Positions 1-64,000 of a DNA stretch of 64,000 nucleotides are shown piece by piece; positions within the stretch are counted from its first letter, which is position 1; every line of letters starts with the position of its first letter. The notes beneath the pieces were generated by a model that searched no databases, was not told where the DNA came from, and saw only the letters and a program-made list of their open reading frames with translations. The stretch is from positions 186,001 through 250,000 of the forward strand of contig NZ_QKYK01000006.1 in NCBI RefSeq assembly GCF_003426815.1, written 5' to 3'. Position numbers and translations under genes: made by a program. This DNA comes from Desertimonas flava. GTDB lineage: Bacteria > Actinomycetota > Acidimicrobiia > Acidimicrobiales > Ilumatobacteraceae.

Positions 1-1167
1 GAGTTCGCGGAACACCATGCGCCCTTCGTGCACGACGCGGATGATGTTCGTCTTGGTCCGCTCCCGCGCCGCCAGCTGGTGCGCCGCCACGAGGGCGGCT
101 TCGAACTGGCCGGCCAGCTCCTCGCCCAGCGGGGAGACCTTGGCCCGCACCTCGGCGGCGGTCGCCTCACGCTCGGCGGCCAGACGCGCGTGGCGAGCCC
201 GTGGCGACTCGCCGTCGTCCTGGAAGCGGATCCGGTCGAGGGCGGCGAGGACGATCTCCGGCCGGGTCTCCCAGGTCTCCGAGCTGATCTCCCACTCGTT
301 CGGACCCCGTGACCCGTACTCGCCGATGAACTGACCGAAGTGCTCGAGGAAGTCGCCGGCCGCCGCATCGTCGGACCCCGCGAGGCGCTCGAGGAGGCCG
401 TCGACGCCCTCGTCGAAGGCGGCGGTCAGCACGGGCGACTCCCGCACCCTGCGGGAGAGGTCCCAGAGGACGTAACCCGGCTCGGCCGAGTCGACGTCAC
501 CGATGCCGGCGACGAGCTTCATCGGGATGGTCGGGTCGCCGATGGCGGCACCGACGGCGGCGAGGATTCCCGGCCCGATCGCCGAGCTGCTCGAGGTGAC
601 GGTGTGGCTCTCGAACAGCTTCTGCAGCATCGGTTGAGTGGACCGGGCGTGGATCACCAGCTCCTCGTCGGTCAGCGTCGTCAGGTCCGGGCGCCGCTTC
701 CGCAGCGAGATCGTCTCCTCACGCTCGTCGTCCCACTCCGGCCACGACGTTGTGGTCATCACCCAGCCCAGGTGCTCGGCCATCTTGGCGGTGAGGTCGG
801 GGCGCTCGTCGAGCGGGTGGGGGACGTGGGGAGGGACGTCGGGATGGTCGCCGAAGAACGCCACGTCGAGCTGCTCGACGGTGACGACAGGGCTCCGCAC
901 ACCCTGCATGCGCACGTTCGAGAGGTTGATGTACATGTAGCCGCCGAAGAAGCCGACCGCTTCGGGCAGCTCGGGATCGAACTCGTCCAGGTCGCATGCC
1001 CCGACCCGTACATACCCGTCCCGCCAGCCGGGCACGATGCCGTGGTCCCAGGTGAACTGCTGACCGAGCGGCGAGGCCGGGGTGGGGAGCACCTCGCCGG
1101 AGTTCGCTCTCGTGAAATGATTCCACCGTCCGGTCGTCGGCCAATCCGTGATCCAGCGGTCTTCCAT
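1..1167 (-). CDS. PEP-utilising enzyme-like protein, N-terminal part (cut by window edge)
   Basis: The reading frame starts at ATG 1167 after an AAGGGGG ribosome site and stays open through position 1, so about 389 N-terminal residues are visible and the end is missing. Residues 19-34 hold a TRANSGEVLP..SPL stretch typical of the substrate-binding part of PEP-utilising proteins related to rifampin phosphotransferase. The middle is acidic and helical, with no signal peptide. The swivelling phospho-histidine domain of this family would lie beyond the window, so the activity cannot be confirmed. It diverges from Rieske oxygenase A, and the gap between them carries a copy of the cluster-wide operator, so it may belong to the same regulon. 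Confidence 0.65.
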   Translation of the reverse strand, partial: MEDRWITDWPTTGRWNHFTRANSGEVLPTPASPLGQQFTWDHGIVPGWRDGYVRVGACDLDEFDPELPEAVGFFGGYMYINLSNVRMQGVRSPVVTVEQLDVAFFGDHPDVPPHVPHPLDERPDLTAKMAEHLGWVMTTTSWPEWDDEREETISLRKRRPDLTTLTDEELVIHARSTQPMLQKLFESHTVTSSSSAIGPGILAAVGAAIGDPTIPMKLVAGIGDVDSAEPGYVLWDLSRRVRESPVLTAAFDEGVDGLLERLAGSDDAAAGDFLEHFGQFIGEYGSRGPNEWEISSETWETRPEIVLAALDRIRFQDDGESPRARHARLAAEREATAAEVRAKVSPLGEELAGQFEAALVAAHQLAARERTKTNIIRVVHEGRMVFREL

Positions 1168-1240
1168 CGGTCCCCCTTGCCAATCCGTACGGGTGCGAGC
1201 GTCATCCCCAAGCGACCCGTCCGCTCCGAGTGACCCGTAA

Positions 1241-1264
1241 AACTAACTGATGGATTAGTATGTT
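1241..1264. promoter_or_regulatory. Divergent operator/promoter, partial copy of the shared operator
   Basis: AACTAACTGATGGATTAGT (1241-1259) contains inverted ACTAA/TTAGT arms, and its left half matches the operator found at other promoters in the window. TATGTT at 1259-1264 fits a -10 box for Rieske oxygenase A. The right half departs from the consensus, so this is one of the weaker copies. Confidence 0.45.
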
Positions 1265-1311
1265 GTCACGGTCGCCGGGGGCTGGCGCCGTGACGAGGAG
1301 GACGCGCAGGG

Positions 1312-2514
1312 ATGATTCCGGAGACTCGACCGAACGACTGGGACGAGATCGTCGCCAGGCTGCTCGTGCACCTCGATGCGGGGACGACGGACTCGGCGGA
1401 CGGCGTTCACGCCGTCGACGTGAGCGACTACCTCGATGCCGATCGGTGGGCTCGCGAAATGGATCGCATCTTCCGCCACTCGCCGGTGGTCGTCGCCCTC
1501 ACGGCCCACCTTCCCGAACCCGGCTCGTACCGGTCGATCGACCTGGCCGGGATCCCCGTGCTGTCGGTGCGCCAGGCCGACGGGAGCGTCCGGGCGTTCA
1601 TCAACGCCTGCCGTCACCGTGGCGCCCAGATCGTCGCCCACGGCACCGGCAAGGCCCGCCGGTTCACCTGCCCGTACCACGCGTGGAGCTACGACGGCAG
1701 CGGTGCCCTGCTCGGCGTGGCCGGTCGTCCCACGTTCGGCGACATCGCCGACAACCATCAGCAGCTCACCGAGCTGCCGTGCGCCGAGCGTTCCGGGTTC
1801 GTCTTCGCCGTGCTCGACCCCGCCGTCTCGTTCGACGTCGACGAGTGGCTCGCCGGGTACGGCCCGATCCTCGACGCCCTCGGGCTCGACGACGTCGAGC
1901 TGCTCGACGAGCGCGAGCTCATCGGCCCCAACTGGAAGGTCGCCTACGACGGGTACGTCGACGGCTACCACCTCGACATCCTCCACAAGGACACCCTCGG
2001 CAAGGACGTGATGGGCAACATCATGACGTGCGACGCCTGGGGACCGCACCAGCGCGTGGCCTTCGCCCGGCGCAACCTCCACGAGCTGCGCGACATCCCG
2101 CGTGAGGAGTGGCAACCGGGTGGCCACATGGGCCTCGTGCACACCGTGTTCCCCCACGTCTCGGTCGCCGGCAACGGCGGCACGGGCATGATGGTGAGCC
2201 AGCTGATCCCGGGCCCGACGCCCGATCGCTCGCGCACGATCCAGACGCACGTCGTCACTCGCAACGCCACCGAGGAGGAGCGGGCAGCGACGGCGCAGCG
2301 CGCCGACTTCCTCGAGTGGGTGGTCAACGAGGAGGACTACAAGACCGGGCTCGGCATCCAGGCGGCCCTGGCCTCGGGCGCCAACACCGAGTTCCTGTTC
2401 GGCCGCAACGAGCCGGGGAACCAGCGGTTCCATCAATGGGTCGACCGCCTGCTCGCCGAGCCGTTCGCCACCTCCCTCGCCCCACCCCGCCGCAACCTCG
2501 CCGCCGCAGACTGA
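1312..2514 (+). CDS. Rieske non-heme iron oxygenase alpha subunit (A)
   Basis: A 400-residue protein with a Rieske [2Fe-2S] domain (C100-x-H102 and C120-x2-H123) and a C-terminal catalytic domain. The mononuclear-iron ligands are H220 and H225 in the GYHLDILH stretch, with D342 as probable third ligand. D217 is the classical aspartate that bridges the two metal sites, which separates this copy from the other four Rieske proteins here, all of which have Glu there. It would hydroxylate or demethylate an organic substrate using electrons from a reductase that is not encoded in the window. AGGAGG lies 10 bases before the ATG. It is a single gene followed by repeats and a hairpin. Confidence 0.85.
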   Translation: MIPETRPNDWDEIVARLLVHLDAGTTDSADGVHAVDVSDYLDADRWAREMDRIFRHSPVVVALTAHLPEPGSYRSIDLAGIPVLSVRQADGSVRAFINACRHRGAQIVAHGTGKARRFTCPYHAWSYDGSGALLGVAGRPTFGDIADNHQQLTELPCAERSGFVFAVLDPAVSFDVDEWLAGYGPILDALGLDDVELLDERELIGPNWKVAYDGYVDGYHLDILHKDTLGKDVMGNIMTCDAWGPHQRVAFARRNLHELRDIPREEWQPGGHMGLVHTVFPHVSVAGNGGTGMMVSQLIPGPTPDRSRTIQTHVVTRNATEEERAATAQRADFLEWVVNEEDYKTGLGIQAALASGANTEFLFGRNEPGNQRFHQWVDRLLAEPFATSLAPPRRNLAAAD

Positions 2515-2604
2515 GTTTCGTCCTCGGCGAGCTTCGTCGCTTCGCTCCTCGCTCGCCTGCGGCGAGGTTTGGTTGAGCTCGCTGCGCTCGCACGAAGAGC
2601 TGGC

Positions 2605-2629
2605 TGAGATGGTGCCAGGCACTATCTCA
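2605..2629. terminator. Hairpin with GTGCCAGGCAC-like core, probable bidirectional terminator
   Basis: TGAGATGGTGCC and GGCACTATCTCA pair around one central A, with a single G-T wobble. It lies between two convergent genes and has no T tract. Five related hairpins occur elsewhere in the window, all near gene 3' ends. Confidence 0.5.
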
Positions 2630-2704
2630 CCGCGCCAGCTTCGTCGGCGCGGGATGAGTTGCGGTCGCCCCCGGTTCAACGCGCGGACGCCGAAGGGGGA
2701 GGTT

Positions 2705-2753
2705 CGGAGGGGGATTCCCCCTCCGATGCGGCGACCAGCGGAGCTTGCTCCGC
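2705..2753. terminator. Two adjacent hairpins downstream of livF
   Basis: CGGAGGGGGA pairs with TCCCCCTCCG (2705-2725), and GCGGAGC pairs with GCTCCGC (2738-2753). They follow livF in its own reading direction and could end the transporter transcript. Neither has a clear U tract. Confidence 0.4.
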
Positions 2754-2846
2754 CGCCGCCTCTTTCGGTTCTTCAGCGCGAGCGAAGCGAGCTCGTATCA
2801 ACTCGCCGCAGGCGGCGAGCGAAGCGATGCCGCCGAGGACGAAACA

Positions 2847-4485
<1,639 letters not shown>

Positions 4486-4486
4486 G

Positions 4487-6802
4487 TCAGGCCACCTCCA
4501 GTGTCCGCACCGACTTGTCCGCCGAGTCCACCGCTGGTGGATGCGCCGGCTCGCCGCGCCGGGCACGGATGATCTGCATCACGATCGAACGGATGAACAG
4601 GGCGAGGAATGCCCCGAGCAGCGGCATCCAGAACTTGCTGTAGCTGTCGACGCGGGCCGGCCACACGAGATAGCCGAGCCCGGCGCCCACCAGGGCAACC
4701 GGGCCGAGCCGTTTGCCGACCGCGGCCCACTCGGCCGCTCGTGCCCTGACGAGCCATCGACCGAAGTGCTGGAAGATGCTCTGGAAGAACGGGGCGATGC
4801 CCTCGGGATGGATGATCGCCGTGAACACGAGGCTGGCTCCGCCCACGACGGCGGTGTACCGCTCCAGGTTGGCGCCGTGGAAGAAGTAGTTGCTCACCAC
4901 GGTGACGAGCCCAGCCGGAGCCAGCAGGCCGCCGATGATCGCCCCGTTGATCGACGTGATGCCGCCGAGGTAGGCGAAGGCGAGGAACACGATGCTCGAC
5001 TGGTACACGAAGTTCGCCGACGAGACGTCGTTCTGCTTGAAGCCGAGCATCACCCCGCCGATGCCGGCGAGCCCGGCGGCGATGGCGAACGCCAGCAGCT
5101 TCGTCCGCGACACGTTGATGCCCGCTGCTGCGGCCGCCCGCTCGTTCGCCCGGACGGCCAGGAAGCGGCGGCCGGTGCCGTTGCGGCGCAGGTTGGCCAC
5201 GGCGAGGATGCAGAGCACGAGGACGACGAGGAGGAAGATCGTGAACGCCGGGCGGTCGAGCTGCCCCTTGTCACCCGTCGAGGCCAGCTTGAGACCGAAC
5301 AGCGACGCCGGGTGCACCTTGGCCGGCGCACCGGCACTGAGATCGGTCAACGACTCGTTCTCGAGGTAGAGCGTCTGCAGCGAGATCGCGAACGCCAGCG
5401 TCACCACCGCCAGCTGGACGCCGCGTATTCGCACCGCCGGCAAGCCGAGGAGCACCCCGACCACGATCGCCGCCACCACGCCGAGTGGGGCGGCGAGGAA
5501 CCACGGCAGCCCGGGCCCGGACACCGGGAACGGGTTGGTGCTCGTGGTCGAGCCGTCGGCCATCATCCGCGCCATGAAGAAGGCGGCGACGCCGGCCAGC
5601 GACATCTGGGCGAGCGAGATCTGCCCCACGTACCCGGTCACCACGACCATCGACAGCATGATGATGCTGGCGACCAGCGACGTGGTCAGGGCGAGGGCGA
5701 ACACGGTCCGCGAGCCGGCGTCCTGGAACATGAACGCAGCGGCGACGACCACCGTTCCCCACACGAGCACGTGCGGCAGGATGCGGACCGGGCGCGGCGA
5801 CAGCGGCAGGCGCTTCTCCTCCACGGTGCCGCGGACCGGCAGGCTCTTGCCCCGGATGAAGAGCACGGCGACGATGACGAGCAGCGGCAGGACCTCGCGG
5901 ATACCGGTGCGGAAGAACGACGGGAACCAACTCTTCGACGACCAGAACTGGAGCAGCCCCTGGACCGCCCCGAGGAGCAGGCCGGCGACGGTGGCCACGG
6001 TGATCGACCGGAGCCCGCCGAGGAGGGCGGCGCCGAGGGCACCGACGACGAGGGCGCTGAGGCCGATCGGCGTGAGCGAGCCCTGCAGCGGTCCGGCGAT
6101 GACGGCCGAGAAGACGCCGATCACGGCAGCGATGACCCAGTTGACCGCGGCGAGCATCTGCGGTGAGTAGCCGAGGAGCACGGCACCCTTTTCGTTGCCG
6201 GCCGCGGCGCGGGTGGCCAGCCCGAAGCGGGTGAAACGGAACAGGGCGGCGAGCCCGAGACCGATCGCCAGCGAGATCCCGGCGGCAATGAGCGTGTTCT
6301 CCGGGACAGCCGAGCCGAGGCCGAGGAAGTTGCGGATCGGCTTCTGCGGGATGATGCTCTGGGGCTGCCGGCCGGTGCCGCCGAAGTTGAGCTGGGCGAC
6401 GCCCTGCACGTAGAGCAGCACGCCTACCGATCCGATGACCTTGCCGAGCGGAGCGGCGTTGCGCAGCGGGCGGAACACCAGGAAGTGGACGAGGAGTCCG
6501 ATCATCGCCCCCATCGCCAGGGCGAGGAGCAGGCTGAGCCAGACGTTCACCCCGTCGTCGGAGAGCTTGATGGCGACGGGGACGTTGAGCCACTTCGTCG
6601 GCAGGAAGTCCACCCAGGGCAGCCGCAGGTAGCCGTTCCGCCGCGCCTCGTCGAACGTGAACACCCCGTACATCGCCATCGCGCCCTGGGCGAAGTTGAT
6701 GACGCCCGAGCCGCGATACACGACCACGAGACCGGCGCCGAGGGTGGCGTAGATCGATCCCAGGCCGAGGCCGAGGATCAGGAACAGGATGGCTTGGTTC
6801 AT
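4487..6802 (-). CDS. Fused LivH-LivM ABC permease
   Basis: A 771-residue membrane protein joining two permeases that are usually separate. Residues 1 to about 330 are LivH-like, with hydrophobic segments and the INFAQGAMAMYG stretch. About 335-690 are LivM-like, with GYVGQISLAQMSLAG and the GRRFLAVRANERAAAAAGINVSRTKLLAF cytoplasmic loop. Two or more further hydrophobic segments follow to the end. The fusion would supply the whole transmembrane pore for LivF and LivG. GGGGGAG lies before ATG 6802. It is followed at once by livG, and the nearest binding-protein gene lies 110 bases upstream. Confidence 0.85.
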   Translation of the reverse strand: MNQAILFLILGLGLGSIYATLGAGLVVVYRGSGVINFAQGAMAMYGVFTFDEARRNGYLRLPWVDFLPTKWLNVPVAIKLSDDGVNVWLSLLLALAMGAMIGLLVHFLVFRPLRNAAPLGKVIGSVGVLLYVQGVAQLNFGGTGRQPQSIIPQKPIRNFLGLGSAVPENTLIAAGISLAIGLGLAALFRFTRFGLATRAAAGNEKGAVLLGYSPQMLAAVNWVIAAVIGVFSAVIAGPLQGSLTPIGLSALVVGALGAALLGGLRSITVATVAGLLLGAVQGLLQFWSSKSWFPSFFRTGIREVLPLLVIVAVLFIRGKSLPVRGTVEEKRLPLSPRPVRILPHVLVWGTVVVAAAFMFQDAGSRTVFALALTTSLVASIIMLSMVVVTGYVGQISLAQMSLAGVAAFFMARMMADGSTTSTNPFPVSGPGLPWFLAAPLGVVAAIVVGVLLGLPAVRIRGVQLAVVTLAFAISLQTLYLENESLTDLSAGAPAKVHPASLFGLKLASTGDKGQLDRPAFTIFLLVVLVLCILAVANLRRNGTGRRFLAVRANERAAAAAGINVSRTKLLAFAIAAGLAGIGGVMLGFKQNDVSSANFVYQSSIVFLAFAYLGGITSINGAIIGGLLAPAGLVTVVSNYFFHGANLERYTAVVGGASLVFTAIIHPEGIAPFFQSIFQHFGRWLVRARAAEWAAVGKRLGPVALVGAGLGYLVWPARVDSYSKFWMPLLGAFLALFIRSIVMQIIRARRGEPAHPPAVDSADKSVRTLEVA

Positions 6803-6912
6803 TCGTGGCTCCCCCTGGCGAGTGCGGTCGTGGCCCTGTCAGCTGCCGGCGTTGCCGCCGGTCCGATCCGGCGCGCCGCCGCCGCGGCGCACCGGACCGT
6901 CAATCGGATGGA

Positions 6913-8394
6913 TCAGCCCGGCCCTGGACGCAACTCGGTTCCGGCGACCAGGTCGATGCCCGAGAACGTCGGCCGCACGGGCACGAAGGTCTCGCCGTCC
7001 CACTGGTTGGCCGTCACCAGGGCGTTGCAGACCGCGACGTACGGCTCGGGCGCCTGGGCGCACGAGAGGGGTGTGGAGCCGAAGGCGTGCGTGTTGTCGG
7101 TGGCCGCCAGGGCCGCCTCGTACGACTCGGGCGTGAGCTCCTCGCCGCTTGCGGCCAGCGTGCTGGCGACGGACCACAACGTGATCATCGACGTGAAGCC
7201 GGTCGCCCCGAAGCCCTTGGTGATGTCGGCTTCGGGCATCTCGTAGCGGGCGGCGGCGCCCTGGTACGTCTCGGCCTCGAGACGGGCCAGCGGGTCCTCG
7301 AGCGTCGCCGGATCGACGATCACCGAGTTGCCCGATCCGATGAAGTACACGCCTTCGGCGAGCGGGCCGGCAGCCTCCATCGCCTCGAAGTCGGTGCACG
7401 CTCCGGACAGCACGAGCGGGATGTCCTGGGGCGTCCAGCCGAGGCGGCCGAGTCCGTCGACGAGGTTCCAGCAGTCGGCGCCCTGTCCCGAGAACAGGAT
7501 GGCATCCGGCTCGAAGCCGAGGATCTCGGTGACCATCGGCGTGACGTCGGGCGTGGCCGGCTTGATCGGCACGCCGAGGTACTCGAGGTCGGGGATCGAT
7601 CCGGCCCGCTCGCTGGAGCCTTCGATCGTCCCGTTGAGCACGTCGAGCGGCTTGGCCTCGAGGTCGTAGAAGCACACGACGCCAGGGGGTGTGTCCGCCC
7701 ACGGCACGCCGATCCGTGTCGCTCCGAGGTCGGTCGTGGCGAACTCCACCAGACCCGTGTGCACGCCGAGGCAGCCACCGCCGCCACCGATGGCGTACGT
7801 CCCGGGCGAGGTGAAGTCGGCGATGGTGACCGGCGACATCACGACGGCGGGAACGCCGGCCGCCTCGAAGATCGGCAGGTGGTTGCCGAAGAAGTTGATC
7901 GTCGACGCGACCAGGAACGGCGACTTCGTCAGCAGTTCGTTGGCACAGCGCTGCGAGTCGTCCGGCGAGATCGCCGTGCGGCACACCTCGAGCTGGATCG
8001 GGCGACCGGGCACCCCGTTCTGGATGTCGGAGCCCCACCCGCCGAGCTCGGCGTTGATGAAGTCGACGGCCGCCTGGGCCGCCGTCGAGAACTCGGGAAA
8101 GCTGCCGTTGGGATCACCCTCGGGGTTCTGCAACCCGATGACGATCGGCTCGCCCTCCGCCGCCAAGGGGCTCTCGGTGGCGCACTGCAGATCCGACATC
8201 ATCCGCCCGGCACCGGTGCCGTGCGCTTCGTCGAGGCTGGCGTCGATCTCCGGACATCCCGCCGAACCGCCGGCTCCGCCCGTGCCGTCCGGTGGAGAGG
8301 TCGCGCCGGCCGTCTGGCCCGCAGCGACCACCATCGTGCCGGCGATCATCACCGCCCGCACACGGCGTGACGTCTTGCTCGAAGCTGATCTCAT
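6913..8394 (-). CDS. ABC substrate-binding protein 1 (branched-chain amino acid type)
   Basis: A 493-residue secreted protein starting with a basic N-terminus and a hydrophobic stretch (RRVRAVMIAGTMVVAAGQ), a probable signal peptide. The body is a type-I periplasmic-binding fold of the Leu/Ile/Val family; it contains CRTAISPDDSQRCANELL and VSTINFFGNHLPIFEAAGVPAV. It is a close paralogue of the next gene and serves the LivFG/permease system. AGGGGGA precedes ATG 8394, and an operator copy lies about 50 bases upstream. Aligned signal-peptide cysteines are not evident, so lipid anchoring is not supported. Confidence 0.85.
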   Translation of the reverse strand: MRSASSKTSRRVRAVMIAGTMVVAAGQTAGATSPPDGTGGAGGSAGCPEIDASLDEAHGTGAGRMMSDLQCATESPLAAEGEPIVIGLQNPEGDPNGSFPEFSTAAQAAVDFINAELGGWGSDIQNGVPGRPIQLEVCRTAISPDDSQRCANELLTKSPFLVASTINFFGNHLPIFEAAGVPAVVMSPVTIADFTSPGTYAIGGGGGCLGVHTGLVEFATTDLGATRIGVPWADTPPGVVCFYDLEAKPLDVLNGTIEGSSERAGSIPDLEYLGVPIKPATPDVTPMVTEILGFEPDAILFSGQGADCWNLVDGLGRLGWTPQDIPLVLSGACTDFEAMEAAGPLAEGVYFIGSGNSVIVDPATLEDPLARLEAETYQGAAARYEMPEADITKGFGATGFTSMITLWSVASTLAASGEELTPESYEAALAATDNTHAFGSTPLSCAQAPEPYVAVCNALVTANQWDGETFVPVRPTFSGIDLVAGTELRPGPG

Positions 8395-8446
8395 CGATTC
8401 CCCCTGTCTGGACTACTCGTTGCAGTCTCCCCGAGTGTGGCAGCGT

Positions 8447-8465
8447 ACTAACTGATCAGTCAATT
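8447..8465. promoter_or_regulatory. Shared operator, binding-protein 1 promoter
   Basis: ACTAACTGATCAGTCAATT matches the cluster consensus almost perfectly, with the core palindrome ACTGATCAGT. It lies about 53 bases upstream of the binding-protein 1 start on the minus strand. Confidence 0.6.
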
Positions 8466-8531
8466 TGTCCGAGTGAGACCGGCTAATGCGAGCAGTGGCC
8501 CGGGACCACCGACGGTCCCGGGCCACGACGA

Positions 8532-9998
8532 TCACGGCCCGGGCCGCAGTTCGGTGCCGGCGATGAGGTCGGCGCCCGAGAAGTGCTCCCGCACCGGAAC
8601 GAGGCTCTCGCCGTCCCATTGGGCAACCGTCGACAGCGTGTTGCACACGGCCACGTACGGCGGCGGGGCCGCCGCGCACGACAGCGGCGTGGACCCGAAC
8701 ATGTGGTCATTCTCCGTGGCGCCGACGTAGGTCGCGAAGGACTCGGCCGTGAGCTCCTCGCCGCCCTGCACCACGCGGCTGGCCAGCTCCCAGACACCGA
8801 TCATGCTGTTGAAGTTGCTCACACCGAAGCCCTTGAACATGTCGGTCTCGGAGAGGCCGTACTCCAGCGCCTTGGTCTGGAACGTCTCGGCCTCGAAGCG
8901 CTCCCGCGGATCCTCGATCGTGTCTGGCGGGTTCGTCACCGAGCCTCCCGCCGTGACGAAGTAGATGCCGTTGGCCAGATCGCCGGCAGCCCTCATGGCG
9001 TCGAAGTCGATGCAGGCGCCGGACAGGACCAGCGGGATGGCGTCGGGGGTCCAGCCGAGCCGGCCGAGCCCGTCGACCAGGTTCCAGCAGTCGGCACCCT
9101 GCGCCGAGAAGATGATCGCGTCGGGCTCGAACCCGAGGATCTCGGTCACCTGGGGCGTCACGTCGGGCGTGGCCGGCTTGATCGGCACGCCGAGGTACTC
9201 GAGGTCGGGCAGCGTCCCGGCGCGCTCCGAATCTCCGGGCACGGCGCCGGAGAGCACGTCGAGCGGCTTGGCCTCGAGGTCGTAGTAGCACACCACGCCT
9301 GGGGGCGTGTCGGCCCACGGCACGCCGACGCGCAGGGCGCCGAGATCGCTCGTCGCGTATTCGACCAGCGCCGTGTGCTGCCCGAGGCAACCACCGCCAC
9401 CGGCGATGGCGTAGGCGGACGGCGACGTGAAGTCGGCGATCGTCACCGGTGACGTGATCACCGCCGGGATCCCGGCTGCCTCGAAGATCGGCAGGTGGTT
9501 CCCGAAGAAGTTGATCGTCGACACGATGAGCTCGGGGCTCTTGGCGACCAGTTCGTTGGCGCACCGCTGCGAATCGTCCGGCGAGATCGCCGTGCGACAG
9601 ATCTCGAGCTGGATCGGCCGTCCCGGCACCCCGTTCTGGATGTCGGCGCCCCAGCCGCCGAGCTCGGCGTTGATGTAGTCGACCGCGGCCTGAGCGGCGA
9701 GCGACGACTCCGGGAAGCTGCCGTTGGGATCACCCTCAGGGTTCTGGAAGCCGATGATGACCGGATCGCCCTCGGCGGCGAGCGGGCTGTCGAGCGTGCA
9801 CTGGATGTCGGACATGAACCGCCCGGCGCCGAGGCCGCCGGCCTCGTCGAGCGTCGCGTCGATCTCCGGACAGGCACCGGTCGCGGTGGTCGCCGGCCGC
9901 GCCGCGCCGCCGATCGCCGGCACGCCGGCCACGACCGCTGCGGCGGCGATGCCGAGTGCGGTGCGCCGCAGCACCGATCCCCTGATTCCTCGAACCAT
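8532..9998 (-). CDS. ABC substrate-binding protein 2 (branched-chain amino acid type)
   Basis: A 488-residue paralogue of the preceding protein, sharing long stretches such as CRTAISPDDSQRCANEL and the GVPWADTPPGVVCxYDLEAKPLDVL region. The N-terminus (MVRGIRGSVLRRTALGIAAAAVVAG) is a typical signal peptide. ATG 9998 is chosen over an upstream ATG at 10100 because the signal peptide begins there and a GGGGGA site precedes it. The two proteins may bind different ligands for one permease, or one may be a recent duplicate. An operator copy lies about 165 bases upstream. Confidence 0.83.
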   Translation of the reverse strand: MVRGIRGSVLRRTALGIAAAAVVAGVPAIGGAARPATTATGACPEIDATLDEAGGLGAGRFMSDIQCTLDSPLAAEGDPVIIGFQNPEGDPNGSFPESSLAAQAAVDYINAELGGWGADIQNGVPGRPIQLEICRTAISPDDSQRCANELVAKSPELIVSTINFFGNHLPIFEAAGIPAVITSPVTIADFTSPSAYAIAGGGGCLGQHTALVEYATSDLGALRVGVPWADTPPGVVCYYDLEAKPLDVLSGAVPGDSERAGTLPDLEYLGVPIKPATPDVTPQVTEILGFEPDAIIFSAQGADCWNLVDGLGRLGWTPDAIPLVLSGACIDFDAMRAAGDLANGIYFVTAGGSVTNPPDTIEDPRERFEAETFQTKALEYGLSETDMFKGFGVSNFNSMIGVWELASRVVQGGEELTAESFATYVGATENDHMFGSTPLSCAAAPPPYVAVCNTLSTVAQWDGESLVPVREHFSGADLIAGTELRPGP

Positions 9999-10162
9999 GA
10001 CGTGATCCCCCTTCGTGTCGCATGCCCGGTTGCCGGGCGATGTCCCCCAAGCCGACGCACCCGGGACGACGCGTAGGAAGAGGTGGGCACGCCCGCCCAC
10101 GTTCGCTCCGGCGCTCGTGAGACCCCCCGGCCTCAGGTGCTTCCCGCAGTTTGCCAGGAACC

Positions 10163-10178
10163 AACTGACCGGTCAATT
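10163..10178. promoter_or_regulatory. Shared operator upstream of binding protein 2
   Basis: AACTGACCGGTCAATT is a near-perfect copy of the cluster operator. It lies between the end of an acyl-CoA synthetase gene and binding protein 2, on whose side it would act. The leader to the start codon is about 165 bases. Confidence 0.6.
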
Positions 10179-10196
10179 AGCTTCGTCGCGGCCGGA

Positions 10197-11735
10197 TCAC
10201 GCCGGGTGTTGACTCCAGTACGGGGCCCGCAGCCGGCGCTTGTTGAGCTTGCCCATCGTGTTGCGCCCGAGGTCGTCGACCAGCTCGATCGTCCGCGGGC
10301 ACTTGTAGTGGCTGAGCCGCTCGCGGCAGAACGCCACCAGCTCCGCCGGGTCCGGAGGCGACGCCGGATCGGCCGGGACGACGAGACCGCGCAGCTCCTC
10401 CCCCATCTCGGCGTGGGGCACGCCGATGCAGGCGACGTCGGCAACGCCGGCGTGTTGGAGGAGCACCTTCTCGGCCTCGGCGGGATAGATGTTGGCGCCG
10501 CCCGACACGACCATGTCGGAGAAGCGGTCGGTGATGTACACGAAGCCCTCGTCGTCCACGTAGCCGATCTCACCCAGCGTGAAGACACCTTCTGCGATGT
10601 GCGCGGCCGCCGTCTTCTCGGGATCGTTCGGGTAGACCACACCGCGCCCGGTCAGGTCACGGAAGTAGAGCCGGCCCTCGGTTCCCGCCGGAACCTCGCG
10701 ATCGTCGTCGTCGAGCACCAGCACCTCGAACGGCGGCAGCGGCCTACCCACCGAACCGGGATGGCCCAGCCAGTCGACGCTGTTGATGCTGCACGTCGTC
10801 CCCACCTCGCTGGCACCGTAGGCGTCGACGAAGATCGGCCCCCACCAGTCGATCATCGCCCGCTTCACGTCGACCGGGCACGATGCGCCGGTGTGGGCGA
10901 CGTATTGCATCGACGACACGTCGTAACGCCCCCGGACGTCGTCGGGGAGGGCGAGCAGGCGGACGAAGTGCGTGGGCACCATCACCGCGCTCTCCGTGCG
11001 GTGCTCCTCGATGGTCGCCAGCGTCCGCTCGGCGTCGAAACGCCCGAGGATCACCGACGGCACGCCGGCGACGAGCAGACGCATGCCCGAGAGCGGCCCG
11101 GTGTGGTACATCGGTCCGACCACGAGATGGGTGCCGTAGCGGGCGAAGGCGTTGCCGCGCAGCGCCTCGAGATGCTCGGCGACGGTTCCGCCGCCGGCGA
11201 ACATCGTCGGTGGCAGCTCGGTCCCCTTCGGAACGCCAGTCGTGCCCGACGTGTACAGCAGGTTCGGGAGCGGCGCGATGCCGTCGTCGGGCTCGTCGTC
11301 GGGCGCCGCGGCGAGCCACTCGGACCACGGGATCGTGCCGGCCACGGCGGCATCGAGGCCCCACGCCACGACCGTGTCGACGCCGGCGGCGCGGGCCGCA
11401 GCGAGTCCACGCTCGACGGTCTCGGGACCCACGAAGAGCACCCTCGTCTCGGAATCCCGCAGGATGTATGCCGTCTCGTCGGCGGTGAGGTGGAAGTTGA
11501 CGGGAACCGTGGACGCCCCTCCGATCAAGCCGCCGAGATGGGCGAGCGCTGTCTCGCTGGCGTTCTCGGCGAACACGGCGACGCGCCGCCGCGGCCCGAG
11601 GTCGACGGCACCGAGGCCATTGGCGACGCGGTCCAGCACGGCGCCGACCTGCGCCCAGGTCATCGACCCGCTCGGGTCGGTCAGGGCGAACTCGTCGGGT
11701 CGCTCCTCGGCGAGCCGGGACGCGAAGGCCGGCAC
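10197..11735 (-). CDS. AMP-forming acyl-CoA synthetase/ligase (1)
   Basis: A 512-residue ANL-family enzyme that would activate a carboxylic acid to its CoA thioester through an acyl-adenylate. The ATP-binding loop YTSGTTGVPKG spans 161-171. The C-terminal lid carries YITDRFSDMVVSGGANIYPAE and ends with NTMGKLNKRRL, which includes the conserved catalytic lysine. GTG 11735 lies 7 bases after the stop of the SnoaL-like gene and fits coupled translation. It is the last gene of a seven-gene leftward operon starting at 16.2 kb. Confidence 0.87.
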   Translation of the reverse strand: MPAFASRLAEERPDEFALTDPSGSMTWAQVGAVLDRVANGLGAVDLGPRRRVAVFAENASETALAHLGGLIGGASTVPVNFHLTADETAYILRDSETRVLFVGPETVERGLAAARAAGVDTVVAWGLDAAVAGTIPWSEWLAAAPDDEPDDGIAPLPNLLYTSGTTGVPKGTELPPTMFAGGGTVAEHLEALRGNAFARYGTHLVVGPMYHTGPLSGMRLLVAGVPSVILGRFDAERTLATIEEHRTESAVMVPTHFVRLLALPDDVRGRYDVSSMQYVAHTGASCPVDVKRAMIDWWGPIFVDAYGASEVGTTCSINSVDWLGHPGSVGRPLPPFEVLVLDDDDREVPAGTEGRLYFRDLTGRGVVYPNDPEKTAAAHIAEGVFTLGEIGYVDDEGFVYITDRFSDMVVSGGANIYPAEAEKVLLQHAGVADVACIGVPHAEMGEELRGLVVPADPASPPDPAELVAFCRERLSHYKCPRTIELVDDLGRNTMGKLNKRRLRAPYWSQHPA

Positions 11736-11742
11736 GCCGACC

Positions 11743-12222
11743 TCAGGCGCCTCGGGCCGCGAGCCCGTCGGCGGTGTTGGAGAACTCGGCGCTCAGGTCG
11801 GGCGGTCCGATGTAGTGCACCTGCAGGCGGCGGCGGGAGAAGCGCCAGCCGTCCGCCGTGCGGACGTAACCGTCCTCGTAGTGGGCGAGGAGGATCTCGT
11901 TGGCGCCGGTCGCCCGCCGGAAGCGCTCGTCGATGTACCAGCGGCCCGTGGCCGTGCCGTCGTCGTCACCAACCTCGACATCGCCGTTGTGGACCATCTG
12001 CACGACGGCAGCCATGCCGGCCATCGCCGACGTCCACAGCCCGACGATCGCGGCGCGGCCTTCCACCTGTCGGCCCGGACCGAGCTCCCAGGTCGCGTCG
12101 GTCGCCCAGCAGGATCCCCAACGGTCGGCGTCGCGATGCACGACTGCGTCGGCGTATCGGTGCACGAGACGGGAGATCGCCACGAAGTCGTCGGCGGGGA
12201 CCGGCGTCGCCATCGCCGTCAC
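11743..12222 (-). CDS. SnoaL-like (NTF2-fold) protein 1
   Basis: A 159-residue small alpha+beta protein of the NTF2/SnoaL superfamily, which includes ring cyclases, hydratases and dehydratases such as bile-acid 7-alpha-dehydratase. It has the usual N-terminal helix pair (ISRLVHRYADAVVHRDADRWGSCWATDATWELG) and the C-terminal strand DGWRFSRRRLQVHYIG. The start overlaps the previous gene's stop by 4 bases (ATGA). A dehydratase or isomerase role on a CoA intermediate is plausible but not shown. Confidence 0.75.
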   Translation of the reverse strand: MTAMATPVPADDFVAISRLVHRYADAVVHRDADRWGSCWATDATWELGPGRQVEGRAAIVGLWTSAMAGMAAVVQMVHNGDVEVGDDDGTATGRWYIDERFRRATGANEILLAHYEDGYVRTADGWRFSRRRLQVHYIGPPDLSAEFSNTADGLAARGA

Positions 12223-12647
12223 CGCGTCCCCAGCGAGGCGGCGGGCGCACCCGCGTCGTGGTAGTCGACCTCCCGCATCACCCGGCCGTCGACGATGCGC
12301 AGCCAGCTCATCCCGTCACTCTTCCAGCGGCGGCCGATGTTGTCGGCACCGAAGCGGGCCGCGGTCGCCTCGGTGACGGACGCGCTCATCACCCACGTGA
12401 GAGCGACGCCGTCGCTACTCATCCAGAACTGGTCGGGGACGAGCGTGAGGTCGGGAAAGCGTTCGAGACCGTAGGCGAAGAACTCGCGGATGGCCGGCCA
12501 GCCTTCGTGGGTGCCACCGACGATGTCGTGGAGCACGGCGTCCTCGTGGAGATAGGCGGCAGGCGCGTCGGCGTCGCCACTGCTCCATGCGGCGAACAGG
12601 TCGGTGGCGAGCTGGATGGCTCGCTGATCGTCGGTGCCGTCAGGCAT
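12219..12647 (-). CDS. SnoaL-like (NTF2-fold) protein 2
   Basis: A 142-residue SnoaL-like protein, different in sequence from its neighbour. It has the family pattern of an N-terminal helix (ATDLFAAWSSGDADAPAAYL), an acidic HEDAVLHD loop and a final DGRVMREVDYHD strand. The ATG at 12647 overlaps the kinase gene end by 8 bases, and its stop overlaps the next SnoaL start. Together the two may form a hetero-oligomeric hydratase or cyclase, but that is inference. Confidence 0.75.
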   Translation of the reverse strand: MPDGTDDQRAIQLATDLFAAWSSGDADAPAAYLHEDAVLHDIVGGTHEGWPAIREFFAYGLERFPDLTLVPDQFWMSSDGVALTWVMSASVTEATAARFGADNIGRRWKSDGMSWLRIVDGRVMREVDYHDAGAPAASLGTR

Positions 12648-13653
12648 GGGATCTCCCTTGGTGTCGGTCCCCTTCGGGGACGCGTGATGGCGGGCTGGGC
12701 CGGCTGCCGACGATGTCGACGAGCCGGCGGAGGAACACCTGGTGGAGGGCGGTGCCGATGATCGCCATGTTCGGCGTCGGGTTGCGCCCGTTCTCGAACA
12801 GCGCGAGGCACGTCCGGTTGGCGCACGCCCCCTTGAAGAGGTTGAACGCTTCCCAGTACCGCCACCGCTCGGGCTCCAGATCGACGCCGGCGTGCTCGGC
12901 GAAGAGGGCGAGCCATCGCTCGGACGGCATCGTGCGGGCGCCGCGCATCGTCAGGCAGAACGACCAATCCTCGGCCGGGTCGCCGAGGTGGCAGAACTCG
13001 AAGTCGGTGAGGACCACCTCCGGCCGACCGGCGCCGCGGTCGACACGGACGAAGTTCCCCGGCCCGGCGTCTCCGTGCACGACTGACAGCCGCTCCAGTG
13101 GCGGGGCGTTTCGGGTGAGCCACGCCGCCGCCTCCTCCAAGAGCGGGATCGGCTCGCCGGTCGCCGCGCGGTACGTCGCCCGCCACCGCTCCACCTGGGC
13201 GGGCGTCGCATCGTCGGGCCGATCGGGCACGAGGTCGAAGCCGAAGTCGTGATCGGTGCCGAGCGTGTGGAGTCCGTGCAGGGTCGCGACGAACGATGCC
13301 GCCGTCTCGTCGTCGACCCGGCGCTCGTCGCTCCCATCGAGCGCTGTCCCAGCCCGCTCCGCGAGGTCCTCCATCACGAAGAACGGCCGGCCGGTGACCG
13401 TTCCGGTGGGCTCGTCGGCGACGATCGCGGCGACCGGTGCGCCCCGGGCTCGCAGCGCCGCCATGACGCGCGCCTCCTCGGCGCCCGACGTGCCGAACAC
13501 GCCGCCCTGTTCCATGCGCACCACGGCGCGCCGACCGTCGTCGAACTGGAGCCGCAGCATCGCCCGTGAGTGCCCGGTGCCGATCCGCTCGATGCGTGCG
13601 GGCGGCCGGTACCCGAGCGTCTCGGCGCACCACTCCACCAACGCGTCATGCAT
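12640..13653 (-). CDS. Aminoglycoside phosphotransferase (APH)-family kinase-like protein
   Basis: A 337-residue kinase-fold protein. The catalytic loop is HGDAGPGNFVRV (Brenner-type HxDxxxxN), followed by the metal-binding LTDFEF stretch. ATG 13653 is used because MHDALVEWCAETLGY begins the recognisable domain; the upstream open frame is compositionally unlike protein. In other actinobacterial catabolic clusters such proteins lie beside DUF6285 genes and acyl-CoA dehydrogenases. The substrate is probably a metabolite rather than an antibiotic. Confidence 0.8.
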   Translation of the reverse strand: MHDALVEWCAETLGYRPPARIERIGTGHSRAMLRLQFDDGRRAVVRMEQGGVFGTSGAEEARVMAALRARGAPVAAIVADEPTGTVTGRPFFVMEDLAERAGTALDGSDERRVDDETAASFVATLHGLHTLGTDHDFGFDLVPDRPDDATPAQVERWRATYRAATGEPIPLLEEAAAWLTRNAPPLERLSVVHGDAGPGNFVRVDRGAGRPEVVLTDFEFCHLGDPAEDWSFCLTMRGARTMPSERWLALFAEHAGVDLEPERWRYWEAFNLFKGACANRTCLALFENGRNPTPNMAIIGTALHQVFLRRLVDIVGSRPSPPSRVPEGDRHQGRSHA

Positions 13654-14029
13654 CGGGGAATCGTCCTCGGAAGGCATCGAGCAAGCACATCGTCTCGGCC
13701 AGCTCGTCGTCGAGCTGGGCCACGAGCACCGCGCGGACGGTGTCGCGCCGCCGCGCCGCCGCCTCATCACCCCCATCGGCGGCGACGAGCAGCTCGGCCG
13801 CTCGCTCGTAGGGGGACGCGTCGACGACGTCGTCGACGCCGAGCGCGGCGGCGAGCTCGGCACGGCGCCGCGGCTCGGGATCGTCACCCCTCTGCTCGGC
13901 GTACCGCAGGAGCCCGGCGAGCTGGGCGATCGTGGTGCGGGCCCAGTCGTCGGCCCCGGCCTCGTGGACGGCACGGAGCGTGGGGACCACGCTTGCGGCG
14001 ATCGCCTCGTCGGTGCAGCGGCCGATCAT
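13646..14029 (-). CDS. DUF6285-like small protein
   Basis: A 127-residue, mostly helical and acidic protein without membrane segments. It overlaps the kinase gene by 8 bases and starts inside the epimerase stop codon region (ATGA). Its pairing with an APH-type kinase is the usual neighbourhood of DUF6285 proteins. That assignment rests on context and general composition; function is unknown. Confidence 0.6.
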   Translation of the reverse strand: MIGRCTDEAIAASVVPTLRAVHEAGADDWARTTIAQLAGLLRYAEQRGDDPEPRRRAELAAALGVDDVVDASPYERAAELLVAADGGDEAAARRRDTVRAVLVAQLDDELAETMCLLDAFRGRFPDA

Positions 14030-15036
14030 CGCAGGGTGGCGGCGGCCGCCGCCTCGGCGTCGAAGTCCCACGTCGCCCGCCACACCGGGTCGCTCAGCGG
14101 CCCGTCGAGCTCGGCCCACCCCTGGGCGAGGAACCACTCGTAGGTGTCGGCGTGGCCGGTCCGCAGGTCGCGGTGGGTCCCGGGGCCGAGCAGACGATCG
14201 AGACGTGCGGTGCCGAGCACGGCGTGGTGCCGCCGGTCGAAGAGGTGCCCGTAGAGGCCGGGCGGCAGGCCATCGAGCGCGGCGTCGGGCACGTCGACGA
14301 TGTCCGGTTGGGCGCCGACGACGGCGGCCAGGGTGTCGACGTAGCGCCGCGTCGTCACCGCTTCGGCCGTGACGTTGACGATCTCGCCGCGGGCGGCCTC
14401 CACCGCGGCGAGGCCGATCATCGAGTGGCAGAGGTCGTCGACGTGCCCGTACGACGCCGTGACCAGGCCGCCGTGCGGCAGCAGGATCGGACGCCCCTGG
14501 ACGAGGCGCAGGAACATCGGCGTCTCCATGTCGAAGATGTTGTTGCGCGGCCCGTAGATGGCCGCCGGCCGCACGATCGTGATCGGGAACCCGGTGCGTT
14601 CGTGCCGGGTCAGCATCGCCCGCTCGGCGACCGCCTTGAAGCCGCCGTAGGTGCGCGGGCCACTGTCGTCCGTGGGGAGGTCCTCGGTCCACGGAACGAT
14701 GCCCACGAGTGACTGGTCGTACGCCATGATCGAGCTGACGTACACGTAGCTCTCGGTCGTGCCGTCGACGAGGTCGAGCAGCCCGTCGATGTCGCCACCA
14801 CCGGCCACCATGACGAAACCGGAGACGTCGTACACGGCGTCCCAGGCCCGGCCGGCGAGGGGGGCCCGCATCGAGTCGGGATCGGTCCGGTCGGCGACGA
14901 TCCGTTGCACCTCAGGCGGGAGGTCGGTGCCGGTGCGGCCCCGGTTGAGCACGGCGACCTCCTCGCCGGCCGCCAGCAGAGCGTCCACGAGGCGCCGTCC
15001 GACGAACACCGAGCCGCCGAGCACGAGCGAGCTCAC
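14026..15036 (-). CDS. NAD-dependent epimerase/dehydratase-like protein (extended SDR)
   Basis: A 336-residue Rossmann protein. The N-terminus has the atypical nucleotide-binding motif GGSVFVG (residues 7-13), and the active site has the YGGFK motif (YxxxK) after VYVSSIMAYD. The C-terminal part is a substrate-binding domain. GTG 15036 overlaps the preceding stop (GTGA). It probably oxidises or reduces an alcohol or ketone group, or epimerises a sugar-like group, with NAD(P). Confidence 0.8.
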   Translation of the reverse strand: MSSLVLGGSVFVGRRLVDALLAAGEEVAVLNRGRTGTDLPPEVQRIVADRTDPDSMRAPLAGRAWDAVYDVSGFVMVAGGGDIDGLLDLVDGTTESYVYVSSIMAYDQSLVGIVPWTEDLPTDDSGPRTYGGFKAVAERAMLTRHERTGFPITIVRPAAIYGPRNNIFDMETPMFLRLVQGRPILLPHGGLVTASYGHVDDLCHSMIGLAAVEAARGEIVNVTAEAVTTRRYVDTLAAVVGAQPDIVDVPDAALDGLPPGLYGHLFDRRHHAVLGTARLDRLLGPGTHRDLRTGHADTYEWFLAQGWAELDGPLSDPVWRATWDFDAEAAAAATLR

Positions 15037-16199
15037 GACCTCACCCCCGGATACGGACCGAGCACCACGCACTCGAGATGACCGGTCCCCGTGTCGGTGG
15101 GATCGTCGAGATTGGTGCAACGACCCCATGCCTCGGCGTAGTGGCGGCGATCGAGGCGGACACCCTTGGGCTCGTCGATGACGATCCCGCGATCGATCGA
15201 CCACGTCTCGTGCTCCTCGTGAAAGTCGCCGCGGTAGACGCCGCGGCCGAGTCCGTCGTCGAAGCCGGCGAAGTAGCCGCCGCCCTGGAGATACACGGGG
15301 TACGAGATCGGCTCGACGGCGTATCGCTCGACGACGCCGTCGGGGCGCGTGAGGTGCACCTCGCCGCGCTCGAGCCGCGGGATCGCCCGGCCGTCGTCGC
15401 CGGTGCGCCAGACGACGTCGTGATGCACGTCGGTGTAGGCGAACGGTTGGCGCTCGTCCCCGTAGGGGTACATGCACTGACTCTCGAACTTGGTCGGCCG
15501 GCCCTCGCCGCCGGGATGGTGGAACTGCCAGAACACGGCGCGGTCGGGAAGCCGGAACACGCACCACTGGCGCAAGCCGGGAGGGGCCGGGGCCTCCAGC
15601 GGCGGGGCGATGGCGGCGGCACGCGGACCGCCGGTGTGGTTGCCGATTCCCCACGAATGATCCCGCACCCCGGTCCATCCCTCCACCTCGACCCGCTCGC
15701 CGCCCGCCTCGAACCAGCCGTGCACGAGCGAGCACTGGTCGTAGTTCGACCGATCGCTCGCGAGCCGGCCGTTGACGAACACCTGCACGTGGTCCTCGTT
15801 GTACGGCGGGCACCACCCGTCGAACGTCAGGTCGTAGGCCAGGCCGCTCGCATTGCGGTCGCAGCTCACCCGGATCGTGCGGAGACCCTCGACGATCTCG
15901 ACGCTCACCGGGCCGCAGTCGAGGTCGTCGATCCGCGGCCGGAGGCGACGGGACCACCGGGCGTTGAACTGCCGGCCGAAACCCTCGCCGTCCCCCGTCG
16001 AGACGCACGTGAACGCGTCGAGCACGTCGTTGTTCGGGTGCAGCCGGAAGCCGGAGAACCACGCCCAGCGTCCTGTGTCCTCGCCGGTGGTGAAGTAGTA
16101 GCCGTCACTCCAGTGGGGGGAGCCGTCGACGACCACGTCGAACGTCTGACCCAGCTGGTGGCGTGGCAGCTCGTCGAGCCTGGTGAGGCGGCGGGGCAC
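15033..16199 (-). CDS. Lipocalin-like (CrtC/AttH, DUF7064-type) protein
   Basis: A 388-residue soluble protein with no signal peptide. It contains a GVRDHSWGIGNHTGG motif and strand-rich segments like those of CrtC/AttH-type tandem lipocalin proteins, some of which hydrate terpenoid double bonds. GTG 16199 is the first gene of a seven-gene operon. A TATGGT box ends 8 bases before it, so the transcript is probably leaderless. Whether it is a hydratase or a binding protein cannot be told from the sequence. Confidence 0.65.
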   Translation of the reverse strand: MPRRLTRLDELPRHQLGQTFDVVVDGSPHWSDGYYFTTGEDTGRWAWFSGFRLHPNNDVLDAFTCVSTGDGEGFGRQFNARWSRRLRPRIDDLDCGPVSVEIVEGLRTIRVSCDRNASGLAYDLTFDGWCPPYNEDHVQVFVNGRLASDRSNYDQCSLVHGWFEAGGERVEVEGWTGVRDHSWGIGNHTGGPRAAAIAPPLEAPAPPGLRQWCVFRLPDRAVFWQFHHPGGEGRPTKFESQCMYPYGDERQPFAYTDVHHDVVWRTGDDGRAIPRLERGEVHLTRPDGVVERYAVEPISYPVYLQGGGYFAGFDDGLGRGVYRGDFHEEHETWSIDRGIVIDEPKGVRLDRRHYAEAWGRCTNLDDPTDTGTGHLECVVLGPYPGVRS

Positions 16200-16210
16200 G
16201 GCTCTGTACC

Positions 16211-16228
16211 ATACTGAGCGATCAATAT
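16211..16228. promoter_or_regulatory. Shared operator in a 27-base divergent promoter
   Basis: ATACTGAGCGATCAATAT is a diverged copy of the cluster operator. It fills the gap between two divergent start codons (16199 minus, 16227 plus), leaving no room for ribosome sites. Both transcripts would be leaderless or nearly so, and a single bound repressor could block both. Confidence 0.5.
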
Positions 16229-17021
16229 GTCCATGACACCGGAACTCGATCAGCGCAGCCTCGCCGACCTGTTCTCACTCTCAGGACGGGTCGCCGTCGT
16301 CACCGGGGGCGCCAGGGGGATCGGGGCGGCCACCGTCAAGCGGCTGGTCGAGGCCGGCGCCACGGTCTACGCCGCCGACCTCGACGAGGGGGCCGCCCGT
16401 CAGCTCGCCGACGCGTTCGACGGTTCGGTGACGGGGGCACCGGTCGACATCGCCGACAGCGCGTCGCTGGCATCGCTCGCCGACCGGGCGGTCGCCGAGC
16501 ATGGCCGGCTCGACATCTGGGTGAACAACGCAGGCATCTACCCGACCACCGGACCGGCCATCGACGCCGCCGACGACTTCGTCGACCGCCTGCTCACGGT
16601 CAACGTGCGCGGCACGTTCGCCGGAGCTCGAGAGGCGGCGCGCCGGATGACCACGGGCGGCGTCATCGTCAACGTCGTCTCCACGACCGGGTTCCGGGCC
16701 GCCCCGGGCATCAGCGCCTACGTGACGTCGAAGCACGCCGTCGTGGGTCTCACCAAGAACCTTGCCCTCGAGTTCGCGCCGCTCGGCATCCGCGTCGTCG
16801 GCGTCGCTCCGGGGGTGATCGACACGCCTGGTGTCCAGGCCCAGCTCGCCCCGCTCAAGGCGGCCGGGCTCGATGTCGAGGCGACGATGACCCGCACACT
16901 GCTCGGCCGGGCCGGTCAGCCCGACGACGTGGCCAGGGTGATCACGTTCCTCTCCTCCGATCTCGCCGCGTGGGTCACCGGCGAGATCGTCGCCGTCGAC
17001 GCCGGAAGCCTCGCGGGGTGA
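16227..17021 (+). CDS. Short-chain dehydrogenase/reductase (1)
   Basis: A 264-residue classical SDR with cofactor motif TGGARGIG, NNAG, and a catalytic Ser/Tyr/Lys set (YVTSK). The Asp after strand beta-2 (AADLDE) favours NAD(H). ATG 16227 lies inside the operator; a second ATG at 16233 is equally possible. It is followed 4 bases later by Rieske oxygenase B, so the pair probably acts in sequence, the SDR oxidising the hydroxylated product. Confidence 0.85.
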   Translation: MSMTPELDQRSLADLFSLSGRVAVVTGGARGIGAATVKRLVEAGATVYAADLDEGAARQLADAFDGSVTGAPVDIADSASLASLADRAVAEHGRLDIWVNNAGIYPTTGPAIDAADDFVDRLLTVNVRGTFAGAREAARRMTTGGVIVNVVSTTGFRAAPGISAYVTSKHAVVGLTKNLALEFAPLGIRVVGVAPGVIDTPGVQAQLAPLKAAGLDVEATMTRTLLGRAGQPDDVARVITFLSSDLAAWVTGEIVAVDAGSLAG

Positions 17022-17025
17022 TGTC

Positions 17026-18279
17026 ATGGACAAGGAACTGATCGACCGTCTCCGCGAGGAGATGCGCTACGAGTTCGCGCGGACCGGTCCGCCCGAGGGC
17101 TTCCCGGCGTTCCACGACATCCCCGCCGAGCGCTACACGAGCGACGAGTTCTACGAGCTCGAACGCGAACACCTCTGGCGCAGGGTCTGGGTGCTCGCCG
17201 GACGCCAGGAGGAGCTCCCGAACCCCGGCGACTACCGCACGTTCGACGACCTCGGCATCCCGGTGCTGCTCGTGCGGGGCAAGGACGGCGAGCTGCGGGC
17301 CTTCTACAACACGTGCCAGCACCGCGGCGCGCCGGTGGTGCGAGCCGAGTGCGGCACCGCGCGGACGCTGCGCTGTCAGTACCACTCCTGGACCTACGAC
17401 ATCACCGACGGCGAGCTGATCGCGGTCCCCGACGAGCGCGACTTCGTCGGGCTCGACCGCACCCAGCGTTGCCTACCGCAACTGCGTTGCGAGGTCTGGG
17501 ACGGCTGGGTGTTCGTCAACCAGGATCCCGACGCTCCCCCGCTCCTCGACTGGCTGGCACCGATCCCCGAACAACTCGCCGAGCTCGACGGCCCTCGGCT
17601 GCGGACCGTCGCCCGCCGGAGCGAGGTGGTGCCGTGCAACTGGAAGGTGACCGCCGAGGCGTTCCTCGAGGTCTACCACTTCCGCCACATCCACCAGCGC
17701 GACGGCGACAGCCACCTCGACAACCGTGGCGCGACGATGGGGCTGCTGCCCAACGGGGCGTCGCGGATGATCACGCCGTTCTCGCGCCGCTCGTGGCAGG
17801 CCGCCGGGATGAGCGACTGGGACGACTGGCGCCATCTCGTCACGCCGGGGTTCGACGACATCGAGACGGTGAGCGACATCGTGCGCTGCACGAGCTCGGC
17901 GTACTCGATCTTCCCCAACCTGATCACGCCGATCGCCGCCTACGGCTTCCCGTTCATCCTGTTCTGGCCGATAGACCGGCGCACGACGCGGATCGAGTGG
18001 ATCCACTACGCACCGATCGAATTCGACCCCGCCGACGGCTTGCCGCCCCACTGGGGGCGGCGCATGGAGGCGTTCGACCAGATCATGGGCGAGGACTTCG
18101 CCAACATGGCGCCGATGCAACGCTCGCTCGAGTCGCCGGCGTTCCGCGGCGTGCCGATCAACTACCAGGAACGGCGCATCTGGCACTTCAACGAGCAGGT
18201 CGACCGCATGATCGGCGTGGAGCGGGTCCCGGAACGGTTGCGGATGGCGCCGCTCATGGCGCCCTACGTCGGCGACTGA
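17026..18279 (+). CDS. Rieske non-heme iron oxygenase alpha subunit (B)
   Basis: A 417-residue oxygenase with Rieske ligands C97-x-H99 and C117-x2-H120. Catalytic-domain histidines are H218 and H223, with the third ligand probably D in MGEDFANM (about residue 362). The bridging residue three before H218 is E215, as in carnitine and glycine-betaine monooxygenases, not the aspartate of naphthalene-type enzymes. It is translationally close to the SDR upstream. No reductase is adjacent. Confidence 0.86.
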   Translation: MDKELIDRLREEMRYEFARTGPPEGFPAFHDIPAERYTSDEFYELEREHLWRRVWVLAGRQEELPNPGDYRTFDDLGIPVLLVRGKDGELRAFYNTCQHRGAPVVRAECGTARTLRCQYHSWTYDITDGELIAVPDERDFVGLDRTQRCLPQLRCEVWDGWVFVNQDPDAPPLLDWLAPIPEQLAELDGPRLRTVARRSEVVPCNWKVTAEAFLEVYHFRHIHQRDGDSHLDNRGATMGLLPNGASRMITPFSRRSWQAAGMSDWDDWRHLVTPGFDDIETVSDIVRCTSSAYSIFPNLITPIAAYGFPFILFWPIDRRTTRIEWIHYAPIEFDPADGLPPHWGRRMEAFDQIMGEDFANMAPMQRSLESPAFRGVPINYQERRIWHFNEQVDRMIGVERVPERLRMAPLMAPYVGD

Positions 18280-18301
18280 CGATGCCCGCAGCCTCACCGT
18301 C

Positions 18302-18326
18302 ACGGTTGGCGCCAGGGACCAACCGT
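18302..18326. terminator. GTGCCAGGCAC-family hairpin (variant core)
   Basis: ACGGTTGGCGCC and GGGACCAACCGT flank one A; 10 of 12 positions pair. It lies between the convergent Rieske B and SnoaL genes. The core is diverged from the family, but the outer arms match the perfect hairpin at 44907-44937. Confidence 0.45.
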
Positions 18327-18350
18327 CACGCGGCCCACTGGTTGGTGGGG

Positions 18351-18800
18351 TCAGCGGCCCGAGCGCATCACGGCGGGGTTGCCGGTCCCCCACAAGATCG
18401 TCAGGGCCCGGTGGGCGATGCGCCACCCGCCATCGGTGCGGACGAGCTGGTCGTCGTATTTGCCGCCGACGAGATAGGTGTCGGTCCCGAGCACGTGCTG
18501 CGCCTGGAGGTAGCACCGGCACGTCGCCGTGTCGCCGTCGACGCGCACCTGATGGGTGGCGACCAGATGCTGGCTGCTGTCGAGGTGCTCGAGGGCCGTG
18601 CGGACCCGCTCCTTGATCGCCTCGCGCCCCTCCAGCGCCCACACCAGGTCGGCGGTCGCGTCGGGCAGGAAGACCTCGTCGAGGTCGTCCCACGACCTCG
18701 TGTCGAGCGCCCACGAGTAGGTGGCGGTGAGGTCGATGATCTGCTGGTGGTCGGTCACGGTGTCCCCGATCGTGTCGTGTGTGCTGTTGGTGTCGGTCAT
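18351..18800 (-). CDS. SnoaL-like (NTF2-fold) protein 3
   Basis: A 149-residue SnoaL_4-type protein: IIDLTATYSWALDTRSWDDLDEVFLPDATADL forms the first helices and acidic turn, and DGGWRIAHRALTILW the final strand. ATG 18800 is chosen for the GGAGG 9 bases upstream. It may be a dehydratase or isomerase. It diverges from the VOC gene at 18.9 kb. Confidence 0.75.
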   Translation of the reverse strand: MTDTNSTHDTIGDTVTDHQQIIDLTATYSWALDTRSWDDLDEVFLPDATADLVWALEGREAIKERVRTALEHLDSSQHLVATHQVRVDGDTATCRCYLQAQHVLGTDTYLVGGKYDDQLVRTDGGWRIAHRALTILWGTGNPAVMRSGR

Positions 18801-18883
18801 GGTCTGAGCCTCCGAGCGGGCAGCGTCGTACGGTGCTGACGCCACGCCGGTCCGGGTCGGCGGCGGGTCCTCTCGGAAACCCG

Positions 18884-19351
18884 GTGCAGATCGCCTATGG
18901 CGTCGTCGACGTGCGTGCCGCGGCGGCTCGTCGAGCAGCCGCCACCGGGGCCGGGCCGTTCGTCGTGGCCGACCACATCGGGGTCACCTCGTCGCGCGTC
19001 CACGGCCACCCCGCACCGTTCGACCACTCGTCGGCCTACGGCCAGTGGGGGCCGTTGATGGTCGAGCTCGTCGAGGAGCACACCCCGCCGATCGTGGCCC
19101 CGGGCAACGTGCACCACGTGGCGTTCATGGTCGAGTCGCTTCCGGCGGCGATGTCGTGGTGTGTCGATCAGGGGTGGCCCGAGGCGTTGTGGGCGGCGAC
19201 GGCGACCGGCCAGGAGTTCGCGTTCATGGACGCCCGTGCCGACCTCGGTCATCTCGTCGAGCTGTACGAGCCGTCCGATCGCCTGGTGGCCTTCTACGCC
19301 ACCGTCGCCGCCCTCGCCGACGCCTGGGACGGCTCCCACCCCGTCCGCTGA
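18884..19351 (+). CDS. VOC/glyoxalase-fold protein (1)
   Basis: A protein of about 155 residues with two beta-alpha-beta-beta-beta modules. QIAYGVVDVRAAA opens module 1 and NVHHVAFMVESLPAAM opens module 2, with a probable metal ligand pattern H..E..E (HHVAF, LVELYE). The start is uncertain: GTG 18884 gives the clean domain boundary, GTG 18833 adds 17 residues. It is probably a lyase, isomerase or dioxygenase of the vicinal-oxygen-chelate superfamily. Confidence 0.7.
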   Translation: MQIAYGVVDVRAAAARRAAATGAGPFVVADHIGVTSSRVHGHPAPFDHSSAYGQWGPLMVELVEEHTPPIVAPGNVHHVAFMVESLPAAMSWCVDQGWPEALWAATATGQEFAFMDARADLGHLVELYEPSDRLVAFYATVAALADAWDGSHPVR

Positions 19352-19362
19352 CCCGAATCCTC

Positions 19363-19910
19363 GATTCTCAGGCGTCATTGGTCGCGAAATCGGGCTCTCC
19401 TGTCGCGTTCGTGGGTTCTGAACGGTGCAAGTGCGTCCGGGGTGGGCCTCCGGAGCGCGCTGGGTTGGCACTTCGTCCTGGGCCGTCGCGCCTCTCTCGT
19501 CTTCTGCTGGCCGCAGGTCGGTCCGCTTCGCCGGTGACGGCTGCTGCTCCGACGGCGAGGTGATCGACGTCGGTGGCCGGGCGGAAGGTGGACACCGTCG
19601 AGAATCTGGGGCTCGATCGTGCCATTCGGTGATCGGGGGCGGGATCGTGACGAAAACCGTCACGATCCCGCCCCCGAAACATCCCCTACGAGCCGCGCCG
19701 GCGTCGAGACCCCGAGGTATGTGACGGAGAGTGCGGCAACCGCAACCGGCGACCCAAACCGCCCGTCGCACCGACAAGGTGCCGGCGACCGACGACGGCA
19801 CCCCAGCCTCACGAGCAGACCATCGTCCCGAAGCCAAGCGAACACACCCGTACCCGACCCACAGGCCCGACAGGAGCGCCCGAAAACGCGACGTATGACG
19901 CCTGAGAATC
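19363..19910. mobile_element. MITE-like 548-bp element with long terminal inverted repeats
   Basis: GATTCTCAGGCGTCAT (19363-19378) is matched exactly by its inverse at 19895-19910. The similarity continues inward for about 54 bases with scattered mismatches (GTCGCG, TCGGGC, CTCCTGTCG and TGGGT blocks recur). A perfect 20-base hairpin lies near the centre. No transposase frame is convincing inside it, and no clear target-site duplication was found. It fills the gap between two convergent genes, which otherwise holds nothing recognisable. Confidence 0.55.
19633..19677. terminator. Strong perfect hairpin, 20-bp arms, AAAAC loop
   Basis: TCGGGGGCGGGATCGTGACG (19633-19652) pairs fully with 19658-19677 across a 5-base loop. 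It sits inside the element with inverted ends and between convergent genes. It may end transcription or be part of the element's structure. There is no T tract. Confidence 0.55.
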
Positions 19911-19914
19911 ATCT

Positions 19915-21273
19915 TCAGAGGGTCGCGAGGTCGGAGTCGGGGATCCAGCTGCCGTGGAAGCCGTAAGGCACCCGGCGCGGGAGGTGGACGGTGGCGACGG
20001 GGTCGGCAGCAGGGTCGGTGGCATCGAGGATGACGAGGTCGGAGGCGCCGCGCACGTCGTCGTACACGATGCCCATCGCCCAGCCGGCGTCTTCGCCGCT
20101 GGTGTCGTCCTCGGGGACGAACACGAACTCGCCGGGGTGCGCCGAGGGTCCGAGATCGAACGTGTCCGACCGCCCGCTGTCGAGGTCGTACTTCACCACC
20201 ACGCCGGCTTCCTCGAGGACGCTGACCTCGTCGCCGCTGGCCCGTGACCGGCGCGGGGCGATCGCCCAGCCGTAGCGATGGCGCAAGCCGACGAGGCGCT
20301 CGTCGACGCGCGGGAACGCGTGCTGTACGTCGTCGAGCGGCTCCTCGCGCACCGAGCCGGTGTCGAGGTCGAACGTCCACCGGTGCAGCAACGACGGCGT
20401 GAAATCGTCCATCGAGCCACGCCACATCGTCTCGTGACGGCCGACGTCGCACGTGACCGTCGTCCCGTCGCTGTAGGCGTTGAAGGGGTGGAACACGTAG
20501 CAGGGGTCGACGTCGAACCAGCGGACGTCGACGTCGGTGCCGAACCGCGGGACGATGCCGATGCGGGCGCCGGCGTCGTCGTCCCAGCCGATCGGCGGCT
20601 CCCCGCGCATCGCCTTCTCGAGGTCGAACACCACGGGCAGGTCCATGAAGATCGCGTGGTCACGCGTGATCATGAAGTCGTGCATCATCACCGGTCGCGG
20701 GATGGTGATCGGGGAGGAATGGACGAGGGCCCCGGCGGCGTCGAGCACGTGGTACGTGAGATACGGCCCGAGCACGCCGTAGCCGAAGAAGTGCAGTTCG
20801 CCGGTCTCTGGGCAGAGCTTGGGGTGGGCGGTGAACGCCGTCGTGAGCGCTCCGCCGAAGTCGTCGCAGCCGACGGTGTCGAGCTCGGGTGACAGCTCGT
20901 ACGGAAGATGTCCCTCCTCCAGCGCCCAGATGCGCCCGGCGTGGGCGAGCACGTGGGTGTTCGCCGCGCTCGCCGTCGGGTCCATCATCGTCGCCGGGTC
21001 GGTGGCGTCGAGCGACTGCTCGAACTTCGTCGTGCGGACCCACCGGTTGCGGTACCACGACGCCCGGCCGCCCTCCAGGCGGATGCCGTGCACCATGCCG
21101 TCGCCGAAGAACCAATGGCCGACGTCGCCGACCGGGTTGGACCCGTTGCGGAGGTACCGGCCGGCGAGCGAGGGTGGGATCGAGCCGGTCACCTCCAGGT
21201 CGGTGACGGTGAGCTCGTCCTCCACCGGCGCGAAGTTGCCGGACAGGAACCACGGTGTGCGTGTCTCGGTCAT
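19915..21273 (-). CDS. Carotenoid oxygenase family protein
   Basis: A 452-residue iron(II) dioxygenase-like protein of the CCO/RPE65 family, which cleaves carbon-carbon double bonds in carotenoids, stilbenes or other alkenes. Four family histidines appear in the segments AHPKL, MMHDFMITRDH, YVFHPFNAY and YGFHGSWIPD. The N-terminal SLAGRYLRNGSNP and WFFGDGMVHGIRL blocks are characteristic. Its ATG overlaps the VOC stop (ATGA), and it is last in the operon from 25.0 kb. The cleaved substrate is probably the pathway compound, not a carotenoid, but this is inference. Confidence 0.88.
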   Translation of the reverse strand: MTETRTPWFLSGNFAPVEDELTVTDLEVTGSIPPSLAGRYLRNGSNPVGDVGHWFFGDGMVHGIRLEGGRASWYRNRWVRTTKFEQSLDATDPATMMDPTASAANTHVLAHAGRIWALEEGHLPYELSPELDTVGCDDFGGALTTAFTAHPKLCPETGELHFFGYGVLGPYLTYHVLDAAGALVHSSPITIPRPVMMHDFMITRDHAIFMDLPVVFDLEKAMRGEPPIGWDDDAGARIGIVPRFGTDVDVRWFDVDPCYVFHPFNAYSDGTTVTCDVGRHETMWRGSMDDFTPSLLHRWTFDLDTGSVREEPLDDVQHAFPRVDERLVGLRHRYGWAIAPRRSRASGDEVSVLEEAGVVVKYDLDSGRSDTFDLGPSAHPGEFVFVPEDDTSGEDAGWAMGIVYDDVRGASDLVILDATDPAADPVATVHLPRRVPYGFHGSWIPDSDLATL

Positions 21274-21845
21274 GACGTCCCCCTGTGTCGTGTCGACGTG
21301 TTGTTCCCACCGCCGTCGCGGCGCCGGAGCACCGGCGGATCGACGCCAGGACGGTATCTCTCGTGGGCCCGGCGCCAGGTCGCGAACGTCCCGAGGATGT
21401 GTGGCGGATCACCGTGGATCTCGGTGAACCCACCCGTCACCTCGCGGGTGTCGAAGTAGGCGGCGTCGACGTCGTCGGCGTGCAGCCGGCAGGCCGGCTC
21501 GAATCCGAGGGCGACGAGGCGGTCGTACTCGGCCTCGAAGTCGTGGACGAGCATGGCGACGTGGTGGTAGCCCTCCTCGCCGGCGGCGTACATGTCCCGA
21601 TAGATCGACGGGGTGTCGTCGTGCTGGACGATGAACTGGATCATCGTGTCGCCGAGGTAGCCGAAGGCGTACGAGACGTCGGCCTCGTGCGACGTGCCGC
21701 GGTAGTCGAACGTGTCGGTGCGATGGTGTTCGGTCACGGCGAACGGTCCGGCGCCGAACAGGGTCGTCCAGCGGGCGATGGCGACGTCGAGATCGTTGAC
21801 CAGGTAGGCGACCTGGAACCAGCCGGCGGTACGGAGGTCGCTCAT
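21270..21845 (-). CDS. VOC/glyoxalase-fold protein (2)
   Basis: A 191-residue protein. Module 1 starts WFQVAYLVNDLDVAIARW, and module 2 contains EGYHHVAMLVHDFEAEYDRL. Both give the HH/E pattern of metal-binding VOC enzymes, and FTEIHGD near residue 160 is the probable second Glu ligand. It overlaps the LLM gene upstream and the carotenoid oxygenase downstream by 4 bases each, so the three are translated together. The Arg-rich C-terminal tail after residue 170 is atypical. Confidence 0.75.
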   Translation of the reverse strand: MSDLRTAGWFQVAYLVNDLDVAIARWTTLFGAGPFAVTEHHRTDTFDYRGTSHEADVSYAFGYLGDTMIQFIVQHDDTPSIYRDMYAAGEEGYHHVAMLVHDFEAEYDRLVALGFEPACRLHADDVDAAYFDTREVTGGFTEIHGDPPHILGTFATWRRAHERYRPGVDPPVLRRRDGGGNNTSTRHRGTS

Positions 21846-22699
21846 GCGGCGAACCTTTCTGCGAGTGGGGCCCAGTCGTCGAGGACCGGCAGCACGACAT
21901 CGGCGTCCGCGTACGGCAAGGTGAGCACGGCTCGGTTGACGCCTTCGGCAGCGAGCTGTTCGAGGCCGGCCACGTCGGTCGTCGCGCCGAACACGCTGAT
22001 CGTGATCGACGCCGGATCGCGCCCGGCCGCCTCGGCGGCCGCCCACAGCGGGGCGGCGCGCTCGATGATCGACGGCCGGGCCGAGATCGGCATCCAGCCG
22101 TCGCCGTACTCGGCGATCGCGCCGAACAGCTTGGGCCCCCAGGAGCCGCCGAGATGGATCGGGGGGTGGGGCCGCTGCACGGGCTTGGGGAGCGCCCACG
22201 CCGGCTCGATGTGCACGTGCTCGCCGGAGAACGAGGCCTCGTCCTGCGTCCAGAGCGCCTGCATCGCCAGCACCTTCTCCCGCACCATCTCGCGGCGTCG
22301 GGGCCACGGGTAGCCGTGGTTCTCCTGCTCCTCGCGATTCCAGCCGAAACCGATGCCGAACTCGACCCGCCCACCGGTGAGGTGGTCGAGCGACGCCACC
22401 TGCTTGGCGGTCCAGATCGGATCCCGCTGACCGAGCAGCGTGACGCTCGTACCGAGGCGGAGCGTGGTCGTCACCGCTCCCGCCATCGCCAGGGCGTTGA
22501 ACTGGTCGTGCATCCGCCAGTAGTCGTCGGGCAGCGGCGCCCCGTCGAGCGACCCCGGCCACGGCGAGCGCCGGCTGGCCGGGATGTGGCTGTGCTCGGG
22601 ATACCACAGGGACTCGAAACCGCGGGCCTCGACCTCGCGCGCGAGGCGGGCCGGGTGGATCGTCCGGTCGAGGCACAAGGAGGTGATCCCGATGCGCAC
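21842..22699 (-). CDS. LLM-class (luciferase-like) F420-dependent oxidoreductase (1)
   Basis: A 285-residue TIM-barrel protein. Family segments include GFESLWYPEHSHIP, LRLGTSVTLLGQRDPIWTAKQVASLDHLTGGRVEFGIGFGWNREE and GGSWGPKLFGAIAEYGDGWMP, the set seen in F420-dependent oxidoreductases of actinobacteria. GTG 22699 begins VRIGITSLCLDRTIHP; the open frame extends upstream but into the next gene. It would transfer hydride between F420 and the pathway substrate. Confidence 0.8.
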   Translation of the reverse strand: MRIGITSLCLDRTIHPARLAREVEARGFESLWYPEHSHIPASRRSPWPGSLDGAPLPDDYWRMHDQFNALAMAGAVTTTLRLGTSVTLLGQRDPIWTAKQVASLDHLTGGRVEFGIGFGWNREEQENHGYPWPRRREMVREKVLAMQALWTQDEASFSGEHVHIEPAWALPKPVQRPHPPIHLGGSWGPKLFGAIAEYGDGWMPISARPSIIERAAPLWAAAEAAGRDPASITISVFGATTDVAGLEQLAAEGVNRAVLTLPYADADVVLPVLDDWAPLAERFAA

Positions 22700-22739
22700 G
22701 GTGCTCCCGTCCAGCGCGTCCGGTCCCGCGAAGCGCCGC

Positions 22740-23210
22740 TCAGCCCAGCTCGCCGCCGGCGAACCAGCGGCTGAACATCGGCTCCACCGCGCTCCACACC
22801 AACTCGACGAGCAGCCCGCTGGGCGGCTGCACGTAGGTGAAGACGCCGTAGCCGTCCTCCGGTGCCTGTTGGGCCAGCTGCAGCGTCCACCCGGCCGCGA
22901 GAAGATGCTCGGTCTCGCCGCGGACGTCGTCGCTCCACAGCCCGACGTGGTGGATCCCGGGATGCTCGCGCCCGTCCCAGATCGACCCGGGCGGCCCTTC
23001 GAGCAGTTCGATGTGCTGGGCCTCTCCGGCCGAGTACGTGAAGCGCAGCGGGAGTGTGGTGGTCCCTGTGCCGGGCAGCCACACCGTCTGCTCACGTTCC
23101 TGGGGCGTGCACCACTCGACGCCGAGCGCCGGGCCGAGCTCGGCCATCGCCGCGTCGAGATCGGGGACGCGGACCCCCTGGTGGTAGCAACGGCCGTAGT
23201 CGATCCCCAT
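22740..23210 (-). CDS. VOC/glyoxalase-fold protein (3)
   Basis: A 156-residue protein starting MGIDYGRCYHQGVRVPDLDAAMAEL, with a second module EHPGIHHVGLWSDDVRGETEHLLAAGW and the ligand-like LLVELV at the end. AGGGGG precedes ATG 23210 by 4 bases. It is one of three VOC proteins in this region and lies between the thiolase and the LLM gene in the same operon. Confidence 0.75.
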   Translation of the reverse strand: MGIDYGRCYHQGVRVPDLDAAMAELGPALGVEWCTPQEREQTVWLPGTGTTTLPLRFTYSAGEAQHIELLEGPPGSIWDGREHPGIHHVGLWSDDVRGETEHLLAAGWTLQLAQQAPEDGYGVFTYVQPPSGLLVELVWSAVEPMFSRWFAGGELG

Positions 23211-23280
23211 CGGACCCCCTCGTAGCAATGGCGTATCGGTGGCGAAGATGCCGGAGACGCGCGCGCCGGCCGGCGCGACG

Positions 23281-24429
23281 TCAGCGGCTGAGAATGGTGA
23301 CGCCTGAGATGCCCGGAGCGCCGTAGACGTGCGTGTAGGCGACCCGCGGATTACCCGGCACCTGACGGTCGCCGGCGTCCCCACGCAGCTGGAGGACGTT
23401 CTCGTAGACCTGCCGCAGGCCGGACGCGCCGATCGGCTCGCCGTTGGCGAGGCAGCCACCGTCGGTGTTGACCGGGAAGCGGCCGCCGATCTCGGTGTCG
23501 CCGGCCTGGATCATCGCCTCCTGCTCGCCGTGTTCGCAGAAGCCGTTCTCGGCCATGTGCATCACCTCGGCCCCCGCCTCGGTGTCCTGCAGCTGGGCGA
23601 GGTCGATGTCCTCGGGCCCGATGCCGGCCATCTCGAACGCCGCCGTCGACGCGTCGACGGTGGGTCCGGCGTTGTGCTCGAGGGCGATCGACGGGGCGAG
23701 CACCTCGAAGCTGCCGAAGCGCCGCGAGCGGACCACGGCCGACTTCAGGAAGATCGGGCGGTCGGTGTACCTGTGGGCCTGGTCGGCGCGGGCGAGGACG
23801 ACCGCCACGCCGCCCTCGCCCGGCGAGCAGAACATGTACTGGGTGAGCGGGTACGACAGCATCGCCGAGTCGAGGATCTCCTCCTCGGACAGCGGCTTGC
23901 GGCGCCACGCCATCGGGTTCAGCGATCCGTTGCGGAACGCCTTGGCCGACACCTTGGCCAGCGTCGACTGGCTGATGCCGTACTCGTGCATGTAGCGGTT
24001 GATCTTCATGCCGAAGAACTGCGTGGTGAGCGCCAGTCCGGACGCCCCGTACCAGTCACCCAGGCCCGAGCCCCGCGTGTTGACCCGGAACGCGCCCCGC
24101 TCGTGCTTGTCGAAGCCGATGGCGATGCCGACGTCGAACACGCCCGACTTGATCGTGTTGTAGGCACCGAACAGCGCCGAGCCGCCGGTGGCGCAGCCGT
24201 TGGCGACGTTGATGAACATCAGCCCGGTGAGGCCGAGGTGCGACACCATCGTGTCGGCGTTGCCGGCCGCGGCCGATCCACCGTACGCGAACTGCATGTC
24301 CTCCCAGCCGACCCCGGCGTCGGCGAGGGCCCGGCGCACGGCGATCGTCCCCTGCTCCATGCCGGTCACGCCATCGTGACGCCCGAACTCGTGCATCCCG
24401 ATCCCCACGATCGCAACGTCATCACTCAT
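23281..24429 (-). CDS. Lipid-transfer-type thiolase (SCP-x/Ltp-like)
   Basis: A 382-residue thiolase-superfamily protein. The nucleophile cysteine is probably C79 in NVANGCATGGSA. The C-terminal half has NGEPIGASGLRQVYE, where classical thiolases have GHPxGASG, and GAPGISGV in place of the second catalytic Cys loop. Such Ltp thiolases pair with a DUF35 protein, which is encoded just upstream, and cleave acyl-CoA side chains (thiolysis or retro-aldol). The ATG overlaps an upstream mini-ORF by 8 bases. Confidence 0.85.
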   Translation of the reverse strand: MSDDVAIVGIGMHEFGRHDGVTGMEQGTIAVRRALADAGVGWEDMQFAYGGSAAAGNADTMVSHLGLTGLMFINVANGCATGGSALFGAYNTIKSGVFDVGIAIGFDKHERGAFRVNTRGSGLGDWYGASGLALTTQFFGMKINRYMHEYGISQSTLAKVSAKAFRNGSLNPMAWRRKPLSEEEILDSAMLSYPLTQYMFCSPGEGGVAVVLARADQAHRYTDRPIFLKSAVVRSRRFGSFEVLAPSIALEHNAGPTVDASTAAFEMAGIGPEDIDLAQLQDTEAGAEVMHMAENGFCEHGEQEAMIQAGDTEIGGRFPVNTDGGCLANGEPIGASGLRQVYENVLQLRGDAGDRQVPGNPRVAYTHVYGAPGISGVTILSR

Positions 24430-24538
24430 TGCGTTCCCTACAGGCGAGTCGCCGAGGCTCAGTGGCCACGCAGGCCGCGCGCACGGCCGCTCGAACTTCG
24501 GGACGCTCGCTTCGCTCGCTGAACTCCGGACAGTTCAT
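24422..24538 (-). CDS. Repeat-derived mini-ORF coupling DUF35 gene to thiolase
   Basis: A 38-residue frame starting at ATG 24538, inside the stop of the DUF35 gene (ATGA), and ending 8 bases inside the thiolase start (ATGAGTGA). Its DNA consists largely of the GAGCGAAGCGAGC repeat and a split copy of the GCGGCCTGCGTGGCC repeat. The peptide (FSERSERPEVRAAVRAACVATEPRRLACRERNE region) is Arg-rich and resembles no known family. Its likely effect is to keep ribosomes moving from one real gene to the next across an inserted repeat. Whether the peptide itself does anything is unknown. Confidence 0.55.
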   Translation of the reverse strand: MNCPEFSERSERPEVRAAVRAACVATEPRRLACRERNE

Positions 24539-24990
24539 GACGTGACCTCCTCGGGGGTGGGTGGCGCGACCGGCGCGAAGGCGAACGTCACGATCTCGTT
24601 GCCCTCCTCGTCGGTGCCGATCGGGTCGAGCACGAGCTCCATCTCCATCCCGACGCTCAGCTGGCTGGGGTCGGCAACGGTGAGCCGGGACTCCACCTTC
24701 ACCTGTCCAGGCAGCTCGACGTAGCCCACGCCGAACGGGCGGAACGTCGCCGGGTCGTCGTTGCCGATGAACGGCGGCGACTTGGGCGGGAAGCCCTGGA
24801 TCGTCCACGTCCACAACGTGCCGCGCGGCGACAGTTCGACGGTCTCGGTGTCGGACCCGGTGCACTTCGGGCAGCCGCCCTGCGCCGGGAACATGTGGTT
24901 GCCGCAGGTAGTGCACCGGCTGCCGAGGAGCCGGGGCTCGTCGCTCGGCCACGTGAAGATGCCCTCGGCCACGGGCACTCGGGTTGCCAT
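24535..24990 (-). CDS. DUF35 OB-fold acyl-CoA-associated protein
   Basis: A 151-residue protein with a zinc ribbon (C26, C29, C40, C43) followed by an OB fold. This is the ChsH2-like DUF35 partner that binds and activates Ltp-type thiolases or aldolases. The thiolase follows in the same operon, separated only by a coupled mini-ORF. ATG 24990 lies 6 bases after a TAGTTT box, so the transcript is probably leaderless and starts at the ATG. Confidence 0.85.
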   Translation of the reverse strand: MATRVPVAEGIFTWPSDEPRLLGSRCTTCGNHMFPAQGGCPKCTGSDTETVELSPRGTLWTWTIQGFPPKSPPFIGNDDPATFRPFGVGYVELPGQVKVESRLTVADPSQLSVGMEMELVLDPIGTDEEGNEIVTFAFAPVAPPTPEEVTS

Positions 24991-24997
24991 GCCGAGA

Positions 24998-25017
24998 AAC
25001 TAACTGATCGGTCAATT
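24998..25017. promoter_or_regulatory. Shared operator over the DUF35-thiolase promoter
   Basis: AACTAACTGATCGGTCAATT is taken as the reference copy of the operator. Read on the minus strand, its end forms the TAGTTT -10 box 6 bases before the DUF35 start. The stop codon of the isomerase gene (TGA at 25014-25012) lies inside it, so gene end and operator are interlocked. Confidence 0.65.
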
Positions 25018-25866
25018 CGGCGGCAAGGCGGACGCGTGCAGCGCGGCACGCATACCGTCGGCGATGCGCCGCACGTGGGGCGCGGGATCGGCCCACCCTG
25101 CCGCGCTGCACACCTCGAGCGACCACGACACCGTCGAGCCGGCCTCCCGCAGCGCGCCGACGAAGCCGGCGACGTCGAACTCGCCGTCGCCCGGAGCCAG
25201 CCGGTTCCGGAGGCAGTCGGTGTAGTAATCGGGATCGACCGGTCGCCGCGGACCATCGCTCATCTGCACGCCCATGATGAGCTCGGCGGGCAGGTCGCGG
25301 ATCGCCCCGAGATCGTTGGCCCCGCGCTCGTGGTGCCAGATGTCCACGCACACACCGCCGTTGGGCCGATCGGCCGCTTCGACGATCGCCCGGGCGTCGC
25401 CGACGGTGACCACGTCGGTGAACGGGAGGAACTCCAGGCCGACGACCAACCCGTGATCGGCCGCACGGTCGCACAGGGCGCCGAACGCCCGCCCGGCGTC
25501 GGCGACGGAACGACCCGACGGCCCGATGCACTGGAGGTAGCGGCTACCGAACTCGTCGGCCATCCGCCACGCGATGGCCTCGACCTCCGCCGCGGCGCCC
25601 CCTCCGGCCCCGTCGGCGCCGAGGCCCGGGACCACCTCGATCTCGGCGAGGACGAGTTCGTGCTCGTCGAGCAACTCCCGGAGACGCCCCGGTGCATCGC
25701 CGGACTCCTCCAGGGCTCGATAGTGCCCGGTGTAGAGGCCGATGCCGGCGAAGCCGTTGGCGGCGGCGAGGCGGATGCGCTCGTCGATCGGGTGTTGGCG
25801 GCCGAGGCTGAAGTGGCTCAGCACGAGATCGTCGGGGCCCAACTGATAAGCACTGCGCCGGACCAT
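25012..25866 (-). CDS. Sugar phosphate isomerase/epimerase family (AP-endonuclease-2-like TIM barrel)
   Basis: A 284-residue TIM-barrel protein with metal-ligand-like acidic and His residues in LAEIEVVPG, VGLEFLPF, CVDIWHHERG, GVQMSDGP and WSLEVCSA. This spacing is typical of xylose-isomerase-like barrels. The substrate is unknown; in catabolic clusters such proteins act as isomerases or epimerases of hydroxy-acids and polyols. It ends inside the operator of the next operon and diverges from an SDR gene with a 26-base gap. Confidence 0.75.
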   Translation of the reverse strand: MVRRSAYQLGPDDLVLSHFSLGRQHPIDERIRLAAANGFAGIGLYTGHYRALEESGDAPGRLRELLDEHELVLAEIEVVPGLGADGAGGGAAAEVEAIAWRMADEFGSRYLQCIGPSGRSVADAGRAFGALCDRAADHGLVVGLEFLPFTDVVTVGDARAIVEAADRPNGGVCVDIWHHERGANDLGAIRDLPAELIMGVQMSDGPRRPVDPDYYTDCLRNRLAPGDGEFDVAGFVGALREAGSTVSWSLEVCSAAGWADPAPHVRRIADGMRAALHASALPPN

Positions 25867-25892
25867 TCCGGGAGTTTCACACAGGGGGCAAG

Positions 25893-26720
25893 ATGGCGGG
25901 GCGGTTGGACGGCAAGGTCGCGGTCGTGACGGGCGGGGCCAGCGGGATCGGCGAGGGAACCGTGCGCCGGTTCGTCGAGGAAGGCGCGTCGGTGGTCGTC
26001 GGCGACATCCAGGACGGGCCGGGTGAGGCGCTCGTCGCCGGGCTCGGAGCGGCGACGCGCTTCGTGCACACCGATGTGACGTCGGAAGACGACATCGCCG
26101 CCCTCGTCGACACGGCCGCGTCCGAGTTCGGACGGCTCGACGTGATGTTCAACAACGCCGGGATCCTCGGCGTGATCGGCCCGATCGCCGAGACCCCGAC
26201 CGACGGATGGGACCACACCGTCGCCGTGCTGATGCGGAGCGTGTTCCTCGGCATCAAGCACGCCGCCAGGGTGATGGAGCCCCAGGGCTCGGGCGCGATC
26301 ATCTCCACGTCGAGCACGGCGGGCATCCTCGGCGGTCTCGGGCCGCACTGCTACACGGCGTGCAAGCACGCCGTGATCGGTCTCACCAAGTCCGCCGCCT
26401 CCGAGCTGGCGGCCAGCGGCATCCGCGTCAACGCCATCTCGCCGGGCAGCACGGTGACGGCGATGACATCGCAGGTGATCACCGGCGACCACACCGCCAC
26501 CGAGCGAACCACCGAGGCGATCGCCGCCGGGTCGGCCCTGGGCAAGGCGGGGCTGCCGATCGACATCGCCAACGCCGCGCTGTTCCTCGCCAGCGACGAG
26601 TCCGGCTACGTCACGGGCCACACGCTCGTGGTCGACGCCGGCCAGACCACGATGGCCGGAATCGCCCGCTTCCACAAGCAGGCGTCCGGGGTGGTCTACG
26701 AGGCCGGCCGCCGGAGCTGA
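25893..26720 (+). CDS. Short-chain dehydrogenase/reductase (2)
   Basis: A 275-residue classical SDR: TGGASGIG cofactor motif, VGDIQDG with an Asp favouring NAD, NNAG, catalytic S-S...CYTACK (Tyr-x3-Lys). AGGGGG precedes ATG 25893. The C-terminus has an extra FHKQASGVVYEAGRRS tail. It stands alone between the divergent isomerase and the convergent acyl-CoA synthetase. Confidence 0.85.
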   Translation: MAGRLDGKVAVVTGGASGIGEGTVRRFVEEGASVVVGDIQDGPGEALVAGLGAATRFVHTDVTSEDDIAALVDTAASEFGRLDVMFNNAGILGVIGPIAETPTDGWDHTVAVLMRSVFLGIKHAARVMEPQGSGAIISTSSTAGILGGLGPHCYTACKHAVIGLTKSAASELAASGIRVNAISPGSTVTAMTSQVITGDHTATERTTEAIAAGSALGKAGLPIDIANAALFLASDESGYVTGHTLVVDAGQTTMAGIARFHKQASGVVYEAGRRS

Positions 26721-26743
26721 GCCGACGGAGAGTCGTCCGTCCG

Positions 26744-28387
26744 TCAGGCGTCGATGCCGAGCGCGGCCAGGGCGGCGGCGCGCGCCGCGCGATAGTCGCT
26801 CTTCCCCGTCGGGCTGCGCTGGAGCACGTCGACGCGCACGATGTGACGCGGCGCCTTGTAGCCGGCGAGCCGATCGTGCACGTGGGCGACGAGATCGGAA
26901 TCGGTGACGGCGGCATCGGGATCGAGTTGCACCACCGCCGTGACGGCATCGCCGAACGTGCTGTCGGGGACACCGACGACGTTGCAGTCGACCACGGCCG
27001 GATGGGTCTTCAGCGTCTCTTCGACCTCCTCGGGGTAGACCTTCTCGCCCCCGGTGTTGATGCACACCGAGCCCCGGCCGACGAACGTGACGGTGCCGTC
27101 GGAGGCGACGGTGGCGTAGTCGCCGGGGATCACGTAGCGCTCGCCGTCGATCTCGCGGAACACCGACGCGGTCTTCGCCGGGTCGTTGAAGTAGCCGATC
27201 GGTCCAGAGCCTCGGTAGGCGAGTACGCCGATCCGGCCGTCGCCCGGCGGGATGATCGAGCCGTCGTCGTCGAGGAGCACCGCCCGCTCGGCGATCGTGA
27301 ACTGCGCCGTCGCCGCCGGTTCCTGGCCGGGAAGGGTCACGCTGGTCGCGAACGGCCCACCCTCGCTGGCTCCGAGCATGTCGAGCAGCACCATCTGGCC
27401 GCGCCGGCGGAGCGCCGCCTTGGTCTCGGCACCCCACGTGATGCCGGCACTCGAGATCATCCGCACGCTCGACAGGTCGACCGGATCGCCCGCCGCGTCA
27501 CGCTCGTCGAGTTCGGCCACCATCGGCCGGGCGAACGAGTCGCCGACGATGGCGATGTCGGTGACGCCCTCGGACTCCACGAGCTGCCACAGCTCGCGGG
27601 CGTCGAATCGGCGCGAGGTGAGCAGCACGACCGACCCGCCGCGGAGAAGCGCCGCCATGGCGAGGAACAGTGCGGTGCCGTGGATGAGCGGCGGCGCCGA
27701 GAGCATCACCGGAGACGCACCGGAGCCGCGGAGCGCGGCCGCCGCCTCGGCGACGCCCTCCGCCGTCTCCGGCGTCGGCAGTCCGGCCGCCGCGTAGGCG
27801 GGGAACGACAGCGTCTGGAACAGGTCGCCGTGCCGCCACACGACCCCTTTCGGGTAGCCGGTGGTGCCGCCCGTGTACAGGATCAGGTGATCGTCGCCGC
27901 TCCGCTCGATCGGCTCGGCCGGCTCCGTTCCGGCGACGAGTCCGGCGTAGCGCTCGGCGTGGCCCAGCACGCCGGGCAGGTCCCCGTCGCCGACGGCGAC
28001 GAGGCGCGCCGGAAGACCACCGGTGCTCGCCAGCTCGGCGATCACACCGGCCAGCTCGGTGTCGAAGACGAGGACCTCGGCCGCCGAGTCGGACAGGACG
28101 TGGCGCACCTCGTCGCCGCGGTAGCGGTAGTTGACGTTGATCGGCACCACCCGCGCCTTGAACGCCCCGACCGCCAGCTCGATGTACTCGGGGACGTTGA
28201 ACAGGTACAGCGCGACCCGCGCCCCGGGTTCGAGGCGCCAGGATCGGAAGACTGCTGCCAGGCGTGCGGTCGTCTCGTCGAACTCGCCCCAGGTGATGCG
28301 CCGATCGCCGTGGACGATCGCCTCGGCCGACGGATCCAGCGCGGCGATCGCCTCGTAGAGGTCCGCCCAGTTCGGATGCAGTGCCAT
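26744..28387 (-). CDS. Acyl-CoA synthetase, FadD19-like (2)
   Basis: A 547-residue ANL enzyme. The ATP loop is YTGGTTGYPKG (171-181) followed by VVWRHGDLF, which resembles the YTGGTTGxPKGVxWRH pattern of the mycobacterial steroid side-chain synthetase FadD19, as does the length. The C-terminal lid has INTGGEKVYPEEVEE and the lysine-bearing RSPTGKSDYR. It would activate a branched or cyclic carboxylic acid. ATG 28387 follows a CAATAT box and operator by 5 bases, consistent with a leaderless transcript. The longer open frame upstream is shadow sequence. Confidence 0.87.
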   Translation of the reverse strand: MALHPNWADLYEAIAALDPSAEAIVHGDRRITWGEFDETTARLAAVFRSWRLEPGARVALYLFNVPEYIELAVGAFKARVVPINVNYRYRGDEVRHVLSDSAAEVLVFDTELAGVIAELASTGGLPARLVAVGDGDLPGVLGHAERYAGLVAGTEPAEPIERSGDDHLILYTGGTTGYPKGVVWRHGDLFQTLSFPAYAAAGLPTPETAEGVAEAAAALRGSGASPVMLSAPPLIHGTALFLAMAALLRGGSVVLLTSRRFDARELWQLVESEGVTDIAIVGDSFARPMVAELDERDAAGDPVDLSSVRMISSAGITWGAETKAALRRRGQMVLLDMLGASEGGPFATSVTLPGQEPAATAQFTIAERAVLLDDDGSIIPPGDGRIGVLAYRGSGPIGYFNDPAKTASVFREIDGERYVIPGDYATVASDGTVTFVGRGSVCINTGGEKVYPEEVEETLKTHPAVVDCNVVGVPDSTFGDAVTAVVQLDPDAAVTDSDLVAHVHDRLAGYKAPRHIVRVDVLQRSPTGKSDYRAARAAALAALGIDA

Positions 28388-28390
28388 GCC

Positions 28391-28410
28391 CCATATTGAC
28401 CGATCGGTTG
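28391..28410. promoter_or_regulatory. Shared operator, FadD19-like synthetase promoter
   Basis: CCATATTGACCGATCGGTTG carries the palindromic core AACCGATCGGTCAA when read on the minus strand. It ends 4 bases before the synthetase ATG, overlapping the presumed -10 region. Confidence 0.6.
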
Positions 28411-28473
28411 GGCGGTTCTGAACGGGAGCGGCCGACATCGGACGCGCCCGGATCCGGACGATCCCGCCCGCGG

Positions 28474-30120
28474 CTACGCCGCCGCCGCGGCGGCGGCCCG
28501 ACCGGCGAGGTAGCCGAACACCATGCCCGGCCCGAGCGTCCCGCCACCGCCGCCGTATGTCATGCCCATCGCCGACGCCATCACGTTGCCGGCGGCGTAG
28601 AGGCCACGGATCGGCGCCCCGTCGACGTCGAGGACTTGCGCGCTCGCATCGGTCCGCGGCCCACCCTTCGTGCCGAGGGCGCCGGGCCGCACACGGACGG
28701 CGTGGAACGGCGCCGTGTCGATCGGGCCGAGCGTCGCCTGGGGCGTCCCCTTGAAGGCCGGATCGCCCCACCAGTTGTCGTGAGCGCTGGCCCCGCGGCC
28801 GAAGTCGGGGTCGCACCCTGCCGCCGAGAACTCGTTCCACCGCCGCACGGTCGTGTCGAGCGCCCCGTCGGGCATGCCCAAGCGGCGGCCGAGCTCGGCC
28901 AGCGTGTCGGCGGACTCGGCGCCGAACGGGACGCCGCCTCCCGGACGGACGTTGGCGAAGCCGTACCGATCGAGGTGCTCCTGGTCGAACACCAACCAGG
29001 CCGGGAGGTTGGCGTAGTCGAACGTGGTCGGGTCGAAATCGTGGAACGCGGCGCCCGACGCGTTGTAGTTGGCCGCTTCGTTGCTGAATCGGCGTCCCTG
29101 CCGGTTCACCATGATCAGCCGGGGCCGGGTCCGCTGGCTCATGATCAGGTACGGGAACGTCGTCTCCGGCTCGTCGGGGTCGGGCACGTCGACGGTCGGC
29201 ACCCACCACGCCTCGCGCATGTTGCCGAGGGCGGCCCCGACACGCATCGCCATGCGCAAGCCGTCGCCCGTGTTCGTCGGCACCGACACCGCGCGCTCGA
29301 GCGGCCCGCGCAGGAACGCCTTGACGAGATCGTCGGCCCATTCGAACCCGCCGGTCGCCAGCACGACGCCGCCCCGGGCGCCGAGATCGCGCGGCCCGGC
29401 CGGCCCCTCGACCCGGACCCCGACGACGTCGTCGCCCTCGGTGATCAGGCGCGTGGCCCGCGTGGCGACGACCGGCTCGACGCCGCGGTCGAGACACCCG
29501 CGCAGCAGGCGCCCGACCAGGCTCTGGCCGAGTCCGCGCTCGTCGTGCTCCCGGCGGCGCTGCATCTCGGCCGGGGGCACCGGCGTCAAGGTCGGCGAGC
29601 CGAGCGGGGTCTCACCCATCCGCAGGTGGGTCTCGGGCATCTGCCGGCCGACCGTGACCTGGTCGGCCCACGGACCGAGCTCATCGAACGGGTAGAGCAG
29701 GCACTCGAGCGAGCGGCCGCCGTGCGGCCTTCCGCCCGGGTGCTCGGGGTGGTAGTCGGGGAACCCGACACACGGGGTGAACTCGACGGGCGTGTCCGCC
29801 TCGAGCCAGGACACCATCTCCGGGCCGGTGTCGACGTAGGCGGCGGCGAGGGCCGGGTCGATCATGCCGTGGGACAGCGAATCGAGGTAACGCAGGGCCT
29901 CCTCGCGACTGTCGTCGGCACCGATCGCCTCCATGTGCGGATTGCAGGGGATCCACACCATCCCGCCCGACCACGCTGACGCGCCGCCGACGCGGTCGGA
30001 CTTCTCGAACAGGCCCACGGAAGCTCCGGCGTGGGCCGCCGCGAGCGCCGCCGTGAGTCCCGCTGCGCCGGTGCCCAACACGATCACGTCGAACGTCGCT
30101 GCCACGCGCGCCTCGTCCAT
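28474..30120 (-). CDS. KstD-like FAD-dependent dehydrogenase
   Basis: A 548-residue flavoprotein of the fumarate reductase/3-ketosteroid-delta1-dehydrogenase group. The FAD-binding motif is VIVLGTGAAGLTAALAAAHAG, with GGASAWSGGMVWIPCNPHM matching the KstD substrate-loop pattern. The C-terminal FAD segment is GLYAAGNVMASAMGMTYGGGGGTLGPGMVFGY. It would introduce a double bond into a ring ketone or related compound. It lies in one operon with the alcohol dehydrogenase, the ABM protein and Rieske C. Confidence 0.85.
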   Translation of the reverse strand: MDEARVAATFDVIVLGTGAAGLTAALAAAHAGASVGLFEKSDRVGGASAWSGGMVWIPCNPHMEAIGADDSREEALRYLDSLSHGMIDPALAAAYVDTGPEMVSWLEADTPVEFTPCVGFPDYHPEHPGGRPHGGRSLECLLYPFDELGPWADQVTVGRQMPETHLRMGETPLGSPTLTPVPPAEMQRRREHDERGLGQSLVGRLLRGCLDRGVEPVVATRATRLITEGDDVVGVRVEGPAGPRDLGARGGVVLATGGFEWADDLVKAFLRGPLERAVSVPTNTGDGLRMAMRVGAALGNMREAWWVPTVDVPDPDEPETTFPYLIMSQRTRPRLIMVNRQGRRFSNEAANYNASGAAFHDFDPTTFDYANLPAWLVFDQEHLDRYGFANVRPGGGVPFGAESADTLAELGRRLGMPDGALDTTVRRWNEFSAAGCDPDFGRGASAHDNWWGDPAFKGTPQATLGPIDTAPFHAVRVRPGALGTKGGPRTDASAQVLDVDGAPIRGLYAAGNVMASAMGMTYGGGGGTLGPGMVFGYLAGRAAAAAAA

Positions 30121-30137
30121 TCCGCTGCCTCCGTCCG

Positions 30138-31181
30138 TCAGGATCGCAGATGGGGGTCGACCAGCACCTTCACGTGATCCGTCGCCCCGCCGGCGAGCTC
30201 GGCCAGGACGCCCCCGAGCGCGTCGAGTCCCACGGTGCCCGTGTGGAGCGGCTCGGTGACGATGCGACCGTCGGCGATCATCCCCATCGCCATGACGAAC
30301 TCCTCGTGGAAGTAGGCGAGCGCCGTGGTGAACACGATCTCCTTGATCAGCCACGTGTGCGGGCTGATCGTCGCGTCGCCGTCGGCGAGCCCGATGAGGC
30401 AGACCGAGCCGCCGCGCCGGGTGAGATCGACCGCTGCCTGGATCGCCGACGGACGCCCGACGCACTCGTACACGATGTCGGCGCCGAGCCCGCGGGTTCG
30501 CTCGGCGATCAGGTCGCTCGCAGCCGCGCCGGGGCCGACGACCTCGGACGCCCCGAGCGAGGCGGCGAGCGCGGCGCGACCCGAATTCGGTTCGACGACG
30601 ATGACGCGACCGGCGCCAGCGGCACGCACCCATTGCAGCGTTGCCAGGCCGATCGGGCCGGCGCCCTGGACCACCGCCGTGTCGCCGAGGCGCAGCCGGC
30701 TCGACCGCACCGCATGGAAGGCGACGGTGAACGGCTCGACCTGCGCGGCCTGCAGGTCGGTCAATCCGGGATCGGTCGGCACGACCTTCGTCGCGGCCAC
30801 GGCGAGCCGCGGGGCGAATCCGCCGTGGGGTGGCGAGGCTGCGTCGCGCCCGATCGCCGACAGGAAGGCCGTCTGGCACCGTTCGGCCTGGCCGGCGCGG
30901 CAGGCCACGCACGCGCCGCACGCCGGCGCGGTGGCGACGACGACGCGCTGGCCCTCGCTCAGGGACCTCACGCCCGGGCCGATCGCCGAGAGCGTTCCGG
31001 TCCATTCGTGACCGCAGATCGCCGGGTTGTACGGCTGACCGGACTGGAAGGCGTGGACGTCGGTGCCGCAGATGCCGCAGTAGGCGATGTCGACCACGAC
31101 GCCCCCCTCGACCGGCACCGGGTCGGGGAACTCGCGAAGCTCGAGCGTCTGCGTCCCGGTGATGAGACCGGCGCGGATCAT
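30138..31181 (-). CDS. Zinc-dependent alcohol dehydrogenase (MDR family)
   Basis: A 347-residue medium-chain dehydrogenase. Catalytic zinc ligands fall in YCGICGTDVHAF and ICGHEWTG. A structural-zinc lobe has Cys spaced in APACGACVACRAGQAERC, and the nucleotide-binding site is VVQGAGPIGLATLQW. The Glu in VIVVEPNSGR suggests NAD as cofactor. It probably oxidises a hydroxylated intermediate produced by the neighbouring Rieske oxygenase. ATG 31181 lies 10 bases after the ABM gene. Confidence 0.87.
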   Translation of the reverse strand: MIRAGLITGTQTLELREFPDPVPVEGGVVVDIAYCGICGTDVHAFQSGQPYNPAICGHEWTGTLSAIGPGVRSLSEGQRVVVATAPACGACVACRAGQAERCQTAFLSAIGRDAASPPHGGFAPRLAVAATKVVPTDPGLTDLQAAQVEPFTVAFHAVRSSRLRLGDTAVVQGAGPIGLATLQWVRAAGAGRVIVVEPNSGRAALAASLGASEVVGPGAAASDLIAERTRGLGADIVYECVGRPSAIQAAVDLTRRGGSVCLIGLADGDATISPHTWLIKEIVFTTALAYFHEEFVMAMGMIADGRIVTEPLHTGTVGLDALGGVLAELAGGATDHVKVLVDPHLRS

Positions 31182-31191
31182 CCGTCGCTCC

Positions 31192-31536
31192 TCACGCCGG
31201 GAAGCCGGCGACCGGTCGCCGGTCCTCGCCGTAGACCGGGCTCTCGGCGTCGATGCGGAGCTTGCGGCTCACCGCCGAAGCCAGGCCGGCGCCGTTGAGC
31301 ATCTCGCGCATCCGGTGATAGTTCGGATGATCGAAGTGGGCGCGGAGCGTCGCCTCGTCGGCCCACAGCTCGTATACCTGGATCAGGTCGGCCTCGACGG
31401 GATCGGCGGCGAAGCAGTACACCAGGCAGCCGGCCTCCTCGTCACGGGTGGCCTGCTGCACGGGCGCCGTGGCGGCGACCAGCGCGTCACGACCCGACGG
31501 GTCGGCGACGCGGATCGCCGCTTCGACGACGATCAC
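31192..31536 (-). CDS. Antibiotic biosynthesis monooxygenase (ABM)-type small protein
   Basis: A 114-residue ferredoxin-like-fold protein with the ABM pattern RDALVAATAPVQQATRDEEAGCLVYCFAADP..LIQVYELWADEATLRAHFDHPNYHRM. Such dimeric proteins act as cofactor-free monooxygenases or as accessory proteins. GTG 31536 overlaps the Rieske C stop (GTGA), so it is translated with it. Confidence 0.8.
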   Translation of the reverse strand: MIVVEAAIRVADPSGRDALVAATAPVQQATRDEEAGCLVYCFAADPVEADLIQVYELWADEATLRAHFDHPNYHRMREMLNGAGLASAVSRKLRIDAESPVYGEDRRPVAGFPA

Positions 31537-32681
31537 CCGCCGTCCTTGATCCGCTCGTCCATCTGGGCGTGGTAGTGGGCGAGCTTGCACTCGCGCTCGG
31601 AGAGGATGTGCCGGGTGTATCCCGACGACCGCTTGGTGCGGGCGAGCTGGTCGTAGATCGAGATGTCCTCGCCCACCACCACCTTGAGCGCCTCCCAGTG
31701 GGCCATCGTGGACTTGAGGTACTTGGCGTACTCGGGGTCGTCGTGATCGCCGGGGTAGATGATCTCCCAGCAGAGGAACTTCGTCCGGTCGACGTCGATC
31801 GGGATCGGGTTGAAGACCTGGATGTGCGGCGGGTTGCAGTTGAACACCGTGTTGGGGAACACGACGTAGTGACAGATCGCGTACTTGTGGTGGTCCCAGT
31901 TCTCCGCCAGCCGGTCGAGCGTGTCGGTTCGCGGGACGAAGCACATGTAGTTCTGCCCGACGATGTGGAACGAGGTCTGGCGGAACGTCTTGCTGGCCTC
32001 GGCCCCCACGTGATGCAGCTGCGTCACGTGATACACCTCGTTGAAGCCGTCGACGATCGCTTTGTAGCTGACCGGCACGTCGTACTCGACGATCTCGTGG
32101 AGCACCATGCCCTCCATGTCGAAGCGGCCGAGGTCGGCGGCGATCTCTGGTCCGATCCAATCGAGCAGCGCCGGTGCCCGTTCCGGCCCATCGAGATTGA
32201 TCCACACCCAACCGCCCCACTCGTCGACGGCGACGGCCGGGGCTCGCACCCCGGCGAGGTGCGACTCGTCGAAGTCCTCGCGCTCGGGGACGCCGACCAG
32301 CTTCCCGGTCGTGTCGTACACCCATCCGTGATACGGACACGTGAAGCGGCGGGCGCCGCACCCGGTGAGCTCGCCGACGAGCGCGGGGCCGCGGTGCTGG
32401 CACACGTTGTGGAAGGCCGACAGCGAGCCGTCGGGTTGCCGGCTGATCACCACCGTTTCGCCGTGGCCCTCGAACGTGATCCAGTCGCCGGGGTTCGGCA
32501 CCTGCTCCCGGCGCCCGGCGAGGATCCAGCTGCGTCCGAGCACCCGCTCGCGCTCGAGCTCGAATCGGACGGGGTCGGTGTAGACGTCGCGAGACATCGT
32601 GCTCGCCCCGTACTCCGGCACCTGCCGGACCGTCGGTCCGAGGCGGACCGGAACATCCCCCCGTGTCGGCACGTGAACCAT
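31533..32681 (-). CDS. Rieske non-heme iron oxygenase alpha subunit (C)
   Basis: A 382-residue oxygenase with Rieske ligands C94-x-H96 and C115-x2-H118. Catalytic histidines are H218 and H223 (YHVTQLH), with the third ligand probably D in VVGEDISIYDQ. The bridging position is E215. The usual NWK before this motif is SYK. ATG 32681 has GGGGG 8 bases upstream. It starts the five-protein leftward operon and is divergent from a BetI-like TetR gene with its own palindrome. Confidence 0.86.
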   Translation of the reverse strand: MVHVPTRGDVPVRLGPTVRQVPEYGASTMSRDVYTDPVRFELERERVLGRSWILAGRREQVPNPGDWITFEGHGETVVISRQPDGSLSAFHNVCQHRGPALVGELTGCGARRFTCPYHGWVYDTTGKLVGVPEREDFDESHLAGVRAPAVAVDEWGGWVWINLDGPERAPALLDWIGPEIAADLGRFDMEGMVLHEIVEYDVPVSYKAIVDGFNEVYHVTQLHHVGAEASKTFRQTSFHIVGQNYMCFVPRTDTLDRLAENWDHHKYAICHYVVFPNTVFNCNPPHIQVFNPIPIDVDRTKFLCWEIIYPGDHDDPEYAKYLKSTMAHWEALKVVVGEDISIYDQLARTKRSSGYTRHILSERECKLAHYHAQMDERIKDGG

Positions 32682-32751
32682 GACTGCGACCCCCCTGGTC
32701 TTCGTCCCGACCGCGTCGGCCGGTCGCTCCCCCACGAGCGGGATACTGGAC

Positions 32752-32775
32752 AGTTGATATATATCAGCTGACATA
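32752..32775. promoter_or_regulatory. 24-base palindrome between Rieske C and the BetI-like regulator
   Basis: Around 32750-32775, GACAGTTGATAT is followed directly by ATATCAGCTGAC, an imperfect palindrome with two mismatches per arm. It differs from the cluster operator. Its place between divergent regulator and oxygenase genes suggests it is the regulator's own binding site. Confidence 0.5.
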
Positions 32776-32807
32776 TCTCCGGTCAACGCCTTGCTACCCT
32801 CGGCGGC

Positions 32808-33377
32808 ATGCCCAAGGTGGTGGACGTCGACCAGCGCCGCGGCGAGATCGTCGACGCGACGATGCGCCTGATCGCGCGGGGCGGGCTCGGGGCGGCGACG
32901 ATGCGCGACATCGCCGCCGAAGCCGGATGGACGACGGGCGTCGTCAACCACTACTTCGCCGACAAGCGGGAACTGTTGCGCCAGACGCTCCAGCAGTCGA
33001 TCCGGCGGAGGGTGGCATCCCGAAGCCACACCGAGGACACGCCACCCGCGCAGCGGCTGCGCGACGAGCTCGCCGCCGCCCTCCCGCTGGACGAGGAAGG
33101 GCGGATGCACTGGCTGGTGACCGCGGCGTTCCTGTCGCAGGCGGCGGGCGACGCCGAGCTGGCCACCGTGCAACGGGATGCCTACCGGGCGTTCCGCGCC
33201 AACGTCGCCGCCCTGGTCGAGGCGACCGACGGGGTCGACGCCGCCACCGCCCGCGAGCGTGCCGAGCAGCTCATCGCGTCGATCGACGGGGTGGCGATGC
33301 AGGCGATGTTCGATCCGGAGTCGTGGCCGCCGCAGCGTCAGCTCGCCCTGCTCGACGCCGCGCTCGGCGCCGATTGA
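32808..33377 (+). CDS. TetR-family regulator (BetI-like)
   Basis: A 189-residue repressor. The N-terminal helix-turn-helix spans about 25-55 (ATMRDIAAEAGWTTGVVNHYFADKRELL), the BetI-type signature WTTGVVNHYF. The C-terminal ligand domain has EQLIASIDGVAMQAMFDPESWPPQRQL, also BetI-like. A TACCCT box ends 7 bases before the ATG, suggesting a leaderless transcript. It probably controls the divergent Rieske C operon. Confidence 0.85.
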   Translation: MPKVVDVDQRRGEIVDATMRLIARGGLGAATMRDIAAEAGWTTGVVNHYFADKRELLRQTLQQSIRRRVASRSHTEDTPPAQRLRDELAAALPLDEEGRMHWLVTAAFLSQAAGDAELATVQRDAYRAFRANVAALVEATDGVDAATARERAEQLIASIDGVAMQAMFDPESWPPQRQLALLDAALGAD

Positions 33378-33393
33378 GCGGCGCGGCACCCAC

Positions 33394-33888
33394 TCAACCG
33401 TTGACGCCGGGAGACCGCGCCCACATCAGCGCGCCGTCGAAGCTCAAGGTGTAGTCGGGTGTGAACTCGATGATCACGCGGTGCGGCGAATCGAGGAAGT
33501 TGCGGAACACCTCGGCCGCCGCCGGGTCGGGCCGCAGGTAGCTGGCGAACTCCGGATAGAACCAGTCCTTGGTCTCCCGGTCGTCGTGGATGACGCAGGA
33601 CCCCTTGTAGCTGACGGTCTTGGCCGGCCCCATCGACGATCCGGTGCTGTTGATGCAGACGGCGGCCCGCGGGAACCGGCGCAGCGCGCTGATCCGCGCC
33701 CGGCGCTCCGCCGCGGTCAGCCACAGCTTCCCGTCCTTGGGCAGGTACGCCATGATCACGCCGAACGCCTCGCCATCGCGGTTGGTCCACATGAAGGTGC
33801 ACTCCTTGGCGGTGGCGACGAGCTGCTGCTCGAGCTCCGCGGAGAGGCCGCACTCGGTCAGGTCCTCGTAGTCCTCGTGATCCGCCAT
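33394..33888 (-). CDS. PNPOx-fold flavin/F420-binding protein (1)
   Basis: A 164-residue split-barrel protein of the pyridoxamine-5'-phosphate-oxidase-like family. The strands VIMAYLPKDGKLWLTAAERRARISALRRFPRAAVCI and [22 protein letters not shown] match the family. ATG 33888 has AAGGAGA 6 bases upstream; the frame runs further upstream through repeat sequence. A paralogue lies at 37.5 kb. The role may be an F420- or flavin-dependent reductase or a heme/flavin binder. Confidence 0.75.
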   Translation of the reverse strand: MADHEDYEDLTECGLSAELEQQLVATAKECTFMWTNRDGEAFGVIMAYLPKDGKLWLTAAERRARISALRRFPRAAVCINSTGSSMGPAKTVSYKGSCVIHDDRETKDWFYPEFASYLRPDPAAAEVFRNFLDSPHRVIIEFTPDYTLSFDGALMWARSPGVNG

Positions 33889-33939
33889 GTCGTCTCCTTC
33901 GATGCAAGCAAGCGAGCGCCAGCGAGCGAGCGTCCACAC

Positions 33940-33963
33940 GCGGCCTGCGTGGCCGGGGAACGC
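33940..33963 (+). repeat. GCGGCCTGCGTGGCCGGGGAACGC repeat, copy 1
   Basis: A 24-base sequence that recurs at 38833-38856 and 38864-38886 and, split and inverted, within 24431-24478. Here it is joined to GCGAGCGAGCG repeats (33909-33932), as it is at 38.8 kb. It lies between the PNPOx start and the Rieske D promoter. Confidence 0.7.
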
Positions 33964-33985
33964 AATTGTGGCACGTCTGGACGGA

Positions 33986-34007
33986 AACTAATCAACCGGT
34001 CAATACT
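33986..34007. promoter_or_regulatory. Shared operator and -10 box of Rieske D
   Basis: AACTAATCAACCGGTCAAT is a good copy of the cluster operator. It runs into TACTGT (34004-34009), a -10 box ending 4 bases before ATG 34014, so the operator overlaps a leaderless promoter. Confidence 0.6.
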
Positions 34008-34013
34008 GTGACG

Positions 34014-35411
34014 ATGACCGCCACCGAGACCGGGGCCCGCTCGCCCGGCATCACCTATCAGCAGCTGCTGGACGGCGACACTCACCCGGTTCCGGATGTG
34101 CTGCGGCTCGAGTCGCCGCGCTTCCTCGGTGACCACGACGTCCCTCGCACGCGCTACACGTCGCGGTCGTACCACCGGCTGGAGGTGGAGCGGCTCTGGC
34201 GACGCGTCTGGCAGTTCGCGTGCCGCGAGGAGCACATCCCCGAACCCGGCGATCACATCGTCTACGAGATCGCCGAGCTGTCGTTCATCGTGATGCGGAC
34301 CACGGACGGCTCGATCAAGGCGTTCCCGAACGCCTGCCTCCACCGCGGCCGCCGCCTCAAGGATCACGAAGGGCACTGCTCGGAGATCCGCTGCGCGTTC
34401 CACGGCTTCGCCTGGACCCTCGACGGGGCGCTCGCCGACGTGCCCGCGGGCTGGGACTTCCCACACGTGGAGAGCCGCGCCGACGGTTTCCGTCTTCCCG
34501 AATGCCGCGTCGGCACCTGGGCCGGGTTCGTATTCGTCAACCCCGATCCCGACGCCGCCCCGTTCGAGGAGTTCATCAGCGGGCTCGCCGAACACTTCGA
34601 CATCTGGGATCTCGGCAACCGCTACGTCGAGGCCCACGTGGCCAAGGTGATCGAGGCCAACTGGAAGATCGCCCAGGAGGCGTTCTGCGAGGCGTTCCAC
34701 GTCAACGCCACGCACCCGCAGATCCTCCCCTACCTCGGCGACACCAACTCGCAGGTCGACGTGTGGGACAACTTCGCGCGGGTCATCACGCCGGGCGGCA
34801 CCCCGAGCCCACTGCTCGGCTGGGAGCCGTCGCAGGACGAGATGATGCGGGCGATGCTCGACATCCGCGTCGACCAGGATCTCCCGGTGTCGCTGTCCGA
34901 CGGCCAGACGGCTCGCGCTGCCGGCGCCGCGGCGGCGCGTGAGCGGTGGCGGCCGATCGTCGGTGACGCCGTCGACGGGATGAGCGACGCCGAGATGATG
35001 GACAGCCTCGACTACACGCTCTTCCCGAACTTTCATCCGTGGGGGGCGTTCAACCGCATCGTGTACCGGTTCCGCCCCAACGGCGACGATCACCGCAGCT
35101 CGATCATGGAGGTGTTCTTCCTGTCGCCGTTCACCGGGGAGCGCCCGGCGCCGGCGCCGATGCACGTGCTCGGCGTCGACGAGCCGTGGACCAACGCCGC
35201 CGAGCTCGGCATGCTGGCCAAGGTGTTCGATCAGGACACGTTCAACATGTGCAACGTGCAGCGCGGGCTCGAGGCGACGTTCAAGCCGGGCATCACGCTG
35301 GCCAACTACCAAGAGTCGAAGGTGCGCTGGTTGCACGAGATGCTCACCGAGTGGGTCGGCGAGGACGCCGACGAGATCGCCGCGCTGACACCGGTGGAGG
35401 TGCGCAGGTGA
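34014..35411 (+). CDS. Rieske non-heme iron oxygenase alpha subunit (D)
   Basis: A 465-residue oxygenase with Rieske ligands C108-x-H110 and C127-x2-H130, CAFHG replacing the usual CPYHG. Catalytic ligands are H229 and H234 (FHVNATH), with E226 in the bridging position and a probable Asp in VFDQDTFNM. The sequence is clearly paralogous to Rieske E at 55.5 kb, sharing YQxLLDxD near the start and long C-terminal blocks. The start is ATG 34014 or an in-frame GTG at 34008. A small partner gene overlaps its stop by 4 bases. Confidence 0.87.
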   Translation: MTATETGARSPGITYQQLLDGDTHPVPDVLRLESPRFLGDHDVPRTRYTSRSYHRLEVERLWRRVWQFACREEHIPEPGDHIVYEIAELSFIVMRTTDGSIKAFPNACLHRGRRLKDHEGHCSEIRCAFHGFAWTLDGALADVPAGWDFPHVESRADGFRLPECRVGTWAGFVFVNPDPDAAPFEEFISGLAEHFDIWDLGNRYVEAHVAKVIEANWKIAQEAFCEAFHVNATHPQILPYLGDTNSQVDVWDNFARVITPGGTPSPLLGWEPSQDEMMRAMLDIRVDQDLPVSLSDGQTARAAGAAAARERWRPIVGDAVDGMSDAEMMDSLDYTLFPNFHPWGAFNRIVYRFRPNGDDHRSSIMEVFFLSPFTGERPAPAPMHVLGVDEPWTNAAELGMLAKVFDQDTFNMCNVQRGLEATFKPGITLANYQESKVRWLHEMLTEWVGEDADEIAALTPVEVRR

Positions 35412-35632
35412 ACGGCATCGTGCACCCGTTCACCAAGGCGCTCTACGAGCAGGACGGCGAGGGCCACATCCGCGTCACCGACGGGGATCGCCAGGGGGTC
35501 TTCACCATCACCGGTCGCTGGCTCAGCGGCGATCTGCGCGAGTGCGACCCCCAGCTGTGTGGCTGGGTCGGCGGCCCGCAGATCGGCAATCACCGCGTGA
35601 CCCCGGCGCCCGCCCACACGACGGGCCGGTGA
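35408..35632 (+). CDS. Small Rieske-linked protein (copy 1)
   Basis: A 74-residue protein starting at GTG 35408, overlapping the Rieske D stop (GTGA). It shares HP, GxIRV, RxGxF, GxWLSG, DPxLCxWxGG and a following Asn with the small protein encoded beside Rieske E. No signal peptide or membrane segment is seen. One cysteine and several tryptophans are conserved. I do not recognise the family. The strict coupling to a Rieske oxygenase twice suggests a subunit, assembly factor or electron-transfer helper. Confidence 0.75.
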   Translation: MNGIVHPFTKALYEQDGEGHIRVTDGDRQGVFTITGRWLSGDLRECDPQLCGWVGGPQIGNHRVTPAPAHTTGR

Positions 35633-36444
35633 GGGCGGTGGGCGACCGTCCCGTCGACACGCTGGTCGTCACGGGGGGCCACCCGTTCGAGGCCGAGCCC
35701 TTCTTCGCCGTCTTCGACTCGCTCGACTCGATCACCTGGACATCGGCCACCGAACCCGGCGACGGCCACGACGTCGTCGTGTTCTACGACATGCCGGGGC
35801 TGCGGTTCACTCGCGGTGATCCACCGGTCGAGGTCGTCGAGCCGACGCCCGATCAGCGCGCGGCGATCGCACGACTCTGCGAGCGCGGGACCGGCCTCGT
35901 CTTCCTCCACCACGCCGTGGCCGGCTGGCCGGCGTGGCCGGCCTACGCCGAGCTCGTCGGCGGACGGTTCCACTACCAACCGGCCACGTTGTGCGGGACG
36001 GAGTACCCAGACAGCGGCTACCGGTTCGACGTCGAGCACACCGTCGAGGTGCTCGACCCGGCCCATCCGGTCTGCGCCGGGCTCGGACCGTCGTTCTCGC
36101 TCACCGACGAGCTCTACTGCGCTCCGGTGTTCGAGGACCGCGTCGTCCCGTTGATGCGGACGTCGTTCCCCACCGGTGACCCGGCGCAGTTCTTCTCCGC
36201 CGACCAGGCGATCCGTGGCGTCCGCAACCGCAACGACGGCTGGTCGCACCCTCCGGGGTCGAACCTCGTCGCGTGGGCGAAGGCCGCGGGACGCAGCCCG
36301 GTCGTCTACCTCCAGTTCGGTGACGGTCCCGTCACGTACGCCGATCCGTCGTATCGGCGGGCGCTCGCCAACGCCATCGCGTGGGTGGCGTCCCCCGACG
36401 CCCGCGAGTGGGCGGCGGCACGACACGAGGAGGTTCCGAGATGA
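35629..36444 (+). CDS. ThuA-like (class I glutamine-amidotransferase-like) protein (1)
   Basis: A 271-residue protein of the ThuA/trehalose-utilisation domain group: DTLVVTGGHPFEAEPFF at the start, HDVVVFYDMPG, GTGLVFLHHAVAGWPAWPAYAELVGGRFHYQP, and PVVYLQFGDGP..YADPSYRRALANAIAWVA at the end. A histidine pair replaces the nucleophile Cys of true amidotransferases. Start GTG 35629 overlaps the small protein's stop. ThuA domains often bind sugars or 3-keto compounds. Its place in a Rieske operon suggests a pathway role. Confidence 0.75.
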   Translation: MRAVGDRPVDTLVVTGGHPFEAEPFFAVFDSLDSITWTSATEPGDGHDVVVFYDMPGLRFTRGDPPVEVVEPTPDQRAAIARLCERGTGLVFLHHAVAGWPAWPAYAELVGGRFHYQPATLCGTEYPDSGYRFDVEHTVEVLDPAHPVCAGLGPSFSLTDELYCAPVFEDRVVPLMRTSFPTGDPAQFFSADQAIRGVRNRNDGWSHPPGSNLVAWAKAAGRSPVVYLQFGDGPVTYADPSYRRALANAIAWVASPDAREWAAARHEEVPR

Positions 36445-37349
36445 CCGGTGTCGGCCTCTGCCTGCCCCAGCTCGGCGACGGGTTGTCACCGACGCTGCTT
36501 CGCGAGTTCTGCCACCGGGCCGAGGAGCACGGCTTCACCAGCCTGTGGGTGCAGGACCACTTCATGTGGCCCCTCCAGCCCCGGCGTGGCTACGCGGGGC
36601 GTCCCGACGCGCCGATCCCCCGCCAGTACCAGAGCGTCCTCTCCCCGACCGAGCTGCTCGCCGCGGTCGCCGGTTGGACGTCGGCCGCGCGCGTCGGCAC
36701 ATCGATCCTCGTGGCCGGCAACCACTGGCCGGCCCAGCTCGCCGGACGGCTGGCCACGATCGACGTGTTGTCGGGCGGCCGCCTGTCGGTCGGGCTGGGC
36801 GTCGGCTGGTCCGACGAGGAGCACGAGGCCTCTGGCACCGACATCGCCACCCGCGGTAAGCGGATGGACGACTTCGTGCCCGCTTTGCTCGCCTGCTGGG
36901 GTGACGATCCGGTCAGCTTCGACAGCCCCTCGTTCACACTCAGCGAGTGCGTGGTGCGGCCGAAGCCGGTGCAGCAGCCCCGCCCGCCGCTGCTGTCGGG
37001 CATGTGGAGCCCGGCCGGCCTGGAGCGCACCCGGCTGCTCTTCGACGGCTGGAACCCGGCCGGCCTCACGGTGGACGCCGCCGCCGTGGCGTTGGGGACG
37101 ATGAACGCCGACCGTCCCGTCGGGATGGCCCCGCTGACGATGCACCACCGCAGCTTCGTGCAGTTCCCGCACGCGCCGACACCGACCGACGATCCCGTCG
37201 AGCGGCTGTGCGCCGAAGCGGCTGCGGCCGCGGTTCAGGGCTTCGACGACTTCATCATCGAACACAACTTCTGGTCCGGCGTCGCCGACCCGGCGGGCTG
37301 GCTGGACGTGCCCGCCACCTTCGCCCCCGTCGTCGCCGCCGCGAGATAG
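36441..37349 (+). CDS. LLM-class (luciferase-like) oxidoreductase (2)
   Basis: A 302-residue TIM-barrel protein. It has GFTSLWVQDHFMWPL, ARVGTSILVAGNHWPAQLAGRLATIDVLSGGRLSVGLGVGWSDEEHEA and a C-terminal barrel strand set, consistent with F420- or FMN-dependent LLM enzymes. ATG 36441 overlaps the ThuA-like stop (ATGA). It ends the operon that begins with Rieske D. Confidence 0.8.
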   Translation: MTGVGLCLPQLGDGLSPTLLREFCHRAEEHGFTSLWVQDHFMWPLQPRRGYAGRPDAPIPRQYQSVLSPTELLAAVAGWTSAARVGTSILVAGNHWPAQLAGRLATIDVLSGGRLSVGLGVGWSDEEHEASGTDIATRGKRMDDFVPALLACWGDDPVSFDSPSFTLSECVVRPKPVQQPRPPLLSGMWSPAGLERTRLLFDGWNPAGLTVDAAAVALGTMNADRPVGMAPLTMHHRSFVQFPHAPTPTDDPVERLCAEAAAAAVQGFDDFIIEHNFWSGVADPAGWLDVPATFAPVVAAAR

Positions 37350-37396
37350 TGCCGCGAGGGTGTGCGGAGAGGTTCTTCGTGAACCCTGGACGCGTG

Positions 37397-37421
37397 ACGG
37401 ATGGTGCCAGGCACCTCCCGT
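37397..37421. terminator. GTGCCAGGCAC-family hairpin
   Basis: ACGGATGGTGCC and GGCACCTCCCGT flank one A, with two mismatches in the stem. It lies between the convergent LLM and PNPOx genes; the rest of the 128-base gap has nothing I can identify. Confidence 0.5.
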
Positions 37422-37477
37422 AACGGCAGCGACATACACCTCTCCGCGCGGCTCCCAGGCACATCCCGTCAGGGACC

Positions 37478-37993
37478 TCAGGCGGTCGTGCGGGACTCGA
37501 TCCACTCGGCGGTCGCCGCGCGCATCTTGGCCCCGTCGTAGCCGATGCGCTCGGTCGGCTCGACGCGAAGGATCACGCGCCGCGGCGAGTCGAGGAACGA
37601 CTGGAAGGCCTTCGCCCGGGCCGGATCGTCGGGATTGATCGCCCGGGAGAGCTCCGGGTAGAACCAGTCCTTGGTCTCCTGGTCGTCGTGGAGCGTGCAC
37701 GTGCCCTTCCACGTGACCGTCTTGTTCCGCGGCAACGGCGACCCGGTGGACGTCACGACGACGCACACACGCGGATCGCGGCGGACGGCCGAGATCCGGG
37801 CCCGCTGCGACGACGCCGTCAGCCAGAAGCAGCCCTTGCGCCAGACGTACGACATGATCACGCCGACCGGCCAGCCCTCCTTGTTCGACCAGATGAACGT
37901 GCACTCGTTGTGGGCGAGCAGCAGCTGCTCCTCGACGTCGTCGTCGAGGCCGTACACGGTGACGTCCTCGTAGTTCTCGGGATGGTCGGTCAT
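37478..37993 (-). CDS. PNPOx-fold flavin/F420-binding protein (2)
   Basis: A 171-residue paralogue of the protein at 33.4-33.9 kb. Shared segments include [40 protein letters not shown] and [21 protein letters not shown] 37993 overlaps the SDR stop (ATGA). Two members of one family in neighbouring operons suggest they act on related intermediates, or as F420 or flavin reductases for the pathway. Confidence 0.77.
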
Positions 37994-38781
37994 GACGGTG
38001 TCCTTTCGGGGGGAAGAAACTGGCCGGTCGAGGCCGTGATGCCGCCGTCCACCGGGACGACGGCGCCGGTGACGAAACTGGCGTCCGGAGACAGCAGGAA
38101 GGCGATGACGGCGGCGACCTCCTCGGGGCGGCCCCAGCGCTGCAGCGGCACGTGGCGGCGCAGCGCCTCCTTGCGTTCGGGGAACCGCTCGACGTGGGCG
38201 GTCATGCCGGTCTCGGTGGGACCGGGGCAGACGGCGTTGACGGTGATGGCGTCGGCGGCGAGGTCGATGGCCGCGCCGCGTACGAGGTTGATCACCGCCG
38301 CCTTGGAGGCGTTGTAGGCCCACATCCCCGGGTCGGCGCCGATGCCCGACGTCGACGCCGTGGCCACGATGCGGCCGCCGCCAGCGGCGCGCAGCGCGGG
38401 CACGGCGGCGCGGATGCCGAGCAGCACACCGCGGAGATTGACCTCCACGGTGCGGTCGAAGTCGGCCAGCGGCATCTCGACGAGATCGCCGCGGCTCGGC
38501 ACACCGGCGTTCAACGCCACCGCGTCGAGGCGGCCGAAGCAATCGACGGCGGTGGCGACCGCTGCGCCGTTGTCCGACTCGCTGGCCACGTCGCCGGTGA
38601 GACCGATGACGCGGTCGTCGCCGTCGGCCCACTCCGGTGCCACCAGGTCGACGGCGACCACGCGGGCACCGCCGGCGACGAGCTGCTGGGCGAGCGCTCG
38701 ACCGATGCCCGACGCGGCGCCGGTCACCACGGCGACCCGTCCCTCGTGACCGCTCACGACGGCACCGCCGGTGGAGCTCAA
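37990..38781 (-). CDS. Short-chain dehydrogenase/reductase (3)
   Basis: A 263-residue classical [19 protein letters not shown], Ser with YNASK. The start is probably TTG 38781, because it overlaps the synthetase stop codon (TTGA); a GTG at 38757 is the alternative and would shorten the N-terminus by 8 residues. It is translated between a synthetase and a PNPOx gene. Confidence 0.8.
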
Positions 38782-40370
38782 GAGTCGTCCTCGCCAGCGA
38801 GCGAGCGAGCGCCGGCGAGCGAGCGGTCGGCCGCGGCCTGCGTGGCCGGGGAACGCTGCAACTCGGCCTGCGTGGCCGGGGAACGCTGCAGATCGGCGAG
38901 GACGTCACGCCGGCGGATCTTCCCTGACATGGTCTTGGGCAACTCGTCGGCGAAGAGCACCCGTTTGGGCACCTTGTAAGCGGCCAGCCCCCGGCGCGCC
39001 TCGGCGAGCACGGCGTCCGCGGTCAGCTCGGGTGACCCGGCGATGACGGCCACCACCTCCTCGCCCCACGTGTCGTGGGGTACGCCGACGACGGCCACCT
39101 CACGCACCCCGTCCACTCCGAACAGCACGCTCTCCACCTCGGCGGGGTACACGTTGAGGCCTCCCGAGATGATCAGGTCCTTCTTGCGGTCGACGATCGT
39201 GAAGTACCCCTCGTCGTCGCGGGAGGCCAGGTCGCCCGTGTGCAACCAGCCGTCGACGAGCGTTCGGGCCGTCTCGTCGGGATCGTTCCAGTACCCGGCG
39301 AAGACCACGGGCCCGCGCAGCACGAGTTCGCCCACCTCGCCGGGAGCGCACTCGCCGCCGGAATCGTCGACCACCTTGCCCTCCGAGTAGAGGAGGCTGA
39401 CGCCGCACGAGCCGAGCTTGCGCTCGATGTCCTCCGGCGGCAGGTAGAGACCGAGACCGTTGCCCTCCGTCAGGGCGTAGGCCTGGGCGAACGGAACACC
39501 GCGCGCCTGCCACGCCTCGATCAACGGCAGGGGCACCGGGGCGGCACCGATGAACCCGAGCCGGAGCGACGAGAGATCGGTGTCGGCGAACCGGGGGTGA
39601 TCGAGCATCGCCTTCCACATCGTCGGCACGCCGGCGACGAACGGGATGCGGTAACGCTCGATGGCGGCGAGCGTCCGCCCGGGGTCGAAGGCCCGCTCGA
39701 GCACCATCGTGACGCCGCAGTGGACGGCGGGCATCGTCGCCGACATCGTGCCGCCGGTGAAGGCGAGCGGGAAGTGGCAGATGTGCACGTCGCCGGGAGC
39801 GTGGCGCACCTGGATCGCCCACTGGATGGTGCAGAACAAGATGTTGCCGTGCGTGGTGACCGCCCCCTTGGGCCGGCCCGTGGTGCCCGACGTGTAGAGG
39901 ATGACGGCGGGGTCGTCGAGACCGACGTCGACCGCCACGGGCTCGGGCCGGGGACCGTCGGTGACGGCGGCCGGTGGGTCGGCGGCACTCAGCCAGTGCT
40001 CGACGGGCAGGTTCGGCGCCACCTCGTCGACGACGGCGGCGAAGTCGCCGTCCGTGACGACGACCCTGGCGCCGGAATGATCGAGCGAGTAGGTGACCTC
40101 TCGCGGGCTCAGGAAGTGGTTGACGGGCACGACGATCGCACCCAGGCGGGTTGCGGCGAAGAAGACGTAGAGGAACTCGGGCCGGTTGTGCATGTACAGA
40201 CCGACGCGGTCACCGCGCTCGACCCCGCACGACCGGAGTGCATGGGCCCAGCGGTCCACCCGCTCGTCGTACTCCCGCCATGTCGTCGTCTCGTCGTCGA
40301 ACACGATGGCCGGCGCATCCGGCCTCAGCCGTGCCCAGTTGGCGACCCAGCTGGCGATTCCCCCGAACAT
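38778..40370 (-). CDS. AMP-forming acyl-CoA synthetase/ligase (3)
   Basis: A 530-residue ANL enzyme. The ATP loop is [11 protein letters not shown] (159-169), the lid starts at [24 protein letters not shown], and the catalytic lysine lies in [13 protein letters not shown]. The natural protein seems to end soon after RRDVLADL. The last ~32 residues contain a twofold LQRSPATQA unit and AGARSLAGE, read from inserted genomic repeats. AAAGGAG precedes ATG 40370 by 6 bases. Confidence 0.87.
38796..38886. repeat. Composite repeat encoding the synthetase tail
   Basis: GCGAGCGAGCG-type repeats (38796-38824) are followed by two direct copies of GGCCTGCGTGGCCGGGGAACGC (38833-38856 and 38864-38886). On the minus strand they are read in frame as the C-terminal tail of the synthetase, giving LQRSPATQA twice. 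Confidence 0.7.
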
Positions 40371-40396
40371 GTCGACTCCTTTCGTCGGTACGGTCG

Positions 40397-41191
40397 TCAG
40401 TAGGGCATCGTCCCGCCGTCGACCGGGAACAGGCAGCCGGTCATGTTCCGGGCCGCGTCGCTGGCGAGGAACGCGGCGACGGCGCCCACCTCGGCGGCCG
40501 TGTTGAGCCGCTTCAGCGCCGACTCCTGCGCGAACAGGTCGAGCAGCGCCTCGTAGGAGTCGAGGCCCATCGCCGTCGCCGACGCCGGGCCGGTCGCCTG
40601 CACGATGTCGGTCTCGACGAGCCCGGGCAGGATGGCGTTGATCGTGATGCCGAGCGTCCCCACCTCGTGGGCGGCCGCCTTCACCAGACCGTTGACGGCG
40701 TGCTTGGTGGCCACGTAGCCGGGGAGGCCCGGCTTGCCGAGCTTCCCCTCCACCGACGAGGTGACGAGGATGCGCCCGCTGCCCCGCGGGATCATGTGCT
40801 GCAACGCCCGGCGCATCCCCCAGAAGACGTGGTTGAGGTTCCAGTCGACCTCGAGGGTCCACTCCTCGTCCGTCATCAGGTGGACCGGCGCAGTCGCCGC
40901 GACGCCACCCGAGTTGAGGACGCAGATGTCGAGCTGGCCGTAGCGCTCGATGGTGTGGTCGACCAACGCTTCGACATCGGCCTGCTTGGCGGCATCTCCG
41001 GCGAAGAAGCTCGCCCGGTCACCAGCGCCCATCTCGTCGAGACAGCGCTGCCCCTTCTCTGCGTCGCGCCCGTTGACAACGACGGATGCGCCACGGCCCA
41101 GCAAGGCCTCGGCGATCCCGCGCCCGATGCTGCGCGTCCCTCCCGTGATGCACGCCACCCGACCCTCGAGCGATGCCGCCGTGTTCCCCAT
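40397..41191 (-). CDS. Short-chain dehydrogenase/reductase (4)
   Basis: A 264-residue SDR with TGGTRSIGRG, NGRD (Arg suggests NADP), LNSGG replacing NNAG, and catalytic TSS...YVATK. ATG 41191 has AGAGGGGGA upstream; the longer frame to 41296 is not protein-like. It is closely similar to the next SDR upstream, and both have the LFAQESALKRLN/WFARESAIKRLN segment, so they are probably tandem duplicates. Confidence 0.83.
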   Translation of the reverse strand: MGNTAASLEGRVACITGGTRSIGRGIAEALLGRGASVVVNGRDAEKGQRCLDEMGAGDRASFFAGDAAKQADVEALVDHTIERYGQLDICVLNSGGVAATAPVHLMTDEEWTLEVDWNLNHVFWGMRRALQHMIPRGSGRILVTSSVEGKLGKPGLPGYVATKHAVNGLVKAAAHEVGTLGITINAILPGLVETDIVQATGPASATAMGLDSYEALLDLFAQESALKRLNTAAEVGAVAAFLASDAARNMTGCLFPVDGGTMPY

Positions 41192-41240
41192 CTGTCCCCC
41201 TCTGTCGTTCTGTCGTTGTGCTGCGAAGCCGGGCGCCGGA

Positions 41241-42020
41241 TCAGTACGGCGACGTGCCGCCGTCGATGGAGATCGCCGAGCCGGTGATGCCGGCACCGGC
41301 CTCCGAAGCCAGCAGGAGCGCCACGGCGCCGACGTCGGCGACGTCGTTGAGCCGCTTGATCGCCGACTCCCTGGCGAACCACTGGAGGAACTCGGCGTAC
41401 GTCAAGCCCATCGCCTCGGCCGCAGCCGGGCCGGCCTCGGTCATCATGTCCGTCTCGATGCCGCCCGGGCACAGCACGTTGACCGTGATCCCGAGCGGGC
41501 CGACCTCCTGCGCCGCCGACTTGGTGAGCCCGTTGACGGCGTGCTTCGCCGACACGTACGGGCTGATCACCGGCTTGCCGACCTTGCCCTCGAGGGAGCC
41601 GACCGAGATGATCCGGCCCGATCCCTGGGGGATCATGTACTTGAACGCCCGGCGCATCACCCAGAACGTGTGCCAGAAGATCCACGTCATCGCGAGGTTC
41701 ATCGCCTCGTCGGTGGTCTCGGCCACAGGTGCGAACCCCGAACTGCCGCCGGCGTTCGGTACGGCGATGTCGAGCCGCCCGTAGCGCTCGACGGTGCCGT
41801 CGACGATCGCCTCGCAGTCCTCGCGCTTGCACACGTCGCCAGCGATGAAGTACAGCCGCTCGCCGGCGTCGAGCTCGTCGATGGTCGCCCGCGCCTTCGC
41901 CGGGTCACGCCCGTTGATGACGACGCTCGCCCCCTCCGCCAAGAACGCTTCGGCGATGCCTCGCCCGATGCCGCGTGTGCCACCCGTGATGCACGCGACC
42001 TGCCCCTCCAGAATCCCCAT
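41241..42020 (-). CDS. Short-chain dehydrogenase/reductase (5)
   Basis: A 259-residue SDR, paralogue of SDR 4, with TGGTRGIGRG, INGRDPAK, PNAGG and YVSAK. ATG 42020 is preceded at 8 bases by TATGTT, a -10 box on the minus strand, so the transcript is probably leaderless. It opens a leftward run of SDR, SDR, synthetase, SDR and PNPOx genes ending at 37.5 kb. The start further upstream proposed by the open frame would cross the operator and divergent gene. Confidence 0.83.
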   Translation of the reverse strand: MGILEGQVACITGGTRGIGRGIAEAFLAEGASVVINGRDPAKARATIDELDAGERLYFIAGDVCKREDCEAIVDGTVERYGRLDIAVPNAGGSSGFAPVAETTDEAMNLAMTWIFWHTFWVMRRAFKYMIPQGSGRIISVGSLEGKVGKPVISPYVSAKHAVNGLTKSAAQEVGPLGITVNVLCPGGIETDMMTEAGPAAAEAMGLTYAEFLQWFARESAIKRLNDVADVGAVALLLASEAGAGITGSAISIDGGTSPY

Positions 42021-42027
42021 GGCCGCA

Positions 42028-42072
42028 GAACATATCGCGCGATAGGAGGGTTCCGTATCACGCGATATGTTC
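42028..42072. promoter_or_regulatory. Paired operators with a -10 box in each arm
   Basis: GAACATATCGCGCGATA (42028-42044) and TATCACGCGATATGTTC (42056-42072) form a 17-base inverted repeat with one mismatch and an 11-base spacer. Each arm is itself a palindrome (TATCGCGCGATA). Each outward end reads TATGTT, a -10 box 7-8 bases from ATG 42020 (minus) and ATG 42079 (plus). A regulator bound here would control both divergent SDR operons. Confidence 0.6.
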
Positions 42073-42078
42073 CGCCCC

Positions 42079-42876
42079 ATGCAGCCAGAGATCGGACAGC
42101 TCCTCGCCCTCGACGGTCGCAAGGCGCTCGTGACCGGCGGGGCCACCGGGATCGGCGAGGCGATCGCCACGGTCCTGGCTGCCGCCGGTGCCGATGTCAC
42201 CATCGGCGACCGCGACGTCGACGGTGCCGAGCGGGTCGCCGCGGCGATCGGCGGCGCCGGCGTCGCCATGGACGTGACCGATCCCGCGTCCGTGGAAGCG
42301 GCCACGGCGTCCGTCGGCGGCATCGATCTGCTCGTGAACAACGCCGGCACGTACCTCGAGGCCGGCAGCATCCTCGATCAGACCGCCGAGTCCTGGCAGC
42401 GCTCGATCGACGTCAACCTGGCCGGGGTGTTCCACTGCTCGAAGGCCGCCGCCACCGCCATGGTGACCGCCGGGCGCCCGGGCGCGATCGTCAACATCGC
42501 GTCGGTCGACGGCATCCTGCCGTGCCTCGGCACCGGCTACGACTCGGCCAAGGCGGGCGTCATCCAGTTCACCCGTTCACTCGCCGTCGACCTCGCGCCG
42601 CACGGCATCCGCGTCAACGGCGTCGCGCCGGGGAACGTGCCGGTGCCCACGCTGGCGAAGATCCGCTCCGGCGAGCTGCCACCGCTGTGGCCGGCCGACT
42701 CGTCGCCGTCGGGGCTGATGGGCCCGATGATGCGTCAGCGCAGCGCCAACATCCCCCTCGGTCGCCCGGGCCGACCCGAAGAGATCGCCCACGCCGTGTT
42801 GTTCCTCGCATCGGCGGCGGCCAACTACGTCACCGGCCACACGCTCACCGTCGACGGTGGCTGGACCCTCGTCTGA
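42079..42876 (+). CDS. Short-chain dehydrogenase/reductase (6)
   Basis: A 265-residue SDR with TGGATGIG, IGDRDVDG, NNAG and YDSAK. ATG 42079 is preferred over ATG 42067 because TATGTT ends 7 bases before it and the earlier ATG lies within the operator. It has a proline-rich insertion around LWPADSSPSGLMGPMMRQRS. Its partner genes are not obvious: the TetR gene downstream is convergent. Confidence 0.82.
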   Translation: MQPEIGQLLALDGRKALVTGGATGIGEAIATVLAAAGADVTIGDRDVDGAERVAAAIGGAGVAMDVTDPASVEAATASVGGIDLLVNNAGTYLEAGSILDQTAESWQRSIDVNLAGVFHCSKAAATAMVTAGRPGAIVNIASVDGILPCLGTGYDSAKAGVIQFTRSLAVDLAPHGIRVNGVAPGNVPVPTLAKIRSGELPPLWPADSSPSGLMGPMMRQRSANIPLGRPGRPEEIAHAVLFLASAAANYVTGHTLTVDGGWTLV

Positions 42877-42895
42877 GCCGGCACCGGCGGGCCGC

Positions 42896-43537
42896 TCAGG
42901 CCCGCTTGATCAGGTTGCCCTCGATGAGCATCTTGATCGCCTCGATCGCCGCCAGGTGGGTGTCGGGATCGTCGGAGACGGCGTCGACCAGACCGATCAG
43001 CATCACGCGGATGAGCGCCACCATCCGCAGCCGGTCGCGCTTGCGGACCTCTCCGGTCTTGATGCCGAGGTCGACCAGGCTTTCGAAGAACATCTCCCTG
43101 CGCCGCGTCGATCCCTTGAACACGTCGCGAAGCTCGGGGTTGCGCCGAACGTCGATACGGACCGCACCGAGGAAGCGGGCCAGGCTGGGGTCGGTGTTGT
43201 TCAACTCGTGCGAGGTGTCGAGCACCCGCTCGATGCCGCCGACGAACGTCTCGGCATCGGCGACCTGTTGCTCGAAGCGGTCGTAGACGACGCGCTGCGC
43301 CTCCTCGTTGACCGCCTTGTAGAGGTCGAACTTCGAGTCGAAGTAGTGGTAGATCGCGCCGGTCGTGACACCGGCGTTGTGGGCCAGATGCTTGTTGGTC
43401 GTGGCCTCGTAGCCGAGCTCGGAGAACGTGGTTCGGGCATGGGTGAGGATCCGTTCGCGGGTCGCACCCGACCGTGACGCCGGAGGGCGCCCGAGCTTGC
43501 GAGGGGGAGTCTTTCGCGCGGCGCTGGCTCGGGTCAC
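42896..43537 (-). CDS. TetR-family regulator, candidate controller of the shared operator
   Basis: A 213-residue repressor with N-terminal helix-turn-helix ERILTHARTTFSELGYEATTNKHLAHNAGVTTGAIYHYFDSK and a C-terminal ligand-binding helical domain. GTG 43537 is preferred: CATACT and an operator half overlap just upstream, 6 bases away, suggesting leaderless expression. The ATG at 43564 would put the operator inside the gene. The gene is divergent from an acyl-CoA dehydrogenase that also carries the operator, so this is the best candidate to bind the shared sites and regulate itself. Confidence 0.82.
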   Translation of the reverse strand: MTRASAARKTPPRKLGRPPASRSGATRERILTHARTTFSELGYEATTNKHLAHNAGVTTGAIYHYFDSKFDLYKAVNEEAQRVVYDRFEQQVADAETFVGGIERVLDTSHELNNTDPSLARFLGAVRIDVRRNPELRDVFKGSTRRREMFFESLVDLGIKTGEVRKRDRLRMVALIRVMLIGLVDAVSDDPDTHLAAIEAIKMLIEGNLIKRA

Positions 43538-43549
43538 CCGATCAGTATG
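43534..43549. promoter_or_regulatory. Shared operator (diverged) at the TetR promoter
   Basis: TCACCCGATCAGTATG retains the CCGATCAGT core of the cluster operator. It overlaps the GTG start and presumed -10 of the TetR gene, as expected for autoregulation. Confidence 0.45.
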
Positions 43550-43595
43550 CCCCGTCAAGCCCACTGACCACGGGAGTCTGGACTCCGGCTTCCGA

Positions 43596-43615
43596 AACCT
43601 ACCGATCAGTCAATT
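43596..43615. promoter_or_regulatory. Shared operator, acyl-CoA dehydrogenase promoter
   Basis: AACCTACCGATCAGTCAATT runs into TAGGCT (43615-43620), a -10 box 8 bases before ATG 43629. The operator therefore overlaps a probable leaderless promoter. Confidence 0.6.
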
Positions 43616-43628
43616 AGGCTGGCCGACG

Positions 43629-44897
43629 ATGAGTGCTGCTCCCGATCTCGACGAGTTCTTGGCGGAGGCGACGGCGTTCCTCGACGAGCATGCCGAACGC
43701 CGCTCCTCCGGCGAGCATGACGACGAGATGGTCTGGGGCAAGGGCGAGTTCGACGTGTCGGTGTTCCACGCCCTGTCGGAGAACGACGAGCGGGCGCTGC
43801 TGCAACGAGCCCAGGACTGGACGCAGACGAAGGCCGAGCGCGGGTATCACGCCATCGACTGGCCCACCGAGCTCGGCGGACTCGGCCTGCCGAGCGCCTA
43901 CGCCCGCGCCTACGGCCGTCTCGAGCGCGGCTACCAGACGCCCGCGGGGCACGAGACCCACAGCGTGACGACGCGCCTGATCGCTCCGACGGTCCGCGTG
44001 TTCGGCACCGACGAGCAGCGCGCCGACCTCGTGCCGCGGTTCCTCACCGCCCGAGAGCTCTGTTGCCAGCTCTTCTCCGAGCCAGGCGCCGGTTCCGACC
44101 TCGCCGGGCTGTCCTGCCGGGCCGAACGGGACGGCGACGAGTGGGTCATCAACGGGCAGAAGGTCTGGAGCTCCGGTGCGCAGTTCTCCCGTTGGGGCGA
44201 GCTGATCGCCCGGCACGACCCCGACGTGGTGAAGCACAAGGGGATGACGGCGTTCGTCATCCCGATGGACCTCCCCGGGACGACGATCCGCCCCATCAAG
44301 CAGATGAGCGGAGGGTCGTCGTTCAACGAGGTGTTCTTCGACGACGTGCGGGTGCCCGACTCGATGCGCCTCGGCGACGTGGGCGACGGCTGGAAGGTCG
44401 CCCTCACCACGCTCGGCTTCGAGCGCGACCACTCCGACAGCGCCGGCGGCGGGGGCGGCCGGGTCGGCGGATCATGGCGGCAGCTGCTCGCCACGGCCCG
44501 GGCGGTCGGCGTGAACGCCGATCCGGTCGTGCGCCAGCGTCTCGCCAGGGTGTACGCGGATCACCGCATCGAGCAGTTCGTCAGCCGGCGATCGGCCGAC
44601 CTCCGCCGCGCCGGGCAGCCGGCGGGTCCGGAAGGCTCGCTCGGCAAGCTGCTGTGGACCAACGGCATGAACGGCATGTCCGACGCCATCAGCGCCGTGC
44701 TCGGCGCCGCCCTCGTGGCCGACACCGGCGCGTGGGGAACCTACGAGTGGGGCGCCCACGTCCTCGGTGCGCCGGGGTACCGCATCGCCGGCGGCTCGGA
44801 CGAGGTGCAGCGCAACATCATCGGCGAGCGCGTGCTCGGCCTCCCCGCCGAGCCTCGCGTCGACAAGGACGCCGCCTGGCGCGACGTCCCCCGCTGA
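43629..44897 (+). CDS. Acyl-CoA dehydrogenase
   Basis: A 422-residue flavoprotein. Conserved blocks are LFSEPGAGSDLAGLSCRAERDGDEWVINGQKVWSSGAQ (FAD/substrate), FFDDVRVPDSMRLGDVGDGWKVALTTL and the C-terminal APGYRIAGGSDEVQRNIIGERVLGLP. It would desaturate an acyl-CoA, feeding electrons to ETF. No second ACAD subunit is adjacent, unlike the heteromeric steroid FadE pairs. It is the first gene after the cluster operator at 43.6 kb. Confidence 0.87.
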   Translation: MSAAPDLDEFLAEATAFLDEHAERRSSGEHDDEMVWGKGEFDVSVFHALSENDERALLQRAQDWTQTKAERGYHAIDWPTELGGLGLPSAYARAYGRLERGYQTPAGHETHSVTTRLIAPTVRVFGTDEQRADLVPRFLTARELCCQLFSEPGAGSDLAGLSCRAERDGDEWVINGQKVWSSGAQFSRWGELIARHDPDVVKHKGMTAFVIPMDLPGTTIRPIKQMSGGSSFNEVFFDDVRVPDSMRLGDVGDGWKVALTTLGFERDHSDSAGGGGGRVGGSWRQLLATARAVGVNADPVVRQRLARVYADHRIEQFVSRRSADLRRAGQPAGPEGSLGKLLWTNGMNGMSDAISAVLGAALVADTGAWGTYEWGAHVLGAPGYRIAGGSDEVQRNIIGERVLGLPAEPRVDKDAAWRDVPR

Positions 44898-44906
44898 GTC
44901 CGTCAG

Positions 44907-44937
44907 CTGACGGTTGGTGCCAGGCACCAACCGTCAG
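44907..44937. terminator. Perfect GTGCCAGGCAC-core hairpin
   Basis: CTGACGGTTGGTGCC and GGCACCAACCGTCAG are fully complementary around one A: 15-base arms. It follows the acyl-CoA dehydrogenase gene on the same strand and precedes an SDR with its own ribosome site, so the two may be separate transcripts. Confidence 0.55.
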
Positions 44938-45009
44938 GTGCAGGACACACTGGACACGACCAGAACTCGACACATCGATCTCGACACATCAACTCAGGGG
45001 GAACACACC

Positions 45010-45765
45010 ATGGATCTCGGTCTCAACGGCAAGCGCGTGCTCGTCACCGGCGCCACCAAGGGGCTCGGCCGGGCCATCGCCGAGACGTTTCTCGACGAGG
45101 GCGCATCGGTCGCCATCTGCGCCCGCACCGCCGCCGACGTCGACGCCGCCGTCGCCGATCTCTCCGGTCGCGGCACGGCGATCGGCTCGACCGTCGACGC
45201 CGGAGACGCGGCCGCGGTGCGCGCCTGGGTCGCCGACGCCGCCGCCCAGCTCGGGGGCATCGACGTGTTCGTGCACAACACCTCGGGCAAGCCGGCACGC
45301 AAGCTCGACGACTGGATCAACAACTTCAACGTCGACCTGATGTCGCTCGTGCACGCCGTCGACGCGGCGGGCGAGGCGCTGGCCGACGGGGGCGGCGCCG
45401 TGATCAGCATCGGCACCACGGCGACCGCCGAGCACTTCGCGTCGGGCTCGGGCAGCTACAGCGCCTTCAAGTCGGCGGTCACCAACTGGACGCTCGGGCA
45501 GGCCCAAGTGCTCGGCGCCAAGGGCGTCCGTTGCAACGTGGTGTCCCCCGGCCCGATCTTCATCGAAGGCGGCGACTGGGACATGATCAAGCAGCACATG
45601 GGCGACTTCTTCGCGGCGACCCAGAAGGGTCACCCCGGCGGCGAGCTGGGGCGGGCCCAGGACGTGGCCGACGCCGTCGTCTTCCTGGCCAGCGACCGGG
45701 CGCGCCACATCAACGGCGCCAACCTGACGGTCGACGGTGGCTTCCTGAAGCGCGTCGACTTCTGA
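45010..45765 (+). CDS. Short-chain dehydrogenase/reductase (7)
   Basis: A 251-residue SDR with TGATKGLGRA, CARTAADV, HNTSG in place of NNAG, and YSAFK. AGGGGGA precedes ATG 45010. It leads the ThuA-like gene and the acetoin-dehydrogenase-type genes. The altered HNTSG motif is shared by a subset of SDRs in catabolic clusters. Confidence 0.83.
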   Translation: MDLGLNGKRVLVTGATKGLGRAIAETFLDEGASVAICARTAADVDAAVADLSGRGTAIGSTVDAGDAAAVRAWVADAAAQLGGIDVFVHNTSGKPARKLDDWINNFNVDLMSLVHAVDAAGEALADGGGAVISIGTTATAEHFASGSGSYSAFKSAVTNWTLGQAQVLGAKGVRCNVVSPGPIFIEGGDWDMIKQHMGDFFAATQKGHPGGELGRAQDVADAVVFLASDRARHINGANLTVDGGFLKRVDF

Positions 45766-45775
45766 CCCCGCCCCG

Positions 45776-46579
45776 ATGACCAGCTCAGCGACCGGGTCCC
45801 GGATCGACGTCACGCTCGTCGCCGGCGGCAAGTACCACGACATCGACTTCGCCCGTCGGCAGCTCCTCGATCTGCTCGCCGAACACGACGAGTTCCGCGT
45901 CCGCGTGCAGCCCGACTACGAGGATGCCGGGGCGATCGCGGCCGGCACGATCCTCGTGAGCTACACCTGTGACGTGCGGCCGAGCGATCAGGCCCAGCAA
46001 ACGATCCGTTCCTGGGTGGAGGCCGGCGGTCGCTGGGTGGCCCTGCACGGCACGAACGCGGCCCTCGATCTCGGCACGCCGAAGGGCGTCGACGCGCCGC
46101 GAGTGTTCCCGCTGTGGGCCGACACGCTCGGCAGCCAGTTCATCGCCCATCCGACGATCCAGCCGTACCGCGTCGGCGTCACCGATCCCGACCACTGGCT
46201 CGTCGCCGGCATCGAGCCGTTCGACACCGACGACGAGCTGTACCTGTCGGAGTACGCCGCTCGGGACGACCTCGAGGTCCTCCTGCACACGACGTTCCAG
46301 GGCGAGGCCGCAGGGTTCGTCGAGTCCGACTGGACGGCGACGGAGCCGGTGCACCCGGTGATGTACCTGCGACCGCTCGGCGAGGGCGCCGTGCTCTACA
46401 ACACGCTCGGCCACTGCCGCGGGCACTACGACATGGTGCCGGTGCTCGACTACTACCCGAGAGTGGAGCGGTGCTCATGGGAGCAGCCGGCGTATCACGA
46501 ACTGTTGCGGCGATCGCTGCGTTGGGCACGCGGCGACACCACGCCAACGGACCCGCCCGGAGAAAGGCCCGACCGATGA
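45776..46579 (+). CDS. ThuA-like protein (2)
   Basis: A 267-residue ThuA-like protein: VTLVAGGKYHDIDFARRQLLDLL, AGGRWVALHGTNAALDLGTP, GSQFIAHPTIQPYRVGVTDPDHWLVAGIEPFDTDDELYLSE, and GRGAVLYNTLGHCRGHYDM-like text at the end. It is distinct from, but in the same family as, the protein at 35.6-36.4 kb. Its stop overlaps the E1alpha start (ATGA), an unusual association that suggests it acts on the same intermediate or sugar-like acyl compound. Confidence 0.75.
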   Translation: MTSSATGSRIDVTLVAGGKYHDIDFARRQLLDLLAEHDEFRVRVQPDYEDAGAIAAGTILVSYTCDVRPSDQAQQTIRSWVEAGGRWVALHGTNAALDLGTPKGVDAPRVFPLWADTLGSQFIAHPTIQPYRVGVTDPDHWLVAGIEPFDTDDELYLSEYAARDDLEVLLHTTFQGEAAGFVESDWTATEPVHPVMYLRPLGEGAVLYNTLGHCRGHYDMVPVLDYYPRVERCSWEQPAYHELLRRSLRWARGDTTPTDPPGERPDR

Positions 46580-47580
46580 CCGACATCAGTACCGACGCCC
46601 ACCAGCTCACCGCTGAGGTGCTCGCCGACCTCCACCGCCGCATGGTGCGCATCCGTCTCTTCGAGGAGGCCGCCGGGCGTCTGGCCGAGGCGGCGAAGCT
46701 GCCCGGGTTCCTCCATCTCTACGTGGGCGAGGAGGCGGTCGCCGCCGGCGTCTGTGCCGCGCTCACCGACGCCGACCAGATCACGTCGACCCACCGCGGA
46801 CACGGCCACCTGGTCGCCAAGGGCGGCGACTTCAACCGCATGATGGCCGAGCTGATGGGCAAGGCCACCGGCTACTGCAACGGCAAGGGCGGGTCGATGC
46901 ACATCAGCGACCTCGACCTCGGCATGCTCGGCGCCAACGGCATCGTCGGCGCCGGCTCGCCGATCGCCGTCGGCGCGGCGTTCCGCAACAAGTACCGTGG
47001 CAACGGCGAGGTGGCGGTGGCGTTCTTCGGCGACGGGGCGACGAACATCGGGGCGTTCCACGAGGCGGCCAACATGGCGTGCGCGCTGCACCTGCCGATC
47101 GTGTTCGCCTGCGAGAACAACGAGTACGGCGAGTTCACGCCTCGCGACAAGACGATGGCGATCACCGACATCGTCGACCGGGCCGCCGGCTACGGCATGC
47201 CCGGCGTCATCGTCGACGGTATGGACGTGGTCGCCGTGCACGAGGCGGCGCTCGAAGCCGTCGCTCGCGCCCGCCAGGGTGGCGGGCCGTCCCTGATCGA
47301 GGCCAAGACCTACCGCTTCTACAACCACCACGGTGTGCAGAACCTCGGGCTCAAGTACCGCACCGACGACGAGGTGGCCGAGTGGAAGCTGCGCGACCCG
47401 ATCTTCACGTTCGAGCAGCGGTTGATCGACAACGGCCAGGCGACCGCCGACCGGTTCGAGGCGGTGTGGGCCGAGCTGCGGGGCGACATCGAGCGGGCGA
47501 TCGCCTTCGCCGAGGACAGCCCCCTCCCTGAACCCGACCAGATGATGGCCGACATCTACACCAGCTACGAGGAGTCGTGA
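46576..47580 (+). CDS. acoA: 2-oxoacid/acetoin dehydrogenase E1 alpha
   Basis: A 334-residue thiamine-diphosphate enzyme subunit: GDG...NN TPP motif at 152-182 (GDGATNIGAFHEAANMACALHLPIVFACENN), STHRGHGHLVAKGGD and the phosphorylation-loop-like YRFYNHHGVQN. The following genes E1beta, AcoX-like kinase and E2 fit an acetoin dehydrogenase (acoA-acoB-acoX-acoC). Pyruvate dehydrogenase of other organisms would be an alternative, but AcoX points to acetoin. Its stop overlaps a mini-ORF. Confidence 0.82.
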   Translation: MTDISTDAHQLTAEVLADLHRRMVRIRLFEEAAGRLAEAAKLPGFLHLYVGEEAVAAGVCAALTDADQITSTHRGHGHLVAKGGDFNRMMAELMGKATGYCNGKGGSMHISDLDLGMLGANGIVGAGSPIAVGAAFRNKYRGNGEVAVAFFGDGATNIGAFHEAANMACALHLPIVFACENNEYGEFTPRDKTMAITDIVDRAAGYGMPGVIVDGMDVVAVHEAALEAVARARQGGGPSLIEAKTYRFYNHHGVQNLGLKYRTDDEVAEWKLRDPIFTFEQRLIDNGQATADRFEAVWAELRGDIERAIAFAEDSPLPEPDQMMADIYTSYEES

Positions 47581-47787
47581 GCGAAGCGAGCGACTGCCGC
47601 CCGCGCGAGCGCCAGCGAGCCGGCGCGGCGATGGGGCGCGAGCGAAGCGAGCGGGGGCGCAGCCCCCGGAAGGAGGAGTCGTGAGCGAAGCGAGCGACTG
47701 CCGCCCGCGCGAGCGCCAGCGAGCCGGCGCGGCGATGGGGCGCGAGCGAAGCGAGCGGGGGCGCAGCCCCCGGAAGGAGGAGTCGTG
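47571..47787 (+). repeat. 104-bp exact tandem duplication between E1 alpha and E1 beta
   Basis: Two identical 104-base units (from GGAGTCGTGA at 47571 and again at 47675, with the E1beta GTG start following the same sequence at 47779-47788). Each contains GAGCGAAGCGAGC repeats, a GGGGGCGCAGCCCCC hairpin and GGAAGGAGGAG ribosome site. The unit lengths keep stop-start overlaps (GTGA) at all three joints. Confidence 0.8.
47577..47684 (+). CDS. Coupled mini-ORF 1 within the acetoin operon
   Basis: A 35-residue frame from GTG 47577, overlapping the E1alpha stop by 4 bases, to TGA 47684. The product is Arg- and Glu-rich (SEASDCRPRERQR.. ending SPRKEES) and is encoded by GAGCGAAGCGAGC-type repeats. 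It probably serves to keep translation coupled between real genes. A protein function is not supported. Confidence 0.5.
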   Translation: MSEASDCRPRERQRAGAAMGRERSERGRSPRKEES

Positions 47788-47788
47788 A
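47681..47788 (+). CDS. Coupled mini-ORF 2 (identical copy)
   Basis: An exact copy of mini-ORF 1, starting at GTG 47681 inside its stop and ending at 47788 inside the E1beta GTG start. GGAAGGAGGAGTC lies before each GTG. The chain of three GTGA overlaps connects E1alpha to E1beta without a break. Confidence 0.5.
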   Translation: MSEASDCRPRERQRAGAAMGRERSERGRSPRKEES

Positions 47789-48816
47789 GTACGGCGACCG
47801 ACACCAGCACCGATCCAGCGGTCGCGACCGAGCGCTCGATCTCGTACGTCGCGGCGTTCAACGAGGCCGTCCGCCAGGCGATGGAGGACGACCCGGACGT
47901 GTTCGTGGCCGGCGAGGACGTCGGCGCGTTCGGCGGCGTGTTCGGCACGTTCGGCGGCCTGCAGAAGCAGTTCGGGCCCGACCGTGTGGTCGACACGCCC
48001 ATCAGCGAGCAGGCGATCATCGGCCTCGGTGTCGGGGCGTCGGTGACGGGTCTGCGGCCGATCGTCGACCTGATGTTCATGGACTTCATGTGCGTCGCCC
48101 TCGACCAGATCGTGAACCAGGCGGCCAAGCTGAAGTACATGTTCGGCGGCAAGGCCACGCTGCCCCTGACGATCACGATGACCGGTGGCGCCGGCCTCTC
48201 GGCTGCCGCCCAGCACAGCCAGAGCCTCGAGGCGATCCTCTGCCACATCCCCGGCCTCAAGGTGATCTACCCCTCCAATCCCTACGACATGAAGGGTCTG
48301 ATGCGCTCCTGCATCAGGGAGGACAACCCGACCGTGATGGTGAAGCACAAGCGCCTTCTCGGCATGACCGGCAACGTCCCCGAGGAGCGCTACGAGATCC
48401 CGATCGGCCGGGCCCACGTGGCCCGCCCGGGCCGCGACGTCACCGTGGTCGCCTACGGCCGGATGGCCAACGAAGCGCTGACGGCAGCGGACACCCTGGC
48501 CGCCGAGGACATCTCGGTCGAGGTGATCGACCCGCGCACCCTGCAGCCGCTGGACATCGACACGATCGTCGAGTCGACCCGCCGCACCAATCGGGTCGTG
48601 GTCGTGCACGAGGCGGTGCGATTCGCCGGGCTGGGCGCCGAGATCGCCGCCCAGATCCAGGAGGCGGCGTTCGATCACCTCGACGCCCCGGTCGCCCGCA
48701 TCGGCGCGCCGTTCTCGCCCGTCCCGTTCAGCCCGGCGCTCGAGCAGCACTACGTGCCCAGCGCGGCGACCATCGCCGACGGCGTGCGCGCCGTGCTCGC
48801 CCGACCCGGCGCCTGA
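47785..48816 (+). CDS. acoB: 2-oxoacid/acetoin dehydrogenase E1 beta
   Basis: A 343-residue transketolase-like subunit: EDVGAFGGVFGTFGGLQKQFGPDRVVDTPISEQAIIGLGVGAS, LMFMDFMCVALDQIVNQAAKLKYM, and the C-terminal EVIDPRTLQPLDIDTIVES. It forms the alpha2beta2 E1 with the upstream subunit. Its GTG start has a strong GGAAGGAGGAG site 3 bases upstream, provided by the tandem repeat. Confidence 0.85.
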   Translation: MSTATDTSTDPAVATERSISYVAAFNEAVRQAMEDDPDVFVAGEDVGAFGGVFGTFGGLQKQFGPDRVVDTPISEQAIIGLGVGASVTGLRPIVDLMFMDFMCVALDQIVNQAAKLKYMFGGKATLPLTITMTGGAGLSAAAQHSQSLEAILCHIPGLKVIYPSNPYDMKGLMRSCIREDNPTVMVKHKRLLGMTGNVPEERYEIPIGRAHVARPGRDVTVVAYGRMANEALTAADTLAAEDISVEVIDPRTLQPLDIDTIVESTRRTNRVVVVHEAVRFAGLGAEIAAQIQEAAFDHLDAPVARIGAPFSPVPFSPALEQHYVPSAATIADGVRAVLARPGA

Positions 48817-48834
48817 CACACCCGTCGACACGTC

Positions 48835-49881
48835 GTGAGCACCGTCGGGATCGTCGTCAACCCGCTGGCCGGCAAGGACATCCGCCGGCTGGTCGGCAAC
48901 GCCAGTCCCGTGTCGGACTCCACCAAGGTCGGGATGGTGCGGCGGGCGATCGCCGGCGCCCATCACGGCGGCGCCCGGCGCGTCCTCGTGGCCGACGACC
49001 ACCATGGCCTCGGCCGCCGCGCCCTGGCGGGCCTCGAACTCGGGGGCACGGAGGTGCTCGTCTTCGGCGAGGCGTTGTCGGGCGACCGGCTCGACACCGT
49101 CGCCGCGGCCGCCCATCTCGCCAAGCAGGACGCCGGCGCGGTCGTCGTGTTCGGCGGCGACGGCACCAGCCGCGACGTCGTCAGCGGTTGGCACGACGTC
49201 CCGCTCGTGCCGGTGTCGACGGGGACCAACAACGTCTTCCCGGTGGCATGGGACGCCGCTGCAGCGGGTACGGCGGCCGGTCTCGTGGCGACGGGCGCCG
49301 TCGGGCTCGCCGATGTCTCCCGGCGGGCCAAGCGGGTACTGGTGCACCTCACCTCGGCCGGCCGGCCCGATGTGCACGACGTCGCCGTGGTCGATGCCGC
49401 CCTCGTCGCCGATCGCTTCGTCGGCAGCCGGGCGGTGTGGCACCCGTCGACGATCCGGCGGGTGGTCGCCGCCGTGGCCACCCCGACGGCGAGCGGCTTG
49501 TCGAGCCTGGCCGGGCAGATCGAGCCGGTCGGTCGCTGGGAACCGGCGGGGGCGACCGTCGACCTCGGTCCCGGCGGGCGAACGGTCCGGCTCCCGCTCA
49601 TCCCCGGCTCCTATGCGAGCGTGGCCGTGGCCACCAGCCGTCGTCTGGCGCTGGGCGAACCGGTGCACTGGACCGGGCCCGGCGTGATCGCCCTCGACGG
49701 CGAGCGGTCGCTGGTCCTGCTCGCCGGTGACCGGGCCACGGTCACGGTGGTGGGTGACGGTCCCCATGTGATCGACGTCGAGGCGGCGATGCTCGCCGGC
49801 GTCGACGCTCGTTCGTTCGACATCCCCGGCGGCCGACGCGGCCCGGCCCCAGACCATCAGGAGGAACCCGGTGGCGATTGA
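48835..49881 (+). CDS. acoX: AcoX-like ATP-NAD kinase family protein
   Basis: A 348-residue protein with the NAD-kinase-type motifs GGDGTS (107-112) and STGTNN (128-133). Proteins of this family are encoded between the acetoin dehydrogenase genes in many bacteria; their biochemical role is unclear. GTG 48835 is the start, and the end overlaps the E2 start by 11 bases. The surrounding E1 and E2 genes support the assignment. Confidence 0.8.
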   Translation: MSTVGIVVNPLAGKDIRRLVGNASPVSDSTKVGMVRRAIAGAHHGGARRVLVADDHHGLGRRALAGLELGGTEVLVFGEALSGDRLDTVAAAAHLAKQDAGAVVVFGGDGTSRDVVSGWHDVPLVPVSTGTNNVFPVAWDAAAAGTAAGLVATGAVGLADVSRRAKRVLVHLTSAGRPDVHDVAVVDAALVADRFVGSRAVWHPSTIRRVVAAVATPTASGLSSLAGQIEPVGRWEPAGATVDLGPGGRTVRLPLIPGSYASVAVATSRRLALGEPVHWTGPGVIALDGERSLVLLAGDRATVTVVGDGPHVIDVEAAMLAGVDARSFDIPGGRRGPAPDHQEEPGGD

Positions 49882-51361
49882 CTTCACGATGCCCAAGCTC
49901 GGCTTGACCATGGAGGAGGGCACCATTCTCGAGTGGCTCGTGCCCGACGGCAGCGAGGTCGTCGACGGGGCTCCGGTGCTGGTCATCCAGACCGACAAGG
50001 TGGAGACCGAGGTCAACGTCATCGGCAGCGGCCGGCTCGTCCAGGTCGCTGCGATCGGTGACACGCTCGCGTGCGGCGACGTGGTCGGCCGCCTGCTCGC
50101 CGACGGCGAGACGGCGTCTGGATCCGATGCCGGCCCGGCTCCGTCTTCAGCGGCCCCGGCTCCCGTGACGGCACCGGCGCCGTCCCCGGCGTCGCTCAAC
50201 GGGCAGCATCCTGCCGATCCCGCCGGCGACACGCGGCGCTTCGTGTCGCCGAACGCCCGCCGGGTGGCGGCCGAGCTCGGCGTCGACATCGCCGCCGTCC
50301 GCGGCACCGGCCCGGGCGGCCGGGTCGTGTCCGAGGACGTGGAGGAGTTCGCCACCCGCTCCCCCGAGCCGGCCCCGGTTCCCGCCGCGACCGCACCGAC
50401 GACTGCAGTGGCGCCTTCATCGTCCGGGCCGACCGGTTCGTCCCGTCCGTTCGGGGGCGGTTCGACGGTCGCCGCGACCTTCGCCGCCCGCAGCCTCGCC
50501 GACCTGCTCGGCATCGCCGAGGTCGCCGCCGACCCGCGCGACGGCCGCGTGTCCCGCGACGACGTCGCCCGCCACGTCCGCCAGCTGCTCGCGCAGCGAT
50601 CTGCCGCACCGGCGACACCGTCGTCCGCCGCGGCCGAGCCGTCGCAGACTCCGACCCACGTCGAGCCGATGCGCGGCATCCGCGGCACCATCGCCCGCCG
50701 CATGCACCAGTCGCTGCAGGAGATGGCCCAGCTGACGCTCACGACCGATGCCGATGTCGACGCCGTGTTGGCCGACCGGGCTCGGCGCAAGAAGCGCGCC
50801 GCCAAGCAGGCCAAGAAGCACGAGGGCACGGGCAAGGAGGTCGCGCCGGTCCCCGGCATCACGGACTACGTGATCGCCGCCGCGGCCAGGGCGCTGCGCG
50901 ACCACCCCCACGTCAACGCCCAGATCACCCCCGACGGCGTCGCCTACCTGCCGGGCATCCACGTGGGGTTGGCCGTCGCGCTGCCCGGCGGTCTGGTCGT
51001 GCCGGTCGTCCGCAACGCCGATGAGCTGTCGCTCGCCGACCTGACCGCCGAGACCACACGCCTGGCGACGGCCGCCCGCGCCGGCAAGCTGGCGCTCGAC
51101 GATCTCGAGGGCGGCACGTTCTCGGTCACCGCGCTCGGCATGTTCGGGGTCGACGCCTTCACGCCGGTGATCAACCCGCCCAACGTGGCCATCCTCGGCG
51201 TCGGGCGCATCCGCGAGGAGCTCGTCCCGACGTCGTCGGGCCCGGCCACGGTGCATCGCGCAACGCTGAGCCTGACGTGGGATCACCGGGCCTTCGACGG
51301 CGTCCCGGCGGCCGAGTTCGCCCAGGCCGTCGTCGCCAACCTCGCCGACCTCGACGACTGA
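49871..51361 (+). CDS. acoC: Dihydrolipoamide acyltransferase (E2)
   Basis: A 496-residue protein: an N-terminal lipoyl domain (IQTDKVETEV, lipoyl lysine K43), peripheral-subunit-binding-like segments around 126-165 and 195-238, and a catalytic domain with DHRAFDG (471-477). Pro-Ala-rich linkers separate the domains. Two subunit-binding-like segments are unusual; one may bind E1 and the other E3. No E3 (dihydrolipoamide dehydrogenase) gene is in the window, so a shared one is probably used. Confidence 0.85.
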   Translation: MAIDFTMPKLGLTMEEGTILEWLVPDGSEVVDGAPVLVIQTDKVETEVNVIGSGRLVQVAAIGDTLACGDVVGRLLADGETASGSDAGPAPSSAAPAPVTAPAPSPASLNGQHPADPAGDTRRFVSPNARRVAAELGVDIAAVRGTGPGGRVVSEDVEEFATRSPEPAPVPAATAPTTAVAPSSSGPTGSSRPFGGGSTVAATFAARSLADLLGIAEVAADPRDGRVSRDDVARHVRQLLAQRSAAPATPSSAAAEPSQTPTHVEPMRGIRGTIARRMHQSLQEMAQLTLTTDADVDAVLADRARRKKRAAKQAKKHEGTGKEVAPVPGITDYVIAAAARALRDHPHVNAQITPDGVAYLPGIHVGLAVALPGGLVVPVVRNADELSLADLTAETTRLATAARAGKLALDDLEGGTFSVTALGMFGVDAFTPVINPPNVAILGVGRIREELVPTSSGPATVHRATLSLTWDHRAFDGVPAAEFAQAVVANLADLDD

Positions 51362-51368
51362 CCGTCGA

Positions 51369-51444
51369 CCTTCTGGGCGCGAATCGTGCCGATCCCGCTT
51401 CTGGGCGCGATCCGTGACGCTGAGCGTCGCAGAACGCGCCCAGA
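51369..51444. terminator. Hairpin region between convergent E2 and TetR genes
   Basis: CTTCTGGGCGCGA occurs twice (from 51370 and 51398), and CGCGCCCAGA at 51435-51444 can pair with the second copy. GACGC/GCGTC (51415-51427) gives an inner stem. No T tract. It could end transcription from both sides. Confidence 0.45.
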
Positions 51445-51461
51445 TCGTCGTTCGTCGTCGC

Positions 51462-52133
51462 TCACACCTCGCCGAGCAGATCGGTCACGCGGCGGTCGAG
51501 CAGGCCGATGAACCGCCGGTTGCTCGCCAGCTCGGGCCGCAGGGCGGTCGAGACGCACGCGCCGAGGGCGTCGACGAGGAACAGCTCGGCCGTGCCGGAC
51601 GCGCCCAGATCGGCTCGCACCAGTCCCTCGTCACGCCACCGACGGATCATCGCCGCGATCATCCGGGCGTACTGCGTACTGTAGTCGGCGAGGAGCGCCC
51701 GCACCTCGGGGTTGCGAGCAGCGGCGTGGTGGATCTCGGCGATCAGGGCGCGCAGCTTGTGCTGCGCCGGGGCGAGCAGCCAGGCCAACCACTCGTGGAG
51801 GTAGCCCGGGGTCACCTCGGATTCCGCCCGGGATCGCGGGTCGACGGCGTCGAGCGTCGAGGACACGACATCGAGCAGCAGCTCGGGCTTGCCCGAGAAG
51901 TGGCTGTACACCGCGCCGGTCGTCACCCCGGCGGCCGAGGCGATGTCCACCAGGCTCGAGCCGTCGAACCCCCGGCTGGCGAAGGCATCGGCGGCGGCGC
52001 GGAGGATCAGGTCCTTGGTGGTGGGCGATCCCGGCGGTCGCGCATCCTTGCGCGGCCGTCCCCGGCGGCGTGGGGTGTTCGCCGCCCCGCCGTCGCGCGC
52101 TGCAGTCTCACCCCGCGGGCGTGACGGCGACAC
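51462..52133 (-). CDS. TetR-family regulator (3)
   Basis: A 223-residue repressor with an Arg-rich AT-hook-like leader (RRRGRPRKDAR) and helix-turn-helix SLVDIASAAGVTTGAVYSHFSGKPELLLDVV. GTG 52133, with AGGAG 4 bases upstream, overlaps the P450 end by 26 bases, so both are probably one operon. It is paralogous to the regulator at 59.1-59.8 kb (same RGRPRKDAR and LLLDVVxSTLDAVDP). Confidence 0.8.
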   Translation of the reverse strand: MSPSRPRGETAARDGGAANTPRRRGRPRKDARPPGSPTTKDLILRAAADAFASRGFDGSSLVDIASAAGVTTGAVYSHFSGKPELLLDVVSSTLDAVDPRSRAESEVTPGYLHEWLAWLLAPAQHKLRALIAEIHHAAARNPEVRALLADYSTQYARMIAAMIRRWRDEGLVRADLGASGTAELFLVDALGACVSTALRPELASNRRFIGLLDRRVTDLLGEV

Positions 52134-53415
52134 GCAACTCCTTGATGCCGTGCAGCACGTAGCTGGGCTCGTACTCGAGGCGGGCGAGGTCGACACCACC
52201 GGCCGGTCGCAGATCGGCGAGTCGCTCGAGCAGCACTTCGATGGCGATGCGGCCCTCCGCCCGAGCCAGCGCAGACCCGACGCAGAAGTGCTCACCGTGG
52301 CCGAACGAGAGGTGACTCATCAGGCCGGGGCGGTCGGGGTCGACGCAGTCCGGCGCGGCGAAACGCTCGGCGTCACGGTTGCCTGCGGCGTACATCAGCA
52401 GCAAGTGCTCACCGGCCTTGATCGGGACACCGCCCACCTCGGTGTCGGTGGTGGCCGTGCGGTAGAGCCCTTGCACCGGAGGCTCGAGGCGCAGCACCTC
52501 CTCGACGAACGCAGGAATGCCGGACGGGTCCTGGCGCAGCGACGCCGCGCGGTCGGGCTGTTCCAGCAGGATCCGCACGGCCGAGGCGATCAGCTTGGTC
52601 GTCGTCTCGTTGCCGGCGACGAGGAACTGGCTGAGCATCCCGAGGATCTCGTCGTCGGTCAGGGGCACCTCGTCGATCTCCGCCTCGACGAGATCGGAGA
52701 TGAGGTCCTGGCGCGGCTCGGCGCGGCGCTCGGCGACGCGTTCACCGAAGTAGAGGAAGAACTCCCGCTGCGACAACAGCAGTGAGCGGGTCTGCTCCCT
52801 CGACATCGAGTGGTTTCCGATCAGGCCCGTGAGATCGTCGGACCACCGCTTGAACTTCGGCAGGTCGTCGTCGGCGACCCCGAGGCACTCGGCGATGATC
52901 GTCAGCGGGAGGGGCACCGCATATCCGCTCACGATCTCGGCCTCCCCCTCGGCGACGAACGCGTCGACGAGCTCGTGGGCGACCTCGCGTATGCGGGGCT
53001 CGAGCACCTTCACCTTCGGCGGCGTGAAGGCTCGGTTGACGAGTCGCCGTTGGCGCCCGTGCTCGGGCGGGTTGGCGTTGATGAGCACTCGCGTGCCGGC
53101 GCTGGGTCGGGCGCCGGCACCCAGCTCGGGCTCGTCGGTGAGCAGGGCCATCACACCCTCGAGCTGCTGCCGGGCCAACACCGGTCCGGTCGGCACGAGG
53201 GAGCTGAACGTGTGCGGATCCCGGGCGACTTGAACGATGTCGGCGTACCTGGTGACGAGCCAACACTCGATGTCGGGCACGAACACGACCGGCCGTTCGG
53301 CACGGGCCCGCTCGAAGTGCGGATACGGACAGCGCAGCGCCTCGGGCTCCAGGCCGAACACCGACCCGAGCTCCTCGACGACACCGCGGTTCACGGCGTT
53401 GGTGACATCCCCCAT
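52108..53415 (-). CDS. Cytochrome P450
   Basis: A 435-residue P450: oxygen-binding AGNETTTK in the I helix, ExxR in EEVLRLEPP, and heme loop FGHGEHFCVG with Cys378. The sequence has the length and features of soluble bacterial class I P450s that use a ferredoxin. ATG 53415 is chosen; a GTG and an ATG 6 and 48 bases upstream are alternatives. CATAAT around 53465 on the minus strand could be a -10 box. No ferredoxin gene is next to it. Confidence 0.88.
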   Translation of the reverse strand: MGDVTNAVNRGVVEELGSVFGLEPEALRCPYPHFERARAERPVVFVPDIECWLVTRYADIVQVARDPHTFSSLVPTGPVLARQQLEGVMALLTDEPELGAGARPSAGTRVLINANPPEHGRQRRLVNRAFTPPKVKVLEPRIREVAHELVDAFVAEGEAEIVSGYAVPLPLTIIAECLGVADDDLPKFKRWSDDLTGLIGNHSMSREQTRSLLLSQREFFLYFGERVAERRAEPRQDLISDLVEAEIDEVPLTDDEILGMLSQFLVAGNETTTKLIASAVRILLEQPDRAASLRQDPSGIPAFVEEVLRLEPPVQGLYRTATTDTEVGGVPIKAGEHLLLMYAAGNRDAERFAAPDCVDPDRPGLMSHLSFGHGEHFCVGSALARAEGRIAIEVLLERLADLRPAGGVDLARLEYEPSYVLHGIKELRVAVTPAG

Positions 53416-53463
53416 GGACACGTGTGCCACCCAACCACGTTCCGACCTGAAACACAATGCCAA

Positions 53464-53632
53464 TTATGTTTCTGCACGCTCGTCACCGTGAACGCGCCAG
53501 CGGCACCGGTCCGACGTCGCCGTCGAACCGGTGCCTGCTGCTGCGGCCGCCCACGTGCTGCGGCCAGGGGTCAGGAGCGGGACCCCGTGAATGGGTGGGT
53601 GAATGGGGGGCGGATGGTGGGTGGATGGTGGC
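53464..53632. other. Short intergenic region
   Basis: 169 bases between the P450 start region and the RTX-like gene end. An AT-richer patch near 53455-53470 may hold the P450 promoter. The rest, with G-rich GTGGATGG runs near 53610-53640, shows nothing I can identify. Confidence 0.4.
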
Positions 53633-54088
53633 TCAGAGGAAACTCTCGACCTCGGCGTAGAAGTCGCCGGGGTTCACCTTCACCGAGTCGGTGCCGGTGC
53701 CGCCGTAGAAGGCGTCGTAGCCGGAGCTGCCGTACATCGTGTCGTTGCCGGCGCCACCGGCGGCCCAGACCTCCCGGTCGTTGGGGTTGAGGAGGGTGTC
53801 GTGACCGTCCTGCAGGTAGACGTAGACCCACCCGCCGCCGAAGCCGGCGCGGATCGTGTCGTTGCCGCCGCCGGCGTAGACCGTGATGTTCGCGAACTGG
53901 CCGATCTTGATGGTGTCGGCGCAGTCGGTGCCGTAGAGCGTCTGGCCGTTCTGGCTGGCCTCGATGGTCTTGCCGACGCAACCGAGGCGGTCACCTGCAT
54001 TGGCGATGCCGGGGAGCACGGCCGAGGCCGATCCGGCGGCGAGGGCTCCGAGGAGAGCGAGACGGACGATGGGGCGCTTGGTGTTCAT
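53633..54088 (-). CDS. Secreted RTX/hemolysin-type calcium-binding-like protein
   Basis: A 151-residue protein. Residues 1-30 (MNTKRPIVRLALLGALAAGSASAVLPGIANAGD) form a signal peptide. The mature part has degenerate GGxGxDx-like repeats (AGGGNDTIRAG, GHDTLLNPNDR, GGAGNDTMYGSSGYDAFYGGTGTDSV), which would form a small beta-roll binding calcium. ATG 54088 has GGAGAAG upstream. It is not related to the pathway genes by content and looks like a separate transcription unit. Confidence 0.75.
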   Translation of the reverse strand: MNTKRPIVRLALLGALAAGSASAVLPGIANAGDRLGCVGKTIEASQNGQTLYGTDCADTIKIGQFANITVYAGGGNDTIRAGFGGGWVYVYLQDGHDTLLNPNDREVWAAGGAGNDTMYGSSGYDAFYGGTGTDSVKVNPGDFYAEVESFL

Positions 54089-54174
54089 GACGGGGGCTTC
54101 TCCGGTGATCGTTCGCAGCGGCGCTGCGTGGTTGTTGTTGACCACCTCATCGTGAAGGAATCCGTCTCGGGGGT

Positions 54175-54253
54175 CGTCAGGGACCCCACCCTGAGATTTC
54201 GCCGACCCCGACCCCGACCCTGACCCCGAGACGACCCCGACCCCGTGACGACC
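54175..54253. repeat. GACCCC-type short direct repeats
   Basis: A run of GACCCC/GACCCT units (for example CCGACCCCGACCCTGACCCC) lies between the RTX-like gene and the enoyl-CoA hydratase end. No coding frame is convincing. Confidence 0.55.
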
Positions 54254-54285
54254 CTGGTGCCAGGCCGGTTCCGGGCGGCACCAGG
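54253..54285. terminator. Hairpin, GTGCC-core variant with long loop
   Basis: CCTGGTGCC pairs with GGCACCAGG across a 15-base loop; the left arm continues as TGGTGCCAGGCC, resembling the family core. It lies just beyond the 3' end of the enoyl-CoA hydratase gene. Confidence 0.45.
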
Positions 54286-54286
54286 A

Positions 54287-55144
54287 TCAGCCAGACGTCG
54301 CCGGCCGGCGCCCCGAACCGGGGTCGACCGGCACGCCGAAGCGGATGCGATTGTGAGCGTGGGCCAGGTGCTGCAGCGAGAACGCCGAACGCAGGGCCGT
54401 CCACTGCCCCTGCGCCTCGAGCGTTTGGTTGACACTCTCCTTGGCCAACTTGAGGGCGAAGCTGGGGCGGGTGGCGATGCGTCGAGCGAGGCGCAGCGTC
54501 TCCTCCCGCAGCTGATCGGCCGGCACCACCCGGTTGACCATGCCGAGCTGCAGCGCGTCCTGGGCACTGACGTAGTCGCCGGTGAACAGCAGCTCCTTGG
54601 CCTTGCGCGCCCCGAACTCCCAGGGGTGGGCGAAGTACTCCACGCCGTTGACCCCCATGCCGACGACCGGATCGGAGAAGGACGCGTCGTCGGCGGCGAG
54701 GATCACGTCGGCGATCCACAGCAACATCAGGCCGCCGGCGATCGTCTTGCCCTGGGCGGCGGCGATGACCGGCTTGGGGATGTTGCGCCACCGCCAGCAC
54801 ATCTGGAAGTAGACCTCCTCCTCGAAGGCCATCTGCCCCTCCTGCCCCTCGCGGGAGAAGCCGCCGTGCGTCGAGACGAGGTCGAACTGCCGATGGCTCT
54901 CGCGATCGCGCATGTCGTGGCCGCTGCAGAAGTGGGGCCCGCCGGCCCGCAGCACGATCACCTTGACGTCGGTGCGGCGGGCGGCATCGTCGAACGCCGC
55001 GTTGAGCTCGTACGTCATCCGCTTGTTCTGGGCGTTGCGTGCCTCGGGGCGGTCGAGTGTGATGACCGCCACCCCCTCGTCGCCTGGCTCGAGCACCTCG
55101 TAGTGCAACGTGGTCGGCTCGCCCGGCTTCGAAGGGTCGCTCAC
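54287..55144 (-). CDS. Enoyl-CoA hydratase/isomerase (1)
   Basis: A 285-residue crotonase-fold protein: EARNAQNKRMTYEL, oxyanion-hole segments HFCSGHDMRD and KTIAGGLMLLWIADVILAADDASFSDP. The residues at the catalytic Glu positions are not the classical pair, so it may hydrate, isomerise or hydrolyse. GTG 55144 is preceded at 7 bases by TATCAT, a -10 box, indicating a leaderless transcript from the shared operator. Confidence 0.82.
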   Translation of the reverse strand: MSDPSKPGEPTTLHYEVLEPGDEGVAVITLDRPEARNAQNKRMTYELNAAFDDAARRTDVKVIVLRAGGPHFCSGHDMRDRESHRQFDLVSTHGGFSREGQEGQMAFEEEVYFQMCWRWRNIPKPVIAAAQGKTIAGGLMLLWIADVILAADDASFSDPVVGMGVNGVEYFAHPWEFGARKAKELLFTGDYVSAQDALQLGMVNRVVPADQLREETLRLARRIATRPSFALKLAKESVNQTLEAQGQWTALRSAFSLQHLAHAHNRIRFGVPVDPGSGRRPATSG

Positions 55145-55156
55145 GCCGGATATGAT

Positions 55157-55176
55157 AATTGATCAGTCAGTTAGTT
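55157..55176. promoter_or_regulatory. Shared operator, divergent promoter of hydratase and Rieske E operon
   Basis: AATTGATCAGTCAGTTAGTT is an inverted copy of the cluster operator. It lies between the enoyl-CoA hydratase (minus) and the small protein plus Rieske E (plus). On the minus side a TATCAT box follows immediately. Confidence 0.6.
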
Positions 55177-55226
55177 ATTCGGTCGAGAGGGCGTACAGCG
55201 CTCCGCCGACGTGTGAGGGAGGTTCG

Positions 55227-55484
55227 GTGCGCACGATCAAGCATCCGCTGTCGGGGGCCGTGTACGACCTGACCGAAGACGGCACGATCCGCGTCGTGAC
55301 CCGCGACGGGCGAACCGGGCTGTTCGACCGCAACGGTGTCTGGTTGTCGGGTGAGGCCCGCCACGCCGACCCCCACCTCTGCGTCTGGATCGGGGGCAAG
55401 GAGCTCCCCAATCGCTTCCAGCAAGCCGCCAGCGCGCTCAAGGGCGAGACCGCGGAACACACCCTCCAGGAGCTGCCGCAATGA
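55227..55484 (+). CDS. Small Rieske-linked protein (copy 2)
   Basis: An 85-residue protein starting at GTG 55227 after GAGGGAGG, overlapping the Rieske E start by 4 bases (ATGA). It shares HP, GxIRV, RxGxF, GxWLSG, DPxLCxWxGG and Asn with the copy at 35.4 kb but has a longer, Gln/Glu-rich C-terminus. Here it precedes the oxygenase; in the other case it follows. No known family is recognised. Confidence 0.75.
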   Translation: MRTIKHPLSGAVYDLTEDGTIRVVTRDGRTGLFDRNGVWLSGEARHADPHLCVWIGGKELPNRFQQAASALKGETAEHTLQELPQ

Positions 55485-56857
55485 GCATCGACATCCGACC
55501 CGCCGACAACGCCCCGGGCTCGGCCCGTTCACCGGGTGCCAGCTATCAGGATCTGCTCGACAGCGACAGCCGCCCGGAGAACGTCCCTGCCGTCCTGCGG
55601 TGGCAGAGCAACGAACACCTCGGGAGCGCCGACATCCCCCGGCGCCGTTACGTCGATCGCGACTTCCACCAGCTGGAGAAGGAGCGGTTGTGGTCGAAGG
55701 TCTGGCAGATGGCCTGCCGCGAGGAGGACATCCCGGACGTCGGAGACACCCTCGTGTACGACATCTGTGACCTGTCGTTCCTCATCGTCCGATCGGCTCC
55801 CGACGAGATCAAGGCGTTCTACAACGCCTGCCTCCACCGGGGTCGTCAGCTCAAGGAGACCGACGGAAACAACTTCGAGCTGCGCTGCGCATTCCACGGC
55901 TACTGCTGGAACCTCGACGGTTCGCTGAAGCAGATCCCGTGCGAGTGGGACTTCCCGCACGTCGACGCCGACGAGTGGACGCTGCCCCAGGCCCGCGTCG
56001 GCACGTGGGGCGGGTTCGTGTTCATCAACCCCGACCCAGCGGCCGAGCCGTTCGAGTCGTTCCTCGGCGACTTCCCCGAGCACTGGACGAAGTGGCCGCT
56101 CGAGCAGCGCTACAAGTCGGCCCACGTCGCCAAGATCTTCCCCACCAATTGGAAGGTCGTGCAGGAAGCCTTCATGGAGGCCTTCCACGTGGTCGCCACC
56201 CATCCGCAGCTGCTCGCCGGCATCGGCGACGCCAACAGCCAGTACGACTGGCACGGCAACTACTCACGGGCGATCACGCCGAACGGCACCCCGAGCCCGC
56301 ACCTCAGCTTCCAGCCGACGCAGCAGGAGATGTTCGACGCGATGAGCGATCGCCGGCTCGACGAGGATCCATTCGTGGTCATCGCCGACGGCGAGACGGC
56401 CCGTTCGACCGCCGGGGCCGGCGGCCGCTTCCGGATGGCGGAGGTCCTCGGGGCGAGGGCCGACGAGCTGTCCGACGCCGAGCTCTCCGACTCGATCTAC
56501 TACACGCTGTTCCCCAACCTGCACCCGTGGGGCGCCTACAACCGCATCACCTACCGGTTCCGACCCTACGGCGATCGCCACGACATGTCGATCATGGAGT
56601 GCATGTACCTCGACCCGTGGCCGGAGGGGACCGAGAAGCCGCCGGCCGCGCCGATCCACTGGCTCGGTGTCGACGACGACTGGACCGACGCACCCGAGCT
56701 CGGCATGCTCGCCCGGGTCTTCAACCAGGACTCGTTCAACCTGCCCAAGGTGCAACGCGGCCTCGCCTCACTGCGCAAGGACATCACCCTGGCCAACTAC
56801 CAGGAAACCAAGATCCGCCACTTCCACCACCTGCTCTCGCAGTACGTCGGCGAGTAG
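55481..56857 (+). CDS. Rieske non-heme iron oxygenase alpha subunit (E)
   Basis: A 458-residue oxygenase with Rieske ligands C117-x-H119 and C136-x2-H139 (CAFHG). Catalytic ligands are H236 and H241 (FHVVATH), bridging E233, and a probable Asp in VFNQDSFNL. It is the paralogue of Rieske D and shares its CLHRGRxLK and NLHPWGAYNRI-type blocks. Together with a small partner it forms a two-gene unit divergent from an enoyl-CoA hydratase. Confidence 0.87.
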   Translation: MSIDIRPADNAPGSARSPGASYQDLLDSDSRPENVPAVLRWQSNEHLGSADIPRRRYVDRDFHQLEKERLWSKVWQMACREEDIPDVGDTLVYDICDLSFLIVRSAPDEIKAFYNACLHRGRQLKETDGNNFELRCAFHGYCWNLDGSLKQIPCEWDFPHVDADEWTLPQARVGTWGGFVFINPDPAAEPFESFLGDFPEHWTKWPLEQRYKSAHVAKIFPTNWKVVQEAFMEAFHVVATHPQLLAGIGDANSQYDWHGNYSRAITPNGTPSPHLSFQPTQQEMFDAMSDRRLDEDPFVVIADGETARSTAGAGGRFRMAEVLGARADELSDAELSDSIYYTLFPNLHPWGAYNRITYRFRPYGDRHDMSIMECMYLDPWPEGTEKPPAAPIHWLGVDDDWTDAPELGMLARVFNQDSFNLPKVQRGLASLRKDITLANYQETKIRHFHHLLSQYVGE

Positions 56858-56870
56858 CGGCCGGACGGGA

Positions 56871-56905
56871 GCTTCCGAGATAGTGCCAGGCACTATCTCG
56901 GAAGC
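56871..56905. terminator. Perfect GTGCCAGGCAC-core hairpin between convergent genes
   Basis: GCTTCCGAGATAGTGCC and GGCACTATCTCGGAAGC are fully complementary around one A: 17-base arms. It occupies the whole gap between Rieske E and the molybdopterin oxidoreductase gene. Confidence 0.6.
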
Positions 56906-56907
56906 CG

Positions 56908-59133
56908 TCAGCGGTGTCGGGCAACGGGGCGGATGGCGACGGGAATGGCGCTCATCACGGGAAGTCCGGTGATCGGGTCGTAGGCGCTGGCGTTGTCGGA
57001 CAGGCGGCCGGTGGTGTCGCCGAGCACGCACGGCTCGGGCGGCGGGCCGGCCGCGCCGGGCAGGTCGCCCCACGCGTGGGCCATCGACACCGCGCCCGGT
57101 CGCATGTCGGGAGCCGCCCGCACGACGGTGCGCACGGTCGCCCGCGGCGACACGACGTCGACGAGATCGCCGTCGGCCACCCCCCACTTCTCGAGGTCGC
57201 TGGGATGCGCGTGGGCGAACGACGTGCCCTCGCGCGCCCGCAGTCGCTCGATCTCGCGGCCACTCGAGTTGAACACGCCCTTCAGGCGCCGTGACGTGAG
57301 GCGGGCGGTGTGCACCTCGGGGTCGTAGCCCTCCAGACCGCCGTACGGGTCGGCATCGCGGCGAACCGCCGCCAACTCGTCGGCCAGCCCGTCGGGAACG
57401 ACCCGGAACCTGTCGCGGGCGTCCTCGTCCGGCGGCAGCACGGTCAGGGTCAGCTCCTCACGGAGCGACCCGCCCCGACCGGAACGCAGCTCGTCCCACG
57501 GCACCCGGCTCGCCGGGTAGCAGCGTTCGAGCACCTCGTCGGCCGACGGGCGCTCCTCCGGGCCGAGGTTCCCACCCGGCAGCTCGAGGGTGAGACCGAG
57601 CCGCCGGGCCAACTCGACGTAGAGCCCCGCTTCGTCCACCATGCCCGAGGGTGGCGTGAGCACCGATGGCGTGTACATCACGTAGGGGTCCTCGAACCAG
57701 CGGTCGACGTTGGTCGGCACGTCGGGACGTTCCAGCGACAGGAGCGACGGCACCACGTAGTCGGCGAGACGGGCGGTGGCCGACACCCGGATGTCGAGGG
57801 CGACATGGAGATCGAGGGACTCGAGCGCCTCGACCGTCCGGCCCTGATCGGGCCAGGCGAGGACCGGGTTTCCGCCGACGGTGAGCAGGGCCCGGACCCG
57901 ACCCGGACCGGGCTCGAGGATCTCGTCGGGAAGGGCCGCGGTGGGCGGCTGACCGAGGATGCTGTGCAGACCTCGCACGCGGGCGGCCGGACCGCTGGTG
58001 AGCAGCTCCGGTCGCGGTGCTCGCACCTGGGCCTTGACCGGCACGGCCGCGCCGGTGAGGCCGAGCACACCCGTCGGGCTCTGCACCTGCTCCCCTGCGC
58101 GGGGGAAGCGGCCGCAGACGACGTTGAACACGCCGAGCAGATGCTCGACGAGCGTTCCGTGGGGCGCCATGTTGGGACCGGTGCCGCACGTGGCCGACCC
58201 TCGACCGGCGCCGGCGAACAACCGAGCGGCGGCCACGACGTCGTCGGCCGGCACCCCGGTGCGTTCGGCGACGTGATCGATGTCGAAGGTGCTCACCGCA
58301 GCGTGCAGTTCGCCGAGCCCGTCGACCCACCGGTCGCAGAACTCGGCATCGATCAGCCCCTCGTCGAGGATCACCCGCAGCATCCCGGCCAGCAGCGTGG
58401 GGTCCTCGCCGGGTCGGACCTGGAGGTGGAGGTCGGCCATGGCGGCCGTCTCCGTGCGGCGGGGGTCGATGACGATGAGGCGCAACCCGCGGCGCTTGGC
58501 CGCGCGCAACGAGGCGAGGGGGTTGACGAACGTGGGACCGCCGGGCAGGCCGAGCATCGACACCACGACGTTGGTGCCGACCACGAGCGACACGTCGGCC
58601 GTCGACCACGGCTGCGGCCCCGCCGCCCACGTGCCGAGCCGCAACGGGGTCACGAGCTTCGCCGGCTGATCGATGGTGATCGACGTGTACATCGACGGCG
58701 AACCGATGGCGGCGTGGAAGGCCCGGGCCACCGGATGGGCCGCGGCGTTCTGGAACGTGGCCGTGCCGCAGTAGCTGGCGACGGCGCGACCGTCACCGTC
58801 GGCGAGGACGGCGGCGAGCCGCTCGGCGATCTCGTCGAGGGCGACGTCGGTGGGGATCTCGTCGAACCCACCGCCCGGCCGACGGCGCAGCGCGGTGCGC
58901 AGCCGCTCGGGATGGTGGTGCTGATCACCGAGGTGGCGGCCCTTGATGCACGTGTAACCGCCGAAGAGCGGATCGGCCAGATCGCCTCGAACCGCACCGA
59001 CCCGTTCGGCGCCGTCGAGCACCTCGACCTCCACCTCGATCGGGCACGCCGCGTGGCAGAAGCGACAGAAGCTGCGGGCCGTGGTGCTGCTGGTGGTGGT
59101 GGTGGTGGCGGCGGTGTCAGACGTGGTGGTCAT
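56908..59133 (-). CDS. Molybdopterin-dependent oxidoreductase (DMSO reductase family)
   Basis: A 741-residue protein with an N-terminal [4Fe-4S]-binding set (C23, C26, C30, C62), the molybdopterin-dinucleotide domains (DVSLVVGTNVVVSMLGLPGGPTF, LIVIDPRRTETA, LTVGGNPVLAWPD) and a C-terminal barrel (DLEKWGVADGDLVDVVSPRATVRTVV). A Thr-rich leader but no clear twin-arginine signal suggests a cytoplasmic location. The substrate is unknown. It lies 4 bases after the TetR stop. Confidence 0.85.
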   Translation of the reverse strand: MTTTSDTAATTTTTSSTTARSFCRFCHAACPIEVEVEVLDGAERVGAVRGDLADPLFGGYTCIKGRHLGDQHHHPERLRTALRRRPGGGFDEIPTDVALDEIAERLAAVLADGDGRAVASYCGTATFQNAAAHPVARAFHAAIGSPSMYTSITIDQPAKLVTPLRLGTWAAGPQPWSTADVSLVVGTNVVVSMLGLPGGPTFVNPLASLRAAKRRGLRLIVIDPRRTETAAMADLHLQVRPGEDPTLLAGMLRVILDEGLIDAEFCDRWVDGLGELHAAVSTFDIDHVAERTGVPADDVVAAARLFAGAGRGSATCGTGPNMAPHGTLVEHLLGVFNVVCGRFPRAGEQVQSPTGVLGLTGAAVPVKAQVRAPRPELLTSGPAARVRGLHSILGQPPTAALPDEILEPGPGRVRALLTVGGNPVLAWPDQGRTVEALESLDLHVALDIRVSATARLADYVVPSLLSLERPDVPTNVDRWFEDPYVMYTPSVLTPPSGMVDEAGLYVELARRLGLTLELPGGNLGPEERPSADEVLERCYPASRVPWDELRSGRGGSLREELTLTVLPPDEDARDRFRVVPDGLADELAAVRRDADPYGGLEGYDPEVHTARLTSRRLKGVFNSSGREIERLRAREGTSFAHAHPSDLEKWGVADGDLVDVVSPRATVRTVVRAAPDMRPGAVSMAHAWGDLPGAAGPPPEPCVLGDTTGRLSDNASAYDPITGLPVMSAIPVAIRPVARHR

Positions 59134-59137
59134 CGCG

Positions 59138-59794
59138 TCAGCCCTCGCCCACGAGCGCAGTGGTGCCGACCAGGGCGTCGATCTGGCTGGCCACGAGTCG
59201 CCGGAACGCCGGATCGGCGAGCACCTCCGGTCGCAGCGAACCGCTGACGCACAACCCGCTCGCCGTGCTCAAGAACAGCTGGGCGACGACGGTGGGCGAC
59301 CGATCGGCCGCCACGAGGCCGCGAGCCTGCCACCGCTCGACCAGCTCGGCGATCCGACGGGCGTAGCTGCGGGCGTAGTCGAGCAGCAACGTGCGCACCT
59401 CGGGATCGCGGGCGCCCGCCTGATTGATCTCGATGATCAACGAGCGCAGCTGTGATCGACCGGGCTCGAGGAGCCAGTCGATCCAGGCGCGCAACGCGTG
59501 CGGATCGGCGTCGGGCTCGATGCGACGGAGGGGATCGACGGCGTCGAGGGTGGAGGCCACGACGTCGAGGAGGAGCTCCGGTTTGCCACGGAAGTGGCGG
59601 TAGACGGCGCCGGTGGTGACCCCGGCCGCACTGGCGATGTCGACCAGGCTGGCCCCGTCGAACCCCCGACCGGCGAACGTCTCGGCGGCGGCGGCGAGGA
59701 TCAGCTGCTTCGTCGTCGGAGCGCCGTCGGGCCGAGCATCCTTGCGCGGGCGGCCGCGCCGTCTCGGCGGCGACGACGCGACCGCCCCGCTCAT
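59138..59794 (-). CDS. TetR-family regulator (4)
   Basis: A 218-residue repressor closely similar to the regulator at 51.5 kb: RRRGRPRKDAR leader and SLVDIASAAGVTTGAVYRHFRGKPELLLDVV helix-turn-helix. ATG 59794 overlaps the CMD gene end by one base. It lies between the CMD-family genes and the oxidoreductase and probably regulates this operon. The long frame upstream is not a real extension. Confidence 0.82.
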   Translation of the reverse strand: MSGAVASSPPRRRGRPRKDARPDGAPTTKQLILAAAAETFAGRGFDGASLVDIASAAGVTTGAVYRHFRGKPELLLDVVASTLDAVDPLRRIEPDADPHALRAWIDWLLEPGRSQLRSLIIEINQAGARDPEVRTLLLDYARSYARRIAELVERWQARGLVAADRSPTVVAQLFLSTASGLCVSGSLRPEVLADPAFRRLVASQIDALVGTTALVGEG

Positions 59795-60318
59795 CAGCGC
59801 CCCACGAGCGCCGGGGTCGGGAGCACCGTGCGGTCCATCTCCTCGGGCTCGACGCCGAGCGAGACGAGCACCTTGGACATGCCGAGGAAGAGCGCCAGCG
59901 CCATCGTCAGCTCGACGATCTCGGCAGGCGAGAAGCGAGCCCGCATGTCGGCGAGCAGGGCGTCGTCGGGGCGCCCGGCGTCGACGAGGAATCGATCGGT
60001 GAATCGCAGCACCAGCTTCTGGTCGGCTGACAGTGTCGAGGACTCGTAGCCGTCGGCGATCTGCTCGACCTGTGATTCGTCGAGCCCGTCGGCGAGTGCC
60101 CCGTCGAAGCGGACGTTCTTGCAGAAGCCGCAGTCGGTGACGCGGGCGTTGCGCATGCGGGCCGTCTCCTTGAGCGACTGCGGCACGATGCCCTCGGTCC
60201 ACATCGTGGCGTAGAGCCGGTGGAAGGCCTCGGCCAGCTCCGGCCGGTGGGCCAGCAGCGTGCGGAGGTTGGCCGGCGCCCCGACGACGGCGGATGGCAC
60301 TCGAGGAATGGTGGACAC
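59794..60318 (-). CDS. Carboxymuconolactone decarboxylase/AhpD-like protein (1)
   Basis: A 174-residue helical protein with the CGFCKN motif (C63, C66) of the CMD/AhpD family, seen in peroxidase-like enzymes. GTG 60318 is the start. It follows another CMD-family gene in the same operon; the pair may act as peroxidases or decarboxylases. Confidence 0.82.
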   Translation of the reverse strand: MSTIPRVPSAVVGAPANLRTLLAHRPELAEAFHRLYATMWTEGIVPQSLKETARMRNARVTDCGFCKNVRFDGALADGLDESQVEQIADGYESSTLSADQKLVLRFTDRFLVDAGRPDDALLADMRARFSPAEIVELTMALALFLGMSKVLVSLGVEPEEMDRTVLPTPALVGR

Positions 60319-60342
60319 GTAGCGGCTCCCGTGGTCGATGGT

Positions 60343-60837
60343 TCAGGCGATGTCGTGCTCGGCGTCGTCGACCGCCAGCGCGAGGCGAAGACGACCGAAC
60401 CCGTCGAACTGGCCGAGGGCGACGGTGAAGGCGACGAACTCGGCGTCGGACATGCCCTCGCGAACCCGATCGGCCTGGGCGTCCGTGATGCCGTGCACGT
60501 CGATGACGTACTGCTCGGCGTAGGCGATGCAGCGCCGCTGGTGATCGGTGAAGCAGTCGGCCGACGGGTACCGCGGCAACGCCTCGACCATCTCTTCGGT
60601 CAGCCCGGCGGCCACCGCCGCCGGCGTGCGGCGGGCGGCGTCGCCGCGGTCGCCATGGAGCGCAGCGATGCGGAGGCGGCACAGCTCGAGCACCACGGGA
60701 TCGCTGCCGACCCACGCCTCGGCGAGGAACGGCTGCAGCAGGTCGTCCAGGCCGGGCCGCAGCCGCGTCACCCGCTGCAACGACCCGAACGACGATTCCG
60801 ACGCGCCCGCCTCGGCGACGGCCCCCAGCCAGCTCAT
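60343..60837 (-). CDS. Carboxymuconolactone decarboxylase-like protein (2)
   Basis: A 164-residue helical protein of the CMD superfamily without the CxxC pair; VVLELCRLRIAALHGD carries one Cys and a His. ATG 60837 is used because it lies 6 bases after TACGGT, itself 17 bases after TTGACT. The longer frame to 60885 would include that promoter. Confidence 0.78.
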   Translation of the reverse strand: MSWLGAVAEAGASESSFGSLQRVTRLRPGLDDLLQPFLAEAWVGSDPVVLELCRLRIAALHGDRGDAARRTPAAVAAGLTEEMVEALPRYPSADCFTDHQRRCIAYAEQYVIDVHGITDAQADRVREGMSDAEFVAFTVALGQFDGFGRLRLALAVDDAEHDIA

Positions 60838-60841
60838 GCCG

Positions 60842-60870
60842 CGACCGTAGGAACCGAGCACACAAAAGTC
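60842..60870 (-). promoter_or_regulatory. Leaderless promoter of the molybdopterin-oxidoreductase operon
   Basis: On the minus strand, TTGACT, a 17-base spacer, TACGGT and 6 bases precede ATG 60837. This is a textbook sigma-70-type arrangement that would start transcription at the ATG. Next to it, TGACTATTGAC-type inverted halves may bind a regulator, perhaps the TetR in this operon. Confidence 0.6.
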
Positions 60871-60974
60871 AATAGTCATTATCATTTGCCCGGTATGTCG
60901 TTGTCATGAACCTCGTCGTGACCCGGGTCGGGGCACGATCGACTCGGCCGTGCGCAACTCGGGTAGAAGTCGGT

Positions 60975-61952
60975 ATGCCCTACGTAGAGAGCGGCGAGTT
61001 CAATCGGGATACCGCGTACATCACCGACCGGATCACCGTCGACGGTCGAGACGGCTGGCCGGTGGAGGTCGGCCGCTACCGGCTCGTGGTGAGCCGGGCC
61101 TGTCCCTGGGCCAATCGGGCGATCATCGTGCGCCGCCTCGTCGGCCTCGAAGACGCGCTGTCGATGGGTGTCTGCGGCCCGACGCACGACGAGCGTTCGT
61201 GGACGTTCGACCTCGACCCGGACGGCCGCGACCCGGTGCTCGGCATCGAACGTCTGCAGGAGGCGTACCTCAACCGCTTCCCGGACTATCCCAAGGGCAT
61301 CACCGTGCCCGCCATCGTCGAGATCGACTCCGTCCGGGTCGTGACGAACGACTTCGCACAGCTGACCCTCGACCTGTCGACGCAGTGGCGAGCCCTGCAC
61401 CGTGAGGGCGCTCCCGACCTCTACCCGGACGATCGGCGTGACGAGATCGACGACGTGATGGCGTGGATCTATCGGGACGTCAACAACGGTGTGTACCAGT
61501 GCGGCTTCGCCGGCTCGCAGGAGGCGTACGAGTCCTCGTACCACCGCCTCTTCGACGCTCTCGACCGGCTCAGTGAACGACTCGCGCGTCAGCGCTACCT
61601 CGTCGGCGACACGATCACCGAAGCCGACGTTCGGCTCTTCACCACGCTGGTCCGGTTCGATCCGGTGTACCACGGGCACTTCAAGTGCAACCGCGCCAAG
61701 CTCACCGAGATGCCGGTGCTGTGGGCCTACGCCCGCGACCTGTTCCAGACCCCCGGCTTCGGCGACACGATCGACTTCGACCAGATCAAGCAGCACTACT
61801 ACGAGGTCCACCGCGACATCAACCCCACGGGCATCGTCCCGCTCGGTCCCGATCTGGCCGGCTGGTCGACCGCCCATCACCGTGACCAGCTCGGTGGGCG
61901 GCCCTTCGGGGACGGGACGCCGCCGGAGGTGTCGCCCGACGGTGCCGTCTGA
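60975..61952 (+). CDS. Glutathionyl-hydroquinone reductase-like (GST-fold) protein
   Basis: A 325-residue GST-fold protein of the ECM4/YqjG group: active-site RACPWANR with C43, TVPAIVEIDS, VTNDFAQLTLDLST, and an all-helical C-terminal domain with ADVRLFTTLVRFDPVYHGHFKCN. It reduces thiol-conjugated hydroquinones. In actinobacteria the thiol is probably mycothiol instead of glutathione. This supports a quinone or aromatic step in the pathway. ATG 60975 fits the family N-terminus. Confidence 0.83.
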   Translation: MPYVESGEFNRDTAYITDRITVDGRDGWPVEVGRYRLVVSRACPWANRAIIVRRLVGLEDALSMGVCGPTHDERSWTFDLDPDGRDPVLGIERLQEAYLNRFPDYPKGITVPAIVEIDSVRVVTNDFAQLTLDLSTQWRALHREGAPDLYPDDRRDEIDDVMAWIYRDVNNGVYQCGFAGSQEAYESSYHRLFDALDRLSERLARQRYLVGDTITEADVRLFTTLVRFDPVYHGHFKCNRAKLTEMPVLWAYARDLFQTPGFGDTIDFDQIKQHYYEVHRDINPTGIVPLGPDLAGWSTAHHRDQLGGRPFGDGTPPEVSPDGAV

Positions 61953-61989
61953 CAGTTGGGTCGCGGCGACCGACGCGTAGCTTCCGGTC

Positions 61990-62826
61990 ATGGCCGATCC
62001 CGTACTGCTCGTCGACGACCCCGCTCCCAAGGTCCGCCGCCTCACCCTCAACCGACCGGAGAAGCGCAACGCGCTGAACGACGACCTCCGCGGCTCGCTG
62101 TTCGAGGAACTGCGCAAGGCCGACCGCGACTCGGAGATCTCGGCGATCGTCATCCGTGGCGTCGGCCCCTGCTTCAGCGCCGGCTACGACCTCGGCGCCG
62201 GCGGCAACCACGACGTCGAGCGGTCGATCGCTCAGGTGGACGGATGGTGGTCACGCCACGTCGTCAACAACTGGTTCGAGATGTGGGACATGGCGACGCC
62301 GATCATCGCCCAGGTACACGGTTACTGCCTGGCCGGTGGCACGGAGCTGGCGACGGCCTGCGATCTCGTCTATGTCGCCGAGGACGCCCAGATCGGGTAC
62401 CCACCGGTGCGCCTGATGTCGCCGCCCGACATGCAGTGGCAGACGTGGCTGCTCGGCCTGCGCCACGGCATGGAGGCGCTCCTCACCGGCGATTCGATGA
62501 CCGGCGTCGAGGCAGCCCAGCGCGGCTTCGCAAACCGCGCCCATCCCGCCGACGAGCTCGACGGCGCCGTCCTGGCGATCGCCGAACGCATCGCCAAGGT
62601 TCCCCTCGACCTGCTCGCCCTCAACAAGCGGTCGGCGCACCGGGCGATGGAGGCCATGGGGATCCGCAACGGCATCCGCAACGGCGCCGACATCCAGGCG
62701 ATGGGGTTCCACCAGCCGGCGTCGAGGGAGTACCTCAAGTCCTTCGCGACCAAGGGTGTGAGCGACGCGCTCAGCGACCGTGACCGGCAGTTCGGCGACT
62801 ACCGGGAGTCATCGGCCTCGGACTGA
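61990..62826 (+). CDS. Enoyl-CoA hydratase/isomerase (2)
   Basis: A 278-residue crotonase-fold protein: RPEKRNALNDDL, GPCFSAGYDLG and HGYCLAGGTELATACDLVYVAEDAQIGYPPVR. ATG 61990 starts about 38 bases after the previous stop. It differs clearly from the hydratase at 54.3 kb. It could hydrate or isomerise ring-opened acyl-CoA compounds. Confidence 0.83.
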   Translation: MADPVLLVDDPAPKVRRLTLNRPEKRNALNDDLRGSLFEELRKADRDSEISAIVIRGVGPCFSAGYDLGAGGNHDVERSIAQVDGWWSRHVVNNWFEMWDMATPIIAQVHGYCLAGGTELATACDLVYVAEDAQIGYPPVRLMSPPDMQWQTWLLGLRHGMEALLTGDSMTGVEAAQRGFANRAHPADELDGAVLAIAERIAKVPLDLLALNKRSAHRAMEAMGIRNGIRNGADIQAMGFHQPASREYLKSFATKGVSDALSDRDRQFGDYRESSASD

Positions 62827-62933
62827 CGGCATCGCAGAAGCGGACTGCCCGGCGCGGCGGGTCCGGCAGGGGACGAGCTCCCTACCATCGCTAGGTTTGA
62901 TCGCTGGATCCACCCCCTGGACTCGGAGGTCAC

Positions 62934-63776
62934 ATGAAGTATCTGGCTGGCGTCGACGGCGCCACGATCGCCGCCGATCACTGCGGTGACCTCGACGATC
63001 CGGCGGTGCTCCTCTTCCACGGTGGTGGCCAGACGCGCCACGCGTGGGGCGGCGCGTTGGAGGCGCTGGCCGCCGCCGGCTGGAACGCCTGGAGCTTCGA
63101 CCTGCGCGGCCACGGCGACAGCAGCTGGAGCGACGACGGCCAGTACACGATCGAACGCTTCGCCGGCGACGTGGCCGCGGTCGCCGGACAGTTCGACCGG
63201 CCGAGCATCGTCGGTGCGTCACTCGGCGGGATCGCGTCGCTCGCGGCCGTCGGTGAGGGACTGGCGCCCGACGTCCACTCCCTCGTCCTCGTCGACATCA
63301 CCCCGTCGTTCGAGGCCGACGGCGCTCGCCGCGTCCACGACTTCATGACTCAAGGGATCAACGGCTTCGCCAGCCTCGACGATGTGGCCGACGCCGTCGC
63401 CGCCTACCTCCCCCAGCGCCCCCGCCCACGCGATCCCGACGGCCTGCGCAAGAACCTCCGCCAGGGCGACGACGGCCGCTGGTACTGGCACTGGGATCCC
63501 AACTTCCTCCAACTCGGCGACTCGATGGAAGAGCGGCACCCCTTCGGCTCCGACGAGCGGATGTTCGCCGCGGCGCGAGCCGTCGAGATCCCGACGCTCC
63601 TCGTGCGCGGCGCCCTGAGCGACGTCGTGACCGCCGACGGCGCGGCGGCGTTCACCACGTTCATCCCCCACGCCGAGGTGGCCGAGGTGGGCGGCGCCGG
63701 CCACATGGTCGCCGGCGACCGCAACGACGATTTCAACGCCGCCATCCTCGACTTCCTCGACCGCCACCGCCCCTGA
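62934..63776 (+). CDS. Alpha/beta-hydrolase
   Basis: A 280-residue hydrolase. The nucleophile is S96 in VGASLGG, the oxyanion HGGG region is FHGGGQTRHAWG (29-40), and the catalytic His is in GAGHMVAGDR near 260. The acid is likely an Asp between 220 and 240. It may be a C-C hydrolase, esterase or lactonase in ring cleavage. About 107 bases separate it from the hydratase; a GGAGG precedes ATG 62934. Confidence 0.85.
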   Translation: MKYLAGVDGATIAADHCGDLDDPAVLLFHGGGQTRHAWGGALEALAAAGWNAWSFDLRGHGDSSWSDDGQYTIERFAGDVAAVAGQFDRPSIVGASLGGIASLAAVGEGLAPDVHSLVLVDITPSFEADGARRVHDFMTQGINGFASLDDVADAVAAYLPQRPRPRDPDGLRKNLRQGDDGRWYWHWDPNFLQLGDSMEERHPFGSDERMFAAARAVEIPTLLVRGALSDVVTADGAAAFTTFIPHAEVAEVGGAGHMVAGDRNDDFNAAILDFLDRHRP

Positions 63777-63886
63777 CCCGCTCCACCGCGTGGTCCAGAT
63801 CCAGCTCGAGTCGCCGCGAAGTACCTGGTAGCTGGGTCGTCGCCGGGTCAGGTATCTCTGTGACACTCCTTCTTTAGGGTGGGTGT

Positions 63887-64000
63887 ATGGCGGTGATGGA
63901 CGATCCGACGGCGGCTGGGGAGGCTGTCGATGATCCGATGGCGGTGGCTGTCGGTGCGGTGTTGTCGGTCGCCTCTGATGTCGCTGAGCGTGACGGCCAC
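63887..64000 (+). CDS. Start of an unidentified gene (cut by window edge)
   Basis: An open frame from ATG 63887 to the end, with 38 residues (MAVMDDPTAAGEAVDDPMAVAVG..). It is Ala/Asp/Val-rich with no domain yet visible. TAGGGT ends 6 bases before the ATG, so it may be leaderless. The product cannot be identified; the N-terminus of an HNH-endonuclease (DUF222) protein is one guess without support. Confidence 0.4.
   Translation, partial: MAVMDDPTAAGEAVDDPMAVAVGAVLSVASDVAERDGH

Follow-up and report, generated by a model that had tools for sequence, protein, structure and literature searches.

In the genome of Desertimonas flava (G000; 6.2 Mb in 73 contigs, 96.6% complete), the gap between a Glyoxalase_4 gene and a convergent RPE65-type gene is occupied by a 548-bp stretch, the parts of which are collected in Table 1. 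It lies in the window, the whole 64-kb piece of DNA that we analysed (C56:186001-250000), and had been predicted from its letters to be a MITE-like element with long inverted ends, a central hairpin and no clear transposase gene. Much of that description holds. The outermost 16 nt (19363-19378 and 19895-19910) are perfect inverted repeats, the best local match between the ends does span 54 nt (score 58), with arms that reach 63 nt at 78% complementarity, the central 20-base hairpin is perfect around a 5-nt loop (19633-19677), and the three internal ORFs are blank in Pfam, by which we also reject a coding element. The RNA fold of 19355-19915 lies 8.4 SD under dinucleotide shuffles; a structured RNA was nevertheless rejected, as an Rfam search of the window gave zero matches and nothing indicated a known RNA. 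Among 600-base slices of the window, a single one exceeds 37 in inverted-repeat score, the strongest there, and it belongs to a different repeat near 2515-2900, where direct and inverted repeats (CGCCGCAGGCGGCGAG, GTTTCGTCCTCGGCG) are densely packed.

Table 1. Parts of the 548-bp stretch and its flanking genes, in window coordinates.
Feature	Position	Strand	Remarks
Flanking ORF, Glyoxalase_4 domain	18779..19351	+	stop codon 11 nt before element
Left half of host palindrome P52	19363..19384	+	A end GATTCTCAGGCGTC + ATTG + GTCG
Putative 8-bp target CGAAATCG	19385..19392	.	P52 hairpin tip; exact 8-bp duplications in 3/3 intact ISL3 copies of relatives
MITE core, 488 bp	19393..19880	.	ISL3-type ends GGCTCTCCTGTC... 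/ ...GACAGGAGCGCC
Core left terminal inverted repeat	19393..19416	+	best-conserved 24 nt
P77, hairpin-bearing repeat inside core	19601..19677	+	also standing alone elsewhere in genome
Core right terminal inverted repeat	19857..19880	-	best-conserved 24 nt
Putative second target copy CGAAAACG	19881..19888	.	7/8 identical to left CGAAATCG
Right half of host palindrome P52	19889..19910	-	also A end
Flanking convergent ORF, RPE65 (carotenoid oxygenase) type	19915..21273	-	stop codon 4 nt past element

The part of the original prediction that failed is the unity of the 54-base ends: the outer 22 nt are the halves of another repeat, P52, and the inner part is the terminal repeat of the MITE itself, so that the MITE assignment survives but the single long terminal repeat does not. 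The end motif GATTCTCAGNCGTC occurs in G000 at 36 exact and six one-mismatch places (reversed control, 0), most of which are uninterrupted palindromes and not the 548-bp element. With a covariance model trained on 23 uninterrupted palindromes and applied to 150 of the 4536 first-look candidates we found at least 29 distinct uninterrupted P52 loci in G000, and the palindrome is 52 nt long in 29 of 29. One end, A, reads GATTCTCAGSCGTC and the other is usually B, GATTCCTGTRCTGC-like; three of the 29 have two A ends, and the pattern search for B ends returned no B-B palindrome. The sequence CCCnAAAMCY precedes the A end at most of 42 sites, which is not so for the B end. The stem apex shows covariation when counted by cells: those changed on both sides number 33 versus 15.1 in shuffles, with none of 500 as high, while the count of pairs with double changes (six) was equalled or passed in 81 of the 500. 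In folding, P77 (see below) and three of the four P52 copies surpassed every shuffle; the fourth P52 did not. Beyond this genome, the exact pattern gave six matches in the collection of genome contigs against some 7.5 by chance (our estimate) and none in viral contigs, and the model returned weak matches alone in 40 relatives (best E 4.4e-4). As a hairpin repeat, P52 stands on its own and, among the genomes searched, is confined to G000.

P52 is a short extragenic palindrome with many copies by gene 3' ends, as REPs are. A codon-biased frame terminates within 25 nt upstream of the A end at 27 of 42 places, and at 10 of the 42 the stop codon TGA arises at the element boundary itself (T + GATTC). 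In these ten genes the boundary seems to supply both the stop codon and the C-terminal residues (PKT, PKS, PQT etc.), as at C6:102792 and C72:189096. Of 39 elements (29 P52 and 10 MITEs, two loci being in both lists), with gene ends called from codon-position GC bias and not from annotation, 32 allow a call on the A side, and 27 of these face a gene 3' end there; on the B side, 15 of 29 do so. No P52 or core was called in a divergent gap. REPs and the GTAG- and CGTC-tagged palindromes are likewise short, often species-specific and situated by gene 3' ends, where some supply the stop codon (accessible portion of PMC3733652), and an effect on translation has been discussed for REPs that lie no more than 15 nt from a stop codon (PMC12306157, in the text available). 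Unlike REPs, P52 is longer (52 nt), fixed in length and provided with two distinct ends, and it is absent from the flanks of the Y1 transposase genes in G000. A RAYT is therefore not supported as its mover: the two Y1 genes carry another palindrome, GTGCCWGGCAC. Four GTGCCAGGCAC palindromes stand in the window itself, at 2612, 37404, 44917 and 56883, and a similar motif flanks the Y1 (RAYT-like) genes at C72:106577 and C8:188. Pooling 36 elements revealed no convincing target duplication at P52 ends.

The core within the palindrome is itself a repeat. The original prediction turned on the existence of further copies, and nine others in G000 align with 78-90% identity over at least 450 of the 561 query bases, partial copies being numerous besides; 11 cores compared pairwise are 82-95% identical. 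Dispersed, bounded by terminal inverted repeats and free of a transposase, the core is thus a MITE. In 40 relatives, no genus-mate among them, there was no convincing copy, the matches covering 25-57 bases (E ~3e-5 to 1e-3). No transposase remnant was seen in the core interior. One copy (C45:15285-17139, locus L031 1786-3640) carries beside its central hairpin an rve-domain transposase element of ~1.26 kb, which we take to be IS481-like, bounded on each side by the 18-nt direct repeat GTGTCGGAAACCGTCACG; as its ends are unrelated to those of the MITE, we rejected it as a partner and regard it as an independent insertion. The 1.1-kb interval between facing P52s at C6:102792-103923 was likewise discarded as an autonomous partner, since we did not recognise its ORF as a transposase.

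A third repeat family, P77, independent of both P52 and the core, supplies the central hairpin. P77 comprises the hairpin and its left shoulder and, in our reading of the matches, recurs at more than 12 places outside cores. The flanks of nine of these were viewed: L027 turned out to be a truncated core, and several of the nine directly follow stop codons.

Ends like those of the core do occur around a transposase gene in other genomes. The core-end pattern gave 47 matches in 60 relatives and 50 for its reversed control, so the matches are chance in bulk; even so, ISL3 elements account for six of the 47 (two ends in G028, one each in G010 and G019, two in G029). In G028, an inverted pair of such ends encloses a 421-aa transposase (DDE_Tnp_ISL3, PF01610; E 4.6e-66). 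The G010 end accompanies a coding sequence 82.8% identical over 250 aa, and the G019 end likewise adjoins ISL3 coding sequence. In G029, core-like ends at two contig ends lie beside a fragment from the C-terminus (E 8e-8); C50, a third contig end of that genome, was unsupported as an ISL3 end. In the reverse direction, seven of the eight ISL3 loci examined (among 18 matches) bear a core-like end with at most four mismatches, and one with at most five. The core ends agree with nine ends from relatives at 17-21 of 25 positions, whereas more than 16 was reached by 30 of 200,000 random 25-mers from those loci. Thus the core shares its terminal repeats with ISL3 elements of same-family and same-order genomes, and the similarity ends at those repeats. 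Exact 8-bp target duplications with an AT-rich middle (CAAAATTG, CCAAAAGG, GTTTTCTA) flank all three intact ISL3 copies, of which two come from a single genome.

The expectation of a mover elsewhere in the genome, between ends of the same kind, is borne out only in part by these elements, for matching transposases lie in related genomes and not, as far as was found, in G000. ISL3 transposase genes are present in 10 of 61 genomes and none was found in G000 (96.6% complete, 73 contigs); the search itself works, because the identical query detected genes in other genomes. The mover may thus have been lost, be unassembled or be foreign.

A core end can be read at 22 loci, and at 17 of them (two decayed) the core lies in P52 arms, in either orientation relative to A and B, a count made by eye with matches judged to be chance omitted and the pattern places C32:36434 and C67:69008 (three mismatches) left out. 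Outside P52 are C21:6369, C12:287522 and C67:105342, as well as C45:63759, counted there since its apex alone is P52-like, and locus L006 (C4:91033-91600, core C4:91062), in another palindrome, where near-identical direct repeats of ~22 nt (GCCGTAGGCGGCCGG...) flank the core. Such loci show the core to be a unit of its own. Sites of the form SWWWWS are rare in the window (36 in 64 kb at 70% GC), so that P52 loops make up a small share of the candidate sites. At seven two-ended loci in P52 arms, the loop bases on the two sides agree in the window, C10 and C6 with one change or indel, agree partially in C43, and do not agree at C73, C1:53775 and C1:299324. The variable 4-nt arms flanking a core pair at seven of 28 positions versus 59 of 92 in empty P52 (Fisher 4e-4). 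These observations speak against a simple insertion history, as do the failure to find an ISL3 transposase in G000 and the lack of a transposase remnant in the core interior. Since three of seven targets mismatch and the halves around a core are often unpaired, later exchange between copies is likely.

We consider it probable, with reasonable confidence, that the 548-bp stretch is a gene-less ISL3-type MITE lodged in the loop of a separate 52-nt gene-end palindrome. A REP-like P52 would have pre-existed in the gap between the two convergent genes; an ISL3-family transposase would have acted in trans on the non-autonomous 488-bp element, with its terminal inverted repeats of ~25-36 nt; insertion would have hit the AT-rich four-base tip of P52, duplicating ~8 bp (CG-AAAW-CG); and ectopic exchange among copies may later have mixed the palindrome halves. 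Transposition in trans into P52 tips is the simplest route because the CG-AAAT-CG tip fits the AT-rich central four bases that ISCg1, an ISL3 element, favours in its 8-bp target (PMC8715038, accessible portion).

The association with P52 could also be one of survival only, insertions being tolerated after gene ends, where P52 lies, and the tip being chosen for its AT-richness, a reading that we find rather unlikely yet worth weighing. P52 and the cores do cluster at gene 3' ends, and ISCg1 insertion is described as nearly random apart from AT-richness (PMC8715038, same portion), but 17 of 22 cores in ~47 palindromes far exceeds expectation (binomial 2e-11) even with ~350 tolerated sites, a number that we assumed. 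A hairpin-tip preference would account for this excess better than mere survival. In its strongest form, the tips would be true landing pads, with a structure-seeking ISL3-type element homing to extruded hairpins and exchange between palindromes spreading the insert without a transposase; we offer this as a speculation of low probability.

Less probable again is that the whole 548-bp unit, including its outer GATTCTCAG ends, is mobile and P52 its collapsed short form. The outer ends are strongly conserved among copies, a full P52 stands on one side at C72:166132, C56:182226, C39:10883 and C45:15285, and L008 and L009 have in common a half-plus-full P52 composite. Independent deletions would not, however, be expected to leave P52 at 52 nt in 29 of 29 with variable arms mostly self-complementary; moreover, cores exist without P52 arms, either P52 end may lie to the left of a core, and the ISL3 elements of relatives terminate at the inner repeat. 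Spread of the core mainly by repair, in which broken hairpin tips would be mended from a filled P52 by ectopic gene conversion into empty ones, seems the least credible, for despite the mismatched halves (7/28), the half-plus-full forms and the closest cores (L003 and L005, 94.7%) having inner but not outer arms in common, ordinary transposition fits the ISL3-type ends and the AT-rich loop, and cores outside P52 require another route.

Our preferred reading, a MITE inserted in a P52 loop, has precedents in its parts. Like ISL3-family insertion sequences such as ISCg1, and like MITEs derived from IS ends, the core has their terminal repeats and a putative AT-rich 8-bp target; unlike the former, it lacks a transposase, its interior is unrelated, and its targets are concentrated in one palindromic repeat. 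In lying inside a dispersed extragenic palindrome it resembles the REP-inserting elements IS1397, ISKpn1, IS621, ISPpu9, ISPpu10 and ISPa11, and REP-targeting has been reported for the IS3, IS110, IS4, IS256 and IS5 families (PMC1525189, in the portion accessible), the main text of which contains neither 'ISL3' nor 'MITE'. The available part of PMC10214660 has no bearing on ISL3-type MITEs in palindromes. REP-like palindromes are thus already known as IS targets, and the open-access literature and terms searched yielded no account of an ISL3-type MITE at such a site. The components are of known kinds; their nesting and the choice of landing site look unusual.

One genome thus displays layered repeats, with P52 around an ISL3-type MITE and the MITE around P77. 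With one transposon family so strongly tied to hairpin tips, the idea that some DDE transposases search out hairpin loops as safe places can be put to the test, as can the way in which small repeats go on spreading once a genome has no transposase left. If P52 tips are indeed landing pads, a host repeat that marks gene ends would be a harmless niche for the element.
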